Shown: positions 1 to 55,149 of the stretch, in pieces
Layout of the letters: every line of letters starts with the position of its first letter
Numbering within the stretch: position 1 is the stretch's first letter
Source: Bacteroidia bacterium
GTDB taxonomy: Bacteria; Bacteroidota; Bacteroidia; Bacteroidales; VadinHA17
Assembly (NCBI GenBank): GCA_026391475.1
Contig: JAPLED010000043.1
Coordinates: forward strand, 1 to 55,149
DNA: 55,149 nucleotides
Direction of reading: 5' to 3'
Notes under the pieces: model-generated
Told to the model about the DNA's origin: nothing
What the model saw: only the letters and a program-made list of their open reading frames with translations
The model's database searches: none
Position numbers and translations under genes: made by a program

Positions 1-426
1 TTTAAGCAATACAAGACACGATCATGCAAATCATGCCCGGTACGCTCACAATGCACAAGATCAAAAAATGCAAGAGTGCTTTCAAGAAGCACATTTACTG
101 AATATTACGAAATGAATCGTAAAACTTATCAGGAGAAAGAACACCTCTATAAGAGACGTCAGGCCATTGTAGAACATCCATTCGGAACATTAAAACGACA
201 ATGGGGGTTCAGTTATATTCTCACTAAGAAGGGAATAAGCCGTGCTGGCGCCGATGTGGAATTTATGTTTATTGCATATAATTTAAGGCGCATTGTCAAT
301 ATTTTGACCAGAGATCAGCTGATTGAGTATCTCAGGATACTTATTTCTCTGTTTTTGAGCAAAACACACCTCTCCAGACTAAAAAAAAGCCATTTCAAGA
401 CAACTTTTTTCCGGATATCAGTTTAG
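1..426 (+). CDS. IS1182-type transposase, C-terminal part (5' end outside window)
   Basis: The frame is open from base 1 to the stop at 424-426, giving 141 codons of the C-terminal part of a DDE transposase. It shows the Cys cluster CxxCPxxxxxC (Cys at fragment residues 9, 12 and 18) that is common in DDE_Tnp_1_6 (IS1182-like) transposases. The motif VEHPFGTLKRQWG follows, whose Glu (fragment residue 58) is the expected third catalytic acid. The next stretch (ADVEFMFIAYNLRRIVNIL) is the usual C-terminal helix of the family. An internal ATG at 76 would start inside the domain and is not the real start. The transposase would move its own insertion sequence. The element's right end should lie within about 427-485, but I could not identify its inverted repeat without the left end. 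Confidence 0.85.
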   Translation, partial: FKQYKTRSCKSCPVRSQCTRSKNARVLSRSTFTEYYEMNRKTYQEKEHLYKRRQAIVEHPFGTLKRQWGFSYILTKKGISRAGADVEFMFIAYNLRRIVNILTRDQLIEYLRILISLFLSKTHLSRLKKSHFKTTFFRISV

Positions 427-486
427 GATAGAAAATTTCCGCGTTCGCTGGTAATAGCTTAAATCAAATGAAAATGTATAGACTAA

Positions 487-510
487 AAAAAGACAGACTG
501 CCGTTAGGTG
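487..510. other. cassette-end-like box upstream of the S41 gene
   Basis: This stretch contains GACAGACTGCCGTTAGGTGC. Its GTTAGGT fits the GTTRRRY core of integron attC right ends. A close relative, GACAGACTACCGTTATGTG, lies at 5080-5098 before the lipoprotein gene. GTTAGGTGCC is the exact reverse complement of GGCACCTAAC directly after the stop of the S41 gene (2753-2762), so the two boxes bracket that gene as an inverted pair. The sequence match is direct; the attC interpretation is inference. Confidence 0.35.
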
Positions 511-574
511 CCATTATGGGACTTCCTGGACTATTTAAAACTTGATTATAAATTCTTTACATAATAATTATATC

Positions 575-2751
575 ATGAGAAATAAAAAGATTCTTGTTGG
601 ATTATTACTCGCATGCATCCTCTTGACAGGATGTGTCACCAAATCTAGAAAGGTCGAAAATATTCACACTTTTGCAAAAGTATATGGATATGTTCGATGG
701 TATTATCCTAGTGATGAAGCATCACAACTGGATTGGAACAAATTTGCCGTTCTCGGTGTACAAAAAGTTGAAACAGCAAGGAATCAGAAAGAATTAAACA
801 AAATCATTCTGGAACTATTCAAACCAATTGCCCCGGCACTCCAAATTACCGAAAAAAGGATTAATAATAGCTTTGATATCAATTCAATTTCCCCCCTGAC
901 CTTACTGGAGCTAACCCTGTTTCCTGGGAGCACTTTGGGGTATTACTTGGCGATAAAAGCAACATCTACAAAAGTTTCAGAATAAACAGGGATACGATTA
1001 AGGAATTTCATCCTTGTTTTCGAAACATTATTCCTTTAGGACAATACACAGGTAAACAAATCAAATTATCTTTTTTAACCAAGTCAATTGACAAACCTGG
1101 AAGAAAAGCGTCATTGTTTATGACTTTAAAAAAGAAATCCGGGTTTTTGGAGGAGCAAGAACCAATCAAGATTAACCCCGATACTAAATGGACTGAATAT
1201 TCAAAAATATTAACCCCCGGTAAAGATGATGATATATTAGCTTTCAGTATTGGGATTGATACTACCGTTACCCTCCTTGTAAGTGATTTTAAGTTAATGA
1301 TAAAAGAAAACAATACCTGGATACCGGCTAAAATAAAAAATGGGAATTTCGAGAATGGATTAAACTATTGGCAGATTAACCAGATAAATTATAATATTAG
1401 TACTGATTCTATAAGATCCGATAACGGAAATCGTTGTGTTAAAATTAAATATGCTAATAAAATACCAAACCCAGGAGAGTATATTACCAAGAATATTGGG
1501 AATGACTTAATTCTCAAAATGCCGATAGCTTTATATAATTACAAAGGGCATACATTTCCAGTTGCTGATTCGGTGAAATGGAATAGTTTGAAAAGGAAGA
1601 TCAACAATATTCCCACTTCAAAACTGACCAATGAAAACTACACTGTCCGTCTGGCAAACATTGTTATTGCTTGGAATGTATTTCAACATTTCTTCCCATA
1701 TTTTGATGTCCTTAATGTAGATTGGGAGAATGAGTTAACAAAGACACTTATTAACACGTATTCGATTAATTCTCAATCCGATTATTATTTTGAGTTAATG
1801 AGAATGACTGCAAAATTAGAGGATGCCCATGTAAGCATTATGGGTTTCAACGCTATAGGAAATGGATTGAAAATTAAAGTAGATTTATTTGATAATGACA
1901 TTGTTGTCACTTCCTCAGGATCAGAGTTAATTAAGAAAGGAGATATAATAAAAAGCATTGATGGAATAACCGCCTTTTCAGAACTAAAGAATAAAGAGCA
2001 ACTTATTTCAGCATCACCGAATGTAAGACGAAACCGGGCTTTACAGTTCTTTGGAATAACCATGACAAATAAGGATGCCGAAGTAACTTTAATGAGAGAT
2101 AATAAGGAGATTCATTTAAAAGTTACACGGACGCCACTGACTGATAAATTCTACCAAGAGGATTATAATTCAAGTAAGATTATTGACTGCGGTGACAGTG
2201 TGTATTATTTGAAAGGGAAAATTCAGGATATTAATTCACTTTTAAAGAAAATTGTAAACGCAAAGGGAGTAATAATCGGATCTGTGGGTCAGCTCTGGGA
2301 TCTTTTACCTTATATGATTAAGGAACCTGTCTGGAGTGCAAACTGGCTTATACCTATCAATTTATACCCCGATAGAGAAAAAACTTTATGGAATGCAAGT
2401 AGCTGGACAATAGATCCGAAATTACCATTTATAGAGGCAAAATTTGCAATTTTAACTACCTCCGATGACCAAAGCAATTTAGAAACAGTTCTTGGTATTG
2501 TTGATTATTATAAACTAGGAAAATTGGTTGGAGATACTTCAGCCGGATGCAATGGAAATGTGAATACAATACCCTTGAATGGCGGGTATTCTATCCGTTG
2601 GACAGGGATGAAAGTGCTAAAACATGATGGTTCTCAACATCATCTAATTGGATTCAATCCTGACTATCCTGTTATTAGGACAAAGGATGCAGTACTTCTC
2701 GGTATTGATGAATATCTCCAAACAGCAATGAAAATTCTGAAAACAAATTAA
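575..2751 (+). pseudogene. S41 family peptidase lipoprotein, frameshifted
   Basis: The first frame starts with a lipoprotein signal (MRNKKILVGLLLACILLTGC) and runs to about 890. Reading then continues without loss in another frame to 2751. The switch falls on a run of six C at 891-896, and the joined product is about 725 residues, normal for this Bacteroidota family. After the switch come PDLTGANPVSWEHFGV and a long beta domain. A helical segment (LANIVIAWNVFQHFFPYFD, LEDAHVSI) and a PDZ-like region follow. The C-terminal protease part has SNLE in place of the usual catalytic SYAE, and GDTSAGCNGNVN. S41 enzymes are serine proteases of the envelope. ATG 575 is preferred over TTG 542 because it begins the signal peptide. 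The frameshift is either a real lesion or a homopolymer read error; everything else looks intact. Confidence 0.8.
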
Positions 2752-2752
2752 C

Positions 2753-2875
2753 GGCACCTAACACGGTCAGTGACAATTTTATCATGACATGAAAAACCTT
2801 GCTCACTTATCGGGACTCAGTCATCAGGACAACTTTATCGTGACACGAAAATCTTGCCCAATTACCGGGACTTTG
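2753..2875. repeat. box A plus two tandem 56-bp repeats
   Basis: Immediately after the S41 stop lies GGCACCTAAC followed by ACGGTCAGTG (box A, core 2758-2772). Two copies of a 56-bp unit follow, with equivalent GACAA positions at 2772 and 2828. Each unit has the layout GACAAnTTTATC, an 11-bp dyad, about 17 bp, then TACCGGGACT or a variant. The dyad is TCATGACATGA at 2782 and TCGTGACACGA at 2838; both arms changed together, so symmetry is kept. Related units occur at 4326, 6129, 8261 and 27532. Confidence 0.75.
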
Positions 2876-2973
2876 CAAAAACGCATGCCAACTTAGACGC
2901 TGATCGCAACTAACAATCTAACTTTCAGATTAAAATTATCATTATTATTGAAAAACATATTATAATCAAAATA

Positions 2974-4125
2974 ATGAAGAAATTGAATATTTTTTTAGTC
3001 CTCCTTATTGTAGGACAATCATTATTTGCTCAACAAAATTTACCAATTATTAGAGCTACATCAAAGATAGTAGACATACGAGATGGAGACGACTTCAAAA
3101 AAGCAACCTGGACAATAAGTCCTAACTTGAAACCCGATATTTACCAAACGAATAACAAAAAGGTTACTTTTTATACCAATACTGATTCAATTACTTTTAA
3201 AGTCAAACCCAATCAAAAATATAACTTCATCATTTTACTGAATGGTAAAGATTCCGCGTATACTCAAATTGTTTGTTTCCCAAGTTATTTGGACATTTTG
3301 ATGAGGGCATCCGAATACAACCTTGATGATAAAAGAGAAATACCCGTTTTTAATTATCAGTCTTCTCGGGACTCAAATCTGGTTGCTTTAAGAAAAACCT
3401 TTAACCTGGATTCTATTGCTGGTTTTGGAAATGAAACCTCAAAAGTAATAAACTTGTTGCATTGGGTGCATAATACAGTTAGACATGACGGACAACATGA
3501 AAGTGGTATCAAGAATATCAATGCATATTCAATAGTAAACACAGCAAGAGCTAAGAATATTGGAGTTTCTTGTGGTGAGTTGGCAACTACTTTGAATGAT
3601 TGCTATTTGGCAATGGGATGGGCATCAAGAAAAATATATTGCTTTCCAAAAGATAGCTTAAGAAATGACCATGATTCACATGTGATTAATGTTGTTTTCT
3701 TAACTTCAAAAAACAAATGGATTTGGGTTGACCCTACCAACAATGCTTACATTATGGATGAAAAAGGGGATCTGTTGAGCATAGAAGAAGTAAGAGAACG
3801 GTTAATAATGAGTAAACCTTTAATTATAAATCCTGATGCAAATTATCGGAAAAATCCAGTCACCAAAGATTATTATCTCGACACTTATATGGCTAAAAAT
3901 TTATACCGAATTTATTGTCCATTAAATAGTGAATATGACTACGAAACATGGGGACTCAATAAAAGGGTAACATATGTTTATCTTTTGCCTCTAGACTACC
4001 AAATAAAAGGACCATATAAAACTGACGACTATTTCAATCCTGACTTAAAAACTACTTTCAATAACTATTACATTAATAATCCTAAAATATTTTGGCAGAA
4101 GCCCAGAAATGAAGCAAAAAAATAA
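2974..4125 (+). CDS. secreted transglutaminase-like (papain-fold) protein
   Basis: This 383-residue protein starts with a signal peptide (MKKLNIFLVLLIVGQSLFAQ). An N-terminal beta domain (about 25-110) precedes a transglutaminase-like core. The catalytic triad is visible: Cys200 in GVSCGELA, His236 in DSHVINVVF and Asp253 in WVDPTNN. Transglutaminase-like proteins of bacteria are usually cysteine proteases or amidases rather than crosslinkers; the substrate here is unknown. The gene stands alone, with repeat-rich DNA on both sides, like others in this part of the window. The start is the only ATG that gives a full signal peptide. I am confident of the fold and catalytic residues, not of the role. 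Confidence 0.8.
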   Translation: MKKLNIFLVLLIVGQSLFAQQNLPIIRATSKIVDIRDGDDFKKATWTISPNLKPDIYQTNNKKVTFYTNTDSITFKVKPNQKYNFIILLNGKDSAYTQIVCFPSYLDILMRASEYNLDDKREIPVFNYQSSRDSNLVALRKTFNLDSIAGFGNETSKVINLLHWVHNTVRHDGQHESGIKNINAYSIVNTARAKNIGVSCGELATTLNDCYLAMGWASRKIYCFPKDSLRNDHDSHVINVVFLTSKNKWIWVDPTNNAYIMDEKGDLLSIEEVRERLIMSKPLIINPDANYRKNPVTKDYYLDTYMAKNLYRIYCPLNSEYDYETWGLNKRVTYVYLLPLDYQIKGPYKTDDYFNPDLKTTFNNYYINNPKIFWQKPRNEAKK

Positions 4126-4130
4126 AAAAC

Positions 4131-4452
4131 GCACTATAACTCGGATGGTTTAATTAATTGCCTTCGCCAGCCAGGACAGCTTCTCAATCAGCCCCCAAAG
4201 TCTACGAGAGTAAACATAAACCCACTTATAAAGTCTTGTGCCACCCGGACTGATCCTGCTGCCGAGACAAAGTCAATAGGGCTGCCGGCCGACGCTCAGT
4301 TGTCATGGTTTTTGCACGTCACCTTGACAACTTTATCATGACATGACAAATCCTACCCACTTATCGGGACCAGGCCATCTGGACAAATTCATTGTGACAT
4401 GACAACTCCTGTCCATCTACCGGGATTTGAACTCTCCGGCGCCTAACGACCA
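4131..4452. repeat. composite intergenic repeat (box A-like, box B-like, two 56-bp units)
   Basis: The 436 bp between the transglutaminase-like and zinc-ribbon genes hold no credible gene. They start with CACTATAACTCGGATGG, a degenerate box A, followed by TTAATTGCCTTCGCC, which recurs near 28272 and 37487. A box B relic (CGCTCAGTTGTCATGG, then GTTTTTGC) lies at about 4292-4316. Two 56-bp units follow, with GACAA at 4326 and 4382, dyads TCATGACATGA and TTGTGACATGA, and ends in ATCGGGAC and ACCGGGATT. The stretch closes with GGCGCCTAACGACC (4439-4452). Confidence 0.65.
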
Positions 4453-4561
4453 AAAGAAAATTTTGTCATGTTTCTTGACAACTTCGTTACCTTTACAAAT
4501 AACTCCAAACGCAATTTGAAAATTCAGACCATCAATTTAACTTTAACCAAAATTTTTAATT

Positions 4562-4777
4562 ATGAGCCTATTTACAAAGTCCGAACCCGAAACGGTTGCA
4601 GTAAAAGGACATGAGTTGATATGTCCAATTTGTGGAAATAAATACTTCTGGACAAAAAGAGCATTGTTAAATAACTACATAGCTTTATTTTTTAGTCTGG
4701 ATTGGGCCAACAGGACTGCTACTTGCTTTGTGTGCTCAGATTGCACCCATATTTCTTGGTTCTTAGGTCAACAATAA
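4562..4777 (+). CDS. small zinc-ribbon protein
   Basis: This 71-residue cytosolic protein has two cysteine pairs, CPICG at residues 21-25 and a second pair in CFVCSDC (55-61), a classic zinc ribbon. The spacer YFWTKRALLNNYIALFFSLDW and the closing ISWFL match a widespread family of very short bacterial proteins whose function is unknown to me. It would bind one zinc ion. Whether it contacts nucleic acid or protein cannot be told. The start ATG follows an AT-rich leader with no Shine-Dalgarno site. It stands alone between repeat-rich spacers. Confidence 0.75.
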   Translation: MSLFTKSEPETVAVKGHELICPICGNKYFWTKRALLNNYIALFFSLDWANRTATCFVCSDCTHISWFLGQQ

Positions 4778-4832
4778 AACATGACTGATTTCAAACCGAG
4801 ACAAATTATCGACTGGACAAGAAAAAAATTCC

Positions 4833-5106
4833 GGCGCCTAATAAAGAGGACTTCATTCGGCGCGAAGTGCCAAGAATGAAGTCTCACGTTGCACTACATC
4901 CGGGAACTTGTCCTTATTCTATGCACTTACCACCGTTATTTGTGTTCCATGAGCAGCCTCATTTCAGGCTGGTCTGGTGGTTTTTGGGTTATATGTTGGT
5001 GCCTTTTTTACATTTTCATTGGTTTATCGCTTCTCAATCAGCTGGTTTTACTCGTTTTTTGATGATTTTGTAACGATTAGACAGACTACCGTTATGTGTC
5101 ATGGCA
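4833..5106. other. structured intergenic DNA with long hairpin and cassette-end-like box
   Basis: The gap 4778-5168 carries no convincing gene. It has CCGGCGCCTAATAAAGAG at 4831-4848, then a strong hairpin. The outer arms are GACTTCATTC (4849-4858) and GAATGAAGTC (4874-4883), a perfect 10-bp match. The inner arms are GGCGC and GTGCC around a GAA loop. Near the right end is GACAGACTACCGTTATGTG (5080-5098), almost the same as 487-505. A 68-codon open frame at 4867-5073 starts within the hairpin and has no family features. Confidence 0.5.
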
Positions 5107-5168
5107 AACTTACTCCAAAATGGCATGATAATTGCATATTATAAAATCTTGACTAACAACCTACACCC

Positions 5169-6038
5169 ATGAAAAAGTCCCTTTTAATTGTATCAACATT
5201 TATCATAAGCTTGGCTGCATGCGAAAGGATTAATTCTGATAATTATTCTGACCCTATCCTTAAAATTGGTGATAATCTAGTGTATTCGTATAATAACTTC
5301 GAATTGTATGACTCCTCGTCCCATATACTTTATTTTAAATCTAGTCACTCTGAAATTTCTGACTCTAAACAATCATCATTTGCCTTTTATGTAGATTCTC
5401 TTAAAATTTATCAAGGCAGTTTTTGGCCTTCATATTCATCATCTTTACCAACCGATCCATTCATTTCTTCATTTCCATTCTTTTATCAAGATTACGTATT
5501 AAGGATTGGTTTTATATTTTTTGATCAGGGTAAAGCTGATCCAAGAAATGATGACAGATTAATATCGGCATTTAAAAATCATGATTTGTTACACTCGGGA
5601 TTATCTGGTGAGATCAAAAGCATAGTAAAAAACGGATCTCAAGTAACATTTTCATTTGTTGTCACAAATAGAGACCAGTCAAATCTGTTAATCCTTGACC
5701 CTGATAAAATGGGCCCAAAACTTTTCCATTATTTCACAAATGCACCCGTGTTTTATAATATAACTCAGAAGAAGGTCTATTCTGCTAACACAGATTATCA
5801 AACTCCATCACCTTGGAATAGTTGGAACATTGGTTGGTTATCACTATTAAAATCTGGTGACTCTCGACAATTCACTTTTAATTATACAATCGATTCTCCT
5901 TTAAGTCCTGGAGAATATAAAGTATCCTATGAATTTCCAGGATTATCTAATCAAGTGACCAAAGACCAATTATACCAAGACAATAAACGAATTTGGTTGG
6001 GTGACATTCAATTAACAAAAATAATGACTGTACAATAA
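5169..6038 (+). CDS. lipoprotein of unknown function
   Basis: This 289-residue protein starts with a lipoprotein signal; the lipobox is SLAAC, with Cys18 the likely lipidated residue. The mature part is rich in Ser, Tyr, Phe and Asp, and looks like a beta-sandwich envelope protein. There is one internal stretch typical of immunoglobulin-like folds (GEIKSIVKNGSQVTFSFVVT, then FNYTIDSPLSPGEYKVSYEF near the end). I do not recognise the family. It would sit in the periplasm or outer membrane. It is a single gene between two repeat-rich gaps, preceded by a cassette-end-like box at 5080-5098. Confidence 0.7.
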   Translation: MKKSLLIVSTFIISLAACERINSDNYSDPILKIGDNLVYSYNNFELYDSSSHILYFKSSHSEISDSKQSSFAFYVDSLKIYQGSFWPSYSSSLPTDPFISSFPFFYQDYVLRIGFIFFDQGKADPRNDDRLISAFKNHDLLHSGLSGEIKSIVKNGSQVTFSFVVTNRDQSNLLILDPDKMGPKLFHYFTNAPVFYNITQKKVYSANTDYQTPSPWNSWNIGWLSLLKSGDSRQFTFNYTIDSPLSPGEYKVSYEFPGLSNQVTKDQLYQDNKRIWLGDIQLTKIMTVQ

Positions 6039-6045
6039 AGCCACG

Positions 6046-6290
6046 AACCGGCAGGCAGGCGCTCAAGCTGTCATAGCCTGTTCCGCTTGCGGGGGTTTTT
6101 GCTCCCGATAGCTATCGGGAGCCATCAAGACAATTTTATCGTGACGGGACAACTTCGAGCCATCTACCGGGATTCAGCCATCTGGACAACTTCATCGTGA
6201 CACGATAAATTCGATCCATCTATCGGGACTTGGTCTACCTAGACAAATTCCGTATGACGAGACAACACACGCCTATCAACCGAGATTAAC
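6046..6290. repeat. box B, 22-bp palindrome and three tandem 56-bp repeats
   Basis: Directly after the lipoprotein gene lies box B (GGCAGGCGCTCAAGCTGTCA, then TAGCCTG, GCTTGCGGGGGTTTTTGC; about 6053-6102). It is shared with 37566-37620 and in part with 28364-28395. The box runs into a perfect 22-bp palindrome at 6101-6122 (half site GCTCCCGATAG). Three 56-bp units follow, with GACAA or its equivalent at 6129, 6185 and 6242. The remaining 6291-6482 is AT-rich with no gene; ACTAACCATAAAA near 6340 recurs near 11076. Confidence 0.75.
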
Positions 6291-6482
6291 GAAGAGATCC
6301 AAATGATAAAGCCGTTGACCAAAGAAAAACAATAACTAACCATAAAATAGTCGATATAAAAATTTAGAAACAAACAAAAACAAAATAATTAACTTTAAAC
6401 CGAGGATGTTACAACTAAAAGTGTAAACCTATTCGAGGACGAGACAGTGGACAAAGGCACCAAACGGGAAATGTTGTAAAAA

Positions 6483-8252
6483 ATGTGGAGGATAATAACA
6501 AAACCCAAGAAAATGTTTAAAAAAAGAAAACAAATACTATCCAATGAACCGGCTCAGCAGAAGCCACTTCGGTTATGGCCAGGCGTTGTCATCGTAATAC
6601 TGCAGTGGATGGTCAGGTTTGTTCTCCCATCTGTTTCGCCTGATGCTATTGGTATAGGGGTATTTGGCGGACTCCTTGGCGGGTTAGCTATCATTGTCTG
6701 GTGGGTGTTCTTTAGCAGAGCACCTCGATTCGAACGTTGGGCCGCTATTGTCTTTATGATAGTAGCTCTGGCCGCGACATCGCAAATCATCCACAAGTCA
6801 ATTGAAACTGCAATGATGGGAATGATGTTCCTGGTATATTCAATCCCGGTGTTAAGCCTTGCTTTTGTTGTATGGGCGGTGGCCAGCCGTAGATTCTCCG
6901 ACAGTCTCCGACGTGCAACTATGGTCGCTACCATCTTGCTCGCTTCCGGATTCTGGGTGTTCCTCCGTACAAATGGAATGGATGGCGAAGCCCGTCAGGA
7001 TTTCGCATGGCGGTGGGCGAAAACAGCCGAGGATCGGCTTCTGGCCCAATCAGGTGATAAGCAAATAACAATGCCACTGGATTCGGTAGCAATGGCAACA
7101 GAAGCCGAATGGCCAGGCTTTCGGGGAGTGAATCGGGACGGAATCATCCATGGAGTGAGAATCAGTACAGATTGGTCTAAAACACCACCGGTGGAGATGT
7201 GGCGTAGATCTATTGGACCTGGTTGTTCGTCCTTTGCGATACATGGAGCTTTACTCTATACTCAGGAGCAGCGCGGTGAATACGAGATGGTTACCTGCTA
7301 CAATCTGAATACTGGCGAGCCGGTTTGGAGACATTCCGATAAAGCCCGTTTCTGGGATTCACATGCAGGTGCTGGTCCTCGTTCAACACCAACACTCAAC
7401 AAAGGTCGTGTATACACATTAGGCGCCACAGGAATCCTGAACGTGCTTGATGAACGTGATGGCACAGTTGTGTGGTCGCGTAACGCAGCGCAAGACACTG
7501 AAGTAAAGATACCGGGTTGGGGCTACGCGAGTTCGCCTTTGGTTGTTGACAGCGTCGTTGTAGTTGCTATTGCAGGCAAACTTGTTGCATATGATCTTGT
7601 TACTGGCCATCAGCGCTGGTCTGACCCTGATGGTGGAGAAAGCTACAGCTCTCCACATTTATTGACAACCGATGGCGTCAACCAGATTTTATTTATTAGT
7701 AAAGAAGGTTTGGCCAGCTTTGCACCGACCAATGGCAAGGAACTATGGAAGCTCTCGTTGCCAGGCGTCATGACCCAAATTGTTCAGCCAGCCCTGATTA
7801 ATGAAAGCGATATCTTATTTAGTGAAGGTTATACAAAAGGGATGAAGCGTATTGCAATCAAAAATGGATTTGGAGAATGGACTATCAAAGAACGTTGGAC
7901 ATCAGATGTGTTAAGACAAAACTTTAGCGACTTTGTCGTACACAAAGGTCATGTTTACGGCTTTGAGGGTCCCAGTCTCGCGTGCATCGATATCGAGAAA
8001 GGCAATCGCAAATGGAAAGGCGGACGCTATGGAGGCCAGCTTGTCCTGCTGACTGATCAGGATATGCTGCTGGTGCTGTCGGAAAAGGGTGAACTAGTTC
8101 TGGTCGAGGCAACCCCCGAACATTTCAAAGAGCTCGCGCGGTTCCCCGCAATTAAGGGCAAGACTTGGAACCACCCGGTTTTAGTTGGCGATGTCTTGGT
8201 AGTTCGCAACTCACAGGAAATGGCCGCATTCAGCTTGTCCCGGCAGAATTAG
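6483..8252 (+). CDS. membrane-anchored PQQ-type beta-propeller protein
   Basis: This 589-residue protein has four to five hydrophobic helices in the first 165 residues (for example [48 protein letters not shown]). A beta-propeller of repeated blades spans about residues 210-585. The propeller opens with [15 protein letters not shown], a phrase typical of PQQ-like and BamB-like outer propellers. Blades show the DLxTGxxxW pattern ([28 protein letters not shown]). It lacks obvious dehydrogenase catalytic features, so it may be a scaffold or sensor rather than a PQQ enzyme. An alternative start at 6513 is possible. Its base composition is richer in G+C than the neighbouring single genes, which suggests a different origin. 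Confidence 0.75.
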
Positions 8253-8502
8253 TTAATCTTGACAACACCTACCCTTCTACCGGGAATCGGGACTCTCCCA
8301 TCACGCAACGATTACTTGCATCTGCTTCATTATGACGAAAAGGATTCCAATACCTATGACAGTTTCATTGCCAGTCGGCCAATTCTTTAATCCGATGACT
8401 AATTACCAATACTTGTACTAACTTCATCCAATTATTTCTCAGTTTCCAATCTTGATTGTAGTCGTCTATAAAACATGACCTTAACTCTAAGATAATGAAC
8501 CT
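8253..8502. other. intergenic spacer with partial 56-bp unit
   Basis: The first 45 bp hold a shortened 56-bp unit (CTTGACAACACCTACC, then TTCTACCGGGAATCGGGACT, 8258-8293). Farther on, ATTACCAATACTTGTACTAAC (about 8402-8422) resembles the CTTGCTATACTTGTGCTAAC that precedes box A at 9072-9092. No gene was seen. Confidence 0.45.
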
Positions 8503-8688
8503 ATGACAAAACTTTTTTGGATTTTAGCACCCTTAATTTGGATAGTCAATTTGATTATTCTAATAATTGCCTTGACTAATTTAGTCCCTGATAATTCTTT
8601 CAAAGAGTATCGTTTGATAATTGGAATTGGATTTTTATGTATATCTGGATTTATTGGGATTGTTTACAAAAAATTAATATCTAAATGA
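8503..8688 (+). CDS. small two-helix membrane protein
   Basis: This 61-residue protein consists of two hydrophobic helices (residues about 4-28 and 37-57) joined by a short polar loop (VPDNSFKEYR), ending in a lysine-rich tail. Its stop overlaps the start of the next gene by 4 bp (ATGA at 8685-8688), so the two are translationally coupled and form a two-gene unit. I do not recognise the family. The coupling suggests it works with, or was acquired with, the cupin protein. Confidence 0.6.
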   Translation: MTKLFWILAPLIWIVNLIILIIALTNLVPDNSFKEYRLIIGIGFLCISGFIGIVYKKLISK

Positions 8689-9041
8689 CTGATAAGAATA
8701 TCCCATTTCAAACAATAGATTGGTCTGTAATTCCCAAAACTGAACATAAAGGGGAAAGAGGATCTTCATATTGGCAGACAGTAGAATTTCAAGGATTAAG
8801 AATCCGAATTGTTGAATATTCTAAAGGATACATGGCCGATCATTGGTGCCAAAAAGGACATATTGTACATTGCTTGGATGGAAAATTTGTAAGTGAAATG
8901 CAAGATGGTATAGAATTTCTCTTGACGAAAGGAATGACCTTTGTGGTTTCAGATGATTTGAGTTCACACCGTTCAAAAACAAGGAATGGAGTAAAATTAT
9001 TGATTATCGATGGAAACTTTTTAAAACCGGGAATCGAGTAG
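8685..9041 (+). CDS. DHCW-motif cupin-fold protein
   Basis: This 118-residue cytosolic protein is a single cupin barrel. The signature YMADHWCQKGHIVHCLDG (about residues 49-66) matches the family known as DHCW motif cupin fold proteins. The usual lead-in (TIDWSVIPKTEHKGERG, VEYSKGY) and tail (GMTFVVSDDLSSHRSKT, KLLIIDG) are also present. His and Cys in the signature, with the later His, are candidate metal ligands. The family has no proven function that I know of. It overlaps the upstream membrane gene by 4 bp and is followed within 50 bp by box A (9088-9102). Confidence 0.8.
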   Translation: MTDKNIPFQTIDWSVIPKTEHKGERGSSYWQTVEFQGLRIRIVEYSKGYMADHWCQKGHIVHCLDGKFVSEMQDGIEFLLTKGMTFVVSDDLSSHRSKTRNGVKLLIIDGNFLKPGIE

Positions 9042-9087
9042 ATAGAATTACCATCACCATGACGAATGACCTCTTGCTATACTTGTG

Positions 9088-9102
9088 CTAACACGGTCAG
9101 TG
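9088..9102. repeat. box A copy
   Basis: CTAACACGGTCAGTG is identical over 15 bp to the copy at 2758-2772 behind the S41 gene. Other copies, more diverged, are at 25925-25938, 28260-28272 and 37472-37484. Each lies in a gene-free spacer. Confidence 0.7.
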
Positions 9103-9140
9103 CTAAATCATTCTAATCATCTATAAACTAACTGCATGTA

Positions 9141-9205
9141 CCGCGATAGCACAATAGCTCTCGCGCACCGTGATGGCAAATATTGCGCCATACCCGGCGG
9201 CCCAC
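9141..9205. repeat. GATAGCA...CAAATATTGC motif, copy 1
   Basis: The stretch has GATAGCACAATAGC, CGCACCGTGATGGCAAATAT and TGCGCCATA. A diverged copy at about 9811-9870 reads GATAGCAATATCCCGGAACG, then CACATGATAACAAATATTGC, then ATCACA. Both lie in the spacers flanking the TonB-C-like gene. A short CCCACCGGGACAACTCCC after copy 1 recalls the end of the 56-bp unit. Confidence 0.5.
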
Positions 9206-9312
9206 CGGGACAACTCCCTGCTCGTCTACCCGGACTAGAAAAGGATGTCACCGGTCGCTACAATAAACCATATCGTTTAGTTGTAACACCAAACTTTAAA
9301 TACAATTCTACC

Positions 9313-9708
9313 ATGAAAACTTATATTCTTTTACTTTTAGCCTGTATATCAATATCTAATAGCTTATATTCTCAGAAGTTTAAAAAGCCAATCGACTATA
9401 GATTCAAGAATGGAGAAAACGGTTATGTCTCATTTTTTTCTAAAAATATTAACTTCCCTGTCCCAGCAATAAAAAATGGGACAATTGGTAATTCAATAAT
9501 CAGGATCTCATTAAATCCCAAAGGAGAAATAAATGAAATAAATATCATTAATCCGATTGACAGTACTATTGACAATGAAGTGCTTCGAGTTATTTACCTG
9601 TCCAAAAGCCTTTGGAAAGAATGTGACACAATCAACCAGGATGATAATAAAATTTTCAACTTCGCGGATGGGTTTTCACTCGATGAATTAAATAAAGACC
9701 AAGATTAA
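9313..9708 (+). CDS. exported TonB C-terminal-like protein
   Basis: This 131-residue protein has a signal peptide (MKTYILLLLACISISNSLYSQ) and one domain resembling the TonB C-terminal fold: NFPVPAIKNGTIGNSIIRIS, then LNPKGEINEINII, then DNEVLRVI. TonB C-terminal domains grip outer-membrane receptors. This short stand-alone form without a membrane anchor more likely acts as a small periplasmic adaptor. The frame is open upstream to 9136, but that part contains a repeat motif shared with 9811-9870 and codes for a Gly/Pro-rich stretch with no signal. The start at 9313 is therefore preferred. Confidence 0.65.
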   Translation: MKTYILLLLACISISNSLYSQKFKKPIDYRFKNGENGYVSFFSKNINFPVPAIKNGTIGNSIIRISLNPKGEINEINIINPIDSTIDNEVLRVIYLSKSLWKECDTINQDDNKIFNFADGFSLDELNKDQD

Positions 9709-9928
9709 TATCGGGTATAGTATATAACCTTTTCACAATATTTGAAAAGAAAATTTTGTAGGATAATTATGCTGAAAATATCTCAAACATCAATTAACTC
9801 TTTACTCAGTACCGAGATAGCAATATCCCGGAACGCACATGATAACAAATATTGCATCACATCAATGAGTCGATAACAGTTACTTAACTAAACACGCTAC
9901 TGCAAGCGAATATTAAAATTTATCCACA

Positions 9929-10918
9929 ATGAAAAAGTTAATTTTATTATTTCTTTTCATCAATGTCAATTTAGTTGCTTATAACCAAGTTATTAAAGGA
10001 ACTATCTTCGACAATAAAACCAAAAACATAATTTATTCCGCATCAGTCTATTTTAACGGAACGTCTGTTGGGGTTCTGTCAGATGAGAATGGAAATTTCC
10101 GGTTAGATATCTCAAAATATCGTTCAATGCCCTTAACAATAAGTGCTATAGGATATTATTCTGTCACTCTTACTGATTTTTCAACGAATAAACCGAATTT
10201 AGTTTATATGAACCCTAAGTTATTTGAATTGAATGAAGTTGTCGTGAATGCTAAATCACAAGCCTGGAAAAGAAGGGAAAATTTAACAATTTTCAGAAAT
10301 GAATTTCTTGGAACAACCGGAAATGCAATGAATTGTGAAATAACTAATGAGAATGACATTAGATTTAAATATAGCTCTGATAATGATACACTGAAAGCAT
10401 TCGCAACCAAACCAATCCTCGTCGACAATAAAGCATTAGGATATAAAATCACCTATTACCTTGATAAATTTGAGTATGATAAACAAAGTAAATCATTCCT
10501 TTTTAAAGGGAATATTATCTTCCAGGAGGATGCAACAACTAAAGGAACAAAAAAAATATTCTTTGAAAAAAAAAGAAATTACGCATATCTTGGATCGAGA
10601 ATGCATTTTTTCAGGGCGCTTTGGATGGATGATTTAAATTCAGCCGGATTTACTGTCAGAAATTCAGCAAATGAGACTATCAGTTATAAAAAAATAGTAT
10701 TTCAAAAAGATAGCCGCACAAAATATCTTAAATGCCCTGGAGGTCTGGGTATATCCTACTATACAAAACAGCCTACAAGCTTTATTATTTTTCTTAAAGA
10801 GAGTGTTTTTTTTGATCCGAATGGATATTTCGAACCAGACGGAATTACCTGGGAAGGCGAAATGGCAAGACAACGTATTGCGGACTTGGTGCCATATGAA
10901 TATTCAATCAATGAATAA
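9929..10918 (+). CDS. CarboxypepD_reg-like domain protein, exported
   Basis: This 329-residue protein has a signal peptide (MKKLILLFLFINVNLVAYNQ) followed by a CarboxypepD_reg-like beta-sandwich at about residues 21-105 (VIKGTIFDNKTKNIIYSASV, SDENGNFRLDI, LNEVVV). The rest (about 115-329) is an alpha/beta region I do not recognise. This layout is common in Bacteroidota envelope proteins, where the first domain is the one that also heads TonB receptors. No barrel is present. CTCTAACCCAATCG follows eight bases after the stop, a possible degenerate box A. Confidence 0.7.
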   Translation: MKKLILLFLFINVNLVAYNQVIKGTIFDNKTKNIIYSASVYFNGTSVGVLSDENGNFRLDISKYRSMPLTISAIGYYSVTLTDFSTNKPNLVYMNPKLFELNEVVVNAKSQAWKRRENLTIFRNEFLGTTGNAMNCEITNENDIRFKYSSDNDTLKAFATKPILVDNKALGYKITYYLDKFEYDKQSKSFLFKGNIIFQEDATTKGTKKIFFEKKRNYAYLGSRMHFFRALWMDDLNSAGFTVRNSANETISYKKIVFQKDSRTKYLKCPGGLGISYYTKQPTSFIIFLKESVFFDPNGYFEPDGITWEGEMARQRIADLVPYEYSINE

Positions 10919-11274
10919 CGACCTCTAACCCAATCGATTTAGTTAATTGAGTTCCCTAAGTATGTAGTGTCCTAAAGTAAACCGGATTTTATTGAGAAAT
11001 CTCTGCACATATTTCGGGATTGACACTCAGAACCTGTGGACAAAATTCATTACCAGAGAAAACAAAATAAGAACTAACCATAAAAACGAGTCAGGCAAAA
11101 TTGAGACAGCGATTAGGTTTGACCGGTAATGAAAAATATCTCAATAAGTTAAGCAACCTTTGAAGATATTGATCATCTTATCAATAAAGGTTAAAAATAT
11201 AAGAACGTACAAACAATTAATCCTTTAAGCAGATATTGTAAACTCTTTATTTTAAATTGCCTAAAAACAAAGTT
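10919..11274. other. intergenic spacer with degenerate repeat
   Basis: In 356 bp no gene was seen. ACCTCTAACCCAATCG (10921-10936) is box A-like. GGACAAAATTCATTACC (11038-11054) resembles the start of a 56-bp unit, and AACTAACCATAAAAA (about 11073-11087) recurs near 6338. This is the last spacer of the repeat-rich left region. Confidence 0.35.
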
Positions 11275-11898
11275 ATGAAATCATCATTATTGTTCATCCT
11301 AATGTTCCTGATGATCGTTTTCACGCTATTCTATGCTTGTGATAAAGTAACCGTTGAAATAACCAGTCCTCCTTTGCCTGTACATCGAAAAGATGAAAAA
11401 CCTAATACACCTGTACCCCTGGGTTGTATAAGGGGCTACTTCGGGGATTATTACATAACGTTTACACAGCATATTGAAAAGGTTCAGCCCATTGATAGCT
11501 TTTCAAATGTATACTTTTACGGGAGTTGCAATGATGCCCTGAAACAAATTAATTTAATCAGGTGTGATTCGGCTTTTGTCTTTGCCCTGTATATCATGGG
11601 ATATTCATTTGATTCATTACCTGCTACCCTTCCTGTGCCTTCCGAGTATGGAAAGTATTCTGAAATACAGTTCTACCCATTCCAGGATTGGAATAGTGGT
11701 TCACCTGAGCACTATACCATGGACGATTTTTATGGGAAAAACGTGTTTATTACCGATAAAACAGATGATATTCTTACAGGCACATTTGAGGGTATTCTAA
11801 GATCACCCGCAGGAGACATATTGCCTGTATCAGAAGGAGAATTTAAAATAAAAATCTTTAGAAAATACATGCCATGTGGACAGGACAATGGAAAATGA
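11275..11898 (+). CDS. lipoprotein of unknown function
   Basis: This 207-residue protein begins with MKSSLLFILMFLMIVFTLFYACDK, a signal with a lipobox-like FYAC at Cys22. It ends in CGQDNGK. The mature part contains GCIRGYFGDYYITF, the start of a beta-rich fold, and later DGFYGK-like turns (MDDFYGKNVFITDKTDDILTGTFEGIL). This last part resembles small beta-barrel proteins that test changes in ion or lipid binding, but I cannot name the family. ATG 11275 is chosen over TTG 11257 because it starts the signal peptide. Confidence 0.6.
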   Translation: MKSSLLFILMFLMIVFTLFYACDKVTVEITSPPLPVHRKDEKPNTPVPLGCIRGYFGDYYITFTQHIEKVQPIDSFSNVYFYGSCNDALKQINLIRCDSAFVFALYIMGYSFDSLPATLPVPSEYGKYSEIQFYPFQDWNSGSPEHYTMDDFYGKNVFITDKTDDILTGTFEGILRSPAGDILPVSEGEFKIKIFRKYMPCGQDNGK

Positions 11899-11960
11899 AA
11901 CTGTATATGTCGGTGAGATCGATAGAAATGAGTTTCCTGCCATATTGATTGACAAAACAT

Positions 11961-12221
11961 AAAAGAACTTTGTCTAATAATGGACAGCAGAAAGAAGGTA
12001 AGGTTATTGCTTCTTCAACAATTTACCTGAGATCTTTCTGGGGGGTTGATGGAAATAGCCAATATGCATTCAGTATGGATGGAAGAATATTTGAAACGTT
12101 AGGAGAATCTTATAAACTGACCTGGGGTAATTATCGTGGCGACAGGATAGGTATCTTCTCTTATAATTCAATTGAAGAAAAAGGTTATATAGATGTGGAT
12201 TGGTTTCATTATTGCTATTGA
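11961..12221 (+). pseudogene. C-terminal remnant of a GH43 beta-xylosidase-like enzyme
   Basis: About 85 codons match the end of Bacteroidota GH43 enzymes: NNGQQKEGKVIASSTIYLRS, FWGVDGNSQYAFSMDG, LTWGNYRGDRIGIFSYN and GYIDVDWFHY. These belong to the C-terminal accessory beta-sandwich, not to the catalytic propeller. Nothing upstream in this or another frame supplies the catalytic domain; the preceding gene is an unrelated lipoprotein. A start at 11949 exists but would give a domain with no catalytic part and no signal peptide. It is the scar of a deletion or rearrangement at the left border of the glycosidase cluster. Confidence 0.75.
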
Positions 12222-12355
12222 TTTTAAATTGAATATTATATAAATTTATAAGCCAAATATTTGGTTTTAATTTTCAATAACCCCATTTATCTTAACATAA
12301 ACCCCTTTCGGAATATGTTTTATTAATAAATATCATCAAAACATAATTATGAAAT

Positions 12356-13476
12356 ATGTATAAATTTTTCAATTCACATTTGAGGAAAATGACGATTTCG
12401 TTACAATTGTTACTTCTGTTTTCTGTAATTACAAATGCACAGGAAATCCGAAAACTGACTTTTGACGGCACACTCTGTGAACACAAACTTGCCATAAAAG
12501 ATCTGAATCCTGCATTACAGTCGGACTGGACTACATATACTCATCTGGTGATGGAAATTAGAACTTCTTCACCTCAGCGGTTCAGCGTGTGGCTATACCG
12601 GTCCGATGGGACACCGATCAGGGTTATGTTTCAGCCATTCGGACAAAATGTATGGTTCAGAGCCTCGCTTCCGCTTCAGTATTTTGTAGGAATGGACAAG
12701 TCAGGAAATGACCTGGCGTCGGCTAATAACCGCAGGACCAATTCTTTCTGGTTTTCCACATGGGGGCCATTCGGGGATATTAAGTCAATTGAATCCATCG
12801 GGTTTGCAATGCAGTATCCTGTCAATAAACCTACTGTTGAGATACGGGCTGTACATCTTTCTTCTCAGGATGAGGGATCGGAATTTCTTGAGAAACTGCC
12901 ATTGCTGGACGAATTTAATCAATGGGCTAATGCCGACTGGCCTGGAAAAATCAAAAGCAAAGAGCAACTGGCCAAAGAACTCGCTGATGAGGAAAAAACG
13001 ATGAACTACTGCGCACCAGCCGTATATTCGATGTTTGCAGTGTCAATGTATATGAATATGAGCCAATGTGGCAACTTGACAGGGTATACCGTTACACAGG
13101 ACGCCCGGTTCTGATCGGAGAATTTCATATCGGTGTTCCCGCTAATGGACTTGGAGCCGGATTAGTACAGGCAAAAGACCAGACAGAGCGTGGAATAGCA
13201 TACAGGTACTATGTAGAACAGGCCGCATCGCTTAGTTGTTTCCTTGGTGCTTACTGGTTCCAGTGGAGAGATGAACCTGTTATGGGTCGTGGTGACGGAG
13301 AGAACTATAACATCGGCTTTGTGGATGTAAATGACCGTCCTTATAAGGAACTTGTGGAAGCTGCCAAGGCCACCAATAAACGGCTTTACGATGTTCATTC
13401 CGGGAGGGTCTTGCCATTTAATAAGAGACCAAAGGCTTCAGATGCCGGAACACCTTCAAGTCCCTGGCGATTCTGA
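12356..13476 (+). pseudogene. agarase-like glycoside hydrolase (GH50-like), internal deletion and frame change
   Basis: The first part (12356 to about 13000) encodes a signal peptide and the N-terminal carbohydrate-binding-like domain, ending in a linker (PGKIKSKEQLAKELADEEKT). From about 13000 a different frame carries the C-terminal part of the catalytic barrel: FDVCSVNVYEYEP, RPVLIGEFHIG (Glu as likely nucleophile), YWFQWRDEP, GENYNIGFVDVNDRPY and LYDVHSGRVLPF. This resembles the closing part of beta-agarase-type enzymes. Roughly 300 residues of the barrel, including the acid/base region, are missing at the junction near 13000. The gene is therefore broken by deletion, not by a simple frameshift. 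The family call is from motif memory and could be a neighbouring clan-A family. Confidence 0.7.
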
Positions 13477-13497
13477 CATATATATTTCTAATACTTT

Positions 13498-14802
13498 ATG
13501 AAAATGTTAAAAACCATAAAAATTACTGTCTCACATCTGATCGTGTTACTGTTATCGGTTAATATGCCGGCGGTTACCGCTGGCGCTCCTGTGAGTTATG
13601 ATATTACCAAGTTTGGAGCTGTTGGCGATAGTAAGACTTTGAACACACGGGCTATCCAGGATGCGATCGATGCGTGTTCAGAAAATGGAGGAGGTGTGGT
13701 AATCATTCCCAAAGGGAGATTCATTACCGGAGCTATCTTCCTCAAACAGGGAGCCAATCTCAATATTGAGAAAGATGGAGTGCTGAAAGGATCTGTCAAT
13801 CAAGCTGATTATCTTCAGATTAATACCCGATGGGAAGGTGAAGAACGAGTATGGACATCAGCTCTGATCAATATTATTGATGTTAAGAATGTTGAAATTT
13901 CTGGTGAAGGTACTATCGACGGATCAGGAACAGAATGGCCTGGTTTTGGCCGTCAGAACAGCCAGCAGAGGCAGCAGCTTTCCCAGGCAGCCCGCGACAG
14001 CATAATGAAAATACCTCGCTTAGGCCGTCCCCGTCTTATTTGTTTTCAAAACTGCACAAAAGTCCGGATTTCTGATCTTAATCTCCGCAATCAGGCTGTA
14101 TGGTGTCTGCATATTCTTTATTGCAGGGATGTCGTTGTAAAAAACCTCAATATACGAGCTGCACATACTATTCCCAGCTCCGACGGGATCGATGTGGATT
14201 CGAGCAATGGCGTGATCATAACGGGCTGTTTTATTGATGTTAATGACGATTGCATTTCAATTAAATCGGGAAAAGATGCCAACGGATTACTGGTTAACCG
14301 GCCAAGTGAAAATATCTTAGTTAAAAAATGCCGGTTTGGGTACGGTCATGGAGGAGTAGCTATGGGTAGCGAAACTTCAGGCGGAATTCGTAATGTGAAA
14401 ATCATAAACTGCGATGTCGACTCAGGTAACTGGGCTCCTATCCGTTTCAAAACACAACCCAGCCGCAGTGGTGTTGTCGAAAAAATTGTTTACCGGAATA
14501 TCCGGATCAAAGATGCCAGGCAGGCTTTTGAGTTCAACATGGAATGGAGGATGGTTCCTCCAATTGCCCCGCCTGCAGAAGTTTTACCTATTGTCCGTAA
14601 TGTAAGGTTCATTAATATATCGGGTAATGTCAATTCACTGGGCATGATCCATGGACTGAAAGATAGTCCCATAACTGATGTGAAATTCAAAAAATGTAAA
14701 ATTTCGGCTCAGAGAGGACTAACTGTTGATAATGTAAGAGACATTGATTATTCAGGCCTTAGGGCAAATGTAAAAGAAGGACAGGTTATTATAAAAAAAT
14801 AG
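13498..14802 (+). CDS. GH28 polygalacturonase-like glycosidase
   Basis: This 434-residue protein starts with a signal peptide (about residues 1-29) and forms a right-handed beta-helix. All four GH28 motifs are visible: SSDGIDVD (Asp229), NDDCISIKSG (Asp250, Asp251), GYGHGGVAMGSE (His284) and RFKT (Arg316, Lys318). The opening YDITKFGAVGDSKTLNTRAI is the usual GH28 N-terminus. GH28 enzymes hydrolyse galacturonic acid linkages in pectin by inversion, here probably in the periplasm. It begins 21 bp after the broken agarase-like gene and ends 2 bp before the next GH2 gene, so it is probably co-transcribed with it. Confidence 0.9.
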   Translation: MKMLKTIKITVSHLIVLLLSVNMPAVTAGAPVSYDITKFGAVGDSKTLNTRAIQDAIDACSENGGGVVIIPKGRFITGAIFLKQGANLNIEKDGVLKGSVNQADYLQINTRWEGEERVWTSALINIIDVKNVEISGEGTIDGSGTEWPGFGRQNSQQRQQLSQAARDSIMKIPRLGRPRLICFQNCTKVRISDLNLRNQAVWCLHILYCRDVVVKNLNIRAAHTIPSSDGIDVDSSNGVIITGCFIDVNDDCISIKSGKDANGLLVNRPSENILVKKCRFGYGHGGVAMGSETSGGIRNVKIINCDVDSGNWAPIRFKTQPSRSGVVEKIVYRNIRIKDARQAFEFNMEWRMVPPIAPPAEVLPIVRNVRFINISGNVNSLGMIHGLKDSPITDVKFKKCKISAQRGLTVDNVRDIDYSGLRANVKEGQVIIKK

Positions 14803-14804
14803 TT

Positions 14805-17300
14805 ATGAAAAAGTATGCAATTGTTTTCAATCTTATCTTAATTAACATTCTGACTTTAAATGTGTGGTCTTCCATTCCGGAAGCACGTCAACGCTTACTG
14901 ATGGATTATAACTGGAAATTTATACAGTCAGACTTAAAAGATGCGGAAAAACAGATTTTTGACGATACCAAATGGCGGACTCTCAATCTTCCGCATGATT
15001 GGAGTATCGAAGGTGAATTTAAGGAAGATGCGATTACAAAAGGCCCCGGTGGTTATCTTCCGACAGGTATCGGGTGGTACCGCAAACATTTTAACTTAAC
15101 TTCAATTGGTAAAGGCCAGCAATTCTGGATTGAATTTGATGGCATCTATATGAACAGTGATGTCTGGATAAACGATCAGCACCTGGGCAAACATCCCTAT
15201 GGTTATACAAGCTTTTATTACGATCTGACTCCTTATATTAAAAAAGGGGAAAACATAATATCGGTCAGAGTAGATAATTCTGTTCAGCCCAACAGCCGCT
15301 GGTACTCAGGTTCAGGCATATACCGCCATGTGTGGTTGAATATTGCCGGTCCTGTTCATATCGGTCAGTGGGGAACGTATATTACCACACCGGAAGTAAA
15401 TTCATCATCTGCAACAATTACGGTCCGTACTTCAATTGAGAACCATTATCAGGTCACTAAGAATATTATATTAAGATCGGTTGTTATAAATGAATCCGGC
15501 AAGGAAATAGCAACTCTTGAAACTCCAGTTTCACTCGCTTCATCAGGCAAAACAGATATAGAACAAACCATAAGGGTCGCATCCCCCGAACTGTGGTCGA
15601 TTGATATGCCATCGTTATACACACTTCAATCATCAATATTAGAGGGGACAAAAATAAATGACAATCTTATTTCAACTTTTGGTATCCGGAAAATTGAGTT
15701 TGATAAGGATAACGGCTTTCTTCTGAACGGAAAGCATGTAAAGATAAATGGAGTGTGCTTGCATCACGATGCAGGTTGCCTTGGCGCTGCAGTTCCGGAA
15801 CAGGCATGGGTAAGGCGGTTACAATTACTGAAAGAAATGGGCTGCAATGCCATCCGGACATCACATAACCCACCGGCTCCGGAATTCCTTGATCTTTGTG
15901 ATAAGATGGGATTCCTGGTAATGGATGAGGCTTTTGATGAATGGGTTGAAGCGAAAGGTCAGGTGCTATACGGGTATCATAAATATTTTGCAGAATGTTC
16001 GCAGTCTGATCTGGTTTCCATGATTCACAGGGATAGAAACCACCCATCAATCGTGATATGGAGCGCCGGAAATGAAGTTCCGGATCAGGTAAAAGAAAAT
16101 GGCAGTGAAACACTTCGAAAACTAATCGAAACATTTCATAAGGAAGATCCTACCCGGCAGGTAACACAGGCCAATGACCGGATTGCTGCAGGCGACGGCC
16201 CAGCAAAACTTTCTTTCATTGAGTTGCTTGATATTGTCGGCTATAATTATGTTGACAGATGGTATGAACGCAGGGAGTTATATTACAGCATCGACAAGCA
16301 CGACCATCCGGATTGGAAAATGATAGGAACAGAAAATGTCTCCATTGGCGGACTTCGGGGTCAGTATTCTATTGGTAAGGAGACGTCAGGCAACAGGCCA
16401 TTCCGTTCCGGAAGCTACAGGACAAGTATGATTGAGGCTGAAGAATTATGGAAATTTACTGCAGTGAATGACTATGTTATTGGTGATTTTATGTGGACGG
16501 GAATTGATTATCTTGGAGAAGCCGGTTGGCCGAATAAGAGTTCAAGTTCAGGTGTTATTGATCTATGCGGCTTTCCAAAAGACGGGTATTATTTTTATCA
16601 GAGCCAGTGGACCAAAAAACCGATGGTTCATCTTTTCCCTCATTGGAATTGGGCCGGTCATGAAGGCCAGGTCATTTCGGTAATAGCATATACAAATTGC
16701 GACAGTGTCGAGCTTTTCCTGAATGGAAAGTCATATGGTACAAAAACTTATGTCTTCCCCCAGCAGGGACATTCTAAAAGCTGGATTGGATATGCCCGTC
16801 CATATGTTGCACCTACAACATCCGACCTGCATCTTTCGTGGGATGTGCCTTACGAACTGGGCACTCTGAAGGTTATTGGTAAAAAAGGCGGAAAAATTGT
16901 GAGTGAAGAGGTACATACAACTTCCAAACCTGCAGCTATACGTCTGTCAGCAGATAGAAAAGACTTAACTGCTGATTCCCATGAAATTGTAAATATCAAA
17001 GCAGAAATTATTGACGAGAACGGATTGATCGTTCCCGACGCAAACAACCTTATTGAATTTAAAGTTGAAGGAGAGGGAGTATTGATAGGAACTGATAACG
17101 GCAATCCTCAGGATAAAACCCGGATGAAGAGCAAACAGCGCAATGCCTTTAACGGACTGGCGCTTGCCGTAATCCAATCGACTGAAAAAAGCGGGGATAT
17201 ACGTATAATTGCTGTTTCTGATAACCTTAAAGATGCAGTTCTGCGAGTCATTTCGAACAAATCAGATAATTATTCGAAAACAATTGTCAATCTTCATTAA
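14805..17300 (+). CDS. GH2 beta-galactosidase-like enzyme
   Basis: This 831-residue exported protein has the usual GH2 order: jelly-roll sugar-binding domain (about 35-190), immunoglobulin-like domain (195-295), TIM barrel (300-590), then C-terminal beta domains with a DUF4982-like section and an Ig-like end. The acid/base is Glu424 in IWSAGNEVPDQ; the nucleophile is Glu510 in MIGTENVS. The barrel motif RTSHNPPAPEFLDLCDKMGF is typical of Bacteroidota beta-galactosidases. It removes beta-linked galactose, or a related sugar, from side chains. The gene starts 2 bp after the GH28 stop, which indicates one operon. Confidence 0.9.
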   Translation: MKKYAIVFNLILINILTLNVWSSIPEARQRLLMDYNWKFIQSDLKDAEKQIFDDTKWRTLNLPHDWSIEGEFKEDAITKGPGGYLPTGIGWYRKHFNLTSIGKGQQFWIEFDGIYMNSDVWINDQHLGKHPYGYTSFYYDLTPYIKKGENIISVRVDNSVQPNSRWYSGSGIYRHVWLNIAGPVHIGQWGTYITTPEVNSSSATITVRTSIENHYQVTKNIILRSVVINESGKEIATLETPVSLASSGKTDIEQTIRVASPELWSIDMPSLYTLQSSILEGTKINDNLISTFGIRKIEFDKDNGFLLNGKHVKINGVCLHHDAGCLGAAVPEQAWVRRLQLLKEMGCNAIRTSHNPPAPEFLDLCDKMGFLVMDEAFDEWVEAKGQVLYGYHKYFAECSQSDLVSMIHRDRNHPSIVIWSAGNEVPDQVKENGSETLRKLIETFHKEDPTRQVTQANDRIAAGDGPAKLSFIELLDIVGYNYVDRWYERRELYYSIDKHDHPDWKMIGTENVSIGGLRGQYSIGKETSGNRPFRSGSYRTSMIEAEELWKFTAVNDYVIGDFMWTGIDYLGEAGWPNKSSSSGVIDLCGFPKDGYYFYQSQWTKKPMVHLFPHWNWAGHEGQVISVIAYTNCDSVELFLNGKSYGTKTYVFPQQGHSKSWIGYARPYVAPTTSDLHLSWDVPYELGTLKVIGKKGGKIVSEEVHTTSKPAAIRLSADRKDLTADSHEIVNIKAEIIDENGLIVPDANNLIEFKVEGEGVLIGTDNGNPQDKTRMKSKQRNAFNGLALAVIQSTEKSGDIRIIAVSDNLKDAVLRVISNKSDNYSKTIVNLH

Positions 17301-17363
17301 GTACACAAACCCCTGACTATTGATTTAAGTCTTTTACTCTAATAATTTAACCGTAAAAATGTT

Positions 17364-20081
17364 ATGATCTCAAAAACCGACTTATTCAAGTTTGCAAAGA
17401 TAAGGAAGCCTTTGCTTTCTTTGTTCTTCTGCCTGGTACTAAGTTTTTTTATACTTCCAGTTAATAGTCAGGCAACGAAATTTCAAATCCCAGCCTCACC
17501 ACGTGCAATCTACAACTTCAATCCAGGCTGGAAATTCGCCTTCGGAGACACTACCGGAGCCGATAAACCTGAATTTAATGATTTGGCGTGGGCCAATGTA
17601 AGCCTGCCGCATACATGGAATGAGACCGATAGCTATAGGGCTTTTATAAGTCATAGCGGTGGCGACCAGAGCGAAAAGATGTTAGGTATCGGCTGGTATC
17701 GTAAACACTTCAGACTGCCAACCAGCACTGACGGTCAGAAGGTATTCCTTCAATTTGACGGATTGAGGCAGGCCGGCCGTTTCTTCCTGAACGGACAGCC
17801 GATCGGTAAATATGAAAATGGTATCACTCCAGTGGGCTTTGACATCACACAGTTTGTCAGGTTTGGCGGCCAGGACAATATACTCGCCGTAAAGGTCGAC
17901 AATAGTCCGGATTACAAGGAAGAGGCCACAGGTATACCGTTCTTATGGAACTCGAAGGATTTCAACCCGAATTTCGGCGGACTAAACAGGGATGCCAGGC
18001 TGATAGTGACGGGTAAGATATACCAGACCCTGCCGCTCTATGAAAACCTTAAAACCACCGGTGTCTATGTCTTTCCGGAGTCCATCGACCAGAAAAAAAA
18101 GACCACGGATGTGAAAGTGGAAGCCGAGGTTGTAAATGAGACTGGCGACTATGCCTCGATTACACTTTCGGCTGTCGTGGTGGACGCCGACGGTGTTGTG
18201 CGGGCGAAATTGGATGGAAACACCTCCGATCTTGTTGCGAACCAATCTGAAATCTTCACGGCTTCCGGTACTTTGCCGGGTACCCGTTTCTGGGATGTGG
18301 ACGATCCATATCTTTACCATGTTTATTCCATACTCAGTGTGAACGGCAAGGTAGTTGACGTTTGTGAGACACAGACCGGCTTTCGCCAGACCGAGTTCAA
18401 GGGCGGTGTTGGTACGGGTGGCGTCTGGCTGAATGGCCGATTTGTCTGGCTCACCGGCTATGCACAACGTTCGGCCAACGACTGGGCTGGGTTGGGTGGT
18501 GCATATCCCGACTGGATGCACGACTTCACGCTCGCGATGCTACGCGAAAGCAATGGCAATTATATTCGATGGATGCACGTCGCACCTCAGCGGGCTGATG
18601 TTTCGGCATGTGACCGATATGGCATCATTGAGGTCTGTCCTGCCGGTGACAAGGAGAGGTTAGTAACCGGTCGTCAATGGGATCAGCGCGCTGAGGTAAT
18701 GCGTGCCACAATGATTTTTTACCGTAATAACCCCAGTATACTTTTTTGGGAGGCAGGCAATACAATTGTCACACCGGAGGAGATGACGCAAATGGTTGCC
18801 ATGCGCAAGGAACTTGACCCGCATGGAGGCCGCGTTATGGGTACCCGCGACAACGATCAGGCGGACGCCAATAAAGCCCTGACTCCGATATGCGAGTGGT
18901 ATGGGATAATGATCGGACAGGCACCACAGACCGATAAAATCACTGGTGATGACATTTTTCGCGGCTACAGCATTTCACGTCGTGACAAAGCGCCTCTGAT
19001 CGAGACGGAGGATTTCCGCGATGAAGCCGGACGCAACATCTGGGATGATTACTCGCCACCCCATTTCGGTTTCAAACCAATAGCTGGTATGATAGGAGGC
19101 CGTCCCGTTGACACCTGGCATTGGAATTCCGAAACATTTTCTCTTGCAGCCGCCACACGTTACAACAGCTACGTAATCAACCAGATAGATAATACCGATC
19201 CTGCACATTCAAAATGGTCTGCCTATTGCTCTATCTATTTTACGGATGAAGATGCCGATGGACGCCAGCAGGGCAGCTATGTCCTTCGCGTGAGCGGCAA
19301 AGTTGACGGAGTGCGCCTGCCCAAGTCACTGTACAATGTTTCGCGAGTGATGCAGAACGATAAGCCGGATTTGCATATAATCGGACACTGGAACTATCCG
19401 GAAAAAACTACGAAGACCATTTTTGTTGCGGCCACACATTGTGATCAGGTTGAGCTTTTCCTCAACGGTAAATCACTGGGCGTAACGAATGAACCCTATG
19501 ATTTTGTTGATCCATATAAGGGAGGGGAAAGAGTACAGGGCTCTGAACTTCTTGTTGGTGTGAACACAGGTTATATTTACGCCTTCCCAAATGTAACCTT
19601 TGCCCCGGGCACGCTCAAAGCTATGGCCACAAAAGGAGGAAAAATCGTTGCACAACAGGAGCTACAGACTACTGGCGAACCAAAGGCTATAAAACTTACG
19701 CTATACAATGGGCCTAAAGGCTTGCAGGCGGATGGGAGTGATGTAGCCCTGATTGACTTCGAAGTCATTGATGCACAAGGTCGCCGATGCCCGACAGATG
19801 AGGCGAGAGTCGATTTTAAAGTCACAGGACCGGTTATCTGGCGCGGAGGATTCAATGCTGGGAAACTCAATACAACAAACAATCTGTTTCTTGACACCGA
19901 GTGTGGTATCAATCGCGTAGCTATTCGTTCAACACTTACCTCTGGAATGATAACGGTGACTGCAACGCGTGAGGGACTCAAAAGCGCCACCCTGAAGATC
20001 GAATCAAAGCCTGTAGAGATCGTAAGTGGTCTTATGCCAGCTATGCCACAGACACTATCTGGTTTGAAGAATAATGAATGA
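17364..20081 (+). CDS. GH2-like protein with altered acid/base site
   Basis: This 905-residue exported protein has the same domain order as its neighbour: jelly roll (about 45-215), Ig-like (245-345), barrel (350-650), C-terminal beta domains (660-890). The nucleophile region is APLIETED (Glu549). The acid/base motif, normally GNE, reads FWEAGNTIVT, with Thr467 where Glu is expected. Either another residue (for example Glu463) serves, or the protein is impaired or belongs to a subgroup with a different mechanism. It lies in the same direction 63 bp after the first GH2. Its base composition is more G+C-rich than the genes before it, so it was probably acquired separately. Confidence 0.8.
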   Translation: MISKTDLFKFAKIRKPLLSLFFCLVLSFFILPVNSQATKFQIPASPRAIYNFNPGWKFAFGDTTGADKPEFNDLAWANVSLPHTWNETDSYRAFISHSGGDQSEKMLGIGWYRKHFRLPTSTDGQKVFLQFDGLRQAGRFFLNGQPIGKYENGITPVGFDITQFVRFGGQDNILAVKVDNSPDYKEEATGIPFLWNSKDFNPNFGGLNRDARLIVTGKIYQTLPLYENLKTTGVYVFPESIDQKKKTTDVKVEAEVVNETGDYASITLSAVVVDADGVVRAKLDGNTSDLVANQSEIFTASGTLPGTRFWDVDDPYLYHVYSILSVNGKVVDVCETQTGFRQTEFKGGVGTGGVWLNGRFVWLTGYAQRSANDWAGLGGAYPDWMHDFTLAMLRESNGNYIRWMHVAPQRADVSACDRYGIIEVCPAGDKERLVTGRQWDQRAEVMRATMIFYRNNPSILFWEAGNTIVTPEEMTQMVAMRKELDPHGGRVMGTRDNDQADANKALTPICEWYGIMIGQAPQTDKITGDDIFRGYSISRRDKAPLIETEDFRDEAGRNIWDDYSPPHFGFKPIAGMIGGRPVDTWHWNSETFSLAAATRYNSYVINQIDNTDPAHSKWSAYCSIYFTDEDADGRQQGSYVLRVSGKVDGVRLPKSLYNVSRVMQNDKPDLHIIGHWNYPEKTTKTIFVAATHCDQVELFLNGKSLGVTNEPYDFVDPYKGGERVQGSELLVGVNTGYIYAFPNVTFAPGTLKAMATKGGKIVAQQELQTTGEPKAIKLTLYNGPKGLQADGSDVALIDFEVIDAQGRRCPTDEARVDFKVTGPVIWRGGFNAGKLNTTNNLFLDTECGINRVAIRSTLTSGMITVTATREGLKSATLKIESKPVEIVSGLMPAMPQTLSGLKNNE

Positions 20082-20100
20082 TCCTATAAAGTACAATAAT

Positions 20101-21738
20101 ATGAAAAACAATGTTATAATGAAAATGATGCGAATTATGGCAGTTGGCTTAGTAATGGCTTTGTTGTCAATTGGAACGGTCAGGAGCCAGACAGGCAGCG
20201 GAACAATGCCACAGATTGTAAATAAGGATGGACGTCATGCACTTCTCGTAGACGGCCAACCCTTTTTCATGCTGGGGGGACAGGCTCACAACTCCAGTGG
20301 TTGGCCGGGCATGTTGCCACAGGTGTGGTCGGCGGTTGAAGCGATGCACGCTAACACTCTCGAAGTTCCGGTTTACTGGGAGCAGATAGAGGCGCAGCCC
20401 GGGAAATTCGATTTTTCCCTGGTTGATACGCTTCTTAAGCAAGGTCGAGAACACAAGGTTCATCTTGTGATTCTGTGGTTCGCTACCTGGAAAAACGGCA
20501 GCAATCACTATATGCCTGAATGGATGAAACGGGAGGCAGGTAAGTATCCCAATATAACTGGACGGAACGGACAGCCTGTTGATTCTCCTTCACCACATAC
20601 CCAGGCCGCTATGGAAGCCGACGCAAAAGCTTTTGCAGCACTGATGGGGCATTTGAAGAAGGCAGACCCGCAGCATACGGTGATAATGGTTCAGGTGGAA
20701 AACGAACCTGGATCATGGGGGAGCGTTCGGGATTATTCCGTTGATGCCCAGAAACTGTTTGAGGGTCCTGTACCGGTTGAACTGCTTAAGCCCGAGGTGC
20801 TTAAGGCGCTGAACAAGCCGGCAGATGTCAAGGGAACATGGCAGGAGGTTTTTGGGGACAACGCTGATGAGTATTTCCATGCATGGTCAGTCGCCAGGTA
20901 CATTGGGTATATTGCTGCGGCTGGCAAAACAGTGAATCCGTTGCCGTTATATGTCAACGCGGCGTTGCGCAATCCGCTCATCAACACCAGTGCATCAACG
21001 TATGAGAGCGGTGGAGCGACCGACAATGTAATCCCGATCTGGAAGACGGCCGCACCTGCCATCGACTTACTGGCACCGGATATCTATCTGTCCGGCAGCG
21101 AGCAGGTAATGAAGGTGATTGAGTTGTACGACCGTCCCGACAACACGTTATTCGTTCCCGAGACCGGCTCCAGCGCAGAATATGCGAGATACATATATGA
21201 GGTACTCGCACGTGGGGGAATCGGTTTTTCACCTTTTGGGATTGACGACAACGGACAGGGCACAGGAGAAGCTGAGATAGCGGCACGCCTGGCACCGGTA
21301 GCACAGGAATACGCCATGGCAGGTCCCATGATGAGGGAACTGGCGAAATGGGGTTTTGAAGGAAAGATCAAGTCCGTTGTAGAGCGTGAGGATCACGCCG
21401 TACAGACGATCGACCTCGAATTGTGGCAAGCCACGGTTACGTTCAGCGCTGCAGGAGGGCGAACAGCACAAGCCAATACTAAGCCCATCGGTAAAGCGAT
21501 GGTGGTGCAACTGGGTGAGAACGAGTTTGTACTGGTGGGTGCGCTCTGTCGCTTCACCTTCAAGCCTGCCGGAGCCAATGCAGGTAAGGCATGGCAGTAC
21601 CTTAAGGTGGAAGAAGGCCATTATGAGAACGGAACATTCAAGCTTTTACGTATCCGAAATGGTGATGAGACGGATTGGGGAGGACCACGTTTCGGTGCTG
21701 TACCAGTCATACTGCATACGACGCTGGTCATGCGGTAA
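20101..21738 (+). CDS. DUF5597 glycosidase (GH35-like beta-galactosidase)
   Basis: This 545-residue exported protein has a TIM barrel at about residues 40-400 and a C-terminal DUF5597-type beta domain at about 410-545. The start motif LLVDGQPFFMLGGQAHNSS and the barrel motif EVPVYWEQIEAQPGKFDFS are typical of GH35-like enzymes. The acid/base is Glu202 in QVENEPGSWG; the nucleophile is Glu354 in LFVPETGSS. It likely removes beta-linked galactose. A longer frame from 20074 would overlap the previous gene by 8 bp; 20101 gives a better signal peptide after two short Met-rich starts. It has a paralogue at 24035 and shares the high G+C of this block. Confidence 0.85.
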   Translation: MKNNVIMKMMRIMAVGLVMALLSIGTVRSQTGSGTMPQIVNKDGRHALLVDGQPFFMLGGQAHNSSGWPGMLPQVWSAVEAMHANTLEVPVYWEQIEAQPGKFDFSLVDTLLKQGREHKVHLVILWFATWKNGSNHYMPEWMKREAGKYPNITGRNGQPVDSPSPHTQAAMEADAKAFAALMGHLKKADPQHTVIMVQVENEPGSWGSVRDYSVDAQKLFEGPVPVELLKPEVLKALNKPADVKGTWQEVFGDNADEYFHAWSVARYIGYIAAAGKTVNPLPLYVNAALRNPLINTSASTYESGGATDNVIPIWKTAAPAIDLLAPDIYLSGSEQVMKVIELYDRPDNTLFVPETGSSAEYARYIYEVLARGGIGFSPFGIDDNGQGTGEAEIAARLAPVAQEYAMAGPMMRELAKWGFEGKIKSVVEREDHAVQTIDLELWQATVTFSAAGGRTAQANTKPIGKAMVVQLGENEFVLVGALCRFTFKPAGANAGKAWQYLKVEEGHYENGTFKLLRIRNGDETDWGGPRFGAVPVILHTTLVMR

Positions 21739-21800
21739 ACAGTATATTATTAATAGCTTTTCAGAATATTAATTATCACATACAAATATTTATATACAAA

Positions 21801-23954
21801 ATGAAACTTTCTAATATCGGGACTATTAAACTAAGTGTCGTCACACTGATGCTATTACCTTATTTGGTATCAGCACAGAGTTCATGGCAGCAGATCACAG
21901 TGCCGTCTGTCCGTGAAGCAGCTGCATCGTTTGTTTCACCTCCGGCTGAGTATGGGGCCATTCATTGGGCCATTTGGGGAGGACAGCAAACCAGGGAACG
22001 CATTGTAGCCGACATAGGGCAGATCTACGCCAACGGTGGAAGAGTTTACATGATTAACAACTCACGCGGCTTGCTTCCAAAGTATTTCACTTCCGAATAC
22101 CTCGGTCTGGTAAAACTGGTCGTGCAGGAGTGCAAGAAACGTGATATGAAGGTCTGGATAGAGGGCGACGCAGGGTATCCTGATGGTTTTGCCGGCGGTA
22201 TGATTAGCAAGGATTATCCCGATCTGACAATGCAGGGCATAGTCGCCGATGCACGATATACTGTCGCTGCCGGACAGACTCTTAAAATCCCGCTGCCTCC
22301 TGAAACTCTCGGGATCCTGGTGAACCAGCGAGTTCCGGCACGCGGAAATGCTTCAGCACCTCCGAGTCAGGTGTTGCCGCTTCCTGCTGACGGACAGTTC
22401 CAATGGACTGCACCCAACCAGGGAATGTTTGAAGTCACCTTCGTACGGCATGTCTTCCGGAGCTCACCCACGCGATTCGTTAACCGTGAGGATGGCACCA
22501 ACGCCAAGGACAGCCGCTACTCTTTGATAGACTACCTCAATTCCGATGCCACCCGCACCTATCTGAAGATCATTTTCGAAACCTACGAAAAACTCGTTGG
22601 CGATGAGTTCGGCAAGACCATCCTCGGTTTCCGAGGCGACGAACCCGACTACACCAGTTTTATGCCCTGGACTCCAAAGCTACTCGAGACGTTTCAAAAG
22701 GAAAAAGGCTACGATTTGAAACCCTACATTGCACAATTTTTTGCCAGCGAGCTGACACCTGAAGCCAAACGTGCCAAGGCAGACTACTGGGATGTGTGGA
22801 GCGGCATGTTTCGCGACAATTTCTTCAAGCCTATTGAAGACTGGTGCAGGGCACGCAAAATGGAATATATGGTCCACCTTAATCACGAAGAGCTGATGAT
22901 CAACCTTACCCGCGGCGAAGACCTGATTCGCAACCAAGGTTCCTTTTTCCGGTGCATGCGTTATGCCGGTGTCCCGGGAATTGATAATCTCAGCCAGATA
23001 AAGCCTGGCTCTGTCACCGATTTTCCAAAGCTCGCCTCCTCTGCTGCGCATCTTTTCGGACGGCCTCAGATATGGACGGAACAGGGTGGTGGTATAGGGC
23101 AGCCTGGGAAATTTGTCACCGATTACCAGTTCGTTCGAGGCATCAATTATATGAACATCCGCGGTCTGAACACAGTACCCTCTGTGGACGCGAACCCTGC
23201 GATGAATCCTGCCACCACAGGTTGGTATGTCAGCCGTGCCAGCTACTTGCTGGCGATCGGGCGTCCGGCGGCACAGGTCGCACTTTATCACCCAACCGAC
23301 AGCGAGTGGCTCGGCGACCAGGAATCAGATTCGGTCACAGTCAAACTGACAGCCCGGTTGATGGAGCAGCAGATTGACTTTGATTATATCGACTACGATT
23401 TGTTTGCTTCGCTCTGCACACTTGAAGGGGGCGGGATAAAGAATCTGAGCGGTCAGATCTACCGGGCTATCATCATCCCTGCTTCAACCGTGATTCAAAA
23501 AAAGATGCTAGAACGTCTGCGTGCCTTTGCATCCGCCGGAGGCAGTGTCGTGTTTGTAGGCCGCACACCGTCGATGGTCGTCGACCGTACTTTCCTGAAC
23601 CCGGAAGGTGTGCCTGACCTGAGCTTCGCAACGATCGAGCTCAAGGCGGAAATTACCCAGCAGGTTGTTTCGGCGCTACCGAGACCGGATGTCAAACTGG
23701 ATGCCACCTGCCCATCAATCAAGTACATTCACCGGACACTTAAGGATGGGAATATTTATTTCTTTTTTAACGAGTCTGATCAGGCGCAGTCCCGCACAGC
23801 TACATTAACTGGTAGTGGTCAGGTGCAACTTTGGGATGCAACCTCGGGGAAGATCACACCGTTGAAGGGCTCCAAGCCAGGGAAAGGAACCGTAAGTCTA
23901 CCTCTGGTACTTGGACCATATGAGTCAAAGTTCATTGTCATAGAACCTGCCTGA
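21801..23954 (+). CDS. GH106-like glycosyl hydrolase (alpha-L-rhamnosidase type)
   Basis: This 717-residue exported protein has signal peptide MKLSNIGTIKLSVVTLMLLP plus YLVSAQ. It then shows features of the large rhamnosidase-like TIM-barrel family: AIWGGQQTRERIVADI, VWIEGDAGYPDGFAGG, FRGDEPDYTSFMPWTP, EKGYDLKPYI, and an Asn/His/Glu-rich active-site strand (VHLNHEELM). A C-terminal beta domain (SGQVQLWDATSGKITPL) closes it. Members of GH106 remove alpha-L-rhamnose by inversion, with calcium. The family call is from motif resemblance; a related unclassified glycosidase family is the main alternative. The longer frame from 21675 is rejected because it overlaps the upstream gene and lacks a signal. 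Confidence 0.6.
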   Translation: MKLSNIGTIKLSVVTLMLLPYLVSAQSSWQQITVPSVREAAASFVSPPAEYGAIHWAIWGGQQTRERIVADIGQIYANGGRVYMINNSRGLLPKYFTSEYLGLVKLVVQECKKRDMKVWIEGDAGYPDGFAGGMISKDYPDLTMQGIVADARYTVAAGQTLKIPLPPETLGILVNQRVPARGNASAPPSQVLPLPADGQFQWTAPNQGMFEVTFVRHVFRSSPTRFVNREDGTNAKDSRYSLIDYLNSDATRTYLKIIFETYEKLVGDEFGKTILGFRGDEPDYTSFMPWTPKLLETFQKEKGYDLKPYIAQFFASELTPEAKRAKADYWDVWSGMFRDNFFKPIEDWCRARKMEYMVHLNHEELMINLTRGEDLIRNQGSFFRCMRYAGVPGIDNLSQIKPGSVTDFPKLASSAAHLFGRPQIWTEQGGGIGQPGKFVTDYQFVRGINYMNIRGLNTVPSVDANPAMNPATTGWYVSRASYLLAIGRPAAQVALYHPTDSEWLGDQESDSVTVKLTARLMEQQIDFDYIDYDLFASLCTLEGGGIKNLSGQIYRAIIIPASTVIQKKMLERLRAFASAGGSVVFVGRTPSMVVDRTFLNPEGVPDLSFATIELKAEITQQVVSALPRPDVKLDATCPSIKYIHRTLKDGNIYFFFNESDQAQSRTATLTGSGQVQLWDATSGKITPLKGSKPGKGTVSLPLVLGPYESKFIVIEPA

Positions 23955-24034
23955 TAAAATACAAATGAAAAACAAGATATGACTTTTCATAAAACTGACT
24001 GATGATTAAAACCCAATAATATATTTTAAAAATC

Positions 24035-25708
24035 ATGACAACTAAAAGAATTTATTTTTTGATCCTGATCTGCCTGTTCACATTTTCATGCAAGGAGCAA
24101 CCTCAGACAGAAAAGAAGGAAATACCGCATCTGGAGGTAAGAGGTAAGACAACTCAATTGATTGTTGACGGGAAACCGTTTCTTGTTCTTGGAGGTGAAT
24201 TGCAAAATTCAAGTTCTTCTAGCAGGGAATATATGAAGGAATACTGGCCAAAGCTTGAAGCCTCCGGGATGAACACAGTTCTTGCGGCTGTTGAATGGTC
24301 GTTAATTGAACCAGTTGAAGGAAAATTTGATTTTACAATTATTGACAATCTTATTGAAGATGCACGTGCTCATAACTTAAGACTGGTACTTCTCTGGTTC
24401 GGTTCATGGAAAAATGGACAGACTCATTATGCTCCTGAATGGGTAAAAAAAGATTACAACCGCTTCCCAAGAGTAAAAGCTGAAAGCGGAAAGAGCCTTG
24501 AAATACTTTCTGTGTTCGGCAAGGAAAACCTCCAGGCTGATGCACGGGCTTTTGCAGCTATGATGAAACATGTAAAAGAGGTTGATTCCTCTCAGAGAAC
24601 TGTGTTGATGATCCAGGTGGAGAATGAAGTGGGTATTCTTGGCTCACCACGCGATCACAACGATATTGCCAATGCAGCCTTTAATGCACCTGTCCCGCAG
24701 AAGTTGATGAATTACCTTGTGAAAAACAAAGAGAATCTTCTTCCTGAACTGATTGACGTTTGGAAAACCACAAACTTTAAAACATCAGGCACCTGGGAGG
24801 AGGTCTTTGGTAAAGGAGTAAAAACAGATGAGCTTTTTATGGTATGGAATTATGCACGCTATCTGGATGTTTGCGCCTCCACTGCAAAAGCAGAATACTC
24901 CATTCCTATGTTCGTAAACGCATGGCTTGTTCAGCCGGAGGATAAACGGCCGGGAGATTATCCTTCAGGAGGTCCGCAGGCACATGTTCTGGATTTATGG
25001 AGAGCAGGTGCGCCAAACATCGATCTCCTCTGCCCTGATATACATCTGCCCGATTGTGTCGGAATCAGTGCTATTTATACACGAAATAATAATACGCTGT
25101 TTGTTCCTGAATCGAGTGCAGGTGAACATGGAGCCGGCAATGCGTTTTTTGTAGTCGGAAAACCTAAAGGTGTAGGATATTCTCCTTTCGGAATTGAAAG
25201 AATTATCGCAAATAATGAGAAGGACCCAATAATCACGGCATATAAGATCCTGGCAAGCCTCGCTCCTGTTATACTGGAAGCTCAGTCCAATGGAACAATT
25301 ACATCTGTGCTGCTGAAAAAGGATATAAATAAATCAGAAGAGATCATATTAGGTGATTATAAACTACTTGTCGAATTGGTCAGAAACCGGCGATCGACAT
25401 CGGTTCCTGAACAGGGCTATGGCATAATAATTAACTCATCTTCTGATGAATACATTATTTATGGGAATAATATTCAGGTTTCTTTTTCGCCCAACACTCC
25501 CGGACCTGCTATCGCTGCAATCGCACAGCTTGACGAAGGTAAATTTGAGAACGGGAAATGGATTCAGGGCCGCCGCCTAAATGGCGACGATATAATGCTT
25601 GATTACGACCTGGCAAAAAAAGCGCTGGAAAACAAGACAGGCACTGGCTTGAAATTTGGTAACGGAAACGAACTTGTCCAGCGTGTGAAACTATACCGTT
25701 ACGAATAG
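24035..25708 (+). CDS. DUF5597 glycosidase lipoprotein (GH35-like)
   Basis: This 557-residue lipoprotein (lipobox FTFSC, Cys19) is a paralogue of the protein at 20101: LIVDGKPFLVLGGELQNSS, AAVEWSLIEPVEGKFDF, WFGSWKNGQTHYAPEWVK. The acid/base is Glu198 in QVENEVGILG; the nucleophile is Glu359 in LFVPESS. The C-terminal DUF5597-like domain is at about 415-557. It would act on beta-galactosides at the cell surface or in the periplasm. It is clearly more AT-rich than its paralogue, which argues that the two were acquired separately rather than by recent duplication. It is the last gene of the glycosidase run. Confidence 0.85.
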   Translation: MTTKRIYFLILICLFTFSCKEQPQTEKKEIPHLEVRGKTTQLIVDGKPFLVLGGELQNSSSSSREYMKEYWPKLEASGMNTVLAAVEWSLIEPVEGKFDFTIIDNLIEDARAHNLRLVLLWFGSWKNGQTHYAPEWVKKDYNRFPRVKAESGKSLEILSVFGKENLQADARAFAAMMKHVKEVDSSQRTVLMIQVENEVGILGSPRDHNDIANAAFNAPVPQKLMNYLVKNKENLLPELIDVWKTTNFKTSGTWEEVFGKGVKTDELFMVWNYARYLDVCASTAKAEYSIPMFVNAWLVQPEDKRPGDYPSGGPQAHVLDLWRAGAPNIDLLCPDIHLPDCVGISAIYTRNNNTLFVPESSAGEHGAGNAFFVVGKPKGVGYSPFGIERIIANNEKDPIITAYKILASLAPVILEAQSNGTITSVLLKKDINKSEEIILGDYKLLVELVRNRRSTSVPEQGYGIIINSSSDEYIIYGNNIQVSFSPNTPGPAIAAIAQLDEGKFENGKWIQGRRLNGDDIMLDYDLAKKALENKTGTGLKFGNGNELVQRVKLYRYE

Positions 25709-26307
25709 GTGGCAGTTTTCTCGTTGAAAAGGATTTATTCTTGTCAGGGATATGTATTAATGGAATTGGACTCCTTCCTTGCTGTCAGGCACATTTGCAG
25801 CTCGTGCAGTTCCAACGCTAAACCGAAAGCTCCAAACTAGCCTGCCAGCCCGTCCCATCTAGATAATTAGAAAAATATCTACAAAACAAAATAACCAAGT
25901 AGCGAGACAATTTTAAAATTAAACCTACACGGTCGGTGCTATCTCCAGGTATAGAAATCGGACGAGCTGAAGGATTGTGTCAAGCCATTTTTTATGAAAG
26001 TGCCAAACTCTATTGTAATTTGAAGGATCCAAAAATTGATGATATAGATGATTTGATAAGTAACTGACAGTTATCTGACAAGTACAAACAAATATATTAT
26101 TCTTTTTCTGACAGAGGGAGAGGATGGTTCAGGAGCAAACTTAAAGTAATATCTAAACTCTTCTGAGAAAATTTTATGAAAACTGCTGCAAATGTTAGCA
26201 GCAATAAAAAAAACCAGGACCTGTGATTTTTAAGCTTGATCTGTTACTAATTGAATAGAATGTGATCACAGATTGATTTATTTACCAAAAAAGTAACAGC
26301 ATGACAG
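25709..26307. other. gene-poor spacer with box A-like motif
   Basis: This 599-bp gap begins with unremarkable sequence. CCCGTCCCATCTAGATAATT (about 25850-25869) vaguely recalls a 56-bp unit. CTACACGGTCGGTG at 25925-25938 is a box A variant. A 42-codon open stretch follows directly (listed separately). The rest, up to the sigma factor gene, is AT-rich with no gene or clear promoter seen. Confidence 0.4.
25939..26067 (+). pseudogene. possible gene remnant in spacer
   Basis: An open stretch without a start codon reads LSPGIEIGRAEGLCQAIFYE and continues to a stop at 26065-26067, ending DDIDDLISN. GIEIGRAEG recalls the charged tails of Rpn/PD-(D/E)XK-type transposon nucleases, but the match is short. 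It begins right at the end of a box A variant, as if a gene end had been joined to the repeat. This is a weak call. Confidence 0.2.
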
Positions 26308-26811
26308 ATGACAGATAATAGACAAAAGGACCAATTCCTGGATATTTTAGAGAAAAATATTGGGATAATTCTAAAGATTGCAAGAGCATATGCAAAGACA
26401 ATCCAAGATAAAGAGGATTTGATTAATGACATTACTCTTGAACTTTGGAAATCATTTGGGAAATTCAAAGGTGACTCCAAAATATCGACATGGATTTATC
26501 GAGTTGCATTAAATACATCGATGAATTATAAACGTAAAAGAGAAAAAGACAGATTGTTTTTCTTTGACGATTTAAAGCAAATTGAAAGTCTAAGTTGGTT
26601 AATTGAGCAACAGGACTCATCACAATCTGAAATTTTATACCAGTGTATTGATGAGTTAAGTGAACTAAATAAAGCGATAATTCTACTTTACCTCGACGGC
26701 AATTCACATGATGAGATTTCAGACATAACTGGAGTTTCAAAGACAAATGTCGGAACAAGGATTGGCCGGATAAAAGAACAAATAAAAAATTTAGCAACTA
26801 CAAAAATTTAA
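26308..26811 (+). CDS. ECF sigma factor (module 1)
   Basis: This 167-residue protein is a sigma-70 family factor of the extracytoplasmic type. Region 2 (about residues 10-75) has DKEDLINDITLELWKSFGKF and STWIYRVALNTS. Region 4 (about 110-160) has the helix-turn-helix LDGNSHDEISDITGVSKTNV. It directs RNA polymerase to a small regulon. The next gene, 5 bp downstream, encodes a membrane protein that is probably its anti-sigma partner. A second, related sigma gene is at 29006-29509 on the other strand. An ATG at 26301 runs into a stop after five codons, so 26308 is the start. Confidence 0.85.
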   Translation: MTDNRQKDQFLDILEKNIGIILKIARAYAKTIQDKEDLINDITLELWKSFGKFKGDSKISTWIYRVALNTSMNYKRKREKDRLFFFDDLKQIESLSWLIEQQDSSQSEILYQCIDELSELNKAIILLYLDGNSHDEISDITGVSKTNVGTRIGRIKEQIKNLATTKI

Positions 26812-26816
26812 AAACA

Positions 26817-27407
26817 ATGGAATTAATAGAATTACAAAATATATGGCAACAATACGATAAAAAATTATCGGAAAATACTCGGCTAAACAAAGAGATTTTA
26901 AGGATTATCCTAAAGTCAAAACCGCAAAAAAGAGTGACCTGGATTAAATTAAAAGCTGGATTTAATTTGATCTTACCAATAGTTCTTGTTTTAGGTATTT
27001 TGGTTCCCGGAGTTGAATTTCGTAACGAGCCTGACTTTTATATAGGAACTATTTTGTTTGGAACATTCTTCCTGATAACATATTATTGGGCAGTAAGATA
27101 CTATCTTCTTGTCAGTAAAATTGATTTTACCAATTCAATCACTTTGATAAAAAAGAACATCAGGCAAATTGAGAAATACAAGATTAAAATAACAAAATTT
27201 GGATACATTTTTATGCCTCTTGCCATGATTGGTATATTCTTGATTGCTGAGATTCCAATTCTATCAAAGGATTCTTTCTTGCCGATTTCTTTAATAATTT
27301 TAGTATTCATTGTCTCGATTTATTATACTTTTAAATATTCTATTTCTGAGAGATTCAGAAAGCTATCTTTGGAGATTGACGAGATAGTGCAGCTTGAAAA
27401 AGAATAA
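26817..27407 (+). CDS. membrane protein, probable sigma partner (module 1)
   Basis: This 196-residue protein starts with the cytosolic segment MELIELQNIWQQYDKK, followed by four hydrophobic helices (about residues 48-66, 76-96, 134-152, 157-175). The N-terminal ELQNIW motif is shared with the protein at 28399-29016, which also lies directly after a sigma gene. The pairing and spacing (5 bp) suggest a membrane-bound regulator of the sigma factor. No classical zinc-type anti-sigma motif (HxxxCxxC) is present. The regulatory role is inferred from context only. Confidence 0.65.
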   Translation: MELIELQNIWQQYDKKLSENTRLNKEILRIILKSKPQKRVTWIKLKAGFNLILPIVLVLGILVPGVEFRNEPDFYIGTILFGTFFLITYYWAVRYYLLVSKIDFTNSITLIKKNIRQIEKYKIKITKFGYIFMPLAMIGIFLIAEIPILSKDSFLPISLIILVFIVSIYYTFKYSISERFRKLSLEIDEIVQLEKE

Positions 27408-27719
27408 AAAAAAGCTGCTAATAAGAAGAGAATTGGACTTATCATTCTAGACAACTTTGCTATCGCCGAAACACTATCTATAGACCGACCGATTTACGGT
27501 CAAACTATAATGGTTTTTGCAATTTTACCTAGACAAATTACTTTTGACGAGACACCTCCTACCCTTTTACCGGGACTGGCAAAAGCCACACCAATGGAGA
27601 ACACCTTAGTAACTTAATAGTTTGGTTTATAATTGGAATAATTTTTGCTGTTAATAAATTAACGCTCAGCAAATAAAACTAACCTTAGATCAATTATTCA
27701 TAATTAAAATCCCCAAACA
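27408..27719. repeat. spacer with 56-bp unit and small hairpin
   Basis: This 312-bp gap has no gene. GACCG and CGGTC arms lie at about 27483-27502. TGGTTTTTGC (27511-27520) is the box B tail, followed by one full 56-bp unit (GACAAATTACTTTTGACGAG from 27532, ending in TTTTACCGGGACTGG). The order box B tail then unit is the same as at 4308 and 6095. Confidence 0.6.
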
Positions 27720-28238
27720 ATGAAAACAAAGACTATAATTATGATTCTGACATTAATCTTTGTCTCAACAAGTTGTGAAAAAACCAACTTGAATAATATG
27801 AATGTTAAAACATACTTAAAACTGCTAAAATCGGGGAGCTATGATTTTAATGATTCCAATGGCCTTCCTAATCTCCCTCCCTTTGAACCAAAAGATATAC
27901 CTGAATTATTGACTTATGCCAATGACACCTACATTGTTACAAAATATCCTCATAACCCGATTTCCTCCTATATTGGACCAGACCCCAGACTGGGTATTTT
28001 TGTTCTTTGGACCATTGAATCTATCAGGCTATCTTCGCCTGGAATAGATCATTTCTGGGGAAGGTTTCCATCTCAAAGTCCAACTTTGATGTTTAAAGGG
28101 TCTGTACTAACTATTGATGTTGAAACAGCCCATAAGACTGCTTCGAAAGCCTATTTAAACTGGTGGAATTCAAGTGCAGATTTTGAACAAATAAAAAACA
28201 TTAATCCACTTGAGAATACAGACTACGGATGGAGATAG
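27720..28238 (+). CDS. DUF4943 family lipoprotein
   Basis: This 172-residue protein has a lipoprotein signal (lipobox STSC, Cys19). The mature part, with VKTYLKLLKSGSYDF, LPPFEPKDIPELLTYANDT, NPISSY and LGIFVLWTIESIRL, matches the DUF4943 family of Bacteroidota, whose role is unknown. It is predicted to be anchored in the periplasm or outer membrane. It sits alone between two repeat-rich spacers, like the single genes of the left region, and between the two sigma modules. Confidence 0.65.
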   Translation: MKTKTIIMILTLIFVSTSCEKTNLNNMNVKTYLKLLKSGSYDFNDSNGLPNLPPFEPKDIPELLTYANDTYIVTKYPHNPISSYIGPDPRLGIFVLWTIESIRLSSPGIDHFWGRFPSQSPTLMFKGSVLTIDVETAHKTASKAYLNWWNSSADFEQIKNINPLENTDYGWR

Positions 28239-28254
28239 TCATCCAAAAAAAACC

Positions 28255-28398
28255 TAAGCAACACGGTCAGTAGTTAATTACCTTCGGTGAGATCGGATCC
28301 CACAAAGTGGTCTCCTCGGTTGGCTTCGCCGAGTTCACTTCGTTCGGTTGCCTGCGGCAGACAGGAGCTCAAGCTGTCATAGCCTGCCCAGCTTGCCG
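28255..28398. repeat. composite repeat (box A plus box B)
   Basis: It begins with AACACGGTCAGT (box A, about 28260-28271), then TTAATTACCTTCGGTGAG, as at 37487. Two hairpin pairs follow (GAGATC with GGTCTC; CTCGG with CCGAG). Box B is at about 28364-28395 (GGCAGACAGGAGCTCAAGCT, GTCATAGCCTGCC). The next base run is already the end of the minus-strand gene, so the composite may serve as the transcription end for both neighbours. Confidence 0.65.
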
Positions 28399-29016
28399 TT
28401 AGCGCATATTGCAAAGATGAGCGTACAACTCTTTCAGAAATTCAAGATTTTTTATTTGATACTTGCGGATTTTGCTTATCACGAAGTATGAAACAAATAG
28501 TCCAATTGGGAAACCTATAACAAGACTATATATAGATTCCTTATTTTTCATTACTTCAAGAAACGGTTTGCATTCATAATAAACATGAATTGATAGATTT
28601 ATCATCACTAAAAGGACTGGTATTAAGAATATATACCCCTTGCTGTATTTTCCCAATAGCCATCTTGATAACATTTTGATTCTTTGTTCCAACCAATCCT
28701 TTAATGATAAATTGAACTTATTGTTTTGCAGTTTATTCCATGACAATAAAGAAACAATTAAAGAAATGAGTGTTATTAAGCAAAGAATAGAATTATTAAC
28801 TTGATAGATAATATCGCCCTGACGATTTAGAGCTGTTATTATTAGAAATACAATCAATCCAACACATACAAAAATATCTATACTAAAAATAAAAAGGAAT
28901 TTATTAATTGTTTTCTTGGTTTTTATAGTAAGTAATTGATTCAGTTCAGCGGTTGTTTTTAGACTAATTTCAGAATCAATATTTTTCCAGATGTTTTGTA
29001 ATTCATTAGTTTCCAT
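28399..29016 (-). CDS. membrane protein, probable sigma partner (module 2)
   Basis: This 205-residue protein on the minus strand begins METNELQNIWKNIDSE, sharing ELQNIW with the protein at 26817. Four hydrophobic helices follow (about residues 40-62, 74-90, 124-142, 163-180). Its start overlaps the end of the sigma gene by 11 bp, showing translational coupling. By position it is the membrane regulator of that sigma factor. It is otherwise diverged from its module 1 counterpart. The gene ends directly at the composite repeat. Confidence 0.65.
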   Translation of the reverse strand: METNELQNIWKNIDSEISLKTTAELNQLLTIKTKKTINKFLFIFSIDIFVCVGLIVFLIITALNRQGDIIYQVNNSILCLITLISLIVSLLSWNKLQNNKFNLSLKDWLEQRIKMLSRWLLGKYSKGYIFLIPVLLVMINLSIHVYYECKPFLEVMKNKESIYSLVIGFPIGLFVSYFVISKIRKYQIKNLEFLKELYAHLCNMR

Positions 29017-29509
29017 GATTCAAATGATTTAAATTTTGTTTCAGTATTTCTTTAGCTCTATTAATTCGAACTCCAACATTGGACTTCGATATGCCAATGA
29101 TTTCAGCAATTTCATCATAACTCTTTTCCTCAAGATATAAAAGCATGATTGGTTTATCGATTTCATTAAGATTGTAAATCGCTTTTAATAGCATCTGAAT
29201 TGTTTCATTTAATGATAATTCTTCAATAATATCAAGCTTATCAATGGATTCGGGTAGCTTTTCACGATACTCAATTCGTGTTTCTTTCTTTATTTTGGAA
29301 ATTGAAGTATTTATTGAAACAGCATAAATCCATGATCCTATGCTATCTTTATTCTGTAAGGAAGGGAATGATTTCCAAAGTTGATAAATGATTTCTTGAA
29401 AATTATCTTCTCTATCTGATTTATTGCGGAAATAGATAAGGTTGACCTTATGCAAAATGCCTTGATAATTTGATAATATTTCAAGAAATTCTTTATTCAA
29501 TGATTGCAT
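29006..29509 (-). CDS. ECF sigma factor (module 2)
   Basis: This 167-residue sigma-70 family protein has region 2 REDNFQEIIYQLWKSFPSL and GSWIYAVSINTS, and region 4 EKSYDEIAEIIGISKSNVGV. It is the same length as, and clearly paralogous to, the factor at 26308. It faces away from the TonB operon that starts at 29774, and the 264-bp gap between them must hold both promoters. It could act on that operon, but nothing in the sequence proves this. Confidence 0.85.
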   Translation of the reverse strand: MQSLNKEFLEILSNYQGILHKVNLIYFRNKSDREDNFQEIIYQLWKSFPSLQNKDSIGSWIYAVSINTSISKIKKETRIEYREKLPESIDKLDIIEELSLNETIQMLLKAIYNLNEIDKPIMLLYLEEKSYDEIAEIIGISKSNVGVRINRAKEILKQNLNHLNHGN

Positions 29510-29773
29510 GCTTAAACTGTTTCATGTAAAGTAGCACATGGATGAGATTTATTACAAAAAAACTGAAAAATAATTGAATATATAGATTAACTGACTGTAT
29601 ATTTGAGAGATAAAGTAAGCAACGATGCGCTAACTATATTAAACTGTCTCAGGAAACATCATCATAATTACTTTATTACTCTTTTTTTTTGTTTAACTTC
29701 ATGACATCAAAAAATGTTAAAAAAAGATAATATAGATAAGTGTTCTGTAATTCAATCCTTTTAAAGATATTTC

Positions 29774-30499
29774 ATGAACCGAATTGTTTTTATATGGCTA
29801 TTTTTATTGACTATTTCTGCCAGAGTTAGTCTCTTTAGCATTAGTTCCAACGAATCTGAAACCTTCCTTACCAGTATAAGAGAACAAGATACTCTGAAGG
29901 AAAATCAGAGTCTTTATACTGGCAAAATATGGACAAATAAGTATCACAGAATCATTGGAGATCAATTTCTTTTTTCCAACTATTTTTTACCTGGTACAGT
30001 ATCAACCAATGGTAAAACATTTAAAAATCTATTGATCAGATATGATATTTATTCGGACGAAATAATGATTCCTGTAAATCGTGAGGAAATTCTGCAGTTA
30101 AATAAGGAAATAATTGACAGCTTCGCAATAAACTTTGAAAATAAAATATATAAGTTTACGAAAATCCAGGAGGATACCTTGAATGGTCTTAAAGGTTATA
30201 AAGGTTATTTCTATGTTTTATATAAACAAGAGTCAGCTCTTTATATTAAGTACAATAAAGAAATTTCACCTAATATCACAGAGAAGAGTGATGGAGAGTT
30301 TATACAGACTCACAAAATCTATTTAGTTAAAGATAAAATTGTCCATCCGATAACGACTAAAAATGACTTATACAAAGCACTGAATGCAGATAATGTGCAA
30401 ATCAGAAATTACCTTAAGAATAATAAGTTAAAGGTTTCAAAGAAAAGACCTGAAAGTTTTATTCCTGTTATCAGGTTTTACGATAGTATAAGCCAATAG
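29774..30499 (+). CDS. exported protein of unknown function, first gene of TonB operon
   Basis: This 241-residue protein has a hydrophobic N-terminus (MNRIVFIWLFLLTISARVSL) and a mostly beta-strand mature part (LYTGKIWTNKYHRIIGDQFL, then VSTNGKTFKNLLIRYDIYSD). I do not recognise the family. It ends 11 bp before the TonB receptor gene, so the two are surely co-transcribed. It is probably a periplasmic accessory part of that outer-membrane system. Its codon use and AT-richness fit the following three genes. Confidence 0.65.
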   Translation: MNRIVFIWLFLLTISARVSLFSISSNESETFLTSIREQDTLKENQSLYTGKIWTNKYHRIIGDQFLFSNYFLPGTVSTNGKTFKNLLIRYDIYSDEIMIPVNREEILQLNKEIIDSFAINFENKIYKFTKIQEDTLNGLKGYKGYFYVLYKQESALYIKYNKEISPNITEKSDGEFIQTHKIYLVKDKIVHPITTKNDLYKALNADNVQIRNYLKNNKLKVSKKRPESFIPVIRFYDSISQ

Positions 30500-30510
30500 A
30501 TGAATATTTT

Positions 30511-33243
30511 ATGAAATTGAAAATCCATCTACTGATTTTAATTTTAACCTTAACCTGCACTCTTAAGGCCCAGGAAAAATATATCATACCCTGGGATTAT
30601 AAAGATCTTTCATTTAAGGAATTTGTAATAAAGGCTGAAAGCCAGTTTAATATTAAATTCCTTTATAAAGATGAATGGGTGAAAGATCTGAAGTTGGGTG
30701 ATTATTCTGGTTGCACAAGCTTGTCGTGTGTACTGGATAATCTGTTTAAGAGTACCTTACTTTATTATTTTATTGATGATTCTGAAAATGTAGTAATTAC
30801 AAAGGATTTTGCTGTTAATGTTTCAAATGAGACTATAGAAAATGGAAATATCCTTAAACCCATGACTGATCATAAAGTTTACAAGGAAGACCAGCAGATT
30901 GCAGAAAATGCATTTGTGGAAATAGGAAATCGTAATGAAAGAAACAAACCGGGGAAAGTCACTATCTCAGGATATGTCACAAACATGGAAACAGGTAATC
31001 ATGCAGCCGGAGTGACAGTCTTCATTAAGAATCTCTCATTGGGAACAATCACCAATGAGTTTGGGTTTTATACTTTAACACTACCACGGGGATTTCACGA
31101 AATCCAATTTTCATTTATAGGGGTGAAAGAAAAAAAGATCAATCTGAATCTTTACGGATCAGGTGAATTAAATGTTGATTTGAATAGATCCATCATAAAT
31201 TTGAAAGAAATAATTGTTTCTGCTAAGAAAAATATTACGCTCGAGCGATCCGAGGTTGGCGTGGAAAAGATCAATATTAAAACATTCAAATTATTACCAA
31301 CTTCAATGGGTGAAGTAGACTTAATGAAGAGTATCATTCTAATCCCTGGGGTACAATCGGTTGGAGAAGGCTCGGCTGGCTTCAACGTCAGAGGCGGTTC
31401 AGCAGACCAGAACCTTATCTTATTGTATGGTGCTCCGATATATAATTCTTCTCATTTTTTTGGATTCTTTTCATCAGTCAATTCCGATATAATAAAAGAC
31501 GTAACTCTATACAAAGGTGGAATTCCCAGCCGATATGGAGGGAGGATATCTTCGGTCCTTGATATAGAATCAAAAGAAGGTAATAATAAAGAATTTGCCG
31601 GTAATATCGGCATTAGCCCTATAACAACCCATCTTATTGTTGAAGGCCCCTTGATAAAAGACACCTTATCGTATCTCCTGACAGCCCGTACCACCTACTC
31701 AAACTGGATATTTGATTTGATCAAAAATCCCCTTCTTCACAATAATAGGGCATCATTCTATGATATGAATGGGAAGATAACTTATGACTTAAATAAGAAT
31801 AATAAATTAGATGCATCCTATTATTTAAGTCACGACTACTTCCGGTTCAACTTAAACATGGTCTATAGTTATGACAATAATATTTTAGCTTTAAGATGGC
31901 TTCATTTTTATAACAGCAAATTTTCTTCAGCTCTTTCAATAAGTAATAGCTTTTATAAGTATAATATCTTAAATCAGGATGTTACAACAGAGGCCTACTT
32001 CCTGTCTCATCAAATAAACAATTCACAATTTAAGGCAGATTTTAACTGGTTGCCGGGTAGTCATAAAATCAATTTTGGTCTTGATGTAAACAAATATGCT
32101 GTTATGCCCGGAAGCTATCGTCCTGCGAGTGACTCATCGCTTATTATGTCAAATGTTATTGAGAGGGAGAGAGCATTCGAAGGAGCTTTGTATATCGACG
32201 ACAAGTTCTTCCTTACAGATTTTTTGTCGGTTAATGTGGGAATGAGAATGTCATCATTTTTCTCATTAGGGCCTCAAACGGTTTTTAAGTATAGCCCGGG
32301 ATTCTCAAAAAGTAAATCAACTATTACCGATACAATTAATTTCATGCCTGGTGAGTTTCCCAGCAAGTATGCCGGTCCGGAGTTAAGAGCATCATTAAAT
32401 TTCAGGATTACAGACAAAAATTCAATAAAGATCAATTATAACAGAACCAGACAGTACCTTCATCTCCTGTCAAATTCAACCTCAATTTCACCAACCGACA
32501 CATGGAAATTATGTGATTATTATCTAAACCCTGAGGTTGGGGATCAGTATGCAATAGGCTTTTATCAAATGCTTTTCAAAAATAGTTTTGAAACTTCCGC
32601 AGAGTTGTATTATAAGGAAATAAAGAATATGGTTGATTTTAAGGGGGGATCTACGCTTACAATGGTTGATGACATTGAACAGTATATGATAAATGTGAAA
32701 GGTAAAGCTTATGGTATGGAACTGGCTATTAAAAAGATTGAAGGTAAGACACGCTTTAGTATAGGCTATACCTATGCCAGAACTTTTGCTAAAAGTACAA
32801 GTAACTTCAAAGACGAAATTATTAACTCAGGAAATTGGTACCCTGCTAATTATGATAAACCAAATAATCTGGTTATTACCTACCAGTATCTCTACTCACG
32901 TCGGTTCAGCTTCTCTGCTGACTATACCTATAGTACAGGTCGCCCCATAACGTTACCTATTGCTATATATCATGTCAATGATATTTTGATGGTGCAATAT
33001 TCGGACAGGAATAAATACAGAATACCTGATTATTCCAGATTGGATGTATCCTTCAAAGTAAGTGGAAATCTCAGGTCACATAAAATAGCTCATCCAAATC
33101 TGACATTCTCAGTGTACAATCTTTTTGGGAAAGAAAACGCTTACTCTGTATATTTTCAAAAGGAGAAAGAAACCATCAAGGGATATAAATTATCCGTTTT
33201 TGTCAGACCTATCCCATCAGTAACCTTTAGTTTCGATTTTTAA
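30511..33243 (+). CDS. TonB-dependent receptor with STN domain
   Basis: This 910-residue protein has, in order, a signal peptide (1-20), an STN domain (about 25-103), a CarboxypepD_reg domain (150-235), a plug (255-360, with FNVRGGSADQNLILLYGAPI, then YKGGIPSRYGGRISSVLDI) and a 22-strand-type barrel to the C-terminal aromatic end (SVTFSFDF). STN domains are linked to signal transfer to anti-sigma factors, yet the adjacent sigma modules are not of the FecI/FecR kind. The DUF4249 partner downstream, rather than SusD, marks a separate class of TonB system. The substrate is unknown. Confidence 0.9.
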   Translation: MKLKIHLLILILTLTCTLKAQEKYIIPWDYKDLSFKEFVIKAESQFNIKFLYKDEWVKDLKLGDYSGCTSLSCVLDNLFKSTLLYYFIDDSENVVITKDFAVNVSNETIENGNILKPMTDHKVYKEDQQIAENAFVEIGNRNERNKPGKVTISGYVTNMETGNHAAGVTVFIKNLSLGTITNEFGFYTLTLPRGFHEIQFSFIGVKEKKINLNLYGSGELNVDLNRSIINLKEIIVSAKKNITLERSEVGVEKINIKTFKLLPTSMGEVDLMKSIILIPGVQSVGEGSAGFNVRGGSADQNLILLYGAPIYNSSHFFGFFSSVNSDIIKDVTLYKGGIPSRYGGRISSVLDIESKEGNNKEFAGNIGISPITTHLIVEGPLIKDTLSYLLTARTTYSNWIFDLIKNPLLHNNRASFYDMNGKITYDLNKNNKLDASYYLSHDYFRFNLNMVYSYDNNILALRWLHFYNSKFSSALSISNSFYKYNILNQDVTTEAYFLSHQINNSQFKADFNWLPGSHKINFGLDVNKYAVMPGSYRPASDSSLIMSNVIERERAFEGALYIDDKFFLTDFLSVNVGMRMSSFFSLGPQTVFKYSPGFSKSKSTITDTINFMPGEFPSKYAGPELRASLNFRITDKNSIKINYNRTRQYLHLLSNSTSISPTDTWKLCDYYLNPEVGDQYAIGFYQMLFKNSFETSAELYYKEIKNMVDFKGGSTLTMVDDIEQYMINVKGKAYGMELAIKKIEGKTRFSIGYTYARTFAKSTSNFKDEIINSGNWYPANYDKPNNLVITYQYLYSRRFSFSADYTYSTGRPITLPIAIYHVNDILMVQYSDRNKYRIPDYSRLDVSFKVSGNLRSHKIAHPNLTFSVYNLFGKENAYSVYFQKEKETIKGYKLSVFVRPIPSVTFSFDF

Positions 33244-33282
33244 ACCAGTTATAGAAACCATGCTTTTCAAATACAAACACGA

Positions 33283-34464
33283 ATGAATTTTATTCTCAAA
33301 TATATCGATTCAATCAGGCTTTTGAAAAATAATTATTTGCTGGTTAACTCTATCCGTCTGATTATACTTTTTTTATTATTCTCTGTTTTTAAAAGTTGTA
33401 TTGTACCATACATTCCTGAACCACCTGAAAATGATGAACTTCTCGTTGTTGAAGGTTTAATTTCAGATCAGCATGAAGTAAATACTATAAAACTGTCAAA
33501 ATCCCTTCCTCTTTGGAAAAATCAAAACGCAAAACCTTTAAAGGGATGCAAAGTATGGATAACTGATGACCTGGGACAAATTGACAGTTTAAAAGAGACT
33601 TTTGTCGGAACTTATATTACAGACTCTGCTACTTTTCAGGGTATCATAGGAAGAAAATACACCTTGCACATCATTACAAATGCAGCTTATGGGAATCTCA
33701 AATATGAATCTTTTCCCATGGAGTTGAAGCCTGTTCCTCCAATTGACCGTATTTATTATGAAAAAAAGGTTTATATGTATGATCCAAGGCCCGTTGAAGG
33801 CTGTCAGATTTATTTAGATACCCACGATCCTGCAAATAGTTGCAATTTCTACAGGTGGAAATATTCTGAAACATGGGAATTCCATTTGCCTTTTAATGTT
33901 AAATATAAGGTATGCTGGTTATCAGGTAATTCTAATGAAATTTTTATCAAAAATACTTCTGCACTTGCGGAAGACAGAATTATCGGGTTTCCTTTAAACT
34001 CAATACCCAATCCGATTGACAAGTTGAGTGTAAAATACAGTATTCTGGTGAAACAGTATTCTCTGACTGAGGATGAATACCTTTATTGGGAGAGATTAAA
34101 GAACACATTAGACCAGGTGGGAGGTCTATATGATTTAATTCCGGCTATTATACCCAATAATATATATTGTGTTGAGAATCCAAATGAAAAGATTTTGGGT
34201 TATTTCAGTGTTTCAGCAGTATCATCCAGGAGAGCTTTCATAAAAGATAATTTTGCTGGTTTGAATGTTCAATATGTTGATTGTGTTTCTGATACTATAT
34301 ACGGCACAAATCCTATTCCAGGTTTGGATGGAACAGTCTGGGTAATTATAGATCATTCTGATCAGACACCACCCTCCAGAATAGTTACATACAGCAGAGG
34401 CTGTGCCGATTGCAGAGTAAGAGGTACAAATATTAAACCTGTTTTCTGGGATGATGATAAATAA
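33283..34464 (+). CDS. DUF4249 domain protein, probable lipoprotein partner of the TonB receptor
   Basis: This 393-residue protein has a hydrophobic segment ending in FKSC (Cys39), after which the DUF4249 start is plain: PPENDELLVVEGLISDQHEV, then IKLSKSLPLW and a CarboxypepD-like strand set. The end has several cysteines (GCADCRVRG). DUF4249 proteins in Bacteroidota are encoded next to TonB receptors, where they take the place held by SusD in sugar systems. It follows the receptor by 39 bp. The long N-terminus before the hydrophobic segment suggests that the true start may be one of the later codons. Confidence 0.8.
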   Translation: MNFILKYIDSIRLLKNNYLLVNSIRLIILFLLFSVFKSCIVPYIPEPPENDELLVVEGLISDQHEVNTIKLSKSLPLWKNQNAKPLKGCKVWITDDLGQIDSLKETFVGTYITDSATFQGIIGRKYTLHIITNAAYGNLKYESFPMELKPVPPIDRIYYEKKVYMYDPRPVEGCQIYLDTHDPANSCNFYRWKYSETWEFHLPFNVKYKVCWLSGNSNEIFIKNTSALAEDRIIGFPLNSIPNPIDKLSVKYSILVKQYSLTEDEYLYWERLKNTLDQVGGLYDLIPAIIPNNIYCVENPNEKILGYFSVSAVSSRRAFIKDNFAGLNVQYVDCVSDTIYGTNPIPGLDGTVWVIIDHSDQTPPSRIVTYSRGCADCRVRGTNIKPVFWDDDK

Positions 34465-34488
34465 TGAATATCTGATGAATTACTTTAA

Positions 34489-36651
34489 ATGATAAAAAAA
34501 TTAATACCGGTATTTCTCTTTCTGCTGAACTTTCTGTTTCTGGAAAGTGCTTTTGGGCAGATTCAGATGAATATACCGGATTATATCAGTCAAAAGTTTC
34601 AAAGTTACTGTAAATCGGTCCCAAGAGAAGAGATATTTGTCCACACCGACAGGGAAGAATATATTTCCGGAGAAGATTTGTGGTTTAATATATATCTGAT
34701 TGACAGGCAAAGCTTCAAACCTTCGTCAAATAGTAAAATTGTCTATTTTGAAATTCTGAACCCTGAAAACAGTCCTGTACTTCAAAAGAAGATACTTCTT
34801 GACAACGGATTTGGTCCCGGGCAAGTAGTTTTACCCGACACATTAAGCTCCGGCACATATACTATCAGAGCATATACCAACTGGATGAAAAATTTTCTCT
34901 CTTATAATTGCTTTTTGAAAGATATTAAGGTTTATAATCCATTAAGAACAAAGGTGTTTAGGAGAAGTGCCCGGTCAATGAATTTAAAGGGAACTGCAAC
35001 CGACGTTTTGCCAGCCAATTCAGGACTTAATCTGAAAGTTAATAATTTAAAACAGGATAGCCTGGAAATATTTATTCACACTGATGAAAAATTCCGGTCT
35101 GAGAACAAAAATCTTATATACCTGTTTATCCAGACACATGGAATAATTAATCATTTAAGCGCTGAAAAGATTGCTCAAGAAATCACAAGAATTGCTATTC
35201 CTAAAAAGTCACTCCCACCAGGAATTAATCAGATAACTATATTTGATTCAAATGGTCCGGTTTGTGACAGATTTATTTATACCCCATCCAAGGAAAAGCA
35301 AGCGCTGACTCTTCATTCGATCGAAAGTTGTAAACAGAGGAATAAAGTAACACTTGAGATTGAGATTGGGAATGAATCATCCGATATATCTGATTTAACA
35401 AATCTCAGTATCTCCGTGGCATCCGGAACAAATAGCCCGGAGATAATGGACCTGAATGATTATCTGGTTCTTGGTACAGAGTTTGGATTATTCCACTGGA
35501 GTACAATTAAAGGGGAAAAAATCACTGAACTTCCTCCTGAAATAATGGATAGTCTTCTGTTGACTGTGAAAAGCAACTGGATTAATTGGGAATCAATTTT
35601 ATCAAATGAGGTGCAATTATTCAAATATCCACTTAAAAAAGAAACTCAATACCTTTCCGGAAGACTATTAACAAGTAACCTGCAGCCCGTACAGGCTGAT
35701 GAGATTCTTTTAATGTCTACACCTGGCAGAGAAGCTGTTTTTCAATATACCAGAACCGATAAAGACGGGAATTTCAACTTCAAGGTTCATATCGATGAAG
35801 AACCTAAAGATTTAATTCTCCAACCGGATATTAAGAGTAAGAATCAAAAAGTTTATGTTGAATCATCTTTTTCAGATCAGTATCTTCAGACTGAGATATT
35901 TGTTGATTCAACAAGCGAACTTATACCTTCTTTTATCTCAAGACAGAACATTAACTATCAGGTAAGAAAAATTTATGGATCATCTTCTATTGGGGACCGA
36001 TTAACTCCTGTCATTCCCCCACTAACAGCGAAAAGATTTTATGGGACGCCTGATTTCGAATTGATTATGAAAGATTTCATAAAACTGGATTCAATGCAGG
36101 AGGTCTTTTTTGAACTTGTCCCGCATGTTGCATTAGAATACATTAATTCTGTTTATGAGATGTCGATTGTTGATCCTTTTGGTAATAAATTAGATGGAGT
36201 GCCAGGTATAATGATTGATGGGGTAATTATTAAAGATCTGTCAATTATTGCTAACCTTGATCCTGAACTTGTTGAAAAAATTGATGTTGTTTGGGATAAA
36301 TATCGTGTTGGTGGTTATTTATTCAACGGTATTGTCAATATAATTTCAAAAACGGGTGATTTCAACAGCGGAACTTTGCCAGTTGATGCTGTAAGGCTAC
36401 ATTACAGTGTTATAGATACTGTTTGTTCGTTTGTGTCACCTGATTATTCATCAACAGAAATGAAGAATAGCCGGCTTGCGGATTTCAGGAATACCCTTTA
36501 CTGGAATTCTTCAATTAAACTTGATAAAAATGGTAAAGCAAGGATTGAATTTTGGTCTGCAGATATTAAATCTGATTATATAATTAACATACAGGGTATT
36601 ACCTCAGAAGGTAAAACTGTATCACTCAGAAAAATCATTAAAGTCAAATAA
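34489..36651 (+). CDS. MG2-like exported protein with TonB plug-like C-terminal region
   Basis: This 720-residue protein has a signal peptide (MIKKLIPVFLFLLNFLFLES, then AFGQ). An MG2-like macroglobulin domain (about 45-150) includes PREEIFVHTDREEYISGEDL and LPDTLSSGTYTIRAYTNWM. More beta domains follow, including a carboxypeptidase-like section at about 385-450. Near residues 565-620 is a plug-like motif (PGIMIDGVIIKDLSIIANLD, then IDVVWDKYRVGGYLFNGIVN). The barrel is absent, so this is not a receptor. Such proteins accompany TonB/DUF4249 receptor genes. They may form a surface or periplasmic arm of the complex. It follows the DUF4249 gene by 24 bp and closes the operon. Confidence 0.8.
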   Translation: MIKKLIPVFLFLLNFLFLESAFGQIQMNIPDYISQKFQSYCKSVPREEIFVHTDREEYISGEDLWFNIYLIDRQSFKPSSNSKIVYFEILNPENSPVLQKKILLDNGFGPGQVVLPDTLSSGTYTIRAYTNWMKNFLSYNCFLKDIKVYNPLRTKVFRRSARSMNLKGTATDVLPANSGLNLKVNNLKQDSLEIFIHTDEKFRSENKNLIYLFIQTHGIINHLSAEKIAQEITRIAIPKKSLPPGINQITIFDSNGPVCDRFIYTPSKEKQALTLHSIESCKQRNKVTLEIEIGNESSDISDLTNLSISVASGTNSPEIMDLNDYLVLGTEFGLFHWSTIKGEKITELPPEIMDSLLLTVKSNWINWESILSNEVQLFKYPLKKETQYLSGRLLTSNLQPVQADEILLMSTPGREAVFQYTRTDKDGNFNFKVHIDEEPKDLILQPDIKSKNQKVYVESSFSDQYLQTEIFVDSTSELIPSFISRQNINYQVRKIYGSSSIGDRLTPVIPPLTAKRFYGTPDFELIMKDFIKLDSMQEVFFELVPHVALEYINSVYEMSIVDPFGNKLDGVPGIMIDGVIIKDLSIIANLDPELVEKIDVVWDKYRVGGYLFNGIVNIISKTGDFNSGTLPVDAVRLHYSVIDTVCSFVSPDYSSTEMKNSRLADFRNTLYWNSSIKLDKNGKARIEFWSADIKSDYIINIQGITSEGKTVSLRKIIKVK

Positions 36652-36688
36652 TTTATTTACCCATAAATGACCTCTTAAAAATCAGGAT

Positions 36689-36719
36689 TTTGAGAATTAA
36701 AACAATATACTTATCTTTG
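36689..36719 (+). promoter_or_regulatory. Bacteroidota-type promoter of higBA
   Basis: TTTG at 36689-36692 and TATCTTTG at 36712-36719 are 19 bp apart, exactly the Bacteroidota consensus TTTG-N19-TAnnTTTG. The higB start codon follows 23 bp after the -7 element. It is the cleanest promoter in the window. Confidence 0.75.
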
Positions 36720-36742
36720 CCGTTAGTAACGCTATACGTAAT

Positions 36743-37027
36743 ATGATTACCTCTTTTGGATCTAAGGAGACTGAAAAAATATGGAATGGTGATAGAGTAA
36801 AAAAGCTACCTCAAGACATACAACATATTGGAAGAAGAAAACTAAGAATGCTTAACAACTCACAAAATTTGATTGACTTGAAAATACCTCCTTCCAATAA
36901 ACTTGAGAAACTAACTGGAAAGATGAGCGACTTTTACAGCATCCGGATAAATGACCAATGGAGAATTATATTTAAATGGGACGATGGAAACTCAAGTGAA
37001 GTAAAAATAATGGATTATCATAAATAG
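36743..37027 (+). CDS. higB: HigB-type toxin (RelE superfamily)
   Basis: This 94-residue basic protein has the full HigB/RelE pattern: MITSFGSKETEKIWNGDR at the start, then RRKLRMLNNSQNLIDLKIPP and the core IRINDQWRIIFKWDDG, ending VKIMDYHK. HigB toxins cut mRNA on the ribosome. The toxin gene comes first and the antitoxin gene 5 bp after it, the usual higBA order and opposite to most toxin-antitoxin pairs. Its length is normal for the family and no key residue looks changed. Confidence 0.88.
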   Translation: MITSFGSKETEKIWNGDRVKKLPQDIQHIGRRKLRMLNNSQNLIDLKIPPSNKLEKLTGKMSDFYSIRINDQWRIIFKWDDGNSSEVKIMDYHK

Positions 37028-37032
37028 AAAAA

Positions 37033-37332
37033 ATGGAAAAGCTTTCAAATATTCACCCTGGCGAGATTCTTCTTGAAGAATTTCTCAAACCTTTAAATAT
37101 TTCTGCTTACAGACTTTCAAAGGACCTTGGAATCCCCCAGACCAGAACTTCTGAGATCATTAAAGGACACAGAAGCATTACCGCTGACACTGCAATAAGA
37201 CTCAGCTATTATTTTGGTAATTCTGCTAAATTCTGGCTTGGACTTCAGAATGACTTTGATCTTGAGGAAGAAAAGAAATCTAAAGAACCGGAATTCAAAC
37301 ATATTAAAAGATTAAAGGAACACGCAGCATAA
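37033..37332 (+). CDS. higA: HigA-type antitoxin (XRE family)
   Basis: This 99-residue protein has the HigA signature NIHPGEILLEEFLKPLNISA, then a helix-turn-helix (YRLSKDLGIPQTRTSEIIKG) and TADTAIRLSYYFGNSAKFWL. It neutralises HigB and, with it, represses the operon by binding the promoter. The promoter at 36689-36719 is the likely operator region. The C-terminal tail is Lys/Glu-rich. The pair is compact and intact and may stabilise this repeat-rich region. Confidence 0.88.
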   Translation: MEKLSNIHPGEILLEEFLKPLNISAYRLSKDLGIPQTRTSEIIKGHRSITADTAIRLSYYFGNSAKFWLGLQNDFDLEEEKKSKEPEFKHIKRLKEHAA

Positions 37333-37622
37333 CAAGAGATAGTTTTGTCCCCTGACGAATTACTACTTTATTACCCGGATAAAGATTATACGTGACGAAT
37401 CTTTACATACCGAGACAACCAATTAAAAGACAAATTTCTTGCATAACAAGAAAAAAATTGCTGCGACCACCTTACATGGTCGGTATGGTTAATTGCCTGC
37501 GGCGAGCTCACTTCTTTCGGTTACCTTCGGACTTCGGCCGACATAGTCGGCTACGTCCGACGAAGTCGGCAGACAGGCGCTCAAGCTGTCATAGTCTGCC
37601 TCGCTTGCGGGGGTTTTTGCTA
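37333..37622. repeat. composite repeat with degenerate 56-bp unit, box A and box B
   Basis: The gap 37333-37812 has no real gene. TGACGAATTACTACTTTATT and TACATACCGAGACAACC (about 37354-37422) look like decayed 56-bp material. A box A variant (ACATGGTCGGT, 37474-37484) is followed by GGTTAATTGCCTGCGGCGAG. Then comes a nested stem: GACTTCG 37530-37536 with CGAAGTC 37561-37567, and inside it GCCGAC 37537-37542 with GTCGGC 37546-37551. Box B spans about 37569-37620. A 77-codon frame across it is an artefact of the repeat. From 37623 to 37812 the DNA is AT-rich leader. Confidence 0.65.
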
Positions 37623-37812
37623 TGAATTAAAAAGAAGATTATCAACTGACTATATAAATGACAGGGAAAAATTTACAAATAACAAAAAAGGATTAATTAC
37701 ACAGATTATAAAGACTGCCAGAGAAGAATTAAAGAAAAAAACGTACTTTTATAATAGAACCTAATAACTGCTTTTATTATTTATAAGAACACCGTTAAAA
37801 TAATATCTAAAA

Positions 37813-39504
37813 ATGAAAAATTCATTTTTAAAAAGACTAATACCAGCCTCACAATGGCTTTCAGATTATACATTAAAACTCTTTGGCAATGATACTTTAG
37901 CGGGGATAACACTGGCAGCTTATGCCATTCCTGTTTCACTTGCTTACGCTACTCTGGCTGGATTACCTCCACAGTATGGTGTTTACGGATATCTGATTGG
38001 GGGAATATTTTATGCTTTACTTGGTACAGGAAGGCAACTTGCCATTGGCCCCACATCTGCTATATCATTGCTTATAGGGACAACACTTGTCAGCCTGGCT
38101 AAAGGTGATCCACAACGCTGGGTCGATATCTCATCTCTCACCGCCCTTGTATTTGCTGTAATGAGCATTATGGCTTATGCTTTACGCTTGAGCAGTATAA
38201 TAAATTTTATCAGCGAAACTGTATTACTGGGTTTTAAAGCCGGCGCTGCAATAACTATTGGTTTAACACAATTACCTAAGTTGCTTGGTGTTGCCGGAGG
38301 CGGGACTAATTTTTTTGAACGTGTAACAACCCTCATTCATCAATTACCCGAAACCAATATTTCTGTTTTGATTTTTGGTCTTTTAGCAATTATAATGATT
38401 TTTGCCGGAGAAAAATTATTGCCCGGCAAACCGGTTACGATTATAGTGGTGGCAATTTCAATCATCATCATTTCAGGCACCTCACTTGGAGTTTCCGGCT
38501 TTAAGACGGTTGGAGTAATTCCTGCCGGTCTGCCAAGACTCAATTTACCTTCTTTTAATATTGAAGACATTAAAAGTGTTGTTCCGCTGGCATTTGCATG
38601 CTTTCTGCTGGCTTATATAGAAAGTGTTTCTGCAGCAAAATCATTAGCCCAGAAAAACAATTACGAAATTGATGCCCGTCAGGAATTACTGGCACTTGGG
38701 GTTGCAAATTTAGCTACATCATTAGGTCATGGATATCCGGTAAGTGGCGGTTTATCCCAATCAGCTGTAAATGAGGAAGCCGGTGCTAAAACTCCTGTCT
38801 CTCTGGTAATTGCATCTGGAACCATTGCAGTCTGCCTTTTGTTTTTAACAGGCCTGCTTAAAAATTTACCCATAGTAATACTTGCATCTGTCGTGCTGGT
38901 TGCTATCAGAGGCCTGGTCAACTTTAAAGAATTCAATCGTTTACGAAAAGTGAATCATTTTGATTTTATCATTGCCTCTTTAGCCCTGTTAAGTGTTATA
39001 GTTTTTGGAATACTTCAGGGGGTTATAATAGCGGCAATAGCTTCTTTAATTTTAATAATCAGAATAGTCTCAACTCCACACGTTGCATTTCTTGGAAGAG
39101 TACCGGGCACCAACAGGTATACCGATATGCAACGTCACCCCGACAACGAAACGCTCCCGGGGGTTCTGTTATTCAGAGTGGAATCACCACTTCTATACTT
39201 TAATGTTGCAAATGTTTATCTTACTGTCTGGTCAAAAGTAATTTCATCAGGATCAGAGCTAAAAGTGGTGATCTTTGATTTAAGCACCTCCGCATATATT
39301 GATTCAAGCGGAGCAAGGTTAATAAAAAAGCTTTATCTCAATCTGGAAACACGAGGTATTTCATTAAAGGTTGCAGAAGCTCATTCCGAGGTTCGCGATA
39401 TTTTGAGATTTGAAGATATCGAACATCTTCTTGGTCATGTAAGCAGAAAAGATTCTGTTCATGATATTGTTGTTCATTCGATTAATGAGCATGAAACGGG
39501 TTGA
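37813..39504 (+). CDS. SulP family anion transporter with STAS domain
   Basis: This 563-residue membrane protein has the SulP core of about 12 to 14 helices (residues 20-420). It carries the typical LAAYAIPVSLAYATLAGLPP and GLYGY-like YGVYGYLIGGIFYALLGTGR near the start, and GYPVSGGLSQSAVNEEAGAK in the middle. A cytosolic STAS domain occupies about 435-550 (VVIFDLSTSAYIDSSGARLI). SulP proteins carry sulfate, bicarbonate or related anions, often with sodium or protons. It stands alone. The substrate cannot be read from sequence. Confidence 0.9.
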   Translation: MKNSFLKRLIPASQWLSDYTLKLFGNDTLAGITLAAYAIPVSLAYATLAGLPPQYGVYGYLIGGIFYALLGTGRQLAIGPTSAISLLIGTTLVSLAKGDPQRWVDISSLTALVFAVMSIMAYALRLSSIINFISETVLLGFKAGAAITIGLTQLPKLLGVAGGGTNFFERVTTLIHQLPETNISVLIFGLLAIIMIFAGEKLLPGKPVTIIVVAISIIIISGTSLGVSGFKTVGVIPAGLPRLNLPSFNIEDIKSVVPLAFACFLLAYIESVSAAKSLAQKNNYEIDARQELLALGVANLATSLGHGYPVSGGLSQSAVNEEAGAKTPVSLVIASGTIAVCLLFLTGLLKNLPIVILASVVLVAIRGLVNFKEFNRLRKVNHFDFIIASLALLSVIVFGILQGVIIAAIASLILIIRIVSTPHVAFLGRVPGTNRYTDMQRHPDNETLPGVLLFRVESPLLYFNVANVYLTVWSKVISSGSELKVVIFDLSTSAYIDSSGARLIKKLYLNLETRGISLKVAEAHSEVRDILRFEDIEHLLGHVSRKDSVHDIVVHSINEHETG

Positions 39505-39566
39505 TCCCTCAGCATACTAAATCCCGTCTGCTTTATTGGGTAAGAACAATTGCTCTGAATTTTTAT

Positions 39567-39574
39567 TAGATTTG
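39567..39574 (+). promoter_or_regulatory. possible -7 element
   Basis: TAGATTTG fits the Bacteroidota -7 consensus TAnnTTTG and lies 26 bp before the start at 39601. No well-placed TTTG or TTG -33 element was found, so this is tentative. Confidence 0.3.
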
Positions 39575-39600
39575 AGAATAAGATTTAAAGACATTTTGCC

Positions 39601-40329
39601 ATGATTAAAAAAGTTGTTTACTATTCAATCTTCACTCTTCTGATTTTAAGTGCTGGTTCTGATGCGACTGCACAGAATAATCAGAAATCAGCTTTAAAAT
39701 CAAAAAAAACCAAACTTGTTCCGGTTGAAAGCTTTAAGCATACAGATATTGGAAATCCAGCCATTGCAGGAACTGTAAAAGCTTCAGAAAACGGCTTGGA
39801 TATAACTGCAGGCGGTGTTGACATCTGGGGTGTTAAAGATGAATTCAATTTCGTATATATTGAGCGAACCGGGGATTTTGATCTGGTATCCCGCATCGAG
39901 AGCCTTAGCGCTCCGCATTTATATACCAAAGCCGGGTTGATGGCACGCGAAGATCTTACAGCAAGTTGCAGACATATTTATTTTCAGGTATTTTCAAACA
40001 ATAACCCAAGAAATAAGAATAACGGAGGATATGAATTTCAATATCGCCAGGAGAAAGCCGGGGAAATGAAAGCTATCTATCCTAAAAGTTCAGATGGTAT
40101 ACCTGAATTCCCTGTAACATACCCAAATACATGGATCCGGCTACAGCGTATTAAGAATGACTTTACCGGCTATTATAGCAATGATGGAAAATATTGGAAA
40201 GTATATACAACTTTTGCACTTGAACTTCCTGAAAAAATTTATCTCGGAATGGCTGTTACTTCACATAAAGCAAATGAAATTGCCAGCGCAATATTCAGAA
40301 ATATCATGTTGGGTTCGGCTCGTCAATAA
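39601..40329 (+). CDS. DUF1349-type exported beta-sandwich protein
   Basis: This 242-residue protein has a signal peptide (MIKKVVYYSIFTLLILSAGS, cut near TAQ25). Its single concanavalin-like domain fits the DUF1349 family: IYIER-like VYIERTGDFDLVSRIESL, YTKAGLMAREDL, WIRLQRIKNDFTGYYSNDGK and IYLGMAVTSHK. Such domains bind or help process sugars, and often occur as accessory parts of glycosidases. It is followed after 5 bp by the VOC gene. Confidence 0.75.
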   Translation: MIKKVVYYSIFTLLILSAGSDATAQNNQKSALKSKKTKLVPVESFKHTDIGNPAIAGTVKASENGLDITAGGVDIWGVKDEFNFVYIERTGDFDLVSRIESLSAPHLYTKAGLMAREDLTASCRHIYFQVFSNNNPRNKNNGGYEFQYRQEKAGEMKAIYPKSSDGIPEFPVTYPNTWIRLQRIKNDFTGYYSNDGKYWKVYTTFALELPEKIYLGMAVTSHKANEIASAIFRNIMLGSARQ

Positions 40330-40334
40330 AAATT

Positions 40335-40739
40335 ATGACTTTAGATCATGTTGCAATATGGACCACACGCCTCGAGCAAATGAAAGACTATTATGTCAAG
40401 TATTTTGATGGCCAGACAAATGAAAAATATACCAATAAGAAAAAGCTTTTTGAAAGTTACTTTGTGACATTTGATTCAGGAGCCAGACTGGAATTAATGA
40501 AAATGCCTGGCATTCCAGAGAACCTCAACGACCCGTTAGAGAGACAACATCAGGGGATTATCCATTTAGCATTTGGAATGGAGAGTATGGAAAAAGTATT
40601 TGAGAAATCCATAGAATTAGCAAAAGACGGATTTATAATAATTCGCGGACCCCGCAAAACCGGAGATGGATATTACGAATTTGAAACAATGGACCCGGAT
40701 AACAACAGGATCGAAGTATCAACCAGGTTTGTGAAATAG
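40335..40739 (+). CDS. VOC family (glyoxalase-like) protein
   Basis: This 134-residue cytosolic protein has one vicinal oxygen chelate domain. His5 (LDHVAIWT) and the Glu in NRIEVS near the end are probable metal ligands, with RLEQMKDYYVKYFDGQTNEK and GIIHLAFGMESMEKV between them. The family covers glyoxalases, dioxygenases and resistance proteins; the substrate cannot be told. It is translated right after the DUF1349 gene, 5 bp apart, and 39 bp before the GH97 start. Its role in the cluster is unclear. Confidence 0.8.
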   Translation: MTLDHVAIWTTRLEQMKDYYVKYFDGQTNEKYTNKKKLFESYFVTFDSGARLELMKMPGIPENLNDPLERQHQGIIHLAFGMESMEKVFEKSIELAKDGFIIIRGPRKTGDGYYEFETMDPDNNRIEVSTRFVK

Positions 40740-40778
40740 AACAAATAACATGTAAAATCCATGATAAAAAAATCAGAT

Positions 40779-42722
40779 ATGAACACAATTAAGAAATGCC
40801 TTCTGCTTTTTTTAAGCATCATCGGCGTAATATCCAATGCTCAGAATATTTCTGTTAAATCACCCGATAACAATATAGTCTTAACCATCAGCAACGACGA
40901 GAGACTGGGTTATTCAGTAACATTTCGGGGGCTGAGTATTGTTAATCCGTCTCAACTTGGTTTCGAGCTAAAGGACGAACAGGCAATGACCGGCAACTTC
41001 ACTATTGTGGATCAATCAGTTAAGAATGTAAATGAAATCTGGATCTCTGTGGTAAAATCGAAACATGCAGAAGTTATAAACCACTATAATGAACTGCAAT
41101 TATTCTTAAAGGAGAAAACAGACCCGATGCGGCAGATGGAACTTATTGTCAGAGTCTACAATGACGGTGCCGCTTTTCGTTACAAACTCTCGAGAAGCGC
41201 CAAAGTTGGTGACAGACAGATTGTTAAAGAATTAACAACATTTAATATTCCCGGTGACCCTAAAGCGTGGATCGTTGAATACAAAGGATATGCCTCATCA
41301 AATGAAGCTGAATTTTTTAAGCATCCATTGAGTTATCTGAACGAGAAATCAATAGCAGGGATGCCTATGCTTATGGAATACGGTAATAACTGCTGGGTTG
41401 CAATTACTGAAGCTAAAATTGATAATTATGCTGCTTTTTATATCGGTACAAATGGCGTTACCAATCAGCTTACAACCAAACTTGTACCTATTCCAGGGGA
41501 ACCTGAAAGTGGTGTAAAGGTTCGTTTTAATGACGAGGTTTATACCCCGTGGCGTGTCTTGATGATCGGAGAAACGCCGGGAACACTGATAGAATCTGAG
41601 ATTATCCAGAACCTCAACGATCCATGTGTAATTGAGGATCCTTCGTGGATCAAACCCGGAATGAGTGCCTGGGACCATTGGTGGAGCGGAGAAGTGAAGA
41701 TGGAGATGCCGGTCATTAAGCAGTATATTGATCTTGCTTCTGAAATGGGGTGGCCATATATGCTGGTTGACTGGCAATGGTACGGTAAGTTTAATTCGCC
41801 TGAAGCCGACATAACTAAATGGGCACCTCAGATAAATATGCCTGAAATTATCGATTATGCCCGGTCAAAAAATGTTAAAATACTTATATGGCTCTATTCA
41901 AGCGATGTTAACCGTAATGCTGCATATAAAAAGGCATTCCCCCTCTATGAAAAATGGGGAGTTGCCGGGATTAAAATTGACTTTATGGACCGAGACGATC
42001 AGCAAATGGTTAACTGGTATCACGACATTATTAAATGTGCAGCTGAAAATCATCTGCTGGTTGATTTTCACGGTGCATATAAACCTGATGGCATTATACG
42101 TACCTGGCCGAATATGATTACCCGCGAAGGGGTGATGGGCAACGAATATTACAAGTTCTCGAATAAAATGAGTCCTGAACACAATGTTAAACTGGCATTT
42201 ACACGCTTGCTGGCCGGACAGATGGACTATACTCCGGGGGGGTTCCTGAACGTTAAAAAAGAACAGTTTAAGAACCAGACTCCTGCCATTGTCTGGAATA
42301 CCCGTGCTGCTGAACTTTCGAAATTTGTTATTTATGAAAGCCCTTTGACTGTGGTTTGTGATCATCCCGATAATATACTAAACCAGCCCGGTGCTGATTT
42401 TCTGAAAATAGTACCGACAGTATGGGATGATATCAGATTTATCAGTGGTCATCCTGATACTTATGTGGCAATTGCAAAACGCAGTGGCGATAAATGGTTT
42501 GTTGGCGTAATGAACAACAGCACCGGAAAAAGTATTGAACTAAAACTCGACTTTTTACCTGCCGGCAATTATGAAGCAGAGATCTGGGCTGACACCAAAA
42601 ATTCGGATATAGATCCGAAGGAGCTGAAAAAAGTAAAACAGACAACTAAATCAGGGGATATAATTAAGGTGACAATGGCTAAAAACGGGGGTTTTGTTGC
42701 CCTGATAAAAAGAAAGTCCTGA
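40779..42722 (+). CDS. GH97 glycosidase, retaining (alpha-galactosidase-like) type
   Basis: This 647-residue exported protein has the GH97 order: N-terminal beta-sandwich (about 22-270), TIM barrel (285-560), C-terminal beta domain (565-645). The signal is MNTIKKCLLLFLSIIGVISN. The probable nucleophile is Asp401 in GIKIDFMDRDD, which places it with the retaining GH97 group rather than the inverting SusB-like alpha-glucosidases. The acid/base is one of two Glu in TREGVMGNEYY (450 or 456). The start at 40779 is favoured over 40761 because it begins the signal peptide. It likely removes alpha-linked galactose. A methyltransferase scrap begins at its stop. Confidence 0.88.
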   Translation: MNTIKKCLLLFLSIIGVISNAQNISVKSPDNNIVLTISNDERLGYSVTFRGLSIVNPSQLGFELKDEQAMTGNFTIVDQSVKNVNEIWISVVKSKHAEVINHYNELQLFLKEKTDPMRQMELIVRVYNDGAAFRYKLSRSAKVGDRQIVKELTTFNIPGDPKAWIVEYKGYASSNEAEFFKHPLSYLNEKSIAGMPMLMEYGNNCWVAITEAKIDNYAAFYIGTNGVTNQLTTKLVPIPGEPESGVKVRFNDEVYTPWRVLMIGETPGTLIESEIIQNLNDPCVIEDPSWIKPGMSAWDHWWSGEVKMEMPVIKQYIDLASEMGWPYMLVDWQWYGKFNSPEADITKWAPQINMPEIIDYARSKNVKILIWLYSSDVNRNAAYKKAFPLYEKWGVAGIKIDFMDRDDQQMVNWYHDIIKCAAENHLLVDFHGAYKPDGIIRTWPNMITREGVMGNEYYKFSNKMSPEHNVKLAFTRLLAGQMDYTPGGFLNVKKEQFKNQTPAIVWNTRAAELSKFVIYESPLTVVCDHPDNILNQPGADFLKIVPTVWDDIRFISGHPDTYVAIAKRSGDKWFVGVMNNSTGKSIELKLDFLPAGNYEAEIWADTKNSDIDPKELKKVKQTTKSGDIIKVTMAKNGGFVALIKRKS

Positions 42723-42883
42723 AATGTAATGAGAGATATTATGTGCCTTCTGAAATCACATGGCTTTTAAAATCGATTGGTTTCCGGAGGTCTGAAATAT
42801 TTGGTTGTAAACCCGGAGCTTTCAACAGAAACGACAAACTGTCAACAGAGGATTTTGAAATGTTAATTATAGCTCAGAAATGA
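42722..42883 (+). pseudogene. C-terminal remnant of a SAM-dependent methyltransferase
   Basis: Read in frame from 42722, the gap encodes RYYVPSEITWLLKSIGFRRS, EIFGCKPGAFNRNDKLST and EDFEMLIIAQK before a stop at 42881-42883. This is the closing part of class I methyltransferases (the tail with TEDFEMLVIA). There is no start codon and no SAM-binding motif, so only about 53 codons survive of a roughly 200-codon gene. Its stop overlaps the start of the next gene (AATGA at 42879-42883), suggesting that the lost gene was once translationally coupled to it. Confidence 0.7.
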
Positions 42884-43545
42884 AAATACAGGTAATTATT
42901 ACCGGAGCGACCGGAATGGTCGGTGAGGGAGTTCTTGAAGAGTCTCTTTTACATCCGGATGTGGAGAAAGTGCTTGTAATAAACAGAAAATCTTGTGGGG
43001 TTACTCATTCCAAATTAACTGAGATCCTGCATACCAATTTTTATGACCTCTCTCCTATTTCAGAACAACTTAAAGATTACAATGCATGTTTTTTCTGTCT
43101 GGGTGTTTCATCGATCGGTATGAAAGAACAGAAATATTATTCATTGACCTACACCCTTACCATGCATATGGCTGAATTACTCTCAAAACTCAATACTGAC
43201 ATGACTTTCTGCTATATATCAGGAGCGGGTACTGATAGCAGTGAAAAGGGGAAAATGAGCTGGGCCCGGGTTAAAGGAAAAACAGAAAATGACCTGATGA
43301 AACTGCCTTTTAAAAAATCTTATGCATTCCGTCCCGGGTTTATGCTGCCTTCTAAAGGAGCAGGAAATGTACATGGGTATTATGCAGTATTCAGATTGCT
43401 TTATCCTGTTTTCAGGGTTTTATTGCCAAAATATGTTTCAACACTGAAGGAACTGGGATTGGCAATGATAAATTCAGTTACAAAGGGATATGAAAAGCCT
43501 GTTCTTGAGGTGCGAGATATTGTCGAACTCGCAAAAAAGTATTGA
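42880..43545 (+). CDS. NAD(P)-binding epimerase-like protein
   Basis: This 221-residue cytosolic protein has an N-terminal Rossmann motif (VIITGATGMVGEGVLEESL) typical of short-chain/atypical dehydrogenases of the HTATIP2-like group. FFCLGVSSIGM, YISGAGTDSSEKGKMSWARV and KSYAFRPGFM follow. The canonical YxxxK is not evident; the Ser-containing SGAGTDSS region plays that part in related proteins. The substrate is unknown. It follows the methyltransferase remnant with an overlapping start. A terminator lies 24 bp downstream. Confidence 0.75.
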   Translation: MKIQVIITGATGMVGEGVLEESLLHPDVEKVLVINRKSCGVTHSKLTEILHTNFYDLSPISEQLKDYNACFFCLGVSSIGMKEQKYYSLTYTLTMHMAELLSKLNTDMTFCYISGAGTDSSEKGKMSWARVKGKTENDLMKLPFKKSYAFRPGFMLPSKGAGNVHGYYAVFRLLYPVFRVLLPKYVSTLKELGLAMINSVTKGYEKPVLEVRDIVELAKKY

Positions 43546-43568
43546 TAGAAAATGGTGGTGTAAAATTG

Positions 43569-43601
43569 CAGGGACACACCATGGCGTGCCCCTGTTTTTT
43601 T
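43569..43601 (+). terminator. intrinsic terminator
   Basis: CAGGGACACACC and GGCGTGCCCCTG form an imperfect hairpin around ATG, with two A/C mismatches, followed by seven T (43595-43601). It closes the transcript that ends with the epimerase-like gene. Confidence 0.7.
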
Positions 43602-43665
43602 CCATACAATCATTGGTTTTAAATTTAATCAGATAAATTTACTAGATCATAAAAAATTCTCTGCG

Positions 43666-45999
43666 ATGAAATTAAAACATATGTTTATTCTCGCTTTCTC
43701 AATCTGCCTGTTATCTTTTAACAGTCTGAAATCTCCCGGCCAGAACTCACCATCAGGTATGAAAATCTGGTTCAATCAGCCTGCTGATAACTGGAACGAT
43801 GCACTTCCCGTGGGTAACGGCAGATTGGGTGCAATGATATTTGGTAGTGTAGAAAAAGAACGGCTTGAATTGAATGAAGAATCTGTATGGACAGGGGAAC
43901 CACGATGGGATGCAAATCCTGATGCCCTGAAGAACCTTCCAAAAGTACGCCAACTTCTCTTTGAAGGAAAATACAAGGAGGCGGAGGCATTGGCACAGAA
44001 AAGCATTCTCGGTAACAAACCACGAACCCCGGTTGCAACCTACCAGGCTCTGGGTGACATTTACCTTGACTTTGGCCCTCAACGTGGCCTGACCAACTAT
44101 CGGCGTGAACTGGATATCGAAGAAGCAGTTGCAAGGGTATCATATACAGCAAATCAGGTAAGTTTTCTACGGGAAGTTTTTTCCAGCTTTCCTGATCAGG
44201 CAATGGTAATCAGACTTACTGCTGACAAAACCGGATCCCTTTCATTTACACTACGTCTATCACGGCAGGGAAATAAAGCACAAGTTGCAGTTTCCGGTAA
44301 TGATATCACGATGAATGAACATGTCGGAGATGGTATTGGAGTGAAAATGGAAGCGCGCCTTAAACTGATTGCTGAAGGAGGAACCGTGAATTCCGGTGGC
44401 GATAGCATCAGGGTGGAAAAAGCAAATAGTGTAACAATATTTCTCACTGCAGCGACTGATTACTTTGGTGCCGATCCCTCAATAACTGCTGCCAGACAAA
44501 TGGCTGCAGCTGTAAGCCACCAGTATGAGGAATTGAAAAAGGCTCATATTGCTGATTATCAGTCACTGTTCAAGAGGGTGGATCTGGATCTTGGATCGAG
44601 TGATGGAAATTACTTTACGACCGATGCCCGTATTGCTGCCATGCAAAATGGTTATGTAGATACTGACCTTATAGAATTATACTATCAGTTTGGCCGTTAT
44701 TTACTTATCAGCAGTTCACGTCCCGGCGACCTGCCTGCTAACCTGCAGGGAATTTGGGCTGATGGTTGGCGTCCCCCATGGAGCGCTGACTACCATATAA
44801 ATATTAACATCCAGATGAATTACTGGCCCTCAGAAATCACCAACCTCGGGGAACTTCAGGAACCCTTCATTGATTTTATTGATGCCCTGCGTCCGAATGC
44901 ACGACGGACTGCAAAGGAGGTTTATGGTATGAAGGGGATCGTTGCACATTACACTACTGACGTCTGGCATTTTACTGAGCCTACAGGAGCTATCAGGTAT
45001 GGAATGTGGCCGATGGGCATTGCCTGGAGCTGCCAGAATATCTGGGACCATTACCAGTTTGTCGGAGACGTGGAATACTTAAGGACCAAGTCATATCCGA
45101 TAATGAAGGAGGCAGCGGAATTTTGTATGGACTGGCTGGTCGTAAATCCAAAAACCGGTTACCTGGTTTCTGGCCCATCAATCTCTCCTGAAAACGCTTT
45201 TAAAATTCCCGGAGGTGGAGGAAATGCCAGTATGGTAATGGGGCCAACCATGGATCACATGATTATCCGCGACCTTTTGCAGAACACTATAAAAGCAAGC
45301 ATTGTTCTTGATACGGATAAGCCCTTCCGGAAACAAATGGAAAAAACTCTTGAAAAACTTGCTCCTACTCAGATAGGTTCAGATGGACGAATTATGGAGT
45401 GGACTGAGGAATTTGAAGAACCGGAACCAGGTCATCGTCATATCTCTCACCTATATGGACTGCATCCTGGAAATCAGATCACACAACAGCATAATGCCGA
45501 ATTTCTTGAAGCTGCCCGAAAAACTATCGATTATCGTCTTGCAAACGGTGGTGGTCATACCGGCTGGAGCCGTGCCTGGATCATCAACTTTTTTGCACGG
45601 TTAAAGGATGGTGATAAGGCTTATGAGAATGTACTTGCATTGTTAAGAAAATCCACACTTAATAATTTGTTTGACAATCATCCGCCATTCCAGATCGACG
45701 GCAACTTCGGAGGTACTGCCGGTATTACTGAAATGCTCCTCCAGAGCCATGCCGGAGAGGTTGAGTTGTTACCTGCCCTACCCTCTGCATGGAAGAAAGG
45801 TTATATTCACGGACTAATGGCACGCGGTGGCTTTGAAGTGGATATTGATTGGGAAAACGGGAAACTGAAACAGGCAAAAATTACCTCAAAACTTGGAAAT
45901 CCTTTAAAGCTGAGTTATGCCGGAAAAGTCATTGAAATAGCAAATACCGAAAAAGGGAAAGCATATCTTTTTGGCGAAGATGTTAAAAGGCTTAACTAA
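43666..45999 (+). CDS. GH95 alpha-L-fucosidase-like enzyme
   Basis: This 777-residue exported protein has the GH95 order: N-terminal beta domain (about 32-290, with [39 protein letters not shown]), an (alpha/alpha)6 barrel (300-690) and a C-terminal beta domain. Active-site stretches are [23 protein letters not shown] (candidate catalytic Glu) and [20 protein letters not shown] (Asp). Known GH95 enzymes remove alpha-1,2-fucose or alpha-L-galactose by inversion. It stands alone after a terminator. The signal peptide is [20 protein letters not shown]. Confidence 0.9.
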
Positions 46000-46086
46000 A
46001 TAATTGAGCAATGAACAAAGTCTTCAGGAGACGAAATAATTTATTCTCTGTCTATAAGAAATTTAATATTAACTGAGAAAAATAAT

Positions 46087-47568
46087 ATGACCGGGAAAAA
46101 ATCGGCAGTGATCATCGGCGCAGGAATAGGAGGTATTGCAACAGCAATTTATCTGGCGAAAAATGGATATAATGTTAACGTATATGAAAAAAACCCGGTA
46201 CCCGGGGGCCGTTGCGGTCAGCTGATACGCGACGGACATCGTTTCGACCTTGGCGCTACCATGCTCATGATGCCGGGCATTTATCGCGAGGTATTTCAGT
46301 CACTTGGAATTCCTCTCTTCGAAAATAATGATATAAAACAACTGGAAGACCTCTATAAAATATATTTTGACAATAATGAAGTTATTGCTTTTTCTCCGGA
46401 TAAAAATAAAATGAAAATCCAGCTTGAAAAAATCGAACCGGGAAGTTTTGAAAAATCACAAAAATATGTTTCAGCCGGGTATGAGATTTTTCAATTAGGT
46501 ATTAATAAGCTGATCGGACGCAATTTCGATAATCTCTTTCAGTTTGCCAACTTTAAAAATGTAGGCATGCTGATAAAACTCAAGACATATATTTCCAATT
46601 ACAGATATGTAAAAAAATTCTTCCGGTATCCCCATTTAAGGATGGCTTATACTTTTCAGAATATCTACGTCGGGCAGAGTCCTTTTAATTCCCCGGCTCT
46701 CTTCTCTATGGTTCCGGCTGCCGAACTGACCGAAGGTTCATTCTTCCCTATTGGAGGGATGTTCAATCTCGTTGAGAGATTATTGTCTGAGGCTAAGTCA
46801 TCAGGAGTTCAGTTCCATTATAATAAGCCAGTTAAAAATATCAGAGTGAAGGGGAAAAAGGCTGAAAGTGTTGTTCTTGACGACGGGTCTGAAATAAGGG
46901 CAGATATTATCGTTGCAAACGCAGATCTTCCGTATGTCTATCGCAAATTACTTCCTGACAGAGGAAAGTCGAAAAGGCTTGACAGGATGAAATATTCATG
47001 TTCTGCAATCTGCTACCACTGGGGCCTCGACAAGGTCTATCCTCAACTCGGGCACCATAGTGTTTTCCTCTCCGATGGATTCCGGGAGGGCCTCGACCGC
47101 ATTTTCAAAGACAAATCTGTCAGCGATCATCCAAGTTTTTATGTGCATGCTCCTGCCAGGACAGATCCCTCGGCTGCCCCACAAAATCAGGATACACTTT
47201 CAGTTATTGTAGGTGCCGGACATATAGATAAGAATAAAAAACAGGACTGGGATGATATGAAGAAAAAAACACGGACTGCTGTTATTCAGAGGCTTAAACA
47301 GCTGGGACTGAAAGATCTTGATGAGCACATTAAATTTGAAATCTGCTACACACCTGAAAACTGGGAGAGTGCTTGTAATATCTCCAGGGGCTCTGTGTTC
47401 GGGAGTCTGGCTCATAACATTTTTCAGATGGGCTATTTCCGTCCTCACAATAATCATAGTCGCTACAAAAACCTTTTCTTTGTAGGTGGCAGTACTCACC
47501 CCGGTAACGGAATACCAAATGTTTTGTTATCAGCTAAGCTTACAACTGAACGGATCCTGAATAAATAA
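46087..47568 (+). CDS. crtI: phytoene desaturase (CrtI family)
   Basis: This 493-residue flavoprotein starts with a dinucleotide-binding motif (IIGAGIGGIATAIYLAKNGY, then VYEKNPVPGGRCG). It ends with the carotenoid desaturase signature FFVGGSTHPGNGIPNVLLSA. It desaturates phytoene, or a C30 analogue, towards coloured carotenes at the membrane. The next gene, 18 bp downstream, is the matching phytoene synthase-like gene, so the two form a short carotenoid operon. Cyclase or hydroxylase genes are not seen nearby. Confidence 0.9.
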   Translation: MTGKKSAVIIGAGIGGIATAIYLAKNGYNVNVYEKNPVPGGRCGQLIRDGHRFDLGATMLMMPGIYREVFQSLGIPLFENNDIKQLEDLYKIYFDNNEVIAFSPDKNKMKIQLEKIEPGSFEKSQKYVSAGYEIFQLGINKLIGRNFDNLFQFANFKNVGMLIKLKTYISNYRYVKKFFRYPHLRMAYTFQNIYVGQSPFNSPALFSMVPAAELTEGSFFPIGGMFNLVERLLSEAKSSGVQFHYNKPVKNIRVKGKKAESVVLDDGSEIRADIIVANADLPYVYRKLLPDRGKSKRLDRMKYSCSAICYHWGLDKVYPQLGHHSVFLSDGFREGLDRIFKDKSVSDHPSFYVHAPARTDPSAAPQNQDTLSVIVGAGHIDKNKKQDWDDMKKKTRTAVIQRLKQLGLKDLDEHIKFEICYTPENWESACNISRGSVFGSLAHNIFQMGYFRPHNNHSRYKNLFFVGGSTHPGNGIPNVLLSAKLTTERILNK

Positions 47569-47586
47569 AATAACTGACAGAAATTA

Positions 47587-48522
47587 ATGAATTCACAAAG
47601 GGATAAGTTTTTAGAGATATTCAATTCGATTGATTTTCATCAGATTATAAATCATCCGAATATACTTATTGCTGCCAATTTCTGGGATGCGGAGAGATAC
47701 TGTGCTGCAAAAATATGTTATAAATTCATGCGGGCTATCGATGATCTGATCGATAACCACAAAGCAAAAAACAAACTGATTGCTGCTGATGAAAGGGAGG
47801 AATTCGTAGCCAATGTTGATGATTGGCTTAGAATGATCATTATTTCAAAAAAGTGTAATCCACTTCAGGGAGAACTGATTGAAATCATTGAAAAATTCAG
47901 AATCCCTTTGTGGCCGATGGAAGCCTTTGCAAAATCGATGATCTACGATATTAACAACGACGGATTCCCTACACTGAATGCCTTTCTTGAGTATGCACAA
48001 GGAGCATCAGTTGCTCCTGCTGCAATCTTTGTCCATTTAAACGGACTAAAAAAAGAAAGCGGCATTTATGAAAATCCTCCATTTGATGTAAAATGGGCCG
48101 CAACACCATGTGCTGTCTTCAGTTACCTGGTACACATTATTCGCGATTTCCAGAAAGATCAGCTAAACAATCTAAGCTATTTCGCTGATGATCTGATTAT
48201 TAAAAACGGCCTGAGCAAAAATGATCTGCGTGAATTCGCTGAAGAGAAACCGGTTGACAGTAAATTCCGCAACCTTATAAAACAATATTATTTACTGGCC
48301 GATGAATACCGCCTGAAGACTTATGATGTAATAAAAGAAATCAGACCTTTACTGGAACCCAGGTACCAGTTAAGTCTCGAAATCATATTCGGTCTCTACC
48401 TTATGGTGTTTGAGAGGATCGATGTCCGGAAGGGAAGATTCACAACTGAAGAGCTTAATCCAACACCGGAAGAGACAAAAGAAAGGGTATATAAAACTAT
48501 AATGAATTTCGAAATCAGTTAA
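47587..48522 (+). CDS. squalene/phytoene synthase family protein
   Basis: This 311-residue helical protein has the two Asp-rich motifs of head-to-head prenyl synthases: DDLID (residues 52-56) and RDFQKD (186-191). YKFMRAIDDLID and AYAQGA-like EYAQGASVAPAAIF fit the family. It joins two prenyl diphosphates into phytoene or a related C30 chain. Next to crtI it is best read as phytoene synthase. The family also includes squalene and hopanoid synthases, so the chain length is not fixed by sequence alone. Confidence 0.8.
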   Translation: MNSQRDKFLEIFNSIDFHQIINHPNILIAANFWDAERYCAAKICYKFMRAIDDLIDNHKAKNKLIAADEREEFVANVDDWLRMIIISKKCNPLQGELIEIIEKFRIPLWPMEAFAKSMIYDINNDGFPTLNAFLEYAQGASVAPAAIFVHLNGLKKESGIYENPPFDVKWAATPCAVFSYLVHIIRDFQKDQLNNLSYFADDLIIKNGLSKNDLREFAEEKPVDSKFRNLIKQYYLLADEYRLKTYDVIKEIRPLLEPRYQLSLEIIFGLYLMVFERIDVRKGRFTTEELNPTPEETKERVYKTIMNFEIS

Positions 48523-48552
48523 TACATATTTACCACTATCCCAAGGGGATAT

Positions 48553-48640
48553 CTAAAAAGCTGGATTAACCACCCCGTCATGACCCTGCGGGCATGACAC
48601 CCCTGACCGAAGCGTCAGGGGGAGGTGGCGGGCTTTTTAG
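48553..48640. repeat. branched inverted-repeat element
   Basis: Four nested pairings give a three-way junction. The outer stem is CTAAAAAGC (48553-48561) with GCTTTTTAG (48632-48640), then CCACC (48570-48574) with GGTGG (48624-48628). Inside are two perfect hairpins: GTCATG (48577-48582) with CATGAC (48593-48598) around CCCTGCGGG, and CCCCTGAC (48600-48607) with GTCAGGGG (48614-48621). It lies between the carotenoid pair and the GH28-like gene, and could act as a bidirectional terminator or be a small palindromic mobile repeat. Confidence 0.7.
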
Positions 48641-48670
48641 AAACCTCCAGAAATTAAAAATTATATTATA

Positions 48671-50383
48671 ATGAAAAAACTCCTCCTTTCCTTTCTTCTC
48701 TTTTTACCATTTACATGTTTTGCCGCTGAGAAAGATAATGTCTTCCTCTTTTCCTATTTCAAAGGAAACGGAGAGGATGGCCTGCATCTGGCATTTAGCA
48801 TGGATGGTGTAAGACATGGAACCGTTTTTCAGGTCAGCGGGAAAATTCTTTCTGGATTACAGAACATTGTCACTGTTCCTGATCAGCAACAGGTCAAATC
48901 CATTTCAAAGATATCCGGCACTTTTTTCAATGTTAAAGATTTCGGAGCAAAAGGCGACAGTTCAGCTTTCGATACTGATGCAATTAACAAAGCAATCGAT
49001 GCTGCTGCAACTGAGGGAGGCGGTACAATCTATTTCCCGGCCGGGGAATATTTAAGTTTCTCAATCCGCTTGAAAAGCAATATCACACTTTTTCTTGATA
49101 ATGGTGCAGTATTGATTGCTGCTGATCCAAATCAGGGAAAAGGCGGATATGACGCTCCGGAACCCAACGAATGGGACAAATTCCAGGACTTTGGCCATAG
49201 CCACTGGCATAACAGCCTCATCTGGGGAGAGAATCTACAGAACATTTCCATTATAGGTCACGGACTGATTGATGGAAAAGGGCTCACCCGGTCAGGCAAT
49301 ACAAAAGAGGGAATTGCGAATAAAGCCATTGCCCTGAAACTGTGTCGAAATGTTATTCTGAAAGATTTCTCAATACTGACAGGCGGACATTTTTGCCTTT
49401 TAGCCACAGGAGTTGATAACCTCACAATTGATAATTTAAAATCAGATACCAACCGCGATGGTTTCGATATTGATTGCTGCCGCTACGTTCACATATCAAA
49501 TTGCAGCGTGAATTCCCCGTTTGATGATGCAATTGTATTAAAAAGTTCCTATGCTCTGGGCTTTGCACAACTGACAGAGGATGTGACAATAACCAATTGT
49601 TCTGTAAGTGGTTTTGATATAGGGACTTTCCTGAATGGAACCTATAAACGTGAAAATGCTGGAAGGGTTCCTGACAGAGGTGTCGTTACCGGAAGGATTA
49701 AATTCGGTACAGAATCTAACGGAGGATTCAGGAATATTGTAATTTCCAACTGTACATTTGAATTCTGCCGTGGTCTTGCACTTGAAACGGTAGATGGTGG
49801 AATACTGGAAGACATATCAATCTCGAACATCACCATGCGCGATGTTATGGGTGCTCCTTTCTTCATGCGGTTAGGTTCCCGTATGAGAGGTCCTGCCGGA
49901 ACACCTGTTGGTAAACTCAGAAGAATTAACATAAGTAATGTTGTTGCATATGGTGCAAATCCCGATTTTGCATCTCTTCTCCTCGGAATACCCGGATATG
50001 ATATTGAGGATGTTAAAATGGATAATATTACCATTCTTGTGAAAGGAGGGGCACCGAAAGAGCAGGCTGCTCTTATTGTACCGGAAAAGGAAAATGCTTA
50101 TCCCGACCCACAGGAATTCGGTAAAATTCCTGCTTATGGTTTTTTTATCCGTCATGCGAAAAATATTACCATGACAAATGTCGAATTGAAGCTTGAGAAT
50201 GAAGATTCAAGACCGCCTTTCATTCTTGAAGATGTTAAGGGAGCAACATTTATAAATGTCAGGGTTCCTCATGGCGATGGGGTTCCTTCTTTTGTCCTTA
50301 AAAATGTTTCAGATTTCAGGACAATAAATTGCGGTAATTTGGCTGATAAAAAAATTGATAAAGCTGGTGATGTGAAATTCTAA
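48671..50383 (+). CDS. GH28-like pectin glycosidase with GH43-like N-terminal scrap
   Basis: This 570-residue exported protein has a signal peptide (1-19). A short segment follows (about 22-50: FLFSYFKGNGEDGLHLAFSM, then DG) that looks like the first blade of a GH43-type propeller. The GH28-like beta-helix runs from about 85 to 560 (FNVKDFGAKGDSSAFDTDAI). Active-site features are NRDGFDID (Asp263), FDDAIVLKSS (Asp285, Asp286) and GRIKFGTESNG (Arg342, Lys344). The GHG motif of true polygalacturonases is absent, which fits the rhamnogalacturonidase-like branch. The propeller scrap is too short to be catalytic. Confidence is good for the fold, moderate for the substrate. Confidence 0.8.
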   Translation: MKKLLLSFLLFLPFTCFAAEKDNVFLFSYFKGNGEDGLHLAFSMDGVRHGTVFQVSGKILSGLQNIVTVPDQQQVKSISKISGTFFNVKDFGAKGDSSAFDTDAINKAIDAAATEGGGTIYFPAGEYLSFSIRLKSNITLFLDNGAVLIAADPNQGKGGYDAPEPNEWDKFQDFGHSHWHNSLIWGENLQNISIIGHGLIDGKGLTRSGNTKEGIANKAIALKLCRNVILKDFSILTGGHFCLLATGVDNLTIDNLKSDTNRDGFDIDCCRYVHISNCSVNSPFDDAIVLKSSYALGFAQLTEDVTITNCSVSGFDIGTFLNGTYKRENAGRVPDRGVVTGRIKFGTESNGGFRNIVISNCTFEFCRGLALETVDGGILEDISISNITMRDVMGAPFFMRLGSRMRGPAGTPVGKLRRINISNVVAYGANPDFASLLLGIPGYDIEDVKMDNITILVKGGAPKEQAALIVPEKENAYPDPQEFGKIPAYGFFIRHAKNITMTNVELKLENEDSRPPFILEDVKGATFINVRVPHGDGVPSFVLKNVSDFRTINCGNLADKKIDKAGDVKF

Positions 50384-50677
50384 ATAGGGTCAATATTGAT
50401 TGCAGCTGCCGTTGCTGAAGGGATTAAATCATTAAAAGGGAGTAAACTGAAAAAATACCTTTTAAAATAAAAAGACCTAATTGCATACCGGACAGATTCG
50501 ATTCCGGACCAGACAGATTCAATTCCAGACTTGGAAGATCCTTCCCGGCAACCGTAAGAGGGCATTGCATGGGTGGCAGACCTTAAAATTGGCTTTCGCC
50601 CAACATAGAAAAGTATTCATTCATTATACGACACGTTGAATTACTAAACAAGAGTATTTAATACGGAAAACGGTTTG

Positions 50678-50685
50678 TAACTTTG
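50678..50685 (+). promoter_or_regulatory. possible -7 element of the heme-copper operon
   Basis: TAACTTTG matches TAnnTTTG. No TTTG lies 19 bp upstream, so an activator or an alternative sigma factor may be needed. The leader to the start codon would be about 60 bp. Confidence 0.4.
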
Positions 50686-50743
50686 GTAGATTAGATTTAC
50701 AACGAGTAACCAAATAAAATTAACTAAACCAGCATTTACAAAA

Positions 50744-50751
50744 AAGGAGGT
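50744..50751 (+). promoter_or_regulatory. strong Shine-Dalgarno site
   Basis: AAGGAGGT lies 3 bp before the ATG at 50755. It is a perfect match to the anti-Shine-Dalgarno sequence, which is rare in this window and in Bacteroidota in general. It fixes the start of the subunit II-like gene. Confidence 0.7.
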
Positions 50752-50754
50752 ATT

Positions 50755-51321
50755 ATGGTAGATTCAACCGTGGTTATTAACGGACAAACACTGGCTTACA
50801 CGTTTTACTGTATCGTTCTTATCTTGCTTATGGCATGGTTTGCCTATAAGGTTACAAAAGGTGGTAGCGGTACATTTGTTAAGCCTGCAATATTCTACAC
50901 TTTTGTCGGATTTCTGACAGTTCTGGGAGTATCATTACACATTATAACCTATAATACAATTCCCTGGGCTGAGATGGATCTCAACAGAGCTAACTACACC
51001 CCCGACAAAACCTTTGTCATCACAGTGCAGGATCACAAGTTTACCTTGCCATCAAACAAAATGATTATCGATCTGAACGACAAGGTTTTATTTGATGTAA
51101 AATCAAACGATCTTACTTATGGTTTTGGGTTATTCCGCAGCGACAATACGATGATGTTCCAGATGCAGGTTGTTCCTGGTCATCGGAACGACATCCTTTG
51201 GCATTTTACAAAACCTGGGGTTTACACCATCCGGTCAACTGAGTACTCTGGTCCCAAAGGAGTATTTATGATTGAAAAGGATGTTGTTGAAGTTGTTGAC
51301 CCTCGCGGAATCATCAAATAA
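50755..51321 (+). CDS. CuA-less subunit II-like cupredoxin of a heme-copper enzyme
   Basis: This 188-residue protein has two membrane helices (about 13-31 and 45-66), then a periplasmic cupredoxin domain like cytochrome oxidase subunit II. The CuA site, normally CxxxCxxxHxxM with an earlier His, reads STEYSGPKGVFM: Ser161 and Ser165 replace the cysteines, Gly169 the His, Met172 remains. The earlier His is Tyr122 (SNDLTYGF). It therefore cannot carry CuA and probably serves as a structural or quinol-facing subunit. The next gene, 33 bp on, is the catalytic subunit. Confidence 0.8.
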   Translation: MVDSTVVINGQTLAYTFYCIVLILLMAWFAYKVTKGGSGTFVKPAIFYTFVGFLTVLGVSLHIITYNTIPWAEMDLNRANYTPDKTFVITVQDHKFTLPSNKMIIDLNDKVLFDVKSNDLTYGFGLFRSDNTMMFQMQVVPGHRNDILWHFTKPGVYTIRSTEYSGPKGVFMIEKDVVEVVDPRGIIK

Positions 51322-51354
51322 TTAACCAATTGTCAAACGAAAAAATAACCCGAT

Positions 51355-52971
51355 ATGAGCTTTATAAAAACTTTAATGAACGGTGAAGAAGGGCTATTCA
51401 AAGGCGATACTCTTACACCTATGCAAAAAATGGCACTACGCTTTGTTGTTGTCGGTCTGGTTTACTACGGTTTTGTTGTGATTGAGGGTATGTTGATGAG
51501 GGTTTATGAGGTAACTCCTGTTTCATTCATAAGTCAGTCTCAATTTTTTGCAATCATGACCGCCCACCCTTTAGTAGGAATATTTGGTTCAACATACTCT
51601 ATTGTATTTGGTGCATTCCTTTTTCTTGTCCCTTTCCTTATGAAAAAACCGCTTTGGAGCATTAAGATGGCTAATTGGAATTTTGTTCTGGTTACGGGTG
51701 GTACTTTCATATTCTGGTTTGCAGGATTTGTTTCACATTATGCACCACTTTATACTCTATACTGGCCACTTCCTGCTGATTTTAATCAATTCAGCGTTTG
51801 GGGAGGAACATTTTTTATCGTTGGCATTGCACTGGTAATGGTTGGAACAATGCTATTCATTATTAATATCTTTAAAACAATAACATATACTCCCGAAGGT
51901 TGGGAAAAACAACCCGCAGGAGCACTTCTTGGATCTGCTTTAGGCATAAGTGGATTCAAAAATCTTTTCAGGAAGAATAAAAAAGAGCATTTGGTTTCGT
52001 TACCCGTCGCTGCAATTGCCCGTGGTACAGTTGATATGGCATTTAACACGGGTATCATACTTTTTACAGGTGTACTTATTCTTATTTACATGGTTGGGTC
52101 TATACTTGGTTTCGACTTAAAAACAACCGCTATTGATGCTTTGCTTTATAAAAACTGGTTTTGGTGGGGTCTCGACCTGATTGCAGATGGACTTGTGCTG
52201 ATATTCGTTGCAGGTACCTGGTACTTGTTGGCAACCCTGATTACTGGTAAGAAATTGTTTATGCAGAATATTGCTCGTGCGGCATTACTCGTTGAACTGG
52301 TTGTATCCTGGACGGTTTGGTCGCACCACCTACTCTCAGATCAGTCTCAACCTGGTATGTTGAAGGTTTTATCAGGGGAGATGGTTACAGCATTTGAATT
52401 GATTACTCAGGGTTTGGCATTTTTTATCACCCTGGCAACACTATGGAGCGCAAGGCCATTGAAAATGACCAATCCGCTGAAATTTTTACTTGGAGGTTTG
52501 TTAGGTTTTGCACTGGCAGTTCCTGCCGGAATTATGCAAGCTGATGTTGGGTTAAACAGGATTTTACATAATACCCAATGGGTAATTGGGCCACACGTTC
52601 ACGTTGCAATTCTTGTTGGTCTTACCATGACTCTTTATTCTGCTATATACTTTTTATTCCCTATTTTAACCAATGGTGCAAAAATGTATAGCCAGAAATT
52701 GGTTAACATTCATTTCTGGTGTCATCTTATTGGCGGAATCGGAATGGGAGCTTTTATGGGAATGGCTGGATTAAATGGTATGTTAAGAAGATCACTTTAT
52801 GTTAATGGTGAATTCAATACTTACATGATTCTTGCTGCTCTTGCAGGTACACTGCTCTTAATTGGATTCCTTGTATTCTTTTATAATATCGTTATGAGCG
52901 TCGGGGTTAAGGGGGTTATCGATATCTTTTTACCTGCAAAGGTTAAAGGGAAAAATCTGTTGCCTGAATAG
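51355..52971 (+). CDS. heme-copper oxidase superfamily catalytic subunit, NO-reductase-like
   Basis: This 538-residue membrane protein has about 12-14 helices. The low-spin heme ligands are His71 (TAHPLVG) and one of His414/His416 (GPHVHVA), the other being the high-spin heme ligand. The metal-site pair is His324-His325 (WSHHLL). The first metal-site His, in NorB within WWVVHLWVEG, is replaced: here the motif is WWGLDLIADG, with Asp274 at the His and Asp278 at the NorB Glu. There is no Tyr for the oxidase cross-link. This fits a nitric oxide reductase-like branch (a gNOR-type Asp-for-His change has been described) rather than an oxygen reductase. The assignment is from motifs only. Confidence 0.8.
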   Translation: MSFIKTLMNGEEGLFKGDTLTPMQKMALRFVVVGLVYYGFVVIEGMLMRVYEVTPVSFISQSQFFAIMTAHPLVGIFGSTYSIVFGAFLFLVPFLMKKPLWSIKMANWNFVLVTGGTFIFWFAGFVSHYAPLYTLYWPLPADFNQFSVWGGTFFIVGIALVMVGTMLFIINIFKTITYTPEGWEKQPAGALLGSALGISGFKNLFRKNKKEHLVSLPVAAIARGTVDMAFNTGIILFTGVLILIYMVGSILGFDLKTTAIDALLYKNWFWWGLDLIADGLVLIFVAGTWYLLATLITGKKLFMQNIARAALLVELVVSWTVWSHHLLSDQSQPGMLKVLSGEMVTAFELITQGLAFFITLATLWSARPLKMTNPLKFLLGGLLGFALAVPAGIMQADVGLNRILHNTQWVIGPHVHVAILVGLTMTLYSAIYFLFPILTNGAKMYSQKLVNIHFWCHLIGGIGMGAFMGMAGLNGMLRRSLYVNGEFNTYMILAALAGTLLLIGFLVFFYNIVMSVGVKGVIDIFLPAKVKGKNLLPE

Positions 52972-53109
52972 AATAAAAAAAGTTGTAAACCATATTTGCC
53001 ACTACCTCCTGGCCTTCACACGAGCCAAGGGTAGCAAAAAAATCCATAAAAGAAACATAGTATCACAAAGTAATTCAATCGGTAATCATATATTAAATTA
53101 AAGAATAAA

Positions 53110-53991
53110 ATGAAGCCAAAAAACCTGATCTCAATAATCTTATTAATTCAATTATCAGGAGCAATGTCTGCCCAGAAACAGGATCAGTTTTCACCTGATT
53201 TCAGTTCTCCCGGAAAAGTTTTGGGAATGACACTTGTCTGGAATGATGAATTTAACAATAACGGAAAACCTGATCCTGCCAGCTGGATCTATGAAAAAGG
53301 ATTTGTAAGAAATCAGGAACTGCAATGGTATCAACAGGAAAATGCTAATTGTGCAAATGGCTTACTGATTATAGAAGGAAGAAGAGAACAAATTAATAAT
53401 CCAAATTATATTTCAGGAAGTACCAACTGGAAAACAGTTCGGGAATATGCTGAATATACCTCAGCCAGCATTCAGACCCACGGTCTTAGGCAATGGCAGT
53501 TCGGACGGTTCGAGATACGGGCAAGGATTGATACAGCCTGGGGTTCCTGGCCTGCAATATGGACCCTCGGTATTTCCGGAGGCTGGCCATCAGGAGGAGA
53601 AATTGATATTATGGAGTTTTATCGCGTTAAAGGTGTCCCTACTATCCTGGCTAATTTTGCCTGGGGAACAAGCCAGCGCAGTGTAGCAAAATGGGACGGC
53701 CTTAAAAAACCTCTTTCTGATTTTACCGTAAACGATCCGGCCTGGACCAAAAAATTCCATGTCTGGAGAATGGACTGGAACAAGGATTCCATCAGTCTGT
53801 TCCTTGATGATCAGTTACTGAATACAACTTTGCTAAGTGAGACAATCAATCCTGATGGTTTCAACCCATTCCTTCAACCACATTATATTCTTTTAAACCT
53901 TGCTATTGGAGCTAATGGCGGAGATCCGTCAAAAACCAGATTCCCGATGAAATATGAAGTTGACTATGTGAGAGTTTATCAAAACCAATGA
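53110..53991 (+). CDS. GH16 glycosidase (laminarinase/agarase clan)
   Basis: This 293-residue exported protein has a signal peptide (1-21) and a single GH16 jelly roll. The catalytic signature is GEIDIMEF (Glu164, Asp166, Glu169). FGRFEIRARIDTAWGSWPAIWTL and the C-terminal YEVDYVRVYQ are standard. GH16 enzymes cut internal beta-1,3 or beta-1,4 links of laminarin, agar, porphyran or similar glucans and galactans by retention. The EIDIME form without an insertion is the laminarinase-type spacing. It is a single gene, convergent with the TPR gene. Confidence 0.9.
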   Translation: MKPKNLISIILLIQLSGAMSAQKQDQFSPDFSSPGKVLGMTLVWNDEFNNNGKPDPASWIYEKGFVRNQELQWYQQENANCANGLLIIEGRREQINNPNYISGSTNWKTVREYAEYTSASIQTHGLRQWQFGRFEIRARIDTAWGSWPAIWTLGISGGWPSGGEIDIMEFYRVKGVPTILANFAWGTSQRSVAKWDGLKKPLSDFTVNDPAWTKKFHVWRMDWNKDSISLFLDDQLLNTTLLSETINPDGFNPFLQPHYILLNLAIGANGGDPSKTRFPMKYEVDYVRVYQNQ

Positions 53992-54021
53992 TTTTCAGGT
54001 TCGTGAAATGAAGCATGTATT

Positions 54022-55149
54022 TTATAATTGAGCCTCAAAAACGATTCCTTTTACTGCATTTGCCATATCGGGGTTGAGTTTTAAAAGGTAGTTCTCATCT
54101 TTGCCATTTTCAATATAACTAATACAATGCTGAACGGCTTCTATAATAACATCTCCTTCATTATCAAACATCCCGGTTGCTTCTGCACAGATATCTCTTA
54201 ACAGATCGAAAGAAAGTTCCATGTTAAGTAACCCGGCAAAAAAGTTTGAGAGAGCCTTGTTTCTGTTTAATTTCCAGTCTTTTGTTTTTAAGGCACTTAA
54301 TATCTCATTAGCCATCTTAAAAGCAGGCGCTTTTCCTTCCCATTTTTCTATATAGACCACAGAATCACCAAACTCTTTAAATATTAGTTCCTTTGGAATG
54401 TCAGAATATTTTTCATCTTCAAATAATTCCCAAGCATGATCAGGGCTATTTAACAAATGATTGACTCCTATTTGCCCAAGATTCCAGGCTTGTTCTGAAA
54501 TATCCCCTTCCTGTTTCCTCAATTCATATGCCTTTTGATGATATTCTGTCGATTTTCCAAATTCCTTAAGTTCTTTATAATTCCATCCAATTAGCCCAAG
54601 ATTCCAGGCTTGTCCAGAAATGTCACCTTCCTGTTTCTTTAATTCATATGACCTTTGATAAAATTCTATTGCATTTCCATATTCCTTTAGTTCTTTATAA
54701 TTCCATCCAATTTGCTCAAGATTCCAGGCTTGTACTGAAATATCACCTTCCTGTTTCCTTAATTCATATGCCTTTTGATGATATTCTGTCGATTTTCCAA
54801 ATTCCTTAAGTTCTTTATAATTCCATCCAATTAGCCCAAGATTCCAGGCTTGTCTTGAAATATCTTCTTCCTGTTTCCTTAATTCATATGCCTTTTGATG
54901 ATATTCTATTGCATTTCCATATTCCTTGAGTTCTTTATAATTCCATCCAATTTGCCCAAGATTCCAGGCTTGTTCTGATATATCCCCTTCCTGTTTCCTC
55001 AATTCATATGCCTTTTGATGATATTCTGTCGATTTTCCAAATTCCTTAAGTTCTTTATAATTCCATCCAATTAGCCCAAGATTCCAGGCTTGTTCTGAAA
55101 TATCCCCTTCCTGCTTCCTTAATTCATATGCCCTTTGATGATATTCTAT
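54022..55149 (-). CDS. tetratricopeptide-repeat protein, 5' end outside window
   Basis: The minus-strand frame is open from the right edge to the stop at 54022, so the start lies outside the window. It has at least five 40-residue TPR repeats of the form AWNLGxIGWNYKELKEYGNA, then IEYHQKAYELRKQEGDIS, followed by a roughly 190-residue non-repeated C-terminal domain (about from WELFEDEKYSD) that I do not recognise. TPR arrays bind protein partners. The 120-bp units are almost identical in DNA. An internal TTG at 55002 is not a real start. Confidence 0.85.
   Translation of the reverse strand: MEYHQRAYELRKQEGDISEQAWNLGLIGWNYKELKEFGKSTEYHQKAYELRKQEGDISEQAWNLGQIGWNYKELKEYGNAIEYHQKAYELRKQEEDISRQAWNLGLIGWNYKELKEFGKSTEYHQKAYELRKQEGDISVQAWNLEQIGWNYKELKEYGNAIEFYQRSYELKKQEGDISGQAWNLGLIGWNYKELKEFGKSTEYHQKAYELRKQEGDISEQAWNLGQIGVNHLLNSPDHAWELFEDEKYSDIPKELIFKEFGDSVVYIEKWEGKAPAFKMANEILSALKTKDWKLNRNKALSNFFAGLLNMELSFDLLRDICAEATGMFDNEGDVIIEAVQHCISYIENGKDENYLLKLNPDMANAVKGIVFEAQL
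54471..55149. repeat. 120-bp tandem repeats in a 240-bp higher-order array
   Basis: ATTCCAGGCT recurs at 54481, 54601, 54721, 54841, 54961 and 55081, an exact 120-bp period. Alternate units share variants: TTAGCCCAAG against TTTGCCCAAG (once TTTGCTCAAG), and CGATTTTCCAAATTCC against GCATTTCCATATTCC. The alternation is strict over the visible units, so the true repeat is 240 bp (80 residues). The array continues beyond the window. Confidence 0.85.

Follow-up and report, generated by a model that had tools for sequence, protein, structure and literature searches.

The gNOR type of nitric oxide (NO) reductase (NOR) is a proposal reportedly associated with Hemp and Gennis in 2008, Sievert et al. 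in 2008, and Murali et al. in 2024. In the accessible parts of the papers cited here, gNOR is described as having an Asp as its active-site residue and a second subunit predicted to be a cupredoxin, with examples from Sulfurimonas, Sulfurovum, and Persephonella (PMC8756737), and as a quinone-oxidizing, non-electrogenic enzyme with the genes norGH (PMC8906906), while another paper predicts, contrary to the non-electrogenic label, that it conserves energy (PMC6349771). Methylomirabilis has one gNOR (PMC6094997), and gNOR is listed among the NORs that are proposed rather than characterized (PMC11388526). The portion seen of PMC3475470, referring to Hemp and Gennis 2008 and Sievert 2008, states that Asp replaces one of the metal-binding His residues in "certain NOR types," which in our reading means gNOR. 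Thus, gNOR, its active-site Asp, and the Asp-for-His change are already in print (PMC8756737, PMC3475470), and for this reason the change is less surprising than the original prediction for the locus described here made it. In the literature as far as it was accessible, we found no description of gNOR in Bacteroidales, and a survey of gNOR across many genomes (PMC12569097) may hold Bacteroidota cases.

We analyzed a stretch of 55,149 bases (the window), which is an entire contig of a 2.8-Mb genome of 97.9% completeness from an uncultured Bacteroidales-type bacterium. The window contains a pair of genes that very probably encodes a gNOR-type quinol:NO reductase, whose most likely role is the removal of toxic NO (Table 1). 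The genes for subunit II and subunit I form one unit with 33 bases between them, and their G+C contents (0.41 and 0.39) are similar to that of the window (0.39). Glycosidase genes adjoin the pair, as had been stated, with a GH28-like gene upstream and a GH16 gene downstream. Elsewhere in the window, positions 46087-48522 hold an FAD amine-oxidase-family gene (CrtI-like by reading) that adjoins a squalene/phytoene synthase gene (PF00494), possibly representing a carotenoid or squalene pathway, and positions 54022-55149 of the - strand encode a TPR protein with closely similar repeats that is truncated at the contig end.

Table 1. Features of the gNOR-like gene pair and their positions in the window
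Feature	Position	Strand	Details
Subunit I, gNOR-like catalytic subunit, heme-copper superfamily	51355..52971	+	538 aa, ATG start, Pfam profile match to COX1 PF00115 at 1.7e-55
Subunit II, gNOR-like, two membrane helices and cupredoxin domain without CuA ligands	50755..51321	+	188 aa
Altered metal-site motif, codons 274-278, Asp-Leu-Ile-Ala-Asp	52174..52188	+	Translation and sequence
DNA-level stretch in common with the nearest relatives, L033 and L034	50708..52978	+	blastn
Residue places in subunit I			Helix II, His71; helix VI, Asp274 and Asp278; helix VII, His324-His325; helix VIII, Glu348; helix X, His414 and His416

The original prediction was that subunit I is a heme-copper catalytic subunit in which Asp replaces both the first metal-site His and the FeB Glu, with the remaining ligands retained. 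The open reading frame has the motif FWWGLDLIADG, with Asp274, Asp278, His71, His324-His325, His414, and His416 at the positions claimed. We aligned 23 sequences with MAFFT L-INS-i: 9 gNOR-like, 8 labeled A-type, 2 cbb3, and 4 qNOR, where the A-type label was given by motif and tree and L156 alone was compared with the PDB. Both replacements are borne out in this alignment, since Asp274 aligns with a helix VI His that is found in 14/14 rows of the other families and Asp278 lies in the column of the qNOR Glu, and the five His residues fall on the other invariant His residues of the superfamily. Helix VI (residues 268-297 in the model) contains no alternative His able to fill the site. Four residues after the ligand place, there is a Tyr in 8/8 A-type rows (matched to Asp278 by spacing, beside a one-column alignment gap), a Glu in the qNOR rows, and an Asp in the gNOR-like family, and Ser318 of the gNOR-like family aligns with the helix VII Tyr of cbb3. 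We take the A-type helix VI Tyr and the cbb3 helix VII Tyr to be the catalytic tyrosines.

A further acid, not part of the original prediction, is Glu348 in the sequence TAFELI of helix VIII. It aligns with the qNOR Glu of SALEVV, a match that rests on the alignment because the Glu follows His325 by 23 residues in the gNOR-like family and the corresponding His by 21 in the others, a difference of two. None of the oxygen reductase rows (8 A-type, 2 cbb3) has an acid in this column, where they carry Ile, Val, or Leu. In the part seen of a qNOR structure paper, Glu490, Glu494, and Glu559 are near FeB, and the ligands are His486, His537, and His538 (PMC13087809). Asp278 corresponds to Glu490 and Glu348 to Glu559, and the place of the middle Glu is occupied by Leu282. 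The three qNOR residues are presumably NorB Glu211, Glu215, and Glu280.

One alternative is that the enzyme is a divergent oxygen reductase that reduces O2 at low O2 concentrations, with the Asp ligating copper. The superfamily fold would suit such an enzyme, and a PDB sequence search with subunit I gave 5 matches (best 5e-8), all of them cytochrome-c oxidases and the named ones cbb3. The best PDB fold matches of the AlphaFold2 model (mean pLDDT 78.5) are heme-copper oxidase subunits I of the A-type at 14-22% identity; around the active site, the model has pLDDT values below 50 at residues 322-328 and 397-410 and is too weak there for ligand geometry. However, an oxygen reductase should have a Tyr at one of the two known catalytic places, which are occupied by D278 and S318, and Glu348 is common to qNOR and missing in the oxidases compared. 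On these residues, on the absence of a catalytic Tyr, and on the separate group formed in the tree described below, we rejected an oxygen reductase as very unlikely.

To find relatives, we scanned genome contigs with tblastn (E 1e-3), and this gave 325 stretches encoding relatives, of which the best 80, at 78-92% identity, were studied; all of the relatives seen in several samples are 70-92% identical to the window protein. In 80/80 of these best relatives, Asp274, Asp278, Glu348, Ser318, Leu282, and the five superfamily His residues are invariant, which rules out a chance sequence or a decayed gene, and on this point the original prediction was correct. The dN/dS ratio is ~0.04 against the two nearest relatives (0.048/1.286 and 0.068/1.694), with dS obtainable for 2 of the 5 relatives tried. 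The pair reads as a well conserved example of the known, uncharacterized gNOR kind.

Of the 325 stretches, the best 80 come mainly from records with Bacteroidales or another Bacteroidota lineage in the title. Seven records are of Ignavibacteria type, and one each is labeled Acidobacteriota, Spirochaetes, Neomarinimicrobiota, and Patescibacteria; metagenome bins make up most of the set, and odd taxon labels may therefore be wrong. In a sample of the same phylum, 11 of 395 genomes match at E 1e-60 (own genome included, one copy split over two contigs). In a sample of close relatives, the gNOR-like enzyme is present in 16 of 60 genomes, own included, after two of 18 matches (G027 and G045) were dropped because they are aa3 and cbb3 by sequence. 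COX1 frames of qNOR length (666-781 aa) occur in 6 of these 16 genomes versus 13 of the 44 others, with the qNOR motif seen in 5 such loci, and the counts show neither a clear exclusion nor a clear association of the two enzymes. NrfA is strongly matched in 2 of the 16 genomes (G042 and G059) versus 14 of the 44. Genome G020 has two gNOR-like copies on different contigs, C12 and C26. No relative was found in the viral contigs scanned, and a plasmid search gave 56 records of distant oxidases, none of which covers 80% of the query, with the top row at 26.8% identity.

When window positions 40001-55149 were compared with the two nearest relatives by blastn (E 1e-5), positions 50722-52978 matched L033 (83.1% over 2257 columns) and positions 50708-52970 matched L034 (80.4% over 2272 columns), with no further match of their available flanks to the window. 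Because the DNA shared with these relatives consists of only the pair and 33-47 bases upstream, the pair acts like a cassette. The subunit II gene lies directly before the subunit I gene in 79/80 loci, and in the other (L067) the contig ends there.

Subunit II matches the TIGR02866 CoxB model at 3.3e-7, far under the model's cut-off. Its structural model (pLDDT 87.2) has two membrane helices and a beta-barrel domain, and its Foldseek matches, which are subunit II of oxidases, CuA domains, and N2O reductase, reach TM-scores of just ~0.4 when the full chain is counted. We aligned it with three COX2 sequences, two with all of the CuA ligands and one from Nostoc without them; a further row, the first gene of L156, proved not to be a subunit II and is excluded from the count. 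The CuA ligands are replaced in subunit II, one His by Tyr122, the two Cys by Ser161 and Ser165, and the other His by Gly169, while Met172 is retained, and Tyr122, Ser161, Ser165, and Gly169 are invariant in a 31-sequence subunit II alignment. Judged by these ligand positions, the 31 subunits II lack CuA, as in quinol oxidases. Since subunit II has kept the fold and lost the ligands, we presume that the electron donor is quinol rather than cytochrome c via CuA, and the loss is what would be expected for a quinol-fed enzyme.

The genes beside the pair in some relatives would fit a link to NO. Subunit II is preceded by more than 700 bases in 75 loci; an Rrf2 gene is directly upstream of the pair in 47 of these and absent in 28. 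A representative of the upstream Rrf2 proteins matches PF02082 at 3.9e-31, and 47/48 proteins of the Rrf2 cluster have three Cys residues in a C-x6-C-x5-C arrangement or one close to it. Within the Rrf2 family, Cys residues of this kind occur in the NO sensor NsrR as well as in IscR, and by analogy the adjacent regulator may respond to NO. No shared operator was seen when words were counted over the 75 upstream stretches and palindromes were listed for 13 of them. Upstream of the pair in the window, we found no Rrf2 gene or remnant and only a single weak match at 42561-42698; the sole Rrf2 gene found in this genome is on another contig and may be unrelated to the upstream Rrf2 cluster.

Genes for a qNOR (PF22085 and PF00115), a hemerythrin, a RIC/YtfE-type ScdA_N-hemerythrin protein, and a second Rrf2 regulator face the pair in genomes G009 and G020. 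These NO-stress islands (L147, G009:C112:1-12000; L148, G020:C12:1-14000) also encode a DUF438-hemerythrin-PAS protein, and in L147 the pair has its own Rrf2 gene, the second Rrf2 gene being a different one. Near the pair over the 80 loci (where L039 is the G009 place), there are qNOR genes at 2, hemerythrin genes at 4, and RIC genes at 2, and NO-stress neighbors other than Rrf2 occur at 6/80 loci, of which one was recognized through a DUF1858 match below the cut-off; these counts are lower bounds since many loci are short. The window's own copy has no adjoining Rrf2, qNOR, hemerythrin, or RIC gene. In four Ignavibacteria-type loci (L084, L086, L088, and L103), a membrane protein of 152-154 aa is encoded 76-94 bases upstream of subunit II, in the place of Rrf2, and a like protein is encoded elsewhere in locus L101. 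This protein has weak COX1 similarity (PF00115 at 1.3e-7 in L103, under the cut-off) and is thus a small heme-copper-like protein beside the gNOR-like pair.

The NO-related neighbors at some loci are a further argument against an oxygen reductase, but a regulator and repair genes would fit any NO-linked role. The enzyme could then be an NO dismutase, or it could sense or scavenge NO without turnover to N2O, and its active site is indeed unlike that of qNOR. We consider this highly improbable, as all of the heme ligands are kept, the published prediction for gNOR is NO reduction, and nothing in our data points to dismutation. The known NO dismutase candidates are qNOR-like, which also counts against a dismutase.

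Subunit I is the only COX1-family, or heme-copper, enzyme found in its genome. The genome also has cytochrome bd, so an enzyme for O2 is already present, again in disagreement with an oxygen reductase. No match to Hcp, NosZ, or NirK was found in the 97.9% complete genome. There are two partial matches to the NirS family (PF02239), one protein with three CxxCH motifs and the other with none; both pass the cut-off as whole proteins, both fit lactonase-type propellers better, and neither appears to be a convincing NirS. The protein with three CxxCH motifs (G000:C11:1-1772, L160) is distantly like the NirS cytochrome D1 domain and closer to lactonase propellers. The one partial match to the NrfA family is a multiheme protein of 439 residues with a better fit to cytochrome c7. 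The gene for this c-type protein (G000:C30:31000-38000, L149) adjoins a CRP/FNR-like regulator gene and a 131-aa cytochrome c-like gene (by reading), and the same contig carries cytochrome bd. Because no clear NO-forming nitrite reductase was found among NirK, NirS, and NrfA in this genome, of which ~2% may be missing, we favor the removal of outside NO over the cell's own denitrification.

In a 36-row tree, all 21 gNOR-like rows fall into a single group (97/97) and the A-type, qNOR, and cbb3 rows likewise group, so that the gNOR-like rows stand apart from all three and are not placed among the oxygen reductases. Because the tree covers only these four sets of rows and long branches meet between the groups, it shows separateness only and not the nearest family. 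The residues can also be compared with the published families. Subunit I belongs to PF00115 and has the heme ligands His71, His414, and His416 in 80/80 relatives, one metal-site His is replaced by D274, the second subunit has a cupredoxin fold, and D278 is in the place of the oxidase Tyr or NorB Glu, where Asp is the gNOR residue in the part seen of Table A4 of PMC8756737. The same table gives Asn, Gln, and Asn at the Tyr place for sNOR, eNOR, and bNOR, and here D278 is present in 80/80. D274 and D278 likewise depart from the three His and Glu at FeB of qNOR and cNOR, and the enzyme has neither the helix VI or VII Tyr nor the three metal-site His residues of the A or C oxygen reductases.

The original prediction had pointed to the gNOR branch, and this is supported by the separateness in the tree, the invariant Glu348, the CuA-less cupredoxin partner, the Rrf2 gene at 47/75 loci, and the NO-stress neighbors at a few loci. 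The assignment to the gNOR type was made by comparison with the published descriptions of gNOR, and the enzyme shows each of the described features that can be read from sequence. It could be argued that the enzyme and its relatives, seen here at 70-92% identity to the window protein, make up an NO reductase family of their own, in which Asp replaced His separately from the gNOR of Sulfurimonas and Methylomirabilis. We regard this as unlikely because the enzyme agrees with gNOR in having an Asp where Tyr or Glu stands in other families, in its cupredoxin subunit, and in the Asp-for-His change that has been reported.

For a gNOR-type enzyme, we propose that, by homology, the low-spin heme would be bound via His71 and His416 and the high-spin heme via His414. 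The second metal, probably iron, would be held by His324, His325, and Asp274, and Asp278 and Glu348 would be close to it as a further ligand or as proton relays. Two NO molecules would meet between the high-spin heme and the second metal and be joined to form N2O, with electrons coming from membrane quinol. The cell would most likely be removing NO made by its neighbors, not carrying out a denitrification step of its own.

A broader proposal, which we make tentatively and for which the chances are somewhat short of even, is that the pair is a laterally moving, widespread two-gene gNOR cassette, often with its own Rrf2 repressor, that serves as the only NO reductase of anaerobic Bacteroidota and Ignavibacteria cells making no NO and that carries out N-N coupling at two His residues and up to three carboxylates. 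If so, the third metal-site His would be dispensable for N-N coupling, and there would be an extra source of N2O, one that searches for norB may overlook. The gNOR metal site breaks the three-histidine rule and thus tests what NO coupling needs. Because Pfam identifies subunit I only as COX1 and the NCBIfam models match it far under their cut-offs, the N2O-forming capacity of such Bacteroidota may be undercounted. Beyond the original prediction, we add Glu348, the CuA-less partner, the upstream Rrf2 gene in relatives, and the position of subunit I as the sole heme-copper enzyme found in its genome, and the gNOR-like cluster now offers three handles: the conserved acid Glu348, the CuA-less partner, and the adjacent Rrf2 regulator in many relatives.

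Compared with known systems, the window enzyme is most readily described beside published gNOR, which, in the accessible text, also has two subunits, the second of them a cupredoxin, an active-site Asp, and, as printed for certain NOR types, an Asp in place of a metal-site His, and which is described as quinone-oxidizing, as presumed for the window enzyme (PMC8756737, PMC3475470, PMC8906906, PMC6094997); unlike the published gNOR hosts, its relatives are mostly in Bacteroidota and Ignavibacteria records. It resembles qNOR (NorZ) in that Asp278 and Glu348 align with qNOR Glu residues and quinol is the presumed donor, whereas qNOR, in which the helix VI His is retained and an additional Glu stands at the place of Leu282, consists of a single fused chain of ~750 residues that includes a NorB cytochrome-c-like domain, rather than being the product of two genes. 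With the A-type and cbb3 oxygen reductases it shares the fold and five of six His residues, but those enzymes retain the helix VI His, carry a Tyr in either helix VI or helix VII, and lack an acid at the place of Glu348.
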